Source: Methylocystis sp.
GTDB taxonomy: Bacteria > Pseudomonadota > Alphaproteobacteria > Rhizobiales > Beijerinckiaceae
Assembly: GCF_021731785.1 (NCBI RefSeq)
Contig: NZ_JAKFWS010000019.1
Coordinates: 1 to 39,377 of the forward strand
DNA length: 39,377 bases
Direction of reading: 5' to 3'
The notes beneath the pieces were generated by a model. That model had not been told where the DNA came from. It was given only the letters and a program-made list of their open reading frames with translations, and ran no database searches. Below, in pieces: positions 1 to 39,377 of this stretch (its first letter is position 1; each line of letters begins with the position of its first letter). The position numbers and the translations under genes are program-made.

Positions 1-174
<174 letters not shown>

Positions 175-241
175 TTAGAGAAGGACTCTCCGACAAGAGG
201 CTCTCTTCGACGGCCCTCGATGCTGTCGCGTCCCTTGGTTC

Positions 242-256
242 GCAATGTCCATGCCA
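242..256 (-). promoter_or_regulatory. Sigma-54 (-24/-12) promoter of nifH
   Basis: On the minus strand the sequence is TGGCATG-GACA-TTGC, with GG and GC separated by exactly 10 bases. This matches the RpoN consensus TGGCACG-N4-TTGC with one change. It lies about 135 bases before the nifH ATG, downstream of a NifA site. An AT-rich stretch at about 279-307, with a partial IHF-like core TATCAA, sits between the promoter and the NifA site. Confidence 0.85.
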
Positions 257-334
257 GCGATGTGGGGCAGGTTTGTGCAATTGATAATTGTTCTAATTCA
301 ATTGTTTGTGCGCCAGCAACGGCCGTGGCCCCAA

Positions 335-350
335 TGTCGAAAAGCTAACA
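335..350. promoter_or_regulatory. NifA upstream activator sequence (nifH, possibly shared with ygfZ)
   Basis: The site is TGT-CGAAAAGCTA-ACA, a perfect match to the palindromic NifA site TGT-N10-ACA. It lies about 80 bases upstream of the nifH -24 element, a normal spacing. It is also about 190 bases upstream of the divergent sigma-54-like promoter that faces ygfZ, so one enhancer could serve both genes. Confidence 0.8.
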
Positions 351-537
351 TCGACTGGTGTAGGCGATAATGTTGTCGGGCATTCGCAGGTCGTGGGTTC
401 GACGCCGCGCGCGGACGAATTTGCGTGGAAATGGCGAGCGTCCGGGTCGCTTCTCTTGTCTCATTTTGTACTGAAGCCGTTGCGAAACTGCTGGCGTTCG
501 ACTGCGATCGACGATGACGATTTTGCCTCGACGCCAA
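351..537. other. nifH-ygfZ intergenic region with no further recognised element
   Basis: This is the middle of the divergent intergenic region. I see no credible reading frame with a ribosome binding site on either strand. A GTTCGAC-containing stretch near 385-405 resembles a tRNA T-loop, but there is no matching acceptor, D or anticodon arm. A TGT-N10-ACT near-match to a NifA site occurs near 457-472 and is not counted as a site. Confidence 0.4.
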
Positions 538-552
538 TGGCAAGATGGTTGC
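538..552 (+). promoter_or_regulatory. Sigma-54 (-24/-12) promoter candidate facing ygfZ
   Basis: The sequence is TGGCAAG-ATGG-TTGC, with GG-N10-GC spacing and both the TGGCA and TTGC blocks intact. Transcription would start near 564 and leave a leader of about 70 bases before the ygfZ ATG. The nearest perfect NifA site is the one shared with nifH, about 190 bases upstream. The motif is strong; regulation by NifA is inferred. Confidence 0.65.
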
Positions 553-631
553 TTCCTGATCGGGCGTCCGGTGAAAGCCCGGCATACAGGACACAGCGCC
601 ACAGCGCGGGCGCGGTTGGAGCGCGATAACA

Positions 632-1486
632 ATGTCAGCAGTCATCAGCCTGGAGGATCGCGGCGTTATCGAAATCGCCGGGGCCGACGCGACCAGTTTC
701 TTGCATAATCTGGTCACCAACGACATCGCCAAACTTGCCTCGGGCGAAGCGCGCTATTGCGCGCTGCTCGCGCCGCAGGGCAAGATATTGGCCGATTTCC
801 TCGTCTTCGCGGAAGGCGAAGGCGAGATGCGCCGCTATTTGCTCGATTGCCCGCGCGAGGTGGAGACGGACCTTCTTCGCCGGCTCGGCATGTATAAGTT
901 GCGCGCGGCGGTGAAGCTCACGTCGAGAAGCGACGAACTCGCAGCCTTTTGCGTTCTCTGCGACGCGCGGCCGGAGATTTCCGCGCTGGCGATGGCACGA
1001 GACCCGCGCGCCGAGACGCTGGGCTGGCGACTGATCGCGCCACGCGACACAAATGCGGAGAATGCTCGCGAAGACGAAAATGCTCGCGAAGACTATGAAG
1101 CGGCGCGCATCGCCGCCGGGGTGCCGCGAGGCGGGGTCGATTTCGCCTATGGCGCGGCATTTCCGCACGAAGCGAACATGGATCTGCTCGCTGGCGTCGA
1201 CTTCACCAAGGGATGCTATGTCGGCCAGGAAGTCGTCTCGCGCACCAAGCATCGCAACCTCGCGCGAAAGCGCGTAACGCCTTACCACGCGGAAGGCGAG
1301 GCTCCGGCGACTGGTACTAAAGTTATGGCGGGCGAGATCGAACTCGGCGTTGCGGGTTCGCACAGCGGCGACAAAGGCCTGGCGTTGATCCGCCTCGACA
1401 GGCTCGCCGACGCCCTGGCGGCCGGGACGACCCCCACTGCTGGCGGCGCGTCGCTCGAGTTCGTCGTCGGACGCGCCGCGAGTTAA
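632..1486 (+). CDS. ygfZ: YgfZ/CAF17-type folate-binding Fe-S maintenance protein
   Basis: This 284-residue protein belongs to the YgfZ/GcvT-like family (bacterial YgfZ, mitochondrial Iba57/CAF17), which uses tetrahydrofolate and helps build or repair certain [4Fe-4S] enzymes. The family signature KGCYVGQE is at residues 193-200, followed by SRTKHRN. The N-terminal GcvT-like fold begins with a GADATSFLHN-type segment, and the length is normal. It is divergent from nifH, and a sigma-54-like promoter lies in its upstream region, which suggests a role in Fe-S maturation during nitrogen fixation. An 18-base tandem duplication at about residues 143-154 lies in a family-variable stretch. Family assignment is firm; the link to nitrogenase is inference. 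Confidence 0.9.
   Translation: MSAVISLEDRGVIEIAGADATSFLHNLVTNDIAKLASGEARYCALLAPQGKILADFLVFAEGEGEMRRYLLDCPREVETDLLRRLGMYKLRAAVKLTSRSDELAAFCVLCDARPEISALAMARDPRAETLGWRLIAPRDTNAENAREDENAREDYEAARIAAGVPRGGVDFAYGAAFPHEANMDLLAGVDFTKGCYVGQEVVSRTKHRNLARKRVTPYHAEGEAPATGTKVMAGEIELGVAGSHSGDKGLALIRLDRLADALAAGTTPTAGGASLEFVVGRAAS
1058..1093 (+). repeat. 18-base tandem duplication inside ygfZ
   Basis: The unit GARAATGCTCGCGAAGAC occurs twice head to tail, differing by one base. It encodes ENARED twice. The reading frame is kept. Confidence 0.8.
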
Positions 1487-1516
1487 GCCGCCGCAAACCT
1501 GATGCGGCAACGCCAA

Positions 1517-1535
1517 TGGCGCCGCGCGGGCGCCA
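1517..1535. terminator. GC-rich hairpin between convergent ygfZ and LRV 1
   Basis: TGGCGCC-GCGCG-GGCGCCA forms a 7-base-pair stem in the short gap between two convergent genes. It lacks a clear T-tract on either side, so it is at best a weak bidirectional terminator. Confidence 0.35.
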
Positions 1536-1541
1536 GGCATG

Positions 1542-2300
1542 TCAGCGCTTCGATGCCTCGCCCGCGAGCCGCTCGCGTGCCGCCTCCGCGACGAGCGGAT
1601 CCCTGTCGTTGATCAAATGTCCGATTTCTTCCACGTTCAATCTCGTGGCGACGTAATGGCGCACGCGCCAATCGTCATCCTCTCTCAAATCCGACAATTG
1701 TTCCGGCGTCAACCTTTGAGCCGCTTCAAGACGCACATCGGCGTTCGAATCTCGACACATTCGCCCCAACCATTGGGCGTCAATCCGTTGCGCGACAATA
1801 CGTCGGACTTCCACTTCCGGGTCATCGAGCATCATCACCAGCAGCGCCGGCGCAACCTTACGCGCGATCACGATCCGCACGTAATAATCCTCATCCTGCA
1901 TCATCGGCAGAAGATCGGGATCGTCGAGCAGAGTGGCGACGCGGATGCGCACTTCGCGATGCGAATCATTGCGCAATTCGCATCGATAGCGCGCAGGCAG
2001 TCGCCGCACGGCTTCCCAGCGCACGGTTTCGTCGGGATCCGACAATAAGCGCGGCAAGAGAAATGGATTGGCGAATTTCGCTGCTATGGCGCGCACTTCG
2101 AAATGCGGGTGTGCAAGATAGCCGTCGGCGAACTCGGGATTCCAATTGAAGAAGCGATCGATGCGCCGCGCATATCGGTCATGCACGCAGGCTTTGCGCA
2201 ATTCGCATCGCGCCGCGACCAGCAGATCTCGATGCGCGCAGTGCGCACAGTCGATATCCAATCCGCGCCAGTCGCGCGCTTCGTCGATCTCACGCGTCAT
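1542..2300 (-). CDS. LRV protein 1: [4Fe-4S]-domain leucine-rich-repeat-variant protein
   Basis: This 252-residue protein starts with a cysteine cluster, C-x2-C-x10-C-x5-C, followed by HDRYARRIDRFF. After it come roughly eight 24-residue alpha-helical repeats with VRxxxAxRL-type cores. This is the architecture of the Azotobacter vinelandii LRV protein, whose N-terminal cysteines bind a [4Fe-4S] cluster. Its biochemical role is not established. The ATG chosen (MTREIDEARD) overlaps the end of TPR gene 1 by 11 bases; a longer frame upstream would run inside that gene. It is the last gene of the nifB transcription unit. A paralogue (LRV 2) precedes sufB. A function in Fe-S delivery or protein scaffolding for nitrogenase is a guess from context. 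Confidence 0.85.
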   Translation of the reverse strand: MTREIDEARDWRGLDIDCAHCAHRDLLVAARCELRKACVHDRYARRIDRFFNWNPEFADGYLAHPHFEVRAIAAKFANPFLLPRLLSDPDETVRWEAVRRLPARYRCELRNDSHREVRIRVATLLDDPDLLPMMQDEDYYVRIVIARKVAPALLVMMLDDPEVEVRRIVAQRIDAQWLGRMCRDSNADVRLEAAQRLTPEQLSDLREDDDWRVRHYVATRLNVEEIGHLINDRDPLVAEAARERLAGEASKR

Positions 2301-2823
2301 CTTCAAGACCGATTCTGTCGAGAACGCCGAGAAGAACCTTGGTGCCAATCTTGTCGGTTGGATCGAGTTCAAGCAGCTTGGCGATGGCCACCCGGCTTTC
2401 CTCGAACTCGCCCAAGCGCATCTGCAAATAGGCGTAGCTCTTCAAGGTAAACAGGAAGAAGCGCGGCAGGATTTCATCGTAGCGATCGAAAACCGCGTCC
2501 TGCGCCGAAGCGCGTCGCCAATCCCGCGGCATGTTGTTTTCGCGCGTCGCCTTTTCGAGACAGCGATTGGCGATTTCCAATGCTTCTCGCAATCTGCCCT
2601 TGTAAAAGTAAAAGCGATAGAAACCGATCAACACGGCAGCGTGATCGGGAGCCCATTGCTGGGCCTGGCGTAAATAGCGCTCGGCCGTGTCAGAATCAGC
2701 GTAGGTTTCGCTGGCAAGATGAAGAAATTCTTCGGCTTCCGTCGGTAGACCTTCGCCAAGCAGCGCCCCGGCGAGAAGCTCTTTCTCGTCGGGGCTTAGA
2801 GCGGCTACCTCGCCATTCGCCAT
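2290..2823 (-). CDS. TPR-like protein 1 of the nifB unit
   Basis: This predicted soluble protein of 177 residues has helical repeats of tetratricopeptide character, for example YLRQAQQWAPDHAAVLIGFYRFYFYKGRLREALEIA. A second block near the C-terminus reads LFTLKSYAYLQMRLGEFEE. The chosen ATG (MANGEVAALSPDEK) lies 11 bases after the IscA-like stop and has AAAGG upstream; a start 18 codons earlier would overlap that gene. A paralogue (TPR 2), sharing the pattern FxLxTLKxxxxxxxxxGxxExxxxxxxxLxxxDP, sits upstream of nifA. The pairing with ferredoxin, LRV and IscA-like genes suggests an accessory role in nitrogenase assembly. No catalytic motif is visible. Confidence 0.75.
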   Translation of the reverse strand: MANGEVAALSPDEKELLAGALLGEGLPTEAEEFLHLASETYADSDTAERYLRQAQQWAPDHAAVLIGFYRFYFYKGRLREALEIANRCLEKATRENNMPRDWRRASAQDAVFDRYDEILPRFFLFTLKSYAYLQMRLGEFEESRVAIAKLLELDPTDKIGTKVLLGVLDRIGLEDDA

Positions 2824-2834
2824 TGCGGGCGCCT

Positions 2835-3173
2835 TTAATGCACATGCTCCGCAATAGGAGTGCTGGCGCTCTTGCATGATCCAGTGTTCTTTGGATCATG
2901 AAAGACCAGCCCCCCGCTTAAAGCGGAATCGGCGAAATCAATCGCTACGCCGTCAAGCAGCAGGCGGCTTTCCGCCGGCAGAAAGAATTTCACGCCATCG
3001 ACAATGAACTCCTGATCGCCGGCGCGCGGCGCGGCTTCGACGTCGAATAGCGCGCTGAGTCCCGAACACCCCCCAGGAGACACCATTAAGCGAAAGCCTC
3101 CGCCTGGGTTGGCGCTAAACTGAATCATTCGCCGGATGAATTTTTGAGCGGCCGGCGTGAGCGTAAATTTCAT
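2835..3173 (-). CDS. IscA/HesB-family protein of the nif cluster with altered C-terminal cysteines
   Basis: This 112-residue A-type Fe-S carrier family member has the core SPGGCSGL at residues 33-40, with the first conserved cysteine at 36. Canonical IscA, SufA and NifIscA end with a C-G-C pair. Here the corresponding segment is NTGSCKSAS, which keeps only Cys100. Two of the three usual ligands therefore remain, so cluster or iron binding may differ or need a partner. The ATG has a perfect AGGAGG upstream. The gene lies 11 bases after fdxN and 11 bases before TPR gene 1, inside the nifB unit. Family assignment is firm; carrier activity is uncertain. Confidence 0.85.
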   Translation of the reverse strand: MKFTLTPAAQKFIRRMIQFSANPGGGFRLMVSPGGCSGLSALFDVEAAPRAGDQEFIVDGVKFFLPAESRLLLDGVAIDFADSALSGGLVFHDPKNTGSCKSASTPIAEHVH

Positions 3174-3184
3174 TGCTGGCCTCC

Positions 3185-3409
3185 TCAAGCCGGCGCTTGG
3201 TAACGCGGATAGGCGTTGTCGATCACGCAAGTGTTGTCGACCGGACAGACGGCGGCGCACTGCGGCGCGTCGAAATGGCCGATGCACTCCGTGCATTTCT
3301 TTGGGTCGATGACGAATGTGCCGTTTTTCTCGGTGATCGCCACATTCGGGCACTCCGGCTCGCAGGCCGAACAGCTCGTGCACTGTGAGGCGATGATCTT
3401 AAGCGTCAT
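3185..3409 (-). CDS. fdxN: FdxN-type 2[4Fe-4S] ferredoxin 1
   Basis: This 74-residue low-potential ferredoxin carries C-x2-C-x2-C-x3-C near the N-terminus and C-x2-C-x8-C-x3-C in the second half, the spacing of nif-linked bacterial ferredoxins. Such proteins donate electrons to nitrogenase or to NifB. It sits directly after nifB with a clear AGGAG ribosome site and is probably co-transcribed with it. A close paralogue starts the suf unit. The sequence after the second cluster motif extends by about 10 residues compared with that paralogue. Confidence 0.93.
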
Positions 3410-3443
3410 ATCTTGCTCCTGGCTTGGTTCCCTGACGCCTCTC

Positions 3444-5015
3444 TCAGGCCGCGTTGATGAGGGCGCCCTGACGGATCTCGGCGTCGCCGCGCTCCTGATG
3501 TTCGATCTCTCCGCTGTTCACCTTGTCGAGATAGGCCTTGAACCAGGCGATCGCTGACTTCTCGATGAACTCATGCGCAAATTGATCGACGGGCTCGATC
3601 CCGGCTTTGATGAGATCGTTCTTCGGGCAGCCGCCGATTTTCGCGACGAACACCGCATGGCAGTCGTTGATGGCGCGGATGACCGTCTCCAGACTGTCCT
3701 CGTCGCCATATCCGCCCTGGCAGTAGAGATCGACCCGCCGATGTCCGACGAATTTCGCGCCCGAGGTCGAGAGCTCGTAAACCTGGAACTCTTTGGCGTG
3801 ACCGAAATGTTCGTTGATGAGGCCCGAACCCTTCGTCGCGACAGCGATCAGCAGCTTGATGTCGCTCGCCGCGCCGGCCAGCGTCGCCAGTTCTTCCTGC
3901 TTCGCGGCAACCTTGGCGACGCGCTCTTCTTCGACTTTTTCTTGATAGGCCTTGCGGGACTCGAGGTCGTAGTCAACCTCTATGGCCATGATTTTTTCGG
4001 TGGTGAACTCGGCGCTGCGATCTTCGCCGAGCAGGCCAACGGCGTCGGCGCGGCACTGGCGGCAATGACGCATCATGTTCATCTCGCCTTCGCAGCTGTC
4101 CTGCAGCGCCTTCAGCTCTTGCGCCGACGGACCGCGCTGGCCGTTGAGGCCGAACACCGTGCCGTGCTCCGGGGCCGAGATCAGCGGCATGATGTTGTGC
4201 AGGAACGCGCCGCGAGATTTGACGGCCTTGTTCACTTCGACGAGATGCTTGTCATTGATCCCAGGGATCATCACCGAGTTCACCTTGCACAGAATGCCGC
4301 GCTCGGTGAGCATTTCGAGGCCTTGCAGCTGTCGGTCGGTAAGCAGCTTCGCCGCTTCGACGCCGGTGTAGCGCTTATGCTTCCAGAACACCCAAGGGTA
4401 GATTTTTGCGCCGACTTCGGGATCGACCATATTGATGGTGATCGTGACGTGATCGACGTTGTAGCCGGCGATCGTGTCGACGTGATCCGGCAAAGCGAGC
4501 CCGTTGGTCGAGAGGCAAAGCTTGATGTCCGGCGCGGTGCGCGAGATCAGATCGAACGTCTTGAAGGTCTTTTCCGGATTGGCAAGCGGATCGCCCGGGC
4601 CGGCGATGCCCAGAACCGTCATTTGCGGAATGGTGGAGGCAACCGCCAAAACTTTCTTTGCGGCCTGCTCGGGGGTCAGCTTCTCGCTGACGACGCCGGG
4701 ACGCGACTCATTCGCGCAATCATATTTGCGGTTGCAATAGTTGCACTGGATGTTGCAGGCCGGCGCCACGGCGACGTGCATGCGCGCATAGTGATGGTGC
4801 GCCTCTTCGCTGTAGCAGGGGTGGTTCTTGACCTTCTCCCAAATCTCGGTCGGAAGGTCGCCCTGCCCGGCGCCCGAACCGCAGCTCGCCTTGCCGCTGC
4901 CGCCCGAGGTGCCGCAGCCCTTGTGCTCGGCGATTTTCTGCATCACGTCGTCCATGGCGACCGCCGCGTTCGCCCCCTCAACTGCCTCCGCCGTTCCAAC
5001 ATCCAGAGACGTCAT
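3444..5015 (-). CDS. nifB: NifB, radical SAM FeMo-cofactor precursor (NifB-co) synthase
   Basis: This 523-residue protein makes NifB-co, the [8Fe-9S-C] core of the FeMo cofactor, by SAM radical chemistry. The radical SAM motif CNIQCNYC has its cysteines at 87, 91 and 94. The NifB-typical [17 protein letters not shown] segment precedes it at about 64-80, and CRQCRAD lies downstream. From about residue 385 a NifX/NafY-like domain follows, with the pattern [18 protein letters not shown]. Length and domain order are normal for proteobacterial NifB. The ATG has AGAAGGAAG upstream. The gene has its own sigma-54 promoter with two NifA sites and an IHF site, and leads a unit with fdxN, an IscA-like gene, TPR 1 and LRV 1. 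Confidence 0.97.
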
Positions 5016-5100
5016 GGCTTTGCTTCCTTCTGTCGCTGCAAAGTCGCCTGTGCCGACTCTCGGCTGAGACGGACCGATGCATCACTTTGGCGAAGGGATC

Positions 5101-5115
5101 GCAACAACCATGCCA
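5101..5115 (-). promoter_or_regulatory. Sigma-54 (-24/-12) promoter of nifB
   Basis: The minus strand reads TGGCATG-GTTG-TTGC, with GG-N10-GC spacing, nearly identical to the nifH promoter. It lies about 85 bases before the nifB ATG. Confidence 0.9.
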
Positions 5116-5142
5116 GCGGCTAAACTACCGACCAACCATATA

Positions 5143-5155
5143 AATCAACACGTTA
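5143..5155. promoter_or_regulatory. IHF site between the nifB promoter and its NifA sites
   Basis: AATCAA-CACG-TTA is an exact match to the IHF consensus WATCAA-N4-TTR. It lies between the -24 element and the NifA sites, where IHF bends DNA to bring the activator to the polymerase. Confidence 0.75.
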
Positions 5156-5169
5156 TATCCATCCAACAA

Positions 5170-5185
5170 TGTAAATATTCAAACA
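5170..5185. promoter_or_regulatory. NifA site 1 of nifB
   Basis: TGT-AAATATTCAA-ACA is a perfect TGT-N10-ACA match about 55 bases upstream of the nifB -24 element. Confidence 0.8.
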
Positions 5186-5212
5186 CGTCCATACATTCTG
5201 CGGCGCGACACT

Positions 5213-5228
5213 TGTTACAGATTCAACA
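5213..5228. promoter_or_regulatory. NifA site 2 of nifB
   Basis: TGT-TACAGATTCA-ACA is a second perfect NifA site. Its centre is 43 bases (about four helical turns) from site 1, so both would face the same side of the DNA. Confidence 0.78.
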
Positions 5229-5264
5229 TCGTCCATCTCATGGCCCCGCGGGGCGGCGCAGGAC

Positions 5265-6509
5265 TCAGGCGAGCATCTGACGCGCTTTCCGTATGGACTG
5301 AACGAACAGGTCCACCTCTTCCCGCGTATTGTAGAGCCCGAACGACGCCCGGCAGGCGGCGGTGACGCCGAAGCGGTTCAGCAGGGGCATAGCGCAGTGG
5401 GTTCCGGCGCGGATGGCGATTCCCGATCGATCGATGATCGTGGCGATATCATGCGGATGCACGCCGTCCATGGTAAAGGAAACAATGGCGCCCTTCTCTT
5501 CCGCCGTGCCGAGAATGCGTATCGACTCGATCTCGCTTAATCGCTCCGATGCATATTCGAGCAATTCGCGTTCATGCGCCCGGATGCGCGACTTGCCGAT
5601 CGAGTCAATGTAGTCGACCGCGGCGCCGAGCCCAATCGCCTGCACGATCGCGGGCGTCCCGGCTTCGAAGCGGTAAGGCAGATCTCCGTAAGTAATGCCC
5701 TCTTCCCGCACTTCCCGAATCATCTCGCCACCGCCGTTGAACGGACTCATCTCCGCGAGATGCGCATATTTTCCATAGAGAACGCCAATCCCGGTTGGCC
5801 CATAGAGCTTATGTCCGGTGACAACGTAAAAATCGCAGTCGAGATCCACGACGTCCACGTCTAGGTGCACTGCGGCCTGAGCCCCGTCGACGAGGACCGC
5901 GATGCCTCGCGCATGCGCGAGCGCTATAATTTCCTTGATCGGCGTCACCGCGCCCAACACGTTGGACATGTGCGTCACAGCGACGATCTTGGTGCGTTCG
6001 GTCAAAAGCTTTTCAAATTCCTCAAGAAGAAAATTGCCTTCGTCATCGACCTTGGCCCATTTGATGACGGCGCCATTGCGCTCGCGCAGGAAATGCCACG
6101 GCACAATGTTCGCGTGGTGCTCCATGATCGATAAAACGATTTCGTCGCCGGCGCCGATCCTGTCGCGCCCGAATGATTGCGCGACGAGATTTATCGCTTC
6201 CGTCGCGCCTCTTGTGAAGACAATCTCTTCCGAACGGCCAGCGTGCAGAAAACGCTGTAGCTTTTCGCGGGCGCCCTCATATTGCTCCGTCGCCGCATTG
6301 GCTAAAAAGTGAAGTCCGCGATGAACATTCGCATATTCGCCGGCGTAAGCGTGCTGAATACGATCGAGCACCACTTGAGGCTTTTGCGCCGACGCCGCAT
6401 TGTCCAGATAGACGAGCGGCTGACCATGGATTTTTACGTCCAAAATCGGGAAGTCGCGACGCAACCGCGCGACGTCATATGACGTCTCGCTCACAGGCTG
6501 TGGGATCAT
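5265..6509 (-). CDS. sufS: SufS, PLP-dependent cysteine desulfurase
   Basis: This 414-residue group II cysteine desulfurase provides sulfur for Fe-S cluster assembly. The PLP-binding lysine is in TGHKLYG (Lys234). The catalytic cysteine is in RAGTHCAMP (Cys372), in the short, constrained loop typical of SufS rather than NifS. The ATG overlaps the sufD stop as ATGA, so the two are translationally coupled; a longer frame upstream would run into sufD. It is the last gene of sufBCDS here. No nifS is present in the window, so this enzyme may supply nitrogenase. A sufE or sufU partner is not in the window. Confidence 0.96.
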   Translation of the reverse strand: MIPQPVSETSYDVARLRRDFPILDVKIHGQPLVYLDNAASAQKPQVVLDRIQHAYAGEYANVHRGLHFLANAATEQYEGAREKLQRFLHAGRSEEIVFTRGATEAINLVAQSFGRDRIGAGDEIVLSIMEHHANIVPWHFLRERNGAVIKWAKVDDEGNFLLEEFEKLLTERTKIVAVTHMSNVLGAVTPIKEIIALAHARGIAVLVDGAQAAVHLDVDVVDLDCDFYVVTGHKLYGPTGIGVLYGKYAHLAEMSPFNGGGEMIREVREEGITYGDLPYRFEAGTPAIVQAIGLGAAVDYIDSIGKSRIRAHERELLEYASERLSEIESIRILGTAEEKGAIVSFTMDGVHPHDIATIIDRSGIAIRAGTHCAMPLLNRFGVTAACRASFGLYNTREEVDLFVQSIRKARQMLA

Positions 6510-7834
6510 TGTCGCAGTCTCAGCCGCTCGGAGACGAGAGCGGTTAAAGCCTCTCGAACGCTGCGTTTCTCCACGGCGTCGATCACTTCCCCGACGAAAG
6601 CTTCCGTCAGCAGCGATTGAGCTTCCGCCTGGCAAATCCCGCGCGCCATCAGGTAGAAAATCAAGTTCTCGTCCAGCGCGCCGACGGTCGAACCATGCGC
6701 GCACTGCACGTCATCGGCGAAGATTTCCAGCTCCGGTTTGCAGTAGGCCTGCGCCCCTTCGGACAACAACAGCGTACGGGCCATCATGCGCGCGTCGGTC
6801 TTTTGCGCGCCGGGCCGAACCAGGATCTTCCCCTGAAACACCGCCTGCGACGAGTTATCCAGCACGGATTTGAACAGCGCTTTGCTTTCCGAACGTTCCG
6901 CGGCATGGTCGAGGAACAAGGTCGCGTCGGCGTGTTCCTTGTCCTTCAATATGTTGGCGCCCCGCAATGCGGCATGGGCGCCCGGCTCGTTCAGAGCAAT
7001 GAAGGACTGGTTGCGCAACACGCCTCCGCCGAGATTAAACCCGAAATCGCTGAGCTGCGCATCGGCGGCGAGCGAGGCGACGAAGGTCGAGACATGCATC
7101 GCGGCGGCGCCTTCGCGGCTGATCTTGAGCCGCTCAAGCGACGCGCCGCTTTCCAACACGACCTCGGTCGCGGCGTTCACGTGATATTCCTGTGTCGTTT
7201 CGCCCTCGAAGCTTTCGATCAGAGTCGCCCGCGCGCCTTTTTCAACGATGACGAGCGAGCGCAGGAAATAGGTTGCAGGCTGAGCGCCCGCGACGAAAAC
7301 CAATTGTATCGGTCGGTCGATGCATGCGCCCGCCCCGACGCGGATGACGACGCCTTCGCCCATGAAAGCCGTATTGAGCGCGAAGGCCGGATCGTCGACC
7401 TTGCCGACTTTTCCGATCTGCGCGGTCGTCGCGGCGTCGCCCTTGGCCAAGGCCCCTGACAGCGACATCACGCTCAACCCTGTTTCCAAATCGCCAAGAT
7501 CGGAAAGCCCCGGAACGAAATAGCCGCCGACGAAGACAATGCGCCGCGTCGCGACGCCGGCAAGTACCGCGGCGTTCTGCGCGCTTTGCTTCGCGCTGTC
7601 TTCCGGCGGCGTCGCCAGCGGCTTCACGTCACGCAGCAGCGCGCGCAAATCCGTGTATTTCCATGCCTCATCACGTCGATTGGGGAGGCCCGTCCTGGAA
7701 AAGGCGTCGAACGCCGCTGTGCGCAGCTTGGCAAGTTGCGGCGCCCCGGCGCTCTGTTGCGTGGCGAAGATTTCCGCCAGCCGAGCCTCGGCGTCGGTGA
7801 GTTTGCGCGTAGGCGTGGTCGGTGCGTGGCCCAT
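6506..7834 (-). CDS. sufD: SufD, Fe-S scaffold component
   Basis: This 442-residue SufB/SufD-family protein, with a beta-helix core, forms SufBC2D with SufB and SufC. It has the family C-terminal region with KPELEIFADDVQCAHGST and the following GALDENLIFYLMARG segment, whose conserved histidine and cysteine occur in SufD. The sufC stop lies 3 bases before its start, and it overlaps sufS by 4 bases. It belongs to the ferredoxin 2-LRV 2-sufBCDS unit. Confidence 0.96.
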   Translation of the reverse strand: MGHAPTTPTRKLTDAEARLAEIFATQQSAGAPQLAKLRTAAFDAFSRTGLPNRRDEAWKYTDLRALLRDVKPLATPPEDSAKQSAQNAAVLAGVATRRIVFVGGYFVPGLSDLGDLETGLSVMSLSGALAKGDAATTAQIGKVGKVDDPAFALNTAFMGEGVVIRVGAGACIDRPIQLVFVAGAQPATYFLRSLVIVEKGARATLIESFEGETTQEYHVNAATEVVLESGASLERLKISREGAAAMHVSTFVASLAADAQLSDFGFNLGGGVLRNQSFIALNEPGAHAALRGANILKDKEHADATLFLDHAAERSESKALFKSVLDNSSQAVFQGKILVRPGAQKTDARMMARTLLLSEGAQAYCKPELEIFADDVQCAHGSTVGALDENLIFYLMARGICQAEAQSLLTEAFVGEVIDAVEKRSVREALTALVSERLRLRQ

Positions 7835-7837
7835 GAC

Positions 7838-8596
7838 TTACGCCGCCTCGGCTTGGTAGCGCGCGTAGCCCGTTTCCTCGAGCTCCAAGGCAAGCTCCTT
7901 CCCGCCCGTCCGCACGATGCGGCCAGCCGACTGCACATGGACGACGTCGGGCGTGATGTAATCGAGCAGGCGCTGATAATGGGTGATCACAACGATGCCC
8001 CTGTCCTTCGAGCGTAATTGATTGACGCCGTTGGAGACGACTTTCAGCGCGTCGATGTCGAGCCCCGAGTCAGTTTCGTCCAGGATGCACAGCTTGGGTT
8101 CGAGCAGCATCATCTGCAGCGTCTCGGCGCGCTTCTTCTCACCGCCGGAGAAGCCGACGTTCACTGGACGCCGCAGCATCTCCATATCCATGTCGAGGAT
8201 CTTGGCGAGCTCCTTGACGCGCTTGATCAGGTCGGGCGAAGACATTTCCTCCTCACCGCGCTTCTTGCGCTGCGCGTTGAGCGCGGCGCGCAAAAAAGTC
8301 ATCGTCGCGACGCCCGGCACCTCCAGCGGATATTGAAAGGCGAGGAACAGCCCCGCCGCGGCGCGTTCGTCGACGCTCATCTGCGAGAGATCGGCGCCGG
8401 CGAGCAGCGCCTGCCCCTCGGTGATCGTATAGCCCGGGCGGCCCGACAGCACATAAGACAGCGTCGATTTGCCCGAGCCGTTCGGCCCCATGATCGCATG
8501 CACCTCGCCCGCATTCACGGTGAGATCATAGCCGTTCAGGATCTGCTTGCCGGCGATCTCGGCCTTAAGGTCACGAATTTCCAGTAGCGCGGTCAT
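7838..8596 (-). CDS. sufC: SufC, ABC ATPase of the SUF complex
   Basis: This 252-residue ATPase drives conformational change in the SufBCD scaffold. Walker A GPNGSGKS is at residues 37-44, the signature is FSGGEKKRAE, and Walker B is CILDETDSGLDID, in which the Suf-type E-T-D replaces the usual E-P-T. A GGGAG ribosome site precedes the ATG. It is flanked by sufB (26-base gap) and sufD (3-base gap). Length and motifs are normal. Confidence 0.97.
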   Translation of the reverse strand: MTALLEIRDLKAEIAGKQILNGYDLTVNAGEVHAIMGPNGSGKSTLSYVLSGRPGYTITEGQALLAGADLSQMSVDERAAAGLFLAFQYPLEVPGVATMTFLRAALNAQRKKRGEEEMSSPDLIKRVKELAKILDMDMEMLRRPVNVGFSGGEKKRAETLQMMLLEPKLCILDETDSGLDIDALKVVSNGVNQLRSKDRGIVVITHYQRLLDYITPDVVHVQSAGRIVRTGGKELALELEETGYARYQAEAA

Positions 8597-8622
8597 TCCA
8601 CAACTCCCAATCTGTTGAGGCG

Positions 8623-10110
8623 TCAGCCGACGCTGCCTTCGAGACTGACCGAGATCAGCTTTTGCGCTTCGACCGCGAATTCCATCGGCAGTTGCTGCAA
8701 CACGTCGCGCACGAAACCATTGACCACCAGCGCGGTTGCATCTTCCTGCGACAGTCCACGCTGCATGCAGTAGAACAAGACGTCCTCCGAGATTTTCGAG
8801 GTCGTCGCCTCATGCTCGAACACGCAGGACGGATTCTTCGCTTCGATGTAGGGGATCGTATGCGCGCTGCAGGCGTCGCCGATGAGCAGCGAGTCGCAAT
8901 TAGTGAAATTGCGGGCGCCTTCCGCCTTGCGATGCGCCGAGACGAGGCCGCGATAGGCGTTTGACGAACGGCCGGCCGAAATGCCCTTCGAAATGATGCG
9001 GCTCGTGGTGCCTTTGCCGAGATGGATCATCTTGGTTCCTGAGTCGACCTGCTGGCGACCGTTGGAAATCGCGATGGAGTAGAATTCGCCGCGCGAATTA
9101 TCGCCGCGCAGCACGCAGCTCGGGTATTTCCAGGTGATCGCCGAGCCCGTCTCGACCTGCGTCCAACTGATCTTCGAATTGGCGCCGCGGCAATCGCCGC
9201 GCTTCGTCACGAAATTATAGATTCCGCCCTTGCCGTTCTCGTCGCCCGGATACCAATTCTGCACGGTCGAATATTTGATCTCGGCGTCGTCGAGCGTCAC
9301 GAGCTCGACCACCGCCGCGTGCAATTGGTTCTCGTCGCGCTTGGGCGCGGTGCAGCCCTCGAGATAGCTGACGTAGGACCCGCGATCGGCGATGATAAGC
9401 GTCCGCTCGAACTGTCCGGTGTTCTTTTCGTTGATCCGGAAATAGGTCGACAATTCCATCGGGCAGCGCACGCCGGGCGGGATATAGACGAAAGAGCCGT
9501 CCGAAAACACCGCGCTGTTCAGCGTCGCGAAATAATTATCGGAAGTCGGCACCACGGTGCCGAGATATTTGCGCACCAGTTCGGGATGTTCGCGCAGCGC
9601 CTCCGAGATCGGGCAGAAGATCACCCCGGCCTTTTTCAACTCCTCCTTGAACGTCGTTGCGACGGAGACCGAGTCGAACACTGCGTCGACCGCGACGCGC
9701 GGGCGCTCTTCGCCCTCCGGGCGTTCGACGCCAGCGAGAATTTCGCGCTCATGCAGCGGAATGCCGAGTTTTTCGTAAGTACGCAGCAGCTCCGGATCAA
9801 CTTCGTCGAGCGATTTCGGACCGGCGGTCGATTTCGGCGCCGCGTAATAATAGAGATCCTGATAGTCGATCGCCGGGTAATCAACGCGCGCCCATTTCGG
9901 CTCGGTCATCGTCAGCCAGCGGCGATAGGCCTCGAGCCGCCAATCGAGCATCCATTCCGGCTCGCCCTTCTTTGCGGAAATGAAGCGGATCACCTCTTCG
10001 GAGAGACCCTTGGGCGCGAGATCCGATTCGATGTCGGTGACGAATCCGTATTTATATTGATCGGCGCCGACACGGCGAACTTGTTCAACTGTCTCTTGCA
10101 CCGCCGCCAT
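8623..10110 (-). CDS. sufB: SufB, Fe-S cluster scaffold
   Basis: This 495-residue SufB is the main scaffold on which clusters are built in SufBC2D. It has typical SufB blocks, including [17 protein letters not shown], the segment around [22 protein letters not shown], and the C-terminal [22 protein letters not shown] region with its conserved cysteine and histidine. A GGAGAG ribosome site is present, and the gap to the upstream LRV 2 gene is 12 bases, so it is co-transcribed with ferredoxin 2 and LRV 2. No IscR/SufR-type regulator gene is next to it. Instead, nifA and a NifA site lie upstream. Confidence 0.97.
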
Positions 10111-10122
10111 TTCGCTCTCCGT

Positions 10123-10860
10123 TCACTGTTGCGCTTCGACAAGGCGCGCCCGGGCGAGGCGCCTCACTTCCGGATCAGGATCGTCGCGCAGACGCGCCAG
10201 CAATTCCGTTCCACATCGCTCCGCCACCAGGAAGCGGACTCGCAAATCTTCGTCGGCAACGAGTAGCCCCAACTGCGCTGGCTCCAACCGCTCTGCAATA
10301 ATCATGCGCACGCGCGGTTCAGGGTCGCGCGCCATTGCCGGAAGCCTGTCGAGGGCGATCCGTCTCGCCGCTTCGCATCGCACCTGCGGGTCCTCATCCG
10401 TCGTCGCGCCGGCGAGAATATCGGGCGGCGCGCGACGCGCTGCAATCAGGCGCACGCCGCTGTCTTCGTCGAAAAGCAGTTTCACGAGGCCCGCGCCCTC
10501 GACTCGCTGGGCCATGGCCATGCGCACCTTGCGGTCCCGGTCGTCGATTAACTTTTCAGCGAGACGCAACGGCAGACGTTGCGCCACCATGGCTCTGACG
10601 TCCGGCTCTTCGTCGTCGATCAGCGCGCGCAATTGAAACACGCTCGCATATTTCACCGCGCCGACGCGCAGTTCAAAATAAGGATGGTCGAGATATTTGG
10701 CAGATTCTTGCGGACTGGCGGCGAAGAACCGGTCGATGCGCCGGGCCCGGCGATCGCGCACGCAAATCTGCCCGAGATCGCAAAGACCTTTCTCGCGAAT
10801 CTCCACATGTGGACAATCGCGGCAGGACAGGAAATTTCCGAGCCAGTCGACCGCGTCCAT
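10123..10860 (-). CDS. LRV protein 2: [4Fe-4S]-domain leucine-rich-repeat-variant protein
   Basis: This 245-residue paralogue of LRV 1 has the same cysteine spacing, C-x2-C-x10-C-x5-C, near residues 11-31, followed by RDRRARRIDRFF. About eight repeats of roughly 24 residues follow, for example DDRDRKVRMAMAQRV and DEDLRVRFLVAERC. The ATG chosen gives MDAVDWLGNFLS; frames further upstream overlap ferredoxin 2. It sits between ferredoxin 2 and sufB in one tight unit. The Fe-S domain is inferred from similarity in layout to the Azotobacter LRV protein. Its position in a SUF operon makes Fe-S handling the most natural guess. Confidence 0.85.
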   Translation of the reverse strand: MDAVDWLGNFLSCRDCPHVEIREKGLCDLGQICVRDRRARRIDRFFAASPQESAKYLDHPYFELRVGAVKYASVFQLRALIDDEEPDVRAMVAQRLPLRLAEKLIDDRDRKVRMAMAQRVEGAGLVKLLFDEDSGVRLIAARRAPPDILAGATTDEDPQVRCEAARRIALDRLPAMARDPEPRVRMIIAERLEPAQLGLLVADEDLRVRFLVAERCGTELLARLRDDPDPEVRRLARARLVEAQQ

Positions 10861-10895
10861 GCGATGGGTCGCCCCGCTAGGCCGCACTTCTGAGG

Positions 10896-11090
10896 CTATG
10901 CCGGCACGCAAGTGTTTTCGACGGGACAGACGACCGCACATTGCGGCGTGTCGAAGTGCCCCTCGCACTCGGTGCATTTCTTCGGGTCGATGATGTACAT
11001 GTCGTTCTTGAGGCGGATCGCCGCATTCGGACATTCGAATTCGCAAGCGCCGCACACTGTGCATTGTGAGGCGATGATTTTGTACGCCAT
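10896..11090 (-). CDS. FdxN-type 2[4Fe-4S] ferredoxin 2
   Basis: This 64-residue paralogue of ferredoxin 1 shares KIIASQCT near the N-terminus, C-x2-C-x2-C-x3-C, and the block IDPKKCTEC with C-x2-C-x8-C-x3-C. It likely carries two low-potential [4Fe-4S] clusters. The ATG is preceded by GAGGAA. It is the first gene of the unit that continues with LRV 2 and sufBCDS, and a sigma-54-like promoter and a NifA site lie upstream. It could reduce SUF, LRV or nitrogenase components; which of these is unknown. Confidence 0.92.
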
Positions 11091-11133
11091 GTCGCGATTC
11101 CTCATGGATTCACTGCAAGCTTGTCCCCTCCCT

Positions 11134-11148
11134 TCAAATCGCATGCCA
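11134..11148 (-). promoter_or_regulatory. Sigma-54 promoter candidate of ferredoxin 2-LRV 2-suf
   Basis: The minus strand reads TGGCATG-CGAT-TTGA. The -24 block equals those of nifH and nifB, but the -12 block ends GA instead of GC. A weaker alternative, with GG-N10-GC spacing and an intact TTGC but a poor -24 block, lies at 11115-11129. Either one would place the suf unit under RpoN control. Confidence 0.55.
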
Positions 11149-11308
11149 GTCGTCAAACGGCCTGTCCAACTCAAGCGGCGGCTCGTAGAGTTGAACGCCG
11201 ATAATCGCATGTGGGCCTGCAGGCGGGCGGCTCAAAGCCGATCTTTGCCTGCTCGACCCCTTTCTGGCGGGACGCTCGAGCCCGCGCAGCCGCATGAATT
11301 TGAACAAA

Positions 11309-11324
11309 TGTCCTAAATACGACA
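11309..11324. promoter_or_regulatory. NifA site upstream of the ferredoxin 2-suf unit
   Basis: TGT-CCTAAATACG-ACA is a perfect NifA site in the gap between nifA and ferredoxin 2, about 160 bases upstream of the candidate -24 element. It points to NifA control of the suf genes. Confidence 0.7.
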
Positions 11325-11338
11325 ATCGCCGGATGCGC

Positions 11339-13120
11339 TCAGATGCGCTTTATCTCGATGTTGTATTTCTTCAGCGCATAATTGACCTGACGCAGCGATA
11401 GGCCGAGAAGGCGCGCTGCTTTCGCCTGCACCCAGGCGGCTTTCTCCATGCCTTCGATGAGACTTTCCCGATCGATCATCTTGCGGGACGAGGCTATGCC
11501 GCGGCCTTCCTCCTCACCGGCGGCGTCGAGCGGCGGGCGAGGCTCCTCGGGGAAGGTCGGAACCGGCGCCGCTTCGGCGCGGCGCGCCGGCGCGATATCC
11601 GCTGGCGGCGCGGCGCGCATGTTGGCGGATTCGGGATATGTTTGCGGAAAGGCGCCGCTGGCGCTTCCGGTCCACAGCAAGGCCGACAGGCATTTGCCCG
11701 AGGCGCAGGCGAAATCGTGATCGACGATGGTTTCGGCGGGCGCCAAGGTCGCCGTGCGGCGCACGCAATTTTCCAATTCACGAACGTTCCCAGGGAAGTA
11801 GCAGCGTTGCAGCGTCTCGATGGCGCTCGCCGAGAGCTGGTGCTTTTGATCGTTTTCGCTGTTGAAACGCTCGATGAAATTACGCGCCAGCAGCGACACG
11901 TCGCCAGGCCGCTCGCGCAGCGGCGGCAGGAACACTGGCACGACGCTGATGCGGTAATAGAGGTCGGCGCGGAACTCGCCTTTGTCGACGGCCGCTTCGA
12001 GGTTTTTGTTGGTCGCGAAAACGAATCGGATGTTGACCTTCAAGGTCTTGGAGCCGCCAACCCGCTCGAATTCGCCTTCCTGCAGCACGCGCAGCAGCTT
12101 CGCCTGGAAGGAGGGAGATATTTCGCCGATTTCGTCGAGCAACAACGTGCCGCCATTGGCGAGTTCGAAGCGTCCAGCACGCTGTGCGACGGCGCCGGTG
12201 AAGGCGCCGCGCTCATGACCGAACAGTTCCGATTCGAGCACGCTTTCCGGCAGCGCGGCGCAGTTCACCTTGACGAAGGGCTTGGCGCTGCGGCGCGACA
12301 GGTCGTGCACCGCGCGCGCGAAAAGCTCCTTGCCAGTGCCGCTTTCGCCCCGTAGCAGCACGGTCGAATTCGACTTGGCGACGACGGCGATGGTGTTGAG
12401 CACCTCCATGATCGCCGGGCTCTCGCCGACGATGCCGGCGACATCCGGCCGCTCGCCACGGATATCCTTCGGCATACATGAGACCAGCGCCTTTTCAAGC
12501 GTGCTGCATTCGTTCAGCAGGCGCTGCCGATCGGCCGAAAACATCCGGTGCAGCTTCACCGTCTGGCCGATCAAATTGGCGATCATCGTCAAGAGGCGTA
12601 GATCGGCGTCGAAAGTGTAGGCGATGAACTCATCCGCTGTGCGATAGATCGACAAAGTCCCGACGACGCGGCTGTCGCTCTTGATCGCAACGGCAAGGAA
12701 GGAGACTCTCGGCCCCACCGCCTGGGTGATCGTCTCAGCCGCTGTCGCGAACAAGCTATCGTTGGTGACGTCCTCGACGATGACCGGCATGGCGGTGGCG
12801 ACGAGCCGGTCAATCACCTTGGCCGGCAGAGTGTCGATCGGCTTGCTGTGATCGTGGCTGATCCAGCCCGAGGTCGCGACGATCTCCGGATTGCCGTGCT
12901 GATCGAGGATCGTGATCATCCCCAATTTCATGTCGAGAAATGAGCTGAGCACGCTGACGACATTGGCCAGCGTCTGCTCGAGGCGGGCCGGCGCAGTCAG
13001 AATTTTGGAGATTTCATAGACGCCGAGCAGCGCAGTGTCGGCGGACGGGGTTCTCGCCGGCGGCGACTTTACTGCCACGCCCTCGGTCGGCAACGAGCGT
13101 GAAGTCACTAAATGGTCCAT
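11339..13120 (-). CDS. nifA: NifA, sigma-54-dependent activator of nif genes
   Basis: This 593-residue enhancer-binding protein has an N-terminal GAF domain (about 40-185). The AAA+ domain that follows contains Walker A GESGTGKE (258-265), the sigma-54 contact loop GAFTGA (305-310) and Walker B LLLDE (326-330). The C-terminal Fis-type helix-turn-helix includes [20 protein letters not shown]. Cysteines at 440, 452, 472 and 477 give C-x11-C-x19-C-x4-C across the end of the AAA+ domain and the linker. This is the hallmark of the oxygen- and metal-sensitive NifA proteins of alphaproteobacteria. The linker between Cys477 and the helix-turn-helix is long and rich in Ala and Pro. NifA should act on the TGT-N10-ACA sites found in this window. 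Confidence 0.97.
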
Positions 13121-13182
13121 GGCCGCCTTCCTTGCGAACGGCCGCCATCAGGCCCGAGCCCGGGCTCCGTTCGCACGTGCGA

Positions 13183-13196
13183 GATCAATTTTGATC
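13183..13196. promoter_or_regulatory. GATCAA-TT-TTGATC palindrome upstream of nifA
   Basis: This hyphenated 6-base inverted repeat lies about 65 bases before the nifA ATG. Its half-sites are oriented the opposite way to the FNR/FixK box (TTGAT-N4-ATCAA), so it is not a standard FixK site. The binding protein is unknown. Confidence 0.4.
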
Positions 13197-13247
13197 GTCT
13201 CACACGAGTGATATTTGGCCTTATGCAAAAACCACGCAAAACGGTAT

Positions 13248-13290
13248 CGTGTCGGACAAACGCAGTGCACAATGTTGGTTTTCCGACACG
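13248..13290. repeat. 9-base inverted repeat in the nifA upstream region
   Basis: CGTGTCGGA and its reverse complement TCCGACACG are separated by 25 bases. The right arm overlaps a TGT-N10-ACA motif. The spacing (about three turns between arm centres) suits a dimeric regulator rather than an RNA hairpin. Confidence 0.55.
13273..13288. promoter_or_regulatory. NifA-like site upstream of nifA
   Basis: TGT-TGGTTTTCCG-ACA fits the NifA consensus and lies about 155 bases before nifA. I found no convincing -24/-12 promoter between it and nifA, so autoactivation is uncertain and the match may be by chance or serve another regulator. Confidence 0.4.
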
Positions 13291-13368
13291 GGCTCCGGCA
13301 GAATGGCCGAAGGGTGACTTTTGCGCGATGCTTTGTTGGGATTTACGACATGATCGCGCCATGTGCAT

Positions 13369-13851
13369 CTATTGCACACTGCCCTGCGCCAATTCTTCGA
13401 TCACCTTCCAGCCGACGCTTCCCTGCGGATCGGCGCGGGAGAGGATGTCGAGATAATCCCTGGCGGTTTCGCGGCGGCCGCGCTTCAATTCGATAAAGCT
13501 CAGCGCCTTCAGCGTATAGAGCGCGAAGCGCGCCGGCCCGTCATGCGCTTCGGCCTGGGCCGGCCAGGCCGCGGGATCGCTCGGCCAACCCGCCTGTCGC
13601 GTGGCCTCCTTCATGCCTTCCGCGGCGACGTCGGCGGCGCAGTCGAGACTGCCCATGTAGGTGTGAATTTTGTATAGGCAGTAATAAGGCGCGAGTTCCT
13701 GCGGCGTCAGCGCCAGCGCTTGCTTGAAGAAGCTGTCAGCCTTTTCGGGGTCGGTCCGATAGGCGACGACGCCTTGCTGCAGGAGTTCGTTGGTCTTTGG
13801 ATCGAGTTCGCCGAAGTTCACGACATCGGCGTCGGCGGACGGAGAGTTCAT
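13369..13851 (-). CDS. TPR-like protein 2, upstream of nifA
   Basis: This 160-residue helical-repeat protein contains a TPR-like segment, AYRTDPEKADSFFKQALALTP, and a second one, LKRGRRETARDYLDILSRADP. It is paralogous to TPR 1: both have a Trp/Pro-rich middle, then a FxLYTLK-like helix and a final LxxxDP. The ATG chosen (MNSPSADADV) avoids overlap with the divergent small gene; the frame stays open further upstream but runs into that gene. It is on the same strand as nifA, with a 248-base gap. A sigma-54-like motif on this strand (about 13864-13878, TGGCTCA-GTGA-TTGC) lies too close to the ATG for a normal leader. Confidence 0.72.
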   Translation of the reverse strand: MNSPSADADVVNFGELDPKTNELLQQGVVAYRTDPEKADSFFKQALALTPQELAPYYCLYKIHTYMGSLDCAADVAAEGMKEATRQAGWPSDPAAWPAQAEAHDGPARFALYTLKALSFIELKRGRRETARDYLDILSRADPQGSVGWKVIEELAQGSVQ

Positions 13852-13865
13852 GGCCGGCTCGAAGC
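13851..13865 (+). promoter_or_regulatory. Weak sigma-54 promoter candidate for the small gene at 13897
   Basis: TGGCCGG-CTCG-AAGC has GG-N10-GC spacing but mismatches in both blocks. Position is favourable: transcription would start about 20 bases before the gene's ATG. A motif facing the other way, TGGCTCA-GTGA-TTGC, overlaps it. No perfect NifA site was found nearby. Confidence 0.3.
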
Positions 13866-13896
13866 AATCACTGAGCCACTTGCGCGGGGAGACAAC

Positions 13897-14208
13897 ATGG
13901 AAAGCGTAGCGGCGCCGACGTTCAAATATTTTTTGAGCTACAGCGGCGTCAAGCTGCCGCTCAACATGGTTTCGCCGATCGGGGCTGACGCTCTCGAAAA
14001 TCGCAACACTTATTTTCGCGCCAGCTTCGACGCCAGCGGTCGTATGATTACTTGCGAGAAGATCGTCTATGGCGAAGTCGAATTGCGCCACGCCTACCAC
14101 TACCGCCCTGACGGCCGCCTCGCCCGCGCGCACATCGACATGGCGGGCGAAGAGACGGAGATTTTGTTCGACGAGAACGGCGTCGGCGCGGCGCGCAGCC
14201 TTGATTGA
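13897..14208 (+). CDS. Small conserved protein near nifA (possibly DUF6156-like)
   Basis: This 103-residue soluble protein has a conserved-looking start, TFKYFLSYSGVKLPLNMV. The middle shows ENRNTYFRASFDASGRM, VYGEVELRHAYHYRPDGRL and an acidic end; the G-R-L/M turns suggest antiparallel beta strands. I recall similar short proteins in nif clusters, possibly DUF6156, but cannot verify this. GGGGAGAC precedes the ATG. It is divergent from TPR 2 with only 45 bases between them, and convergent with grxD. No catalytic motif is visible and its role is unknown. Confidence 0.7.
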   Translation: MESVAAPTFKYFLSYSGVKLPLNMVSPIGADALENRNTYFRASFDASGRMITCEKIVYGEVELRHAYHYRPDGRLARAHIDMAGEETEILFDENGVGAARSLD

Positions 14209-14297
14209 GATGCGCGCCTGTAGGCTTGAGGCCCGCTGCTTCGCCTGGACTGCGGGTAAGTTCGCAATCCACGGCGTCGCATCCGACGGCGCGTCCG

Positions 14298-14639
14298 TTA
14301 TGCCTTGACGCTCTGCTTGTGCGCAATGCCTTCCTTGTCGAAGAGCGCCGTCAACTCTCCCGATTCAAACATTTCGCGCGCGATGTCACAACCGCCGATG
14401 AATTCGCCCTTCACATAGAGCTGCGGAATGGTGGGCCAATTCGAGAAGGCCTTGATTCCCTCGCGGACATCGCCGTCGGCGAGGACGTTGACCGCCGTAT
14501 AGGGCGCGCCAATCTGATTCAAAATCTGCACGACCTGCATCGAGAAGCCGCATTGCGGCGCCTGCGGCACGCCCTTCATGAACAGCACGATGTCGGCGCC
14601 GTCGACGATGCCTCTAATCTTGGATGCGGTGTCGGTCAT
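14298..14639 (-). CDS. grxD: GrxD/Grx4-type monothiol glutaredoxin
   Basis: This 113-residue monothiol glutaredoxin has the CGFS active site at residues 30-33, followed by the family [19 protein letters not shown] block. CGFS glutaredoxins bind a [2Fe-2S] cluster with glutathione and pass it to targets, often with BolA proteins. The bolA gene lies directly upstream with a 3-base gap, so the pair is almost certainly one operon. Placement beside nif and suf genes fits cluster trafficking. Confidence 0.96.
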
Positions 14640-14642
14640 TTC

Positions 14643-14885
14643 TCACTCTCCTCGGGCCGGCGCTTGCGTCGTCAACGCCAGAGCATGCAGTTCGCCGCCA
14701 AGCCGTCCGCCGAAGGCGGCGTTGACCAGCTGATGCTGACGCACTCGGCTCAAACCTTGAAAGGCCGTCGACGTCACCGTCGCGGCCCAATGATCGTTGT
14801 CGTCGGCGAGCGCCGTCAGTTCGATCACGGCGTCGGGCAGCGCTGTCTTTATCAGACGTTGGATTTCCTCAGCGGGCATTGGCAT
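14643..14885 (-). CDS. bolA: BolA-family protein
   Basis: This 80-residue BolA-like protein has the conserved core SxxFxGLSRVRQHQLVNAAFGG and a C-terminal ELHALALTT segment; the histidine in the ELHAL segment is the usual cluster ligand shared with monothiol glutaredoxins. The ATG used gives MPMPAEEIQR with GGAA upstream; a second ATG two codons later is also possible. The long frame further upstream has no family similarity. It precedes grxD by 3 bases. Confidence 0.9.
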   Translation of the reverse strand: MPMPAEEIQRLIKTALPDAVIELTALADDNDHWAATVTSTAFQGLSRVRQHQLVNAAFGGRLGGELHALALTTQAPARGE

Positions 14886-14926
14886 GGCGTATTCCTGATC
14901 TTTCGAGCGCCTCTTGCCCTGCAAAA

Positions 14927-14941
14927 GCAATTTCGGCGCCT
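14927..14941 (-). promoter_or_regulatory. Weak sigma-54 promoter candidate of bolA-grxD
   Basis: The minus strand reads AGGCGCC-GAAA-TTGC, with correct GG-N10-GC spacing and an intact -12 block but a poor -24 block. It lies about 42 bases before the bolA ATG. Confidence 0.3.
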
Positions 14942-14975
14942 CATTCGGCGAAACCGCAGGTCGACGACGCCCAAA

Positions 14976-14990
14976 TGGCATGCAGTTTGC
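14976..14990 (+). promoter_or_regulatory. Sigma-54 (-24/-12) promoter of the unknown gene at 15077
   Basis: TGGCATG-CAGT-TTGC has the same -24 block as the nifH and nifB promoters, perfect GG-N10-GC spacing and an intact TTGC. It predicts a leader of about 75 bases. I found no perfect TGT-N10-ACA in the 200 bases upstream. Confidence 0.7.
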
Positions 14991-15076
14991 GTGCGCGCCG
15001 GGCACGCGGTAATCGTCGCCTGGACGTTTAGGCGCGAGATCGCGCAGACAGCCAACAAACGAAAAAAGGGACGGGA

Positions 15077-15379
15077 ATGATACGGGAATTCCGCTACAAG
15101 GGGGAAACATTCCGGGTGAACGCGCATGGCGCTCCCGGCCATGAAGAAGTGTTTATCATCCATTTGGTCAACGACGAGGAAATGGGTGAGATTTCGATCG
15201 ACCGCATGACCGAGGAAAATGACAGAGGCGCGCCGATCGACGCCATTTGCATCATGCTTTGCGACAAGCTGATCGTCGAACAGGACATCGCCTGCGCCGA
15301 CCCTGCCGGTGCTTTCGTCTGGGTGGAAGGCAAGCGCATCCGCGACGTGCTCCCGAGCAACGAAGCCGCCGCACATTGA
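15077..15379 (+). CDS. Conserved-looking 100-residue protein of unknown function, probably RpoN-dependent
   Basis: I do not recognise the family. The protein is acidic and soluble with no signal peptide. It starts with a beta-rich segment (MIREFRYKGETFRVNAHG) and has one pair of cysteines, in DAICIMLCDKL (C-x3-C), and another single cysteine in QDIACADP, which could bind a metal or cluster. AGGGACGGGA precedes the ATG. It is divergent from bolA-grxD and preceded by a strong -24/-12 promoter of the nif type, so it is probably expressed with the nitrogen-fixation genes. Confidence 0.75.
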   Translation: MIREFRYKGETFRVNAHGAPGHEEVFIIHLVNDEEMGEISIDRMTEENDRGAPIDAICIMLCDKLIVEQDIACADPAGAFVWVEGKRIRDVLPSNEAAAH

Positions 15380-15576
15380 CGGACGCGCGGTGCCAGTGAA
15401 CCCATCAAGGCGGGACCTAGCGCCGCGCGACTACTTCTCACCGGAAGCGCCTTTTCCGCCGCGCGCTTTGCGGCGCTCGCGAAGTCCATTGCGCTCCGCG
15501 GCTCGGCGTGATCCTCCAGTATCAATTGGCGCCTCGCGTCCGGCAGCTGGATGAAACGCGCACGGAGGGCCGCCCC

Positions 15577-17604
<2,028 letters not shown>

Positions 17605-17629
17605 CACACTTAACACGTAGCGCCGCCGC

Positions 17630-18256
17630 CTATTCGCGTCGCCATACGGTCGCCAACCAGGGCTGTTCGCCGCGCGGCGCGCCGCTAGGCCGGTAATAGC
17701 GCTCAAGCTCGACGAAGCCCGCCGCCGACCCGAATTGTCGCCAGCTTTCGGGGGTATGAAACACGCCATAGCGTCCGTCGCTCCATCCTTCCTGATTGGC
17801 GCCATGCGGAATGGAGCTGAACAGAATGCCCCCAGGTTTCAATGTGGCGCGGAGCGCGCGCAACACGCGCGGCAATTCGCTGCGCGGCACATGAAACAGC
17901 GACGCATTGGCGAAGACTCCGTCAAAGTGGCGTTCAGGCAAATCGAGCGCGAGAAAATCCTGCAGCCACACCTCGCAACCGCTGTGGATACGCGCCATTT
18001 CGACGAAGCGCGGCGCTCCATCAAGCCCGATCGCGACATGGCCAAGCTCGGCGAGCGCCCTCAAATCGCGTCCCGGCCCGCAACCGAAATCGAGCAAGGT
18101 GAAAGGAGGCTCACCGCGAATGTGGCTGAGCATCGCCGCGATATTTTGTGTGACGTCGTGGCCGCGTGTTCCCTCCCAGAAAGCTTCGGCGCGCTGATTG
18201 TAATGTCGCAACGTGCCGCCCGTGATCGCTTTCAAATCGTCCGAGCCTGGAGCCAT
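17630..18256 (-). CDS. Class I SAM-dependent methyltransferase
   Basis: This 208-residue protein has motif I LLDFGCGPGRDL, the acidic residue ending the second strand in AIGLDGAP, and motif IV-like FDGVFANASLFHVPR, typical of small class I methyltransferases. The substrate is unknown. The ATG giving MAPGSDDLKA is preceded by GGAGG at 7 bases, better than the start 16 codons upstream. It is convergent with the DUF255 gene, with a gap of only 25 bases. Confidence 0.88.
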   Translation of the reverse strand: MAPGSDDLKAITGGTLRHYNQRAEAFWEGTRGHDVTQNIAAMLSHIRGEPPFTLLDFGCGPGRDLRALAELGHVAIGLDGAPRFVEMARIHSGCEVWLQDFLALDLPERHFDGVFANASLFHVPRSELPRVLRALRATLKPGGILFSSIPHGANQEGWSDGRYGVFHTPESWRQFGSAAGFVELERYYRPSGAPRGEQPWLATVWRRE

Positions 18257-18373
18257 TGCGGGGCCTCCGAACCTTCGTCTCGCCATCGCCGACGCGGCGA
18301 ACATCGGGCCCCCACGTCTTTTCGGACGTCGATCACGTTGCGGCGAACGATCGTTCCTGCGGAAACTTCTATA

Positions 18374-18388
18374 TGGTCTAGAACTTGC
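18374..18388 (+). promoter_or_regulatory. Sigma-54-like promoter candidate before the small gene at 18431
   Basis: TGGTCTA-GAAC-TTGC keeps TGG and TTGC at the right spacing but differs through the rest of the -24 block. Transcription would start about 30 bases before the ATG. No perfect NifA site was found upstream. Confidence 0.3.
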
Positions 18389-18430
18389 TCATTCGCCATG
18401 CACACAGCGCCAAAATGCAAGGTGAGCAAT

Positions 18431-18685
18431 ATGCCAATGAACGAAGAAAGCGTTCTGCCCGGGAAGTGCTATCGGACGAAGGGCGGCGAATTGAACTCGG
18501 AGAAATACACGGTGATCAGCATCACCCGTGGGATCGTCACTTATCAAAGCTGGACGACCGACCCCAATCGCCTGTCGCTGCGCACGAACACCGGCCTGAA
18601 GGCCTTCGCCGGAGTGCTGTTCAAGGAAATTCCCTGCCCGAACCGAGATCCAGGTAAAAAGATCGAATATTTCGATCCCTCGTAG
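18431..18685 (+). CDS. Small hypothetical protein (84 residues)
   Basis: I do not recognise this family. The protein starts MPMNEESVLPGKCYRTKGG and reads as a small beta-rich domain (YTVISITRGIVTYQSW), ending with KIEYFDPS. It has two cysteines and no membrane segment. AAGGTGAG lies 7 bases before the ATG. A second ATG two codons later is possible. The same frame stays open far upstream, but that part overlaps the divergent methyltransferase and looks non-coding. A sigma-54-like motif lies in front. Confidence 0.6.
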   Translation: MPMNEESVLPGKCYRTKGGELNSEKYTVISITRGIVTYQSWTTDPNRLSLRTNTGLKAFAGVLFKEIPCPNRDPGKKIEYFDPS

Positions 18686-18798
18686 AAATGCAATTGCTCC
18701 TGCGGATGCCATCTGGCGCGCATCACGACTTCGTCCGCGCCGCGTGATTTTCGACCAAGCCAAAATCGGCAGTGACAAGGACGTTCATGGTTTCCGCC

Positions 18799-19906
18799 TC
18801 AATCCCGGCGCGCGCAAATCTGATCGATGCAGGACACCGCCGCATCGATGTCGCTTTCCTCGACGGTGAGCGGCGGAAACAACTCGAGGACCGACTCCGT
18901 GGCGCGGGTGAGAAACCCGCGCTCGGCCAGCATCGCGCGCATCGGTTCGGCCTCGCCGAGGCATGTCAGGCCCTGCATCAGGCCAAGGCCGCTCACGGCC
19001 GTAAAGACGTCTCGCCGCTTATAAAACAACGCGGCGAGCCGATCTTCGAGACGCCAACTGCGATTCTGCACGCGTTCCAGAAAGCCCGGCGCCGACAGCG
19101 CGTCCATCAGAACGTGCCCGGCCAGCAGCGCGGCCCGATCGACGAGCGGCGGGAGCCCGATAGCCCCTCGCGCCACGCGTTGCGTAACGACGAGCGCGAT
19201 CAGCGGCGGCGTTCCGACGGGCGCATAAGTCGCGATCATCAGATCCGGCGTTACCCCTGTCCATTCGTGCGCCCACGGCATGCCTGATCGACCGAAGCCA
19301 CAAAAGCTTTCGTCGAAAGCAAGTATGAGCCCATATTCGTCTGCGGTCTCGCGCAGTCGCACGAGCAACTCTCCCGGCACGACTTCGAGACCGGCTCTCG
19401 TTCGAACCGGAGCGATCAGAATTCCCGCAGTCCTCGCGTCAATTTCCGCCTGCAATGCGGCGTGATCGTCCATTGGAAGAATTATGATCTCATCATCGCC
19501 TTCGACGCCGAGCGGAGGGCTCTCCGTTCCATCAGAAGCTCCGACGCAGACAATGAACCGGCGTCGCTTCGGGCGACCGACGACCCCATGGTAGCGGCGA
19601 ACCATTTCGATAGCGCAACGCCAAGCATCGCGCTCGGAGGGCGCCAAAAACACGCGGTCGCCAAATGAAACGGTCGATATCTTGGCGCATAAGGCATCGG
19701 CAAGCGCCGCCGCCTCCTTCGCAGCTGCTTCCGGCGAACCCTATTGGCTCGCTCGCGCCGGGCGCCGATACTATGGGACGCTCTGGCAGAAATAGCGATG
19801 AACCCGAAAAGTCGAGCGGGCCGTCCGCAATGAATGTGTCGCCGTCAAGGGCGGGTTCGGTGAGGCCGCGAGGCTTGCTCGGCAAATCTGACGATGTGGC
19901 CGACAT
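18799..19906 (-). pseudogene. Degenerate class III (ArgD-like) aminotransferase, frameshifted and lacking the catalytic lysine
   Basis: The downstream frame (up to about 19740) aligns by eye with ArgD-type aminotransferases: DEYGLILAFDESFCGFGRSG, WTGVTPDLMIA, APGFLERVQ and LELFPPLTVEESDIDAAV. The PLP lysine block, normally LAKGxGGG, is replaced by IATYAPVGTPP, and the phosphate-binding SGAEA block by APSERDA, so transamination is unlikely. An in-frame TAG cuts off the N-terminus. A second frame starting at an ATG (MSATSSDLPSK) contains DGPLDFSG, similar to ArgD N-termini, and would join after a one-base shift near 19735. The C-terminal part alone could be translated from a GTG at 19653 (284 residues). 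Either this is a decaying gene or a diverged non-catalytic paralogue. Confidence 0.55.
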
Positions 19907-19963
19907 GTTACTCTTAGCTCGCCATTGATCGCCGCTGTGATGTGTTCGGACAAGCAGGACGTT

Positions 19964-20434
19964 TCAGGCGCCATGTTCGATGAGATCAGGCAGTCTCTTG
20001 GCAAGCGATCTCAATACGCTCTCAGAACCTTTGAGCATGATGTCATAGACCGCGTCCGCCACGGGGGCGGCGTCGATTCCCTCCTGGATGAAGACGAAAT
20101 GCGCGCCGCCATTCGGCAGCGGCGAGATCTTCCAGGTAACCGTCGTGTTCATGTATCGGCCAAAACCCTTGAGCTCGTCGTGACCGCCCGACCAGCTGAA
20201 ACGCAACATGCGGTTGGGCTCGACAGCGAGCACCTGGCATTTGAATTCGCCGTCCCAACGCTCGATCGGACGGCTCCAGATCGTGAACTTATGCCCCGCG
20301 ACCGGCTCGATGTCGTTTGGAAAGAACCAAACGGCGAGCCATTCGGAATCGGTCATGGCACGCCAAACGGCCTCGATCGGATGCTCGAGGTCTTTTTCCG
20401 TTGTGAGGCTGCGTGTCTGTGTAGTCTCGAGCAC
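19964..20434 (-). CDS. SRPBCC (AHSA1/START-like) domain protein
   Basis: This 156-residue protein has the family start TEKDLEHPIEAVWRAMTDSEWLAVWFFPNDIEPVAGHKF and the later LRFSWSGG and VTWKISPLPNGG strands. Such helix-grip proteins bind hydrophobic ligands or help Hsp90 ATPase-type partners; the ligand is unknown. It lies 57 bases upstream of the broken aminotransferase on the same strand. Confidence 0.85.
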   Translation of the reverse strand: MLETTQTRSLTTEKDLEHPIEAVWRAMTDSEWLAVWFFPNDIEPVAGHKFTIWSRPIERWDGEFKCQVLAVEPNRMLRFSWSGGHDELKGFGRYMNTTVTWKISPLPNGGAHFVFIQEGIDAAPVADAVYDIMLKGSESVLRSLAKRLPDLIEHGA

Positions 20435-20670
20435 CGCGTCCTGCTCCCGTTACGGATGACAAGCAAGGCTCAAGCCACATAGCGTGGCGCATTTCCGTAT
20501 TGGGCGATTGTTTCGTTCCACGCTCGATACGCGCGCGGGAGGCGCCGGGCTGCGCCGCGGCGACTGTCTTTGGCTCCGAACATGCATGGGCTCGTGGTCG
20601 GTCCAGCGCTGGCGAACGCTTTTGCATAACGAAGGCGAAGCGCGGGGCCGTTTATGCATGAGCGCTCCGT

Positions 20671-21132
20671 ATGACGGACAAAGAGGAATGGGTCGTCTGG
20701 AACGGCTCGATGGGCATATTGGATATGGCGACGATCGGCGATATCCGGCATGGCGAGAGCGGCCGGACGGCATGTCTGGCGCCGCCCTATGGCGTCGTAG
20801 GGCCGTTCAGTCTTGACGAACTTGAAACGCGGGGCCAGATCGCCTTTGGCGAATGTCTCGTGATGTCGCGCCGAAGATGGCAGGAAGATCAGGTCAATCT
20901 GCGTCTTGAGGCGCACGCAAAGCGCCGGACCTTCCTGTTTCAGGCGGATATCGACGACCACGAACATCGCGAAACCCTGGACCTGCCAGTCGAGGGCCTT
21001 CTCAAGAAGTCGGACATCAATGCCGCCTTCCGACTGCTGGCCAAGACCGCGCATCCCGACGCAGGCGGCGCCGACGCCCATTACCGTCGCATCGTCGAGG
21101 CGCGCGACGCGCTGCTCAAGAACTCGCGATGA
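20671..21132 (+). CDS. Protein with C-terminal J-domain
   Basis: This 153-residue protein ends with a compact J-domain: KKSDINAAFRLLAKTAHPD then AGGADAHYRRIVEARDALL, with the HPD motif at 128-130 that stimulates DnaK ATPase. The first 105 residues are unlike DnaJ and contain no zinc-finger cysteines; they include a PPYGVVGPFSLDEL segment. It is a class C J-protein with an N-terminal region that may choose the client. The gene stands alone. The family of the N-terminal part is not recognised. Confidence 0.8.
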   Translation: MTDKEEWVVWNGSMGILDMATIGDIRHGESGRTACLAPPYGVVGPFSLDELETRGQIAFGECLVMSRRRWQEDQVNLRLEAHAKRRTFLFQADIDDHEHRETLDLPVEGLLKKSDINAAFRLLAKTAHPDAGGADAHYRRIVEARDALLKNSR

Positions 21133-21320
21133 CGGGGTGAGGCAATCGCCGAGACGCGCTTGACGGGCGGAGGCGAGAACGCTTGCGCGCCTCTCGGAGG
21201 GGAAGCGGCAGGTCGCCTTTCGCGACTCGCCGCGCTACAGGGGGAAGGCGCGGAGCTTGCGGGGCTAGCTCAGGAGGCGTTTCCTAGCGGCTCAACGCTG
21301 GCTCGAAGCGGGTGGCGATC

Positions 21321-22223
21321 ATGAAAATATTCCGACCGGCCGCCCTTTTTCTTTTTGCGGCCCTCCTCGTGTCGGTCTCGGCCACCGGCGTAGAGCGGAG
21401 CCGCTCCGTCGTTCCGCTGACTTTGACCGAAGATCGATATGACGGCGGGCGCATTTACCTGCCAGTCCGCATCGGCAACGTCATGGGAGTCATGCGGCTT
21501 GACACGGGGGCGTCGAGCACACGCGTCAGACTGGCGCCCTGGAATAAGGATCTGCCGAGTGTCGGCAAAAGCATCTCGACGGGAGCGTCAGGCGCGACGA
21601 TGCAATGCGACGACGTCGAAGCGCAGAAATTCGAACTGATCGCCGATCAAGGCAACAATGTCGCGCGGTCGAAATATCAGATCACGCGCTGTCCCGCCGG
21701 CGACGGCGACGACCTCTTGGGACTCGATTTCTTCAACGGCGCGCGATTCAGCCTGGATATCGATCGCCGCGCGCTCGTCTTCTTCGGCGAGGCGACGGCG
21801 AGCGGCCGGCCCAAGCCGTTTCGGCGGTTGGGACCCGATCAACGTCTCGTCGGCGTCGACCTGCGCCTCGGCGCGACGGCTTCCGTCGGGCTGTTCGACT
21901 CAGGCGCGGAAGTCTCGGCGGTTGATCAGCAGTTCATCCGCAAGCACAAACGGCTTTTCGTGGCCGTGAACGCCAAGGCCGGCGCGAGCGGCGTCGCCGG
22001 CGCCCGAATTGCCTCAAAAATGTATAAGATCAAGTCGCTCGACTTTGGCGACGGTCGCGTCCTGCGCGATCTCTATGCGATCTCCTATGACTTTGGCGGA
22101 TTGCGCGCCGCGCTCGGCGCCGACGTTTCTATCCTCATCGGCTACAACGTCATCAAGAGATTCAATTGGGACTTCGATTTTCGCACGCCTGATTCGCCGA
22201 CATGGGACGCGAAGCTGAAATAG
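21321..22223 (+). CDS. Secreted retropepsin/pepsin-like aspartic protease
   Basis: This 300-residue protein has a hydrophobic N-terminal signal (MKIFRPAALFLFAALLVSVSA), so it is exported. Two aspartic motifs are present: MRLDTGASSTRV at about residue 66, and GLFDSGAEVSAV near residue 195. Each is followed by a strand-rich lobe, which suggests a two-lobed, single-chain clan AA fold. The function is unknown; related bacterial proteins are poorly studied. A GTG three codons upstream is an alternative start. Confidence 0.78.
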   Translation: MKIFRPAALFLFAALLVSVSATGVERSRSVVPLTLTEDRYDGGRIYLPVRIGNVMGVMRLDTGASSTRVRLAPWNKDLPSVGKSISTGASGATMQCDDVEAQKFELIADQGNNVARSKYQITRCPAGDGDDLLGLDFFNGARFSLDIDRRALVFFGEATASGRPKPFRRLGPDQRLVGVDLRLGATASVGLFDSGAEVSAVDQQFIRKHKRLFVAVNAKAGASGVAGARIASKMYKIKSLDFGDGRVLRDLYAISYDFGGLRAALGADVSILIGYNVIKRFNWDFDFRTPDSPTWDAKLK

Positions 22224-22364
22224 ATTGTCGATCATCGATCCAGCGCAACGCCAGCCTTCTGAATCGGCTCTGGACTGCCCGGTCAGGCCTTCGGCCGGCC
22301 GGGAACGACAATCGCCAATGCAGCGTGCACCGTGGTTTGAAACGTCGCCTCGGCGAGGCTAGAT

Positions 22365-23498
22365 ATGCGAGTCAGGCGCCGCAAGCGGCGCGTTCCGGAG
22401 ATCTCTTTGTCCCATTCCATCACCGAAGCCGTCGAGGCCGTGGCCCGAGGCGAGATGGTCGTCGTCACCGATGACGACGATCGCGAAAACGAAGGCGATC
22501 TGGTTATCGCCGCATCGCTCTGCACGCCGGAGAAGATGGCCTTCATCATCCGCCATACCAGCGGAATCGTCTGCGCCCCGCTGACGATCGAGGAAGCGCG
22601 CCGTCTCCATCTCGCGCCGATGGTCGCGGAAAACGACGCGCCGCTCGCCACCGCCTTCACCGTCTCGGTCGACGCCCGCCACGGTCTCACCACCGGCATT
22701 TCCGCCGAGCAGCGCTGCAATACGGTGCGCGCGCTCGCCAACGGCAATATGGGGGCGAGCGATTTCGTGCGGCCCGGCCACGTCTTTCCGCTGATCGCGA
22801 AAGACGGCGGGGTGCTGATGCGTTCCGGACATACTGAAGCGGCGGTGGATTTGTGCAAGCTCGCCGGCCTGCCGCCGGTTGGCGTGATCTGCGAACTCGC
22901 CAATGACGACGGCACGGTGATGACCGGCGGCCAGATCGAGCGATTCGCCCGCGCGCATGATCTCAAGCTCGTGTCGGTTTCCGATCTCATCGCGTTCCGG
23001 CAAGCGCGGGAGAAGCTCGTCGAGCGCGTCGCGACCTTTCCCGTCGCCACAGAGGCCGGCGAGATGGTCGGCCACGCCTATGTGACGCCTTTCGACAGCG
23101 TGCAGCATTTCGCTTTCGTTCTCGGCGCGATCGGCGACGGGCGCGACGTCCCGACGCGCCTGCATCGCGCCGACATCATCTCCGACGTGATGTGCGGCGC
23201 GCCGACGATCAAGAAGACGCTGGCGCGCTTCGCCCGCGAAGGACGCGGCGTGCTCGTCTATTTGCGCGACGGCGCGGCCGGCGTGCCGGCGAACATCGTC
23301 GGACGCCAGGCGGACGAGGAGGAAAGGGCGGAGGAAACGCGCAAGCGGCAATGGCTGGACGTGGGTCTTGGCGCGCAGATCTTGAAGGACCTCGGCGTCT
23401 CCTCGATCCGCCTGCGCTCCTCGTCCGCGCGACCGCGCGCTTTCGTCGGACTCTCGGGTTTTGGAATCGAAATTACCGCGGTGGAGCCGGTGGAGTGA
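22365..23498 (+). CDS. ribB: RibBX-type 3,4-dihydroxy-2-butanone-4-phosphate synthase with degenerate GTP cyclohydrolase II domain
   Basis: The first about 205 residues form RibB, which converts ribulose 5-phosphate to dihydroxybutanone phosphate for riboflavin. The metal site is in DDDDRENEGDLVIAA, with GHVFPLIAKDGGVL and RSGHTEAAVDLCKLAG further on. The C-terminal about 165 residues follow the GTP cyclohydrolase II fold but lack the zinc triad C-x10-C-x-C; the equivalent region reads LHRADIISDVMCGAP. This matches the RibBX variant common in Proteobacteria. The cell must therefore have a separate RibA. No FMN riboswitch motif was found upstream. The 3' end overlaps the convergent gene by 26 bases. 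Confidence 0.92.
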   Translation: MRVRRRKRRVPEISLSHSITEAVEAVARGEMVVVTDDDDRENEGDLVIAASLCTPEKMAFIIRHTSGIVCAPLTIEEARRLHLAPMVAENDAPLATAFTVSVDARHGLTTGISAEQRCNTVRALANGNMGASDFVRPGHVFPLIAKDGGVLMRSGHTEAAVDLCKLAGLPPVGVICELANDDGTVMTGGQIERFARAHDLKLVSVSDLIAFRQAREKLVERVATFPVATEAGEMVGHAYVTPFDSVQHFAFVLGAIGDGRDVPTRLHRADIISDVMCGAPTIKKTLARFAREGRGVLVYLRDGAAGVPANIVGRQADEEERAEETRKRQWLDVGLGAQILKDLGVSSIRLRSSSARPRAFVGLSGFGIEITAVEPVE

Positions 23499-24072
23499 AC
23501 GTCTTTCTCAGCCGCCACACAAGGACGGCGAAACCCAGAATGAAGAGCGAGGCGGCGCCGGCGATGAGGTAGTCGGAGTCGGCCGAGGCGATCACGAAGA
23601 AAATATGTTCGCCTTGATGCTCCACGCCGTCCGGCCTTCGAAAACGTACGGCGACGACATATTTGCCGTCCTCGGAAAAATCATAATCGAAGGAGATCGA
23701 CGCGACGCCATGCGCCCGATAGGTTTTCAGGAGTTCGGGCGTCTTGAGGTCATTTCTCGCCCAATAGAGCCGGGCGTCGATGTCGAGGTCCTTGATGTCG
23801 TCGAATTGCGGCGGTCGCGTCGGATCGTCCTCACGCCCAGCGATCTCGATATTCAAATGGGTCAGCCCGAAACTCGGGATTTCCCGGTAATAGCGTTGCG
23901 CCGTTCCCTCTTCATGGGCTTGGGTCGCGAAAAAAGCGGTGAGATAGGGGCCGACCGCAAAAATGCCGTCGCAGGCGTCGCCCTTGCAGACGTCAGGCGA
24001 CGCGGCGCTCACCAAAGGGCCGGCGCCGGCGAAAACGGCGATCAGCGCGACGCGCAGCGTCCAGCTGAACAT
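23473..24072 (-). CDS. Exported membrane-anchored hypothetical protein
   Basis: This 199-residue protein has a signal peptide (WTLRVALIAVFAGAGPLVSAAS), then a periplasmic domain with two early cysteines (DVCKGDACDG). It ends with one transmembrane helix (YLIAGAASLFILGFAVLVW) and a basic tail. The middle is charged and beta-rich. I do not recognise the family. It is convergent with and overlaps ribB by 26 bases. Xer recombinase lies upstream on the same strand, across a palindromic repeat. Confidence 0.7.
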   Translation of the reverse strand: MFSWTLRVALIAVFAGAGPLVSAASPDVCKGDACDGIFAVGPYLTAFFATQAHEEGTAQRYYREIPSFGLTHLNIEIAGREDDPTRPPQFDDIKDLDIDARLYWARNDLKTPELLKTYRAHGVASISFDYDFSEDGKYVVAVRFRRPDGVEHQGEHIFFVIASADSDYLIAGAASLFILGFAVLVWRLRKTFTPPAPPR

Positions 24073-24119
24073 TCGTGCTCCCACTCCTGCGCCAGAATAA
24101 GCGGCCTTGGTGCATAGCA

Positions 24120-24198
24120 CGTCTAGGCCAGGCTTTTCCCCGGCCATCCACGCGAGAGGTCGCGGCGTGGATGCAAGCGACAAGCGCGGGCATGACGC
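24120..24198. repeat. Intergenic palindromic repeat of alphaproteobacterial type
   Basis: The segment contains GGCCATCCACGCGAG and, facing it, GCGTGGATGC, then GACAAGCGCGGGCATGACG. Read on the minus strand it gives the CATGCCCGCGCTTGTC motif that recurs between genes in Rhizobiales. It lies directly downstream of xerC and could end its transcript. Confidence 0.55.
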
Positions 24199-24205
24199 GC
24201 CTGGT

Positions 24206-25192
24206 TCAATCGGCGCGCGGATGGGCCGATTTATAGGCGTCGAGGAGCCGCGCCTTGTCGATGGCGGTATAAATCTGCGTCGTCGACAGCGAGGCGTGGC
24301 CGAGCAATTCCTGGATCGTGCGCAGATCGCCGCCGCGGCCGAGCAGATGCGTGGCGAAGGAATGGCGAAGCGCATGCGGCGTCGCGCTCTCCGGCAGTCC
24401 GAGCGCCCCGCGCAGGCGTTGGACCGCGAGTTGTATGATGCGCGGCGACAGCTGGCCGCCGCGCGCGCCTACGAACAACGGCCCGTCGCCGAGGTCGTAG
24501 GGACAGAGCGCGAGATAAGCCTCGACGGCCGCGCGCACCGGCGCGATGACCGGCACCGTCCGGCTCTTGCCGCCCTTCCCCGAAATCGTGACCCGATCGG
24601 CGGCGCCGACCGGCGCCTCGTTGCTTCCGATCGACAGCGCCTCGGAAATCCGCAGCCCGGCGCCGTAGAGCAGCGCCAGCACGGCGGCGTCGCGGGCGAT
24701 GATCCAGGGTTCGCGCGCCTCGCCCGCTCTCTGTTCGGGGTCCACGATGTCGCGGGCGTCGGCCACGGCGAGCGCCTTGGGCAGGCTGTGCGGGCGCTTG
24801 GGCGGGCGCACGGCGCTGAAAACATCGGTGCGGGCGAGGCCCTTCTTCTCCAGAAATCGCAGAAAATTTCGCACGGCGGCGAGCGCCCGCAGCAGCGAGC
24901 GGCTCTCCAATCCGTCGCGGCGACGCTTGGCGAGATACGCGCGCAGGTCCGCCGGCTGAAGGGCTTTGAGTTCGGCGGCGCCGGGCCGCGCCCCGAAATG
25001 TTCCGTTAGAAAGGCGAGAAACGCGGCAAGGTCGCGGCCGTAGGCCTCGACGGTATGGGGCGAGGCGCGCCGTTCGCCGGCGAGATAGCGCAGCCACAGG
25101 ACCGCTTCTTCGGCGATCGCCGGCGCAGCCGAAAAATAAGACGCGTCAGGCAGCGGTTTCTGTCGCGGCGCTCTCAGGGACGAATCGCGCAT
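24206..25192 (-). CDS. xerC: XerC/XerD-family tyrosine recombinase
   Basis: This 328-residue site-specific recombinase is probably one half of the XerCD system that resolves chromosome dimers at dif. The N-terminal SAM-like domain spans about 20-115. The catalytic set is visible: Arg in GAGLRISEAL, Lys in ISGKGGKSR, HALRHSFATHLL (H-x2-R), LGHASLSTTQ (His) and the Tyr in QIYTAID. Length and lack of neighbouring phage genes favour a housekeeping role. ATG giving MRDSSLRAP was chosen over a TTG ten codons upstream. C or D cannot be told apart by eye. Confidence 0.9.
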   Translation of the reverse strand: MRDSSLRAPRQKPLPDASYFSAAPAIAEEAVLWLRYLAGERRASPHTVEAYGRDLAAFLAFLTEHFGARPGAAELKALQPADLRAYLAKRRRDGLESRSLLRALAAVRNFLRFLEKKGLARTDVFSAVRPPKRPHSLPKALAVADARDIVDPEQRAGEAREPWIIARDAAVLALLYGAGLRISEALSIGSNEAPVGAADRVTISGKGGKSRTVPVIAPVRAAVEAYLALCPYDLGDGPLFVGARGGQLSPRIIQLAVQRLRGALGLPESATPHALRHSFATHLLGRGGDLRTIQELLGHASLSTTQIYTAIDKARLLDAYKSAHPRAD

Positions 25193-25237
25193 CACGCCAC
25201 TTTCGCCGCAGAAAATGAACAACGCCGTAAGGCGCGG

Positions 25238-25561
25238 CTATTCGCCCGCCTTGATCTCCGCCTTCGCCTTGGCCAGCATCTCGTCCATGGTCCGGCGAAT
25301 CTGGTGCTCAGACTGGTTCACCCCGGCCGCCTCGAAATCTTTTTTGACCTGAGCCACGACCCGCTCATCGGCGTCGGCGGCGACCTCGGCCGCGACGAGC
25401 GAATCGGCGTAAGCCTGAGCCTCGGCGCCGGTTTTTCCCAGCTTTTCGGCGGCCCACAGGCCGAGCAGCTTATTGCGGCGCGCCTCGGCGCGAAACTGGA
25501 GCTCCTCCTCATGGACAAAGCGTTTCTCGAAGGAGTCTTCGCGCTGGTCGAAAGTGCTCAC
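25238..25561 (-). CDS. DUF1476 / F1FO-ATPase zeta-type inhibitor protein
   Basis: This 107-residue, highly charged helical protein starts at a GTG (MSTFDQREDSFEKRFVHEEE), with GAGGA six bases before it. The family N-terminus and length fit this start; the frame upstream is unrelated. In alphaproteobacteria such as Paracoccus this family is the zeta subunit that blocks reverse rotation of ATP synthase. It lies 45 bases upstream of xerC on the same strand. Confidence 0.9.
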   Translation of the reverse strand: MSTFDQREDSFEKRFVHEEELQFRAEARRNKLLGLWAAEKLGKTGAEAQAYADSLVAAEVAADADERVVAQVKKDFEAAGVNQSEHQIRRTMDEMLAKAKAEIKAGE

Positions 25562-25888
25562 GTGCGTCCTCGGCGGGCTGTTCGATAGGGAAAGCGGCGG
25601 AAAAACCGCGTCTGCTCCGGCTCGATATAGGCGCATTCGCGCGCAAAGCCAATGGCGGAAAACGCGATCTTGACTGCGTCCTGCCGCCCATTTTGGCCAA
25701 GCGCAGGCGGGCGCGCCGCATCGTTTTTCGATGCGCGCGAAAATGCCTGCCAGTCGCGGCGTCCGCGGCGCGGACATGGAGACCGGCGAAAATAAATCGC
25801 AAGCGAAGCCGCGCCGGATCGCCAAAATTGGTCCAAATGCTAGTGTTCGTCGTCCGATCGACGTCGGATTAGGCCGGGGGAGTGTTCA

Positions 25889-26158
25889 ATGAAGAAATTT
25901 GCATTCGGCACGTTATGCGCCTTGGCCTTTAGCGGGCCGGCGTTCGCCCAGAAAATGAATAGCGACGACCTCAAATGGATCAATCAATGCATCAGCGATA
26001 ACAAGGGCGAAGAAGGCGGGACGCCAGCCATTATTCGCGCTTACTGCATTTGCATGAACGAGAAGATGGACGACAGTGAAACTCGGTCCGTCACCCAATG
26101 GGAAAAGTCCAATCCTGAAGCCCAAAAAGAGTGCGAGAAACAGGCGGGCTGGAAATAG
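25889..26158 (+). CDS. Small exported cysteine-containing protein
   Basis: This 89-residue protein has a signal peptide ending PAFA-Q (about residue 21). The mature part is about 68 residues with four cysteines, in INQCISDN, AYCICMN and KECEKQAG, likely forming two disulfides in the periplasm. A strong GGGGGAG ribosome site precedes the ATG. Similar small secreted proteins are common in Rhizobiales; the role is unknown. Confidence 0.8.
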   Translation: MKKFAFGTLCALAFSGPAFAQKMNSDDLKWINQCISDNKGEEGGTPAIIRAYCICMNEKMDDSETRSVTQWEKSNPEAQKECEKQAGWK

Positions 26159-26572
26159 AGCGAGCGGAACGGGCGATTCGGTCGGCGGCCTTTGTCCTCG
26201 CGTCTCTTGAATTTCCGCCGACGCCCCGCGTCGCAAGGGCGATAGGCGCCCCGGAAGCATCGAAAAATGAGCGGTGCAATACTCGTGCTCAAAAAGTGGG
26301 CGCAGGCGCGCGAGAGGTAATAACAGGGCCACGGTAACGCTCGGCCGCCGCCCTGTCGGTCTCATTGTATCGTCTTTCCCTTTGCGATAGAATGCGGTGT
26401 CGGCCTTGTCACTGGCGGCTAAAGACGCTAGGACCGCCCTAATCTTCGGCCCGGGCCCTTGCCCGCCGCCGCTCCCTGAGGCCCCGCGCCCGGAACGGGC
26501 GACTGCATGCGGACACGACTTCGGAGGAGCCAAGCCCACCCCATGGATTTTCTCAAGCCCCGGTTGATCCCG
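26159..26572. other. Intergenic region before purC
   Basis: About 410 bases without a credible gene; a long minus-strand frame here is the antisense shadow of purC and its neighbour. A sigma-70-like promoter candidate lies near the middle. No riboswitch fold or terminator was recognised. Confidence 0.4.
26365..26393 (+). promoter_or_regulatory. Sigma-70-type promoter candidate of purC
   Basis: TTGTAT and TAGAAT are separated by 17 bases. It would give a purC leader of about 170 bases. Confidence 0.4.
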
Positions 26573-27337
26573 ATGAACCGCCGTCGCCGCATTTACGAGG
26601 GCAAGGCCAAGGTCCTCTATGAGGGCCCGGAGCCCGGCACTTTGATTCAGCACTTCAAGGACGACGCCACGGCCTTCAATGCGAAGAAACACGAGGTGAT
26701 CGACGGCAAGGGCGTGCTCAACAACCGCATCTCCGAATACATCTTCCAGCATTTGAACAGCATCGGCGTGCCGACCCATTTCATCCGCCGGCTGAACATG
26801 CGCGAGCAACTCATCCGCGAGGTGGAGATCATTCCGCTCGAAGTGGTCGTGCGCAACGTCGCGGCCGGCTCGCTCGCCAAGCGCCTTGGGATGGAAGAGG
26901 GCACGCAACTGCCCCGCTCGATCATCGAATTCTACTATAAGAACGACGCGCTCGACGACCCGATGGTGTCGGAAGAGCACATCACCGCGTTCGGCTGGGC
27001 GACCCCGCAGGAGATCGACGACGTCATGGCGCTCGCCATTCGGGTGAACGACTTTCTTTCCGGGCTCTTCCTGGGGGTCGGCATCCGCCTCGTCGACTTC
27101 AAGATGGAATGCGGACGGCTCTGGGAAGGCGACATGATGCGGATTGTCGTCGCCGACGAGATTTCGCCGGACAGCTGCCGTCTGTGGGACATTAAATCGA
27201 ACGACAAGCTCGACAAGGACCGCTTCCGCCGCGATCTGGGCGGGCTGGTGGAAGCCTATACGGAGGTCGCGCGGCGGCTCGGCATCATGCAGGAAAACGA
27301 GACCGTCCGCACCGGCGCGCCGAAGCTGGTGCAGTAA
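26573..27337 (+). CDS. purC: PurC, phosphoribosylaminoimidazole-succinocarboxamide (SAICAR) synthase
   Basis: This 254-residue enzyme joins aspartate to CAIR in purine synthesis, using ATP. The family start [20 protein letters not shown], the [15 protein letters not shown] block, [10 protein letters not shown] and [13 protein letters not shown] are all present. The ATG giving [10 protein letters not shown] fits homologues. An ATG ten codons upstream is also possible and is closer to the GGAGGAG at about 26523. It leads purC-(uma2)-purS-purQ. Confidence 0.96.
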
Positions 27338-27357
27338 GAGATCCGCAAAGGGCCGCC

Positions 27358-27924
27358 ATGGGCGTTCCTCACCTCGATTCAGGTCCGATGCGCGCGGAGG
27401 AATTCTTCGCGTTCACCGCGACGCGCCCCGACGACGAAAAATGGGAGCTGATCGAAGGGGAGCCGGTCTTGAACGCGTCGGCTGGCCGTCTGCATCAAAA
27501 GATTGTCGGAAACATATTTTTCGCGCTGACTGAACTCTCTCGGCGAAAAGACGCTGCGTGGGAGGTCATCCCCGGCCTTGGCGTGCGCCTGTCGGAAATA
27601 AGCATTCCCGTTCCAGACCTGCTGATCCGACCGAACGACGATCTCCAGGGCGTTGAATGCGACGACATGATCATCGCTTTCGAGGTTCTCTCGCCGTCAA
27701 CCGCGAACAAGGATTTGCGTTGGAAGCGGAAAGCTTATGCGACCCTGCCTTCACTTAGGCAATATGTGGTGATCGCACAGGACGCGCTTGAGGTCGTATC
27801 CTTCGATCGCGCCAATGGTTTCGCCGAGCGCCGTTTTGAGACGGCTGAAAATGAACTCGACCTGCCTGTCATCGGCGCCGGCTTGCGCTCGCGTGAGATT
27901 TATCGCGGCACGGGTTTGGCGTAG
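27358..27924 (+). CDS. Uma2-family (DUF820) putative restriction-type nuclease
   Basis: This 188-residue protein has the Uma2 layout: MRAEEFFAF, KWELIEGEPVL, LHQKIVGNIFFAL, then the PD-(D/E)xK-like core with VPDLLIRPND, IAFEVLSPST and a Lys in DLRWKRKAYA. The last block is the family's L-x-x-Y-V-V-I-x-Q strand. The biological target is unknown; the family is greatly expanded in cyanobacteria. Here it sits 20 bases after purC and 69 before purS, breaking up a normally compact purine operon, so it probably arrived by insertion. Confidence 0.87.
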   Translation: MGVPHLDSGPMRAEEFFAFTATRPDDEKWELIEGEPVLNASAGRLHQKIVGNIFFALTELSRRKDAAWEVIPGLGVRLSEISIPVPDLLIRPNDDLQGVECDDMIIAFEVLSPSTANKDLRWKRKAYATLPSLRQYVVIAQDALEVVSFDRANGFAERRFETAENELDLPVIGAGLRSREIYRGTGLA

Positions 27925-27993
27925 TGCGCCGGCTTGCGCTTCGCGCGCCGAGCCAGTAACCGTTCCGCCATCTTCTGAAATTTGGAACAGCGC

Positions 27994-28230
27994 ATGAAAG
28001 CCCGCGTCGTCGTCACGCTCAAATCCGGCATTCTCGATCCGCAAGGCAAAGCGATCGAAGGCGCGTTGAAGTCGCTTGGCGTCGAAGGCGTCGCGAGCGT
28101 GCGGCAGGGCAAGGTGTTCGACGTGGAATTCGCCGGCGCCGACGCCAGCGCCGCCAAAGCTCAGTTGCAAGCGGCCTGCGAGCTGCTCGCCAACACCGTG
28201 ATCGAAAACTACCGCATCGAACTCCCATGA
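27994..28230 (+). CDS. purS: PurS, FGAM synthase small subunit
   Basis: This 78-residue subunit couples PurL and PurQ in formylglycinamidine ribonucleotide synthase. The family pattern [20 protein letters not shown] and the following [11 protein letters not shown] are clear. Its stop overlaps the purQ ATG by four bases (ATGA). purL is not in the window. Confidence 0.95.
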
Positions 28231-28916
28231 AAGCCGCCGTCGTCGTTTTCCCTGGCTCCAATCGCGAAGGCGACATGGCCCGCGCGCTGAAACAGGCGAC
28301 GGGGCGCGAGCCAACGATGCTGTGGCACGCCGACCACGAACTCCCCGCCGACACTGACCTCGTCGTTCTGCCCGGCGGCTTTTCCTATGGCGATTATCTG
28401 CGCTGCGGCGCGATCGCCGGCCGCGCCGCGATCATGGATGCCGTGCGGGCGCATGCCGCGCGCGGCGGACTGGTGCTCGGCGTCTGCAACGGCTTCCAGA
28501 TTCTTTGCGAAAGCGGCCTGCTGCCGGGCGTGCTGATGCGTAACGCCAATCTGCGTTTCGTCTGTCGGATGCAGCATCTCAAGGTCGAACGCAACGACAC
28601 CGCCTTCACGCGCCATTACGCCAAGGGCCAGACGATCGAGGTCTGCATCGCGCATGGCGAAGGCAATTACGAAGCCGACGACGCGACGATCGAGCGTCTG
28701 GAAGGCGACGGCCTTGTCGCCTTCCGCTACTGCGACTCGGCCGGCAATGTCGGCGGCGACGCCAATCCCAACGGCTCGCGCAACGACATCGCCGGCATCT
28801 ATTCTGACAGGCGCAATGTGCTCGGCCTGATGCCGCATCCTGAAAACCTCATCGACCCGCTTGTGGGCGGAATTGACGGCCGCGCGCTTTTCGAGAGCCT
28901 CGCCAGCGCGGCGTGA
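28227..28916 (+). CDS. purQ: PurQ, FGAM synthase glutaminase subunit
   Basis: This 229-residue class I glutamine amidotransferase supplies ammonia to PurL. The nucleophile cysteine is in [10 protein letters not shown], the Gly-rich [11 protein letters not shown] lies before it, and the His/Glu pair is in [10 protein letters not shown]. It is translationally coupled to purS. Three bases separate it from the convergent HxlR gene. Confidence 0.97.
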
Positions 28917-28919
28917 CCT

Positions 28920-29621
28920 TTACGCTTTTTGCGGCAGCGGAAAGAGCCCTGTAAAACGTTCCGCAAGCGCTCGGTCGCCTTCGATCGTGATGGCCCTATT
29001 CGCTTCAAGCGCCTTGAGCGGCGCGCCGCCATAGACCGCCGCGGCGATCGCCCTCGCCTGCCCGACAAAGACCACGGCGGCGCCATCCAACGACTGCCGC
29101 GCGGCGTCGCATTTGCCGCCAGAAATGCGCACAAGAAACGTCTCGTCGCCGATGCGAAAGCCGATGCGCGCGTTCAATCCCTTCGCCCGGCGCGGGTCGA
29201 ACATCGTCTTGAACGACAGCATCAGCGAGGCGGCGCTTAGAGGCAGCGTCGGATCATGCAGCGGCGAGCGCGCCGCCCAGCGGCCCAGGACGCCTAAGAC
29301 CGGCTCAATCTCATAGCCCCAGGGCGTTAGCTCATAGACATGGCTCGCCGCCGGGGGCGGCAGTTTGCGCCGTTTCAGCGCGCCGATTTCCTCCAGCCGC
29401 TCCAGCCGCTGCGTCAGCACATTGGCGCTGATTCCGGGAAGATCGGCGCGCAGGTCGCTGAATCGCTTTGGGCCGAACATGAGTTCGCGCATCACCAGAA
29501 GCGCCCAGCGTTCGCCAATAAGATCAAGCGCATGGGCGGCGCCGCAGGCGTCGTCATAGCTTCGCGCGACAGAGGAGCCTCGCCCAGATCCTTCCTTTTT
29601 AGTTATTTTTGCTAACTTCAT
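28920..29621 (-). CDS. HxlR-family transcription regulator with C-terminal SCP2-like domain
   Basis: This 233-residue protein has the HxlR winged helix at about 20-110: HALDLIGERWALLVMRELMFGP, RFSDLRADLPGISANVLTQRL and a YELTPWGYE wing. The last about 100 residues resemble the SCP2/sterol-carrier-like domain sometimes fused to HxlR regulators, which could bind a hydrophobic ligand. It is divergent from a VOC-DUF1428-GST operon and most likely controls it. Confidence 0.87.
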   Translation of the reverse strand: MKLAKITKKEGSGRGSSVARSYDDACGAAHALDLIGERWALLVMRELMFGPKRFSDLRADLPGISANVLTQRLERLEEIGALKRRKLPPPAASHVYELTPWGYEIEPVLGVLGRWAARSPLHDPTLPLSAASLMLSFKTMFDPRRAKGLNARIGFRIGDETFLVRISGGKCDAARQSLDGAAVVFVGQARAIAAAVYGGAPLKALEANRAITIEGDRALAERFTGLFPLPQKA

Positions 29622-29637
29622 TGTTGCATTTTATAAC
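29609..29637 (+). promoter_or_regulatory. Promoter/operator candidate of the VOC-DUF1428-GST operon
   Basis: TTGCTA and TATAAC are separated by 17 bases in an AT-rich patch between the divergent HxlR and VOC genes. A small inverted repeat GTTA-N7-TAAC overlaps its left end and the start of the HxlR gene, a likely place for HxlR to bind. Confidence 0.4.
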
Positions 29638-29681
29638 TTATACGGTAGGTTCGCAAAGGTCGGTTTTTGGGAGGAGCGTCC

Positions 29682-30116
29682 ATGTCCAAGCTTATATTCG
29701 TCAATCTTCCCGTCGCCGATCTACCGAAGGCGACCGCATTCTACGAGTCGATCGGCGCGAGGTTGAACCCACAGTTTTCCGACCACACCGCGTCCTGCCT
29801 CGTTTTCTCCGACACGATTCACGCGATGCTGTTGACCCATGAGAAATTCCGCCAGTTCACGACGAAGAAGATCGCTGACGCGCATACGAGCGCAGAAGTC
29901 TTGATCTGCATCTCAGCCGACAGCCGCGCCGACGTCGACGCCCTCGTCGAAAAGGCGACGCGCGCCGGCGGCGCGCCGGATCCGACGCCGACGCAGGATT
30001 TCGGCTTCATGTATGGCCGCAGCTTCGAAGATCCCGATGGACATATCTGGGAGATTATGTGGATGGACGCCGAGGCGGCGTCGAAGGCGTGCCAGAAAGA
30101 AGGAGCGGCGCAATGA
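29682..30116 (+). CDS. VOC-superfamily (glyoxalase/dioxygenase-like) protein
   Basis: This 144-residue VOC-fold protein starts with IFVNLPVADLPKATAFYESIGA and ends with YGRSFEDPDGHIWEIMW, whose glutamate is the usual metal ligand. It belongs to the subgroup annotated as glyoxalase-like or bleomycin-resistance-like; the substrate is unknown. GAGGAG precedes the ATG. Its stop overlaps the DUF1428 start by four bases. Confidence 0.88.
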   Translation: MSKLIFVNLPVADLPKATAFYESIGARLNPQFSDHTASCLVFSDTIHAMLLTHEKFRQFTTKKIADAHTSAEVLICISADSRADVDALVEKATRAGGAPDPTPTQDFGFMYGRSFEDPDGHIWEIMWMDAEAASKACQKEGAAQ

Positions 30117-30469
30117 GCTATGTCGACGGTTTCGTGATCCCCGTGCCCGCGGGCGGGAAGGAAGATTACCGCAAGGCCGCCGCGCAGATGTGGCCCATCA
30201 TGAAGGAGTGGGGCGCGCTGCGCGTCGTCGAATGCTGGGGCGACGATGTGCCCGACGGCAAAGTCACCGACTTCAAGCGCGCCGTCGCCGCCGAGAGCGG
30301 CGAGAATGTCGTGTTCTCGTGGGTCATCTGGCCATCGAAAGACGTTCGCGACGCAGCCCACAAAAAAATGCACGAAGATCCGCGCATGAAAGACATGCCA
30401 ATGCCGTTCGACGGCAAGCGCATGATCTTCGGCGGATTCAGCGTCCTGCTCGACGAAAGCGCATCATGA
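30113..30469 (+). CDS. DUF1428-family protein
   Basis: This 118-residue protein has the DUF1428 start MSYVDGFVIPVPAGGKEDYR, the GALRVVECWGDDVPDGKVTDF block and the C-terminal MPFDGKRMIFGGF. It has a ferredoxin-like alpha/beta fold related to dimeric alpha-beta barrel proteins. Function is unknown. It is coupled by four-base overlaps to the VOC gene before it and to the GST gene after it. Confidence 0.9.
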   Translation: MSYVDGFVIPVPAGGKEDYRKAAAQMWPIMKEWGALRVVECWGDDVPDGKVTDFKRAVAAESGENVVFSWVIWPSKDVRDAAHKKMHEDPRMKDMPMPFDGKRMIFGGFSVLLDESAS

Positions 30470-31119
30470 CGCTCACGCTGTATGGCCATCCGTTTTCGTC
30501 CTACACGCAGAAGGCGCTCATTGCGCTTTATGAGAACGACACGGCCTTCCAATTTCGATCGCTCGAGGACAAGCAAGCGGCAGGGAAGTGGGCCGCGCTT
30601 TGGCCGATAAGACGCTTTCCGCTTCTGCTCGACGATGACCGCAGCATTATGGAGGCCAGCGTCATCGTCGAATATCTGGACCTGCACCACCCTGGCCGAA
30701 CGACGCTCATGCCGCGCGATGCGCTTGCGGCGGTCGATGTGCGATTCATGGATCGGTTCTTCGACAATTACATCATGACGCCCATGCAAAGAATCGTATT
30801 TGATCGTCTGCGCCCGGAAGGAGATCGGGATTCATTTGGAGTCGCTGAAGCGCGCCGAGCGCTAGACACGGCGTACGGCTGGCTAAACGAAAAGATGAAA
30901 AGTGGGGAATGGGCTGCGGGAGAGGACTTCTCGCTCGCGGATTGCGCAGCGGCACCAGCGCTTTTTTACGCCGACTGGGCGCATCCCATCGACACCGCGC
31001 TCGTCAATGCAAAGGCCTATCGCCGGCGCCTGCTGGCGCGGCCCTCCTTCGCGAGAGCCGTGGACGAAGCAAGACCTTATCGCGCTTATTTTCCTCTCGG
31101 CGCCCCGGATCGGGACTGA
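30466..31119 (+). CDS. Glutathione S-transferase family protein
   Basis: This 217-residue protein has a thioredoxin-like N-terminal domain (MTLTLYGHPFSSYTQKALIAL, with a SxYxxK rather than CxxC motif) and the MEASVIVEYLD glutathione-binding strand. The helical C-terminal domain has GEDFSLADCAAAPALF. It probably conjugates or reduces small electrophiles with glutathione. It is the last gene of the HxlR-linked operon and overlaps the convergent holA by 34 bases. Confidence 0.9.
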   Translation: MTLTLYGHPFSSYTQKALIALYENDTAFQFRSLEDKQAAGKWAALWPIRRFPLLLDDDRSIMEASVIVEYLDLHHPGRTTLMPRDALAAVDVRFMDRFFDNYIMTPMQRIVFDRLRPEGDRDSFGVAEARRALDTAYGWLNEKMKSGEWAAGEDFSLADCAAAPALFYADWAHPIDTALVNAKAYRRRLLARPSFARAVDEARPYRAYFPLGAPDRD

Positions 31120-32153
31120 CGCGGCCCTCTTATCTCCGCGCCGCGCGCGACGTTCCACAGCGCGCGCTCGGCTTCCATTTGCGCCGCGGCGGCGTTGGCG
31201 CGCGCCCGAGTTTGGGCGGCGCGCAGCGGCTCGATCAGCGCGCCGAGGCGCGTCGATGACCAGTTCTTGAGCTGTTCCTCCATCAGCGCGCGGTGCATGA
31301 AGCCGAAGCCCGCGCGCATCAGCGCCGAAACGCCGGCGTCCGGACGCCCGCCTTCGCGCTCCATGGCAAGACGGCCGCGGTGCAGCGCGACGGCATAGCG
31401 AAGCGCGCCGAAGAGCAACTGAGAGGCGTCGCCGTCCTGCGAAAAATAAGCGTCGAGCGCTGCGCCGACCTCGGCGTTTCCAGCAAAGGCCGCCGTCACC
31501 ACGCGATCGGACGCAATATTCGAGGCATGCGCGACGATCGCTTCGACGTCCTTGGCTTCGACATGCTCGCGGCCATGCATATAGAGCGCGAGCTTTGCAA
31601 GCTCTGCGCGGCTCATCAGCCGGTCCTCGCCGAGCGCGCCGAGCAGCAGGCCGCGCGCTTCGGCGCTGGCCACCAGGCCGGCGTCTTTAAGGCTGCGATC
31701 GATCAGCGCCTGCAAATCCGCTTCGGCGTCAGGCTGGCATTCAATAGCCGCCCCCTGCTTCGCGCCCTCGACAAGCTTGCGCAGCGGCGCGTCGCGCCTC
31801 AGCGCGCCGGCTGTCAGCACAACCGTGCAATGCGCGGGGGGCGCGGCGACGAGCGAATCGATCGCCGGCAGCACCGATTTGGAGCCGGTCTCGACGAGGA
31901 TCGCGCGCCGTCCGCCAAACAGCGGCGTGGTGTTGGCCTCATCGAGGAGCGCAAGCGGGTCGGCGGCGACGGCGTCGCCGCTCATCTCGACGAATTGGAA
32001 CGGGTCGCGGCGATCGTCGACGCGCTTGTCGATGAGCGCCAGCGCGCGCTCGCGCGCCATGCCGGTATCGGAACCGAAGACGAGAAAAAGGAAAATACTC
32101 TCCGGCGGCGCGGCGATGAAGCGTTCGGCGTCGCGAGTCCTGACCGCCGTCAT
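31086..32153 (-). CDS. holA: HolA, DNA polymerase III delta subunit
   Basis: This 355-residue clamp-loader subunit opens the beta clamp. It has the family layout: SIFLFLVFGSDTGMARERA near the start, ALLDEANTTPLFGGRRAILVE, and the helical domain LMSRAELAKLALYMHGREHVEAKDVEAIV. It is 25 bases downstream of lptE, in the common order leuS-lptE-holA. The 3' end overlaps the convergent GST gene. Confidence 0.93.
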   Translation of the reverse strand: MTAVRTRDAERFIAAPPESIFLFLVFGSDTGMARERALALIDKRVDDRRDPFQFVEMSGDAVAADPLALLDEANTTPLFGGRRAILVETGSKSVLPAIDSLVAAPPAHCTVVLTAGALRRDAPLRKLVEGAKQGAAIECQPDAEADLQALIDRSLKDAGLVASAEARGLLLGALGEDRLMSRAELAKLALYMHGREHVEAKDVEAIVAHASNIASDRVVTAAFAGNAEVGAALDAYFSQDGDASQLLFGALRYAVALHRGRLAMEREGGRPDAGVSALMRAGFGFMHRALMEEQLKNWSSTRLGALIEPLRAAQTRARANAAAAQMEAERALWNVARGAEIRGPRQSRSGAPRGK

Positions 32154-32178
32154 GATGCGCCGCTGTCCGCTTCACCCG

Positions 32179-32721
32179 TCAATTGGGCAGGACAGGCGGC
32201 GGGACTGGCGACAGCCTCGCCGCCATCACGGTGGCGATTCTGGTGCGGATCGATTCGGCGATGACGCGGGCGTTGCGAATCTCAGCGTCTCTTGCGGCGC
32301 GCACATTGGAGAAGCGGTTCGAGAAACGATCGTAGCTCGCGACATTGAAGGCGATGCCTTTCGTCAGCTCGATTTCCTCGGGCAAGGTGACCAGCCGGTA
32401 ATCGGCGTCGACGATCACCGTCGCCGAGGTGGCGCGACCCGTCACCGTGTCGAGGATCGGCGTCTGCACGCGCTCGCGGAGAACGACCATCAGCCGGTAG
32501 CGCGGCGGCGGCTGGGAGCCGGTGCCGTTCAGGCCGAAAATCAGCTCGTTGCGGACGTAGTGCCCCAGCCGCTGCGGAATTTCGTCGACGGCGATCGCCT
32601 GCAGCTCGACCGCGAGCGGCGAGGCGTCGAGCCCAAATCCCGCCGGGGCGTAAAGCGGCTGGAGGCAGCCGGCAAGCGGCAGGACGCAAGAAAAAGTGAC
32701 CATCACAAACAGGAGCCTCAT
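32179..32721 (-). CDS. lptE: LptE, LPS-assembly lipoprotein
   Basis: This 180-residue lipoprotein plugs the LptD barrel that inserts lipopolysaccharide into the outer membrane. The signal MRLLFVMVTFSCVLPLAGC ends in the lipobox LAGC, followed by LQPLYAP typical of alphaproteobacterial LptE. Later blocks include YRLMVVLRER and DADYRL. The ATG that gives the signal peptide lies inside a palindromic repeat; the open frame upstream is just read-through of that repeat. It follows leuS. Confidence 0.9.
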   Translation of the reverse strand: MRLLFVMVTFSCVLPLAGCLQPLYAPAGFGLDASPLAVELQAIAVDEIPQRLGHYVRNELIFGLNGTGSQPPPRYRLMVVLRERVQTPILDTVTGRATSATVIVDADYRLVTLPEEIELTKGIAFNVASYDRFSNRFSNVRAARDAEIRNARVIAESIRTRIATVMAARLSPVPPPVLPN

Positions 32722-32823
32722 CCTGAGGAGCCCGCGCAGCGGGCGTCTCGAAGGATGCTCTAGAAGGCGCAAAGAGGAGCCCTCGACCCGAGACGCGCCT
32801 TTCAGGCGCTCCTCAGGGTGAGG
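32716..32823. repeat. Palindromic repeat overlapping the lptE start
   Basis: CCTCATCCTGAGGAGC at the left and GCTCCTCAGGGTGAGG at the right form the outer arms of an imperfect inverted repeat. Inner arms such as GGGCGTCTCG and CGAGACGCGCC also pair. This CATCCTGAGGAG-type element is a familiar intergenic repeat of alphaproteobacteria. The lptE ATG and its leader lie within the left arm. Confidence 0.75.
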
Positions 32824-32875
32824 ACTTTGGGGGTCGCTCGGAACGAGGAAAGCCTTTGACGCGCGACATGCGGTT

Positions 32876-35512
32876 TCAAACCACCACATTGACGATCCTT
32901 TTCGGAACGAGAATGAACTTCTTCAGCGGTCTGCCTTCCATGGCGCGCTGAACGCCATCTTGCGCCAAAGCCTCTTTGCGAATCGTTTCTTCGTCGGCGT
33001 CATGGGCGATGAGAATTTCGGCGCGCTTTTTGCCATTGACCTGTACCGGCAGGCTTATCATCTCCTGGGCGACCAGGGTAGGATCGGCCGCCGGCCAAGG
33101 CGCTTCAACAACCAGCCCTTTGTGGCCCAAATCGGCCCAGCATTCCTCAGCGACATGCGGCGTCATCGGCGCGACAAGGCGAATGAGGGCGTCCGCCGCC
33201 TCGCGGAAGGCGAAGGCGAGGTCGGGGGGCACGGGCGTTTCGGTCACGGCGTCGAGCGCGCTCGTGAGCTCGTTGGCGAATTCGCGAATGCGGGCGATGG
33301 CGCTATTGAACCGCAACCGCTCGATATTTTCGCTCGCCTGGGCGATCGAGCGATGCGTCGCCTTGCGCACGGCGAGCGCGAGATCGTGAAACGACGCCGG
33401 CGGTTCAGCCTCGACGGGCGCCGCCACCCGTCCCAATTCGCCGGTCAGGCGCCACAAGCGCTGGACGAAACGCCAGGCGCCCTGCGCGCCTTCGTCCGAC
33501 CAGATCACGTCACGATCGGGCGGGCTGTCGGACAGAACGAAAAGGCGCGCCGTGTCGGCGCCATAGCTTGCGACGATATCGTCGGGGTCGACCGTATTCT
33601 TCTTCGACTTCGACATTTTTTCGATCGGGCCGATTTCGATCTCCACATCGCCATCGACGAGAAAAGCGCGGCGGCCGCCGTCCTTGGCCTCGACGCGGAT
33701 CGCATCAGGCGCGACCCATTGGCCGTCCGGCGCGCGATAGGTCTCGTGAACGACCATCCCCTGGGTGAACAGGCCCGCGAAGGGCTCGGCCACCGCGGCA
33801 TGGCCGGAATCGCGCATGGCGCGGGCGAAGAAGCGCGAATACAGCAGATGCAGAATCGCGTGCTCGATGCCGCCGATATATTGATCGACCGGCAGCCAGC
33901 GCGCCACCGCCTCGGCGCTCGCCGGCTCGAGAGCGTTATGCGGATCGGCGAAGCGCGCGTAATACCAGGACGAGTCGACGAAAGTGTCCATCGTGTCGGT
34001 CTCGCGCCGCGCCGGCGCGCCGCAGGACGGACAGGGAACATTCTTCCAGCTTGGGTCGCGATCGAGCGGATTGCCCGGCTTATCGAAAGAGACATCCTCC
34101 GGCAATTTCACCGGCAGATCGGCCTCGGGAACCGGAACCGGCCCGCAGGTCTCGCAATGGATGATCGGGATCGGGCAGCCCCAGTAGCGCTGGCGCGAAA
34201 TCCCCCAGTCGCGCAGCTTGAAATTCACCTTCCGCTCGCCCTGTGGCCGGTCGAACAGCGCCGTCGTCGTCAGACGGTTGGCGACCTCTTCCTTCGCCTG
34301 CGGCACAGTGAGCCCGTTGAGAAAGCGAGAATTGACCAGATTGCCATCGCCTTCAAAGGCTTCGCCGCTTTCGGCGATCTGCTTTTCGAGCTCTTGGGGA
34401 GGGAAGCTTTCCGGACAGACTACGACCTCGAAGCCGAGCTCATATTTCGTCGCGAAATCGAGGTCGCGCTGGTCATGCGCCGGGCAGCCGAAGATCGCGC
34501 CCGTGCCATAGTCCATCAGGATGAAATTCGCGACATAGACCGGCAGCGTCCAGTTCGGATCGAATGGTTGAACGACGCGCAGCCCCGTGTCGTATCCCTT
34601 CTTTTCGGCGGTCTCGATCGCTTCCGCGGACGTCGCGCCACGCCGGCACTCCTCGGCGAAGGCGGCGAGCGCCGGGTCTTTCTCGGCGGCGGCTTTCGCC
34701 AGCGGATGGTCGGCGGCGAGAGCGACGAATTTCGCGCCAAACAGCGTGTCGGCGCGGGTGGTGAAGACTTCGATCTCGCACGTTCCGTCAAGCGGCGCGG
34801 CGAGCGCGAAGCGCACGAGCATGCCTTCCGAGCGCCCGATCCAGTTGCGCTGCATGAGCCGCACCTTGTCGGGCCAGCGCTCGAGTTCGTCGAGCGCGGA
34901 CAGCAGTTCTTCCGAATAAGCGGTGATCTTGAAGAACCACTGCGTCAGCTCGCGCTGTTCGACGAGCGCGCCCGAACGCCAGCCGCGCCCGTCGATGACC
35001 TGCTCGTTGGCGAGCACCGTCATGTCGACCGGGTCCCAATTCACCTTCGACTTCTTGCGGTCGACGATGCCGGCTTTGAGGAAATCGAGGAAAAGCTTCT
35101 GCTGACGCCCGTAATATTCGGGATCGCAGGTCGCGATCTCACGCGACCAGTCGAGCGACAGCCCCAGCGTTTTGAGCTGCGCCCGCATCGCCGCGATATT
35201 GGCGTAGGTCCATTGCGCCGGATGCGCGCCGGTTTGCGAGGCGGCGTTTTCGGCGGGAAGGCCGAAAGCGTCCCACCCCATCGGATGCAGGACGTCGAAA
35301 CCCTTGGCGCGCATGAAGCGCGCGATGACGTCGCCCATCGAGTAATTGCGCACATGGCCCATGTGCAGCCGGCCCGACGGATAGGGAAACATCTCAAGCA
35401 CATAATATTTGGCCGCGCCCGGCCGATCGCCTGACTTAAAGGATTGGTTTTCCTCCCAAATCTTTTGCCAGCGCGGCTCCGCCTCGGCGAAATTGTAGCG
35501 TTCGGGTCTCAT
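32876..35512 (-). CDS. leuS: LeuS, leucyl-tRNA synthetase
   Basis: This 878-residue class I synthetase charges tRNA-Leu. The HIGH-type motif is HMGH at residues 50-53 ([13 protein letters not shown]), the KMSKS loop is in [10 protein letters not shown], and the CP1 editing domain and a zinc-type [19 protein letters not shown] segment are present. Length and order are normal for bacterial LeuRS. It heads the leuS-lptE-holA unit. Confidence 0.98.
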
Positions 35513-35608
35513 CTGGCTGGCGCGTCCGGTTTGAAGGGATTGCGCCTCTAATGCCGGGGGGTCGGGGGGATGTCAAAGGGCCGGTGTCGTAAGTGGGCGA
35601 CGAAAATT

Positions 35609-35631
35609 AAGGGGCCGTTTGACGGCCCCTT
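35609..35631 (-). terminator. Rho-independent terminator of hdeD
   Basis: On the minus strand AAGGGGCCGT-CAA-ACGGCCCCTT forms a 10-base-pair hairpin followed by AATTTT. It lies 15 bases after the hdeD stop. Confidence 0.85.
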
Positions 35632-35646
35632 ACAATTCTGAGGCGC

Positions 35647-36207
35647 TCAAGCCTTCGCCGAAAGGCCTACGGTGATCCAGCTAACGCCCTCGAAGATCAG
35701 ATTGATCGCGAGGAACAGGCCGAGGATGTAAAGGCCGGAATAGGGCCACTGCGCCATAATCATTCCGCCCAGCACAACGCTGATCACGCCTGAAAACGCT
35801 ACAAGGCCCCAGGGGCCGACGTCGCGAATGTGCCAGGCGAGGATCAGCTTGAACAAGCCGGCGACGATCAGCGCGACGCCGATGATCGCGGTCAGCGACA
35901 CCGCCGCGAGCAGCGGATCGCGAAAGACCAGAAAGCCCGCGACAATCGTGATGAGGCCGATCACGCCCCACAGCAGCGCCCTGGTCCAGGGCCGGATCTG
36001 AACGGCTGTGATGATCTCCATCACGCCGGCGACGAGCATCGCCGCGCCGACGTAAAACACGGTCACGAGCGTTGCGGTCGTGACATCATAGAGCGCGAAC
36101 AGGCCGCCAATGAGCATCAGCGCGCCAAGCGCGACGATCCATCCCCATTTGCGGCGCAGATGGAGATGCGTGGCGCTCCCGTCGTAAATTAGGCTGTCAT
36201 TGACCAT
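35647..36207 (-). CDS. HdeD-family (DUF308) inner-membrane protein
   Basis: This 186-residue protein has about six transmembrane helices in three similar pairs, for example WIVALGALMLIGGLFALYD and LLWGVIGLITIVAGFLVFRDP, the repeated DUF308 pattern of HdeD. HdeD is linked to acid resistance in enteric bacteria; the role here is unknown. The ATG giving MVNDSLIYDG has GGAGG six bases before it. A clear terminator follows. It is divergent from the YggS-type gene. Confidence 0.88.
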   Translation of the reverse strand: MVNDSLIYDGSATHLHLRRKWGWIVALGALMLIGGLFALYDVTTATLVTVFYVGAAMLVAGVMEIITAVQIRPWTRALLWGVIGLITIVAGFLVFRDPLLAAVSLTAIIGVALIVAGLFKLILAWHIRDVGPWGLVAFSGVISVVLGGMIMAQWPYSGLYILGLFLAINLIFEGVSWITVGLSAKA

Positions 36208-36397
36208 TGTCGGCCTCCAATGCTGTGGCAAGGATAAATGGTAGGGCGGCGGCGTCTCTCAATAAGGATTGTCGCGGCGATCCCGCATCGTTTTGCCGCC
36301 GGAAGCTTAACGCGCTCGACGGTGCGAAGTTCCGCACTGCGAAGGCGCAAAAGATTCGGCGCTTGACCCTTTCATAGAAATCGCGATTTTCGCCGGC

Positions 36398-37069
36398 ATG
36401 GGAGCCGCAGATCGCCTCAATTCGACGCGCGAAGCGATTTGCCGCGCTGCAGCGGACTGCGGCCGCGATCCGCATTCCGTTCGCCTCGTCTGCGTCACCA
36501 AGACCTTCCCGGCCGAGGCGGCCGTTCCCTTGCTCGAGGCCGGCCACCGGATTTTCGGAGAGAACCGGGTACAGGAGGCCGCGGCGAAATGGCCAAAGCT
36601 GCGGGAAAAATATTCTGACATTGAGCTGCATCTCATCGGTCCCTTGCAGTCGAACAAGGCGCGCGAGGCGGTGGAGCTCTTTGACGTTATCGAAAGCGTC
36701 GACCGGGAGAAGATCGCCAAGGCGCTTTCCGATGAAATCTCCAAAACAGGCAAGCGTCCGCGGCTTTTCGCGCAGGTCAACACCGGCGCCGAGCCGCAAA
36801 AGGCCGGCGTCCTCCCCGAAAGCGCTGACAGCTTTTTGACCGCTTGCCGCGAGGCTTACGGGCTGAAAATCGAAGGGCTGATGTGCGTGCCGCCGGTCGA
36901 CCAGCAGGCCTCGCCGCATTTCGCGCTGCTCGCCGACATCGCCGCGCGCAATGGGATCAGCGAATTGTCGATGGGCATGAGTTCGGATTTCGAACTCGCG
37001 ATTCAGTTAGGGGCGACCTATGTCCGGGTCGGTTCGGCGATCATGGGCGAGCGGGATTATCCCGCTTGA
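36398..37069 (+). CDS. yggS: YggS/PLPBP-type pyridoxal-phosphate homeostasis protein
   Basis: This 223-residue single-domain PLP barrel protein carries the PLP lysine in VCVTKTFPAE (Lys35). Further family blocks are FGENRVQEA, HLIGPLQSNK, EGLMCVPP and LSMGMSSDFELAI, ending GSAIMGERDYPA. The family keeps free PLP balanced and has no known enzyme activity. The usual neighbour proC/yggT is absent. Confidence 0.95.
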   Translation: MGAADRLNSTREAICRAAADCGRDPHSVRLVCVTKTFPAEAAVPLLEAGHRIFGENRVQEAAAKWPKLREKYSDIELHLIGPLQSNKAREAVELFDVIESVDREKIAKALSDEISKTGKRPRLFAQVNTGAEPQKAGVLPESADSFLTACREAYGLKIEGLMCVPPVDQQASPHFALLADIAARNGISELSMGMSSDFELAIQLGATYVRVGSAIMGERDYPA

Positions 37070-37113
37070 GACGGCGGCCCCTCCCCGACTCGCGCGGATG
37101 ATGGCGGGCTAGG

Positions 37114-37269
37114 CCCCCTCCCCAACCCGCTTCGCGGGAGAGGGAGTGAGATTCGGCGTTTCATCAGCACTGGCGTCACGCTTCAACGCTGCGGTCGCGC
37201 CGTTCAGCGCCCTACGAATGCCGCTCGTTAACGTCCCCTCTCCCGCGAAACGGGGGGACAGGGAGAAGG
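37114..37269. repeat. Inverted pair of CTCTCCC-type intergenic repeats
   Basis: The left unit contains CCCGCTTCGCGGGAGAGGGAG and the right unit CCCCTCTCCCGCG with GGGACAGGGAGAAGG, in inverted order. The left unit itself forms the hairpin CCCGC-TTC-GCGGG. The element fills the gap between convergent yggS and the L,D-transpeptidase gene and may end both transcripts. Confidence 0.6.
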
Positions 37270-37278
37270 CTGTCTGCG

Positions 37279-37821
37279 CTATCCGATCAACAGCGCGACG
37301 CTGCGCCCCAACCGCGGCAGAAGCCGCGCCATGTCGCGGGCCCGCAACGCGACGCAGCCGGCGGTGGCGGCATGGTCGTCAGTCGCGATGTGAAAAAAAA
37401 TCGCGCTGCCGCGGCCGCGCACGCGAGGATGAAGATTGTAGCCGATCACGCCGACGGCGTCATAGAGCTGATCGTTGCGCCACATCTCCTCATGGCCAAG
37501 GTGCGACGGTCCATGAAGCGGCTTGTTATAAAGGAATGAGCCCGGATCATCGCACCAGAGGTCGCGCGGCCGGGTCCGGCGCCATGGCAAGCGCAGAGGA
37601 GCAGGCGTGCGGAGATAAAAATAAAGAAGCGGCCAGCGGCCGGCCGGAGTCGCGCCGTCGCCCTCGCGCTTGTTGCGCGTGACGCCGCTGCGGCCGAGCG
37701 CGCAAGAGAGAACGAGCGAACCGGCGATCAGCCTTCCCTCATGCGGTGGGCCGCCGATGCGCCGCGCGACGCGCAGCAACGTCAGTCCGGCGGGTTTTGA
37801 TCGGTTTGATCGAGGATGCAT
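37279..37821 (-). CDS. YkuD-type L,D-transpeptidase family protein
   Basis: This 180-residue protein has the catalytic pattern FFHIATDDHAATAGCVAL, matching H-x(n)-[ST]-x-GC of L,D-transpeptidases that cross-link peptidoglycan or attach proteins to it. Earlier blocks GDGATPAGRWPLLYFY and YNLHPRVRGRGSAIF fit the family. No clear signal peptide or LysM domain is visible, so export is uncertain. It is divergent from the response regulator gene. Confidence 0.87.
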   Translation of the reverse strand: MHPRSNRSKPAGLTLLRVARRIGGPPHEGRLIAGSLVLSCALGRSGVTRNKREGDGATPAGRWPLLYFYLRTPAPLRLPWRRTRPRDLWCDDPGSFLYNKPLHGPSHLGHEEMWRNDQLYDAVGVIGYNLHPRVRGRGSAIFFHIATDDHAATAGCVALRARDMARLLPRLGRSVALLIG

Positions 37822-37907
37822 GATGCGTTCAGATGCGCCGCTCGCGGGCGCGTTTGACCGCCTATAGCAGAGATAATCTCTTCAAAGCGAGGAGCGACCG
37901 CCGGTTC

Positions 37908-38540
37908 ATGTCCCTTCCGCGCACCCTCAGCATCGCTGCCGAACCACAGCTACGGGCGACGCTCTTTGAGCAGTTCGCCACGCTCGGCCCCTATGCGCTA
38001 CGCGAGGGCGGTCTTGGCGCCACGGACGAAGAATGGCCGGACGCGGCGCTTTTCGACGAGGCGCATTGTCATTTTGAAGCGCTTGCCGATGCGCGCGCCC
38101 GCGGCTGCATGACCCGCGTCGTGCTCATCGCGGATGCGCCGAAATCGCCGCCCCGAGGCGTCGACGCTGTCATTGCGCGTCCGTTCCGCTTTGCGGAGCT
38201 TGTCGCGCTATTAGAATCCGCGCCTCACCCCGCCGCCGTCGGCCCCTATCGGTTCGAGGTTGGCGAATTGCGGGCGCCTTCCGGCGCGCGCGTGAAGCTC
38301 ACCGAAAAGGAAGCGGCGATTCTCGCAAGGCTCGCGCGCGCGAATGGCGCGACGGTCTCTCGTCAGTCGCTGCTTCGCGACGTGTGGGGCTACGGACCGA
38401 ATATGTCGACCCGCACGCTCGAAACCCACATTCACCGTCTGAGACGCAAACTCGAGCCGTCGCCCGGACGGCCGCGCTGGCTCAAGACGGAAGGCGACGG
38501 GTATCGGCTCGCGGCGAGCGAAGAGGATTTCCGGTCTTGA
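37908..38540 (+). CDS. Atypical OmpR-type response regulator
   Basis: This 210-residue protein has a C-terminal winged helix with the OmpR pattern VKLTEKEAAILARLARANG, then VSRQSLLRDVWGY and RTLETHIHRLRRKL, ending DGYRL. The N-terminal half looks like a receiver domain but has lost key residues: the acidic pair at the start is AE, and the conserved Lys-Pro is RPF. Asp50 may be the remaining phosphoacceptor. No histidine kinase is adjacent. It may act without phosphorylation. Confidence 0.8.
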   Translation: MSLPRTLSIAAEPQLRATLFEQFATLGPYALREGGLGATDEEWPDAALFDEAHCHFEALADARARGCMTRVVLIADAPKSPPRGVDAVIARPFRFAELVALLESAPHPAAVGPYRFEVGELRAPSGARVKLTEKEAAILARLARANGATVSRQSLLRDVWGYGPNMSTRTLETHIHRLRRKLEPSPGRPRWLKTEGDGYRLAASEEDFRS

Positions 38541-38610
38541 CCCTAGCGCCCTGAGGCCGCCGCATATCGAGTCGCATATAGAGACGCTGGGGAACGCCAA
38601 ACAAGATGAC

Positions 38611-39081
38611 ATGACGCTGGACGACGCGATCGACAATCTCGCGCGCATTCCCCTCTTTTCGATGTTCGAGCCCAATGCCCTGCGAATGCTCGCCTCTTCG
38701 GCGGACACGCGCCTGCTGAGGGCTGGCGACATTCTGTTTCGCCGCGGCGAAATGTCGGACGGCGGCTATGTGCTCGCCGTGGGATCGATCGCGCTCGATC
38801 TGCACGATGACGGACGTCCGCAGCCGATCATCGTCCGGCCCTGGACGCTGATCGGCGAATCCGCGCTTGTTGCGGCCTCGCTCCGTCCGGCCACCGCCAT
38901 CGCCCGCGAGCCGGCCGTGACGCTTAAGATCATGCGCCCCTTGTTTCATTTGATTCTGGAGCAGCATCCGACGACCGCCGCTCGCGTCCGCGATTTCTTT
39001 CGCCGGAGGCTCTTGGAGTTCATCCGTGACACAGGCGGCGATGCGTCGGCGTCTGACATCGTCGCTGGGCGCTTAACGTAA
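38611..39081 (+). CDS. Cyclic nucleotide-binding-domain (Crp-like) protein without DNA-binding domain
   Basis: This 156-residue protein has a cNMP-binding fold: IPLFSMFEPNALRMLASSADTRLLRAGDILFRRGEMSDGGYVLAVGSIAL, then a WTLIGESALVA turn. The usual Crp helix-turn-helix is missing; the protein ends with a helix and a short tail. It could be a stand-alone sensor that works with a partner. It follows the response regulator by 70 bases on the same strand. The ligand is unknown. Confidence 0.82.
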   Translation: MTLDDAIDNLARIPLFSMFEPNALRMLASSADTRLLRAGDILFRRGEMSDGGYVLAVGSIALDLHDDGRPQPIIVRPWTLIGESALVAASLRPATAIAREPAVTLKIMRPLFHLILEQHPTTAARVRDFFRRRLLEFIRDTGGDASASDIVAGRLT

Positions 39082-39216
39082 ACGCCAAAAAAAGTCCCGT
39101 TTCAGCCTCTCGAAGCGGATCGAATCCGGCCCAGTTGAGTTGTTGCGGCGTGAGCTCCAGCAGAGTTTGCAGCGCAGCAAGGCGGCGGCATGCCGCGTGA
39201 AAAGGAGAAAAAAACA

Positions 39217-39377
39217 ATGCGCAAAGGCCTAAAATTGGCGCTATCGGGCGCGCTCTGCAGCGCGACTTTGGCGACCGCCATTCCTACGGAGGGGCTCGCG
39301 GGCCCCATGAGCGCGCCCGATCGGTCGATTGTCGCGCCCTCAAGCCCTGTCGAAAACGTCTGGTATCGCCGGGGTTG
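39217..39377 (+). CDS. Exported protein (N-terminal fragment)
   Basis: Only 53 codons are in the window. The protein starts MRKGLKLALSGALCSATLA, a signal peptide, followed by a Pro/Ser-rich stretch and VENVWYRRG at the edge. AAAGGAG lies 11 bases upstream of the ATG. The family cannot be told from the fragment. Confidence 0.65.
   Translation, partial: MRKGLKLALSGALCSATLATAIPTEGLAGPMSAPDRSIVAPSSPVENVWYRRG

Follow-up and report, generated by a model that had tools for sequence, protein, structure and literature searches.

Nitrogenase clusters are usually assembled on NifU, the standard scaffold, which forms with NifS the NIF system of the Azotobacter/Klebsiella type and is a common part in the transfer of nitrogenase to new hosts. 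The nif region of Methylocystis sp. GCF_021731785.1 raises the question of which proteins do this work when a suf operon, and neither nifU nor nifS, stands among the nif genes. We analyzed a stretch of 39,377 nt (the window) from contig NZ_JAKFWS010000019.1, one of 197 contigs, and compared it with the rest of the genome and with related genomes.

The suf operon between nifA and nifB

Profile searches of the window showed that nifA is followed on the minus strand by an fdx-LRV-sufBCDS unit and then by nifB (Table 1). The genes from fdx1 through sufD are separated by 35, 12, 26, and 3 bp and sufD overlaps sufS by 4 bp, and spacers of 248 bp (nifA-fdx) and 249 bp (sufS-nifB) flank the unit; the tight arrangement noticed in the preliminary description of this DNA was borne out, and every gene was identified by models or domains. 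SufB, SufC, SufD, and SufS orthologues were found in one operon, all above their NCBIfam cut-offs, and the best NCBIfam model for fdx1, of YfhL type, scored 76 bits, under its cut-off of 86. We take the catalytic residues of SUF to be SufB C405, SufD H360, and SufS C364. The SufB cysteine aligned with C405 of 5awf, the histidine of the SufD motif ADDVxCxH (aligned to 11mp/1vh4), and the SufS active-site cysteine region THCAMP (aligned to SufS-family chains) were all retained in the nif-linked proteins. No SufE or SufU sulfur-transfer partner was seen within the operon; a SufU-like protein on contig C38 reached 71 bits against a cut-off of 92.5.

Table 1. Genes and putative promoter elements of the nifA-suf-nifB region (positions in the window)
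Feature	Description	Position	Strand	Evidence
nifA	sigma-54 activator	11339..13120	-	TIGR01817, 716 bits (cut-off 529); Pfam GAF, AAA+, HTH_8
UAS	NifA upstream activator site, palindromic TGT-N10-ACA, TGTCCTAAATACGACA	11309..11324	.	exact-site scan
-24/-12	sigma-54-like element TGGCATG-N4-TTGAA	11133..11148	-	58 bp ahead of fdx start codon
fdx1	64-aa 2[4Fe-4S] ferredoxin, first gene of operon	10896..11090	-	Fer4 domains
LRV1	LRV repeat protein with [4Fe-4S] N-terminal domain	10123..10860	-	PF05484 LRV_FeS and LRV repeats
sufB	nif-linked SUF	8623..10110	-	NF008773, 909 bits (cut-off 717)
sufC	ATPase	7838..8596	-	TIGR01978, 346 bits (cut-off 213)
sufD		6506..7834	-	TIGR01981, 251 bits (cut-off 222)
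sufS	cysteine desulfurase, intact in window	5265..6509	-	TIGR01979, 593 bits (cut-off 475)
nifB	next operon	3444..5015	-	TIGR01290, 689 bits (cut-off 344)

As had been noted earlier, a TGT-N10-ACA site and a TGGCATG-type -24 element stand ahead of fdx1-suf; both could be located, the site upstream of a putative -24/-12 promoter. The -12 part reads TTGAA, versus TTGCA in the sigma-54 consensus, and either motif alone is weak, being reached by ~3% of shuffles of the 300-bp region; TGT-N10-ACA occurs eight times across the window. When upstream regions were compared across loci, the exact NifA site was present in 21 of 23 nif-linked suf regions and in none of 35 housekeeping ones, a comparison which lifts the site above chance, with the proviso that the 23 loci are related and therefore not independent cases. 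The sigma-54-like site was found in all 23 nif-linked regions, and a similar one lies at -55 to -58 in all eight Methylocystis upstream regions examined, with scores of 12-12.5 that reached the control maximum of 12.5 and never exceeded it. Two Methylocystis nif-suf loci lacked the exact UAS. No sigma-70-like site was found in 10890-11345; for nifB the promoter scan gave two UAS of its own (starts 5170 and 5213) and a sigma-54-like element at 5100-5115. No UAS was found ahead of the housekeeping suf operon of the same genome. Dedication of the SUF operon to the nif regulon is, at the level of sequence, well supported, and NifA would be expected to control it in this organism.

NifU, NifS and housekeeping suf in the same genome

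The earlier statement that nifU and nifS are absent holds within the window. On contig C51, however, a search with Aminotran_5 and NCBIfam models found a NifS equivalog (TIGR03402, 577 bits, cut-off 531), which disproved the absence of nifS from the genome. It belongs to an iscA-nfu-nifS operon that has a UAS and a sigma-54-like site of its own and in which the nfu gene is a truncated nifU: it encodes a 98-aa C-terminal Nfu domain (Pfam PF01106) spanning positions 218-290 of 290 of TIGR02000 (76 bits, cut-off 273), and the operon occupies the place of iscA-nifU-nifS in a NifU+ Methylocystis (G017 type). The scaffold and central domains of NifU are gone from this genome and the Nfu domain remains. 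No full NifU, and hence no complete nifUS pair, was found in the 99.9% complete genome, the sole NifU_N match being a weak, generic SufU-like one (32.8 bits). A second suf operon, of housekeeping type, lies on contig C36, to which the nif copy is 82% (SufB), 64% (SufC), 39% (SufD), and 66% (SufS) identical. A single shared SUF is therefore ruled out.

Since the NifU scaffold is missing, NifS is present and a separate housekeeping suf exists, the scaffold role most likely falls to SufBCD of the nif-linked SUF, with sulfur likely donated by NifS and Nfu as the putative carrier. Taking the explanation as a whole, we consider it probable that a second, nitrogen-fixation-dedicated SUF system substitutes for NifU in this organism. 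NifA and sigma-54 would turn on nifB, nifH, iscA-nfu-nifS, and fdx1-LRV1-sufBCDS together. The [4Fe-4S] units destined for NifH, NifB, and the MoFe protein, whose assembly is usually the task of NifU, would be made by SufBCD with sulfur from SufS and/or NifS, and the stand-alone Nfu left over from NifU, together with IscA-type proteins, would deliver the clusters to their targets.

Distribution, origin and alternative readings

In a tree of the quick type, with 31 housekeeping rows (L017 and 30 random ones) and a long-branch warning that includes L017, one clade held all 32 nif-linked suf rows (SH-aLRT 97), and a smaller, careful tree repeated it (95/99). Three of the loci (L080, L102, and L106, on short contigs where no nif gene was seen) were classed as nif-linked by similarity and absence of sufT only. 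The sampling of named genomes leans to the nif-suf clade, because the scan, which started from nif-SufD, retained the best 80 of 479 relatives. Suf of the nif type is found also in Bradyrhizobium and Xanthobacter. The operon is probably a paralogue of a Xanthobacteraceae-type housekeeping suf, minus its iscS and sufT/sufA ends, which would have come under the fdx1 promoter once and would then have been transferred into Methylocystis.

Among 39 Methylocystis genomes, 15 carry nif-SufD, 12 carry full NifU and none carries both, a split that amounts to one switch on the NifB tree and not to 27 independent cases, so counting the 15 and the 12 as independent was rejected, and with it the Fisher values derived from them. 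SufD is single in all 12 NifU+ genomes and double in all 18 nifB-bearing NifU-less ones (nifB is partial in G146). The three nifB-bearing NifU-less genomes without nif-type SUF carry extra sufBCDS of two further origins; extra suf is present also in G147 and G135, in neither of which nifB was found. The nfu gene was read in five of the 15 suf-bearing genomes (the present one and four others), the other ten being recorded by the absence of a strong NifU_N match only; it was not seen in G146, which is 59% complete. As G119 carries nfu but lacks nif-type SUF, truncation of NifU in Methylocystis probably predates the arrival of that suf.

Of 28 genomes with nif-type suf that were searched, 27 had no full NifU; seven of the 28 are Methylocystis already among the 15, and three gave zero NifU_N matches, so that genome incompleteness is possible there (L108 was left out). 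The exception is a genus with both nif-suf and a nifU gene, represented by three Methyloceanibacter-like genomes. A strict rule by which a dedicated SUF and a nifU gene never occur together fails on these three, but in each of their NifU proteins the first scaffold cysteine is replaced (F/F/Y). In genomes without nif-type suf, each of the 32 NifU inspected keeps all three scaffold cysteines, a comparison which leaves out G425 (a fragment) and G465 (no nifB). Across the order NifU is missing from 44 of 69 nifB+ genomes, and a second SufB was not apparent in 40 of the 44 NifU-less diazotrophs sampled; a dedicated SUF is therefore not required once NifU is gone, and the rule that no NifU means dedicated SUF was disproved.

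These 40 genomes would sit well with the strongest alternative, a capacity booster, in which the second SUF only raises total Fe-S output when nitrogen is fixed, whether for ferredoxins, NifB, respiratory proteins, or other clients, and the housekeeping SUF could mature nitrogenase alone. So would the probable loss of the NifU scaffold ahead of suf arrival and the decay of nif-suf in G319, a NifU-less relative. But the number of SufD differs between the NifU+ and the nifB-bearing NifU-less Methylocystis, the NifU scaffold is degenerate in the one genus where NifU and nif-suf were found together, and sufBCD can be retained without sufS; we regard a mere booster as rather improbable. On this last point, gene distances place the loss of sufS in 11 of the 15 Methylocystis genomes with nif-type SUF, with remnants at five loci; in six of the 11, and likewise for the intact state in G134, the call is by distance alone. 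M. silviterrae FS (L071) and M. suflitae NLS-7 (L068) have both lost sufS. SufB and sufC are conserved (dN/dS 0.02-0.05) in a comparison with three relatives, even though two of these have a dead sufS. Retention of sufBCD without sufS speaks for a scaffold role.

The preliminary description had let SUF replace the NifU-NifS pair altogether, which would make SufS the nitrogenase sulfur donor. The missing NifU scaffold agrees with this, as do the intact sufS and the lack of nifS in the window, but the NifS equivalog in its UAS-bearing operon on C51 and the frequent loss of sufS, with nifS full length and stop-free in G121, G126, and G128, the three sufS-losing genomes in which the nif region was read, make replacement of NifS very unlikely. 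We give equally little credence to a SUF whose main clients are the ferredoxin and LRV iron-sulfur protein encoded in the same operon, or which shields cluster assembly from oxygen in an aerobic methanotroph: fdx1, LRV1, and suf are tightly co-operonic and SUF is considered more tolerant of oxygen than other assembly systems, but fdx1 and/or LRV1 lie near nifA or nifB without such suf in 13 of 18 stretches from relatives and therefore need no dedicated SUF, and the occurrence of the same suf in Bradyrhizobium and Xanthobacter also speaks against it.

There is an even chance that, in Methylocystis, loss of the NifU scaffold was followed on three or more separate occasions by the gain of additional sufBCDS within or close to the nif region: from the NifA-linked clade of outside origin, by an old duplication of the native operon within the nif cluster, and by a very recent duplication. 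On this reading most members of the line with the outside clade later saw their desulfurase decay, which left a hybrid NifS-SufBCD-Nfu nitrogenase pathway. If dedicated SufBCD does the work of NifU among the free-living and plant-associated alphaproteobacteria that carry it, it offers a natural alternative scaffold for the transfer of nitrogenase to new hosts. Methylocystis spans members with NifU, with SUF and sufS, and with SUF without sufS, which makes the question of scaffold and sulfur donor directly testable.

Comparison with known systems

The preliminary description knew of no standard account of a NifA-controlled suf operon, which has to be narrowed, as linkage of suf with nifA is already known in Bradyrhizobium. 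In the accessible text of the respective reports, fixR-nifA-fer-sufBCDS is described in strain DOA9 (PMC6066989), sufBCDSE is listed among the nif genes of B. nitroreducens TSA1 (PMC6167111), and suf genes, of unspecified copy, are down in DOA9 rpoN mutants (PMC13207237). The same portions of the three reports draw no tie between suf and NifU loss, and we found no mention of such a trade-off in the open-licence literature searched. A 'nifU' is named among DOA9 genes (PMC13207237, accessible text); our NifU search of that genome gave only a weak match in a 174-aa frame, and the named gene may be of Nfu type. Suf of DOA9 (L090) and TSA1 (L104) falls in the same clade as the Methylocystis nif-suf, and DOA9 shares the gene order after nifA, with two tandem NifA sites. 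The Methylocystis unit, on the other hand, has LRV1, a single UAS, an adjoining nifB and frequent loss of sufS.

Compared with the NIF system, Methylocystis keeps NifS and an IscA-type protein in one operon, plus the Nfu domain of NifU, but lacks the NifU scaffold and [2Fe-2S] domains. The housekeeping SUF of Hyphomicrobiales (iscS-like gene, sufBCDS, sufT, sufA) has homologous sufBCDS in the same order, whereas the nif copy is without the iscS-like gene, sufT, and sufA and has NifA/sigma-54 sites. Paenibacillus polymyxa WLY78, as far as the accessible text describes it (PMC8038749), has no NifU and uses a SufCDB scaffold, a NifS-like sulfur donor and a stand-alone Nfu (YutI) carrier, the same three parts; it stands as a precedent, as do the suf genes down in DOA9 rpoN mutants. 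In WLY78, however, its one complete suf operon does this work and the nifS-like gene is unlinked to nif, whereas the nif cluster of Methylocystis holds a dedicated second SUF with a NifA site ahead of it.

The nif-linked suf locus and its promoter

The window, one entire contig (C35, 39,377 bp) of a 4.2 Mb host genome in 197 contigs (99.93% complete, 3.12% contamination), carries a first ferredoxin gene (fdx1), a first LRV_FeS gene (LRV1) and sufBCDS between nifA and nifB. Their preliminary description as a tight unit was borne out, with intergenic gaps of at most 35 bp and one overlap of 4 bp. Since nifB is preceded by two NifA upstream activator sites (UAS, TGT-N10-ACA) and a sigma-54-like element of its own, the operon probably ends at sufS. 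In a scan seeded with the nif-linked SufD, the seven nearest loci among the best 80 of 479 relatives are 83-90% identical; M. suflitae, M. silviterrae and Methylocystis sp. H62 are among them, which places the host in Methylocystis. The gene order following nifB is common to many relatives, with or without suf. The host genome probably has two nifH copies at which the assembly is broken; Methylocystis genome G119, with one nifH by the second LRV_FeS gene and nifB and another by an o250 gene, agrees with this picture.

Features of the window and of compared contigs and loci
Feature	Location	Strand	Remark
nifH, first 31 codons	window 1-93 (left edge); C51:1-93	minus	both contigs stop there
Second ferredoxin, IscA-like, TPR, second LRV_FeS genes	window 1545-3409	minus	after nifB
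nifA, fdx1, LRV1, sufB, sufC, sufD, sufS, nifB	window	minus	in that order
TGT-N10-ACA	window 13273-13288		about 150 bp upstream of nifA start
iscS-like, sufB, C, D, S, FeS_assembly_P (SufT-type), A-type carrier genes	C36		second suf operon, gene order
SufT-type gene (PF01883)	L063 2533-2838 (C51)		adjoins second nifH
Decayed nif-suf and nifA copy	L198 9286-12625 (G319)		around intact-looking fdx1
sufB in two pieces	L073 7619-8398 onward		

Judged alone, the window's promoter is only suggestive of NifA/sigma-54 control, as the UAS was matched in about 3% of shuffles and the sigma-54 score in 3.5%, with consensus and weights chosen for this analysis. Across loci, an exact UAS lies upstream of 21 of the 23 nif-linked suf loci (L070 has a one-mismatch site, L072 none) and of 0/35 housekeeping iscS-suf operons; the host's own housekeeping suf operon has none within 350 bp upstream. 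All 15 loci outside Methylocystis carry two copies, spaced 19 bp apart in 13, and a single copy is found in six of the eight Methylocystis loci. The sigma-54-like element occurs in 23/23 loci, at -55 to -58 of fdx1 in all eight from Methylocystis, but its score alone cannot set these apart, since nif-linked loci score 12 to 14.5 and housekeeping iscS-suf upstream regions up to 12.5. A constitutive sigma-70 promoter, named in the preliminary description as one opposing outcome, did not appear, as a scan of window positions 10890-11345 returned no sigma-70-like or terminator-like site. The UAS upstream of nifA could allow its autoregulation.

Against the roughly 1245 bp that sufS needs, the distance from sufD to the nifB model start is 1662-2056 bp in four of the 15 genomes with SUF of the window's kind (window included) and 576-772 bp in 11. 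Remnants of sufS lie inside this short gap in five named loci, and in L070 both its ends are still recognisable. Between the window and three relatives (sufS is missing in two), dN/dS is 0.02-0.05 for sufB and sufC and 0.13-0.24 for sufD. Retention of the scaffold without its own desulfurase fits a SufBCD supplied by NifS or by the housekeeping system. The divided sufB of L073 in that assembly may be a broken gene or a sequencing error.

NifU and SUF within Methylocystis

Of the NifUS pair that SUF was proposed to replace, full NifU proved absent but NifS did not. A whole-genome NifU_N profile search gave a single weak match, a SufU-like protein on contig C38 (32.8 bits), and no full NifU, but NifS is present on contig C51 (TIGR03402, 577 bits; cut-off 531). 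That a single SUF might be shared with nitrogenase is contradicted by the whole-genome SUFBD_core search, whose four matches are the window operon and a second operon on contig C36. On C51, nifS adjoins an A-type carrier gene and a gene for a 98-aa protein aligning only to positions 218-290 of the 290 of the NifU model (nfu). Compared with iscA-nifU-nifS in the NifU-bearing Methylocystis G017, NifU appears to have been cut down in place to its Nfu domain. The C51 nifS operon has a UAS and a sigma-54-like site upstream, and iscA-nfu-nifS lies about 14 kb beyond nifH in four of the five relatives with a fetched nif region (assemblies of 1-6 contigs), the fifth stretch having stopped short of it. 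The SufT-type gene on C51 matches the housekeeping one at 61%; G119 too has such a gene by the second nifH in its nif cluster.

Among 39 genomes of the genus, 15 carry a SUF like the window's, defined by a SufD identity of 83% or more, and 12 carry full NifU; in no genome do the two occur together. nifB was above cut-off in 29 (G146 additionally has a partial nifB), and SufD is present once in each of the 12 NifU-bearing genomes and twice in each of the 18 that have nifB but lack full NifU. The 15 SUF-bearing genomes form one group in the NifB tree (support 87, not starred; sister G144 and G146), which indicates that the alternation of SUF and NifU is one switch.

Three nifB-bearing genomes (G144, G146, G119) have neither. 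G144 and G146 possess a second sufBCDS without adjoining iscS and sufT, complete in G146 and following the same neighbours as in G144, where sufB, roughly 7 kb beyond nifZ, meets the end of its contig and sufCDS is on a different one. G119 has nfu and a duplicate of its own sufBCDS, which is located some 18 kb from nifH and shows 100% identity to the housekeeping suf of that genome. A SufB, C, D, S tree separates these extra copies from the window's clade and places them with the housekeeping suf of Methylocystis. Thus, on these trees, where full NifU is absent there is extra SUF, and this extra SUF has three origins. Speaking against this reading are G147 and G135, which carry an extra suf of this sort (G135 together with iscA-nfu-nifS) but in neither of which nifB was found, and the lack of a UAS upstream of the G144, G146 and G119 copies in the stretches scanned.

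Distribution and origin beyond the genus

Nif-type suf loci led to 28 genomes (seven being Methylocystis of the genus count), and 27 of these lack full NifU, the exception being Methyloceanibacter methanicus. Within its group, nif-suf and NifU occur together in G225, G338 and G427, of which G427 shares its coordinates with M. methanicus; the NifU of these three genomes keeps 9 of 10 cysteine columns, the first scaffold cysteine being replaced by F, F or Y. All three scaffold cysteines were kept in 32/32 NifU examined from genomes without window-kind suf, six of which deviate at one Nfu-domain column.

Order-wide, 69 of 397 genomes have nifB, 25 of them with NifU (one a fragment) and 44 without. 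There was no sign of a second SufB in 40 of these 44, so dedicated SUF is, on this survey, one solution to NifU absence and not the sole one. Of the other four, G000 and G389 each carry two whole SufB, G492 carries two partial copies, and the 8.8 Mb genome G319 has one plus a decayed one. Among the 40 is nifB-bearing G503 (99% complete), where a search at E 1e-60 detected no SufB at all.

LRV_FeS is present in 17 of the 119 genomes sampled at family level. From 16 of these genomes 18 stretches were retrieved; 13 show fdx1 and/or LRV1 near nifA or nifB, none has window-type suf there, and suf is therefore probably a later addition to an older fdx1/LRV1 unit. In two of the stretches, L048 and L050, a suf operon that includes sufT lies no more than about 10 kb from nifA. 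sufBCDS followed by sufT also lies near nifA in L197 (G389) as in L050 (G071), both genomes outside the window's clade, and their suf forms a separate branch of the SufC+SufD tree.

A quick 65-row tree of SufC+SufD united all 32 nif-linked rows in a single clade (SH-aLRT 97). This clade is nested within housekeeping suf of Xanthobacteraceae and Nitrobacteraceae, and the host's housekeeping operon is outside it on a long branch. A smaller, careful tree with 12 nif rows recovered the same clade (95/99). The long stem bearing the Methylocystis copies fits their acquisition by transfer from outside the family.

Proposed pathway and known systems

Linkage of nifA and suf is already published for Bradyrhizobium (PMC6066989, PMC6167111). 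In the text seen from searches of open-licence papers, there was no report of nif-linked SUF in Methylocystis and no mention of a tie to NifU loss or truncation; main-text word searches found no suf operon in PMC4999443, PMC5017802, PMC4036050 and PMC6422874, nor in a description of a Methylocystis nif cluster (PMC10960957).

We propose that NifA and sigma-54 would drive expression of a nif-specific SufBCD acting as scaffold, that sulfur would be delivered by NifS, plus SufS where intact, and that Nfu and A-type proteins would pass clusters onward. The case for such control of the window's suf is by analogy only: in rpoN mutants of Bradyrhizobium DOA9, suf genes are down (PMC13207237), and the DOA9 nif-suf (L090) falls in the same SufC+SufD clade as the window's. 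The same paper gives a DOA9 nifU as RpoN-dependent; as the NifU_N search of that genome yielded only a weak match in a 174-aa frame, this nifU may be of Nfu type. In Paenibacillus polymyxa, mutants showed that SufCDB, a NifS-like protein and the Nfu protein YutI matter for nitrogenase (PMC8038749), the same three parts as in the pathway proposed for Methylocystis.
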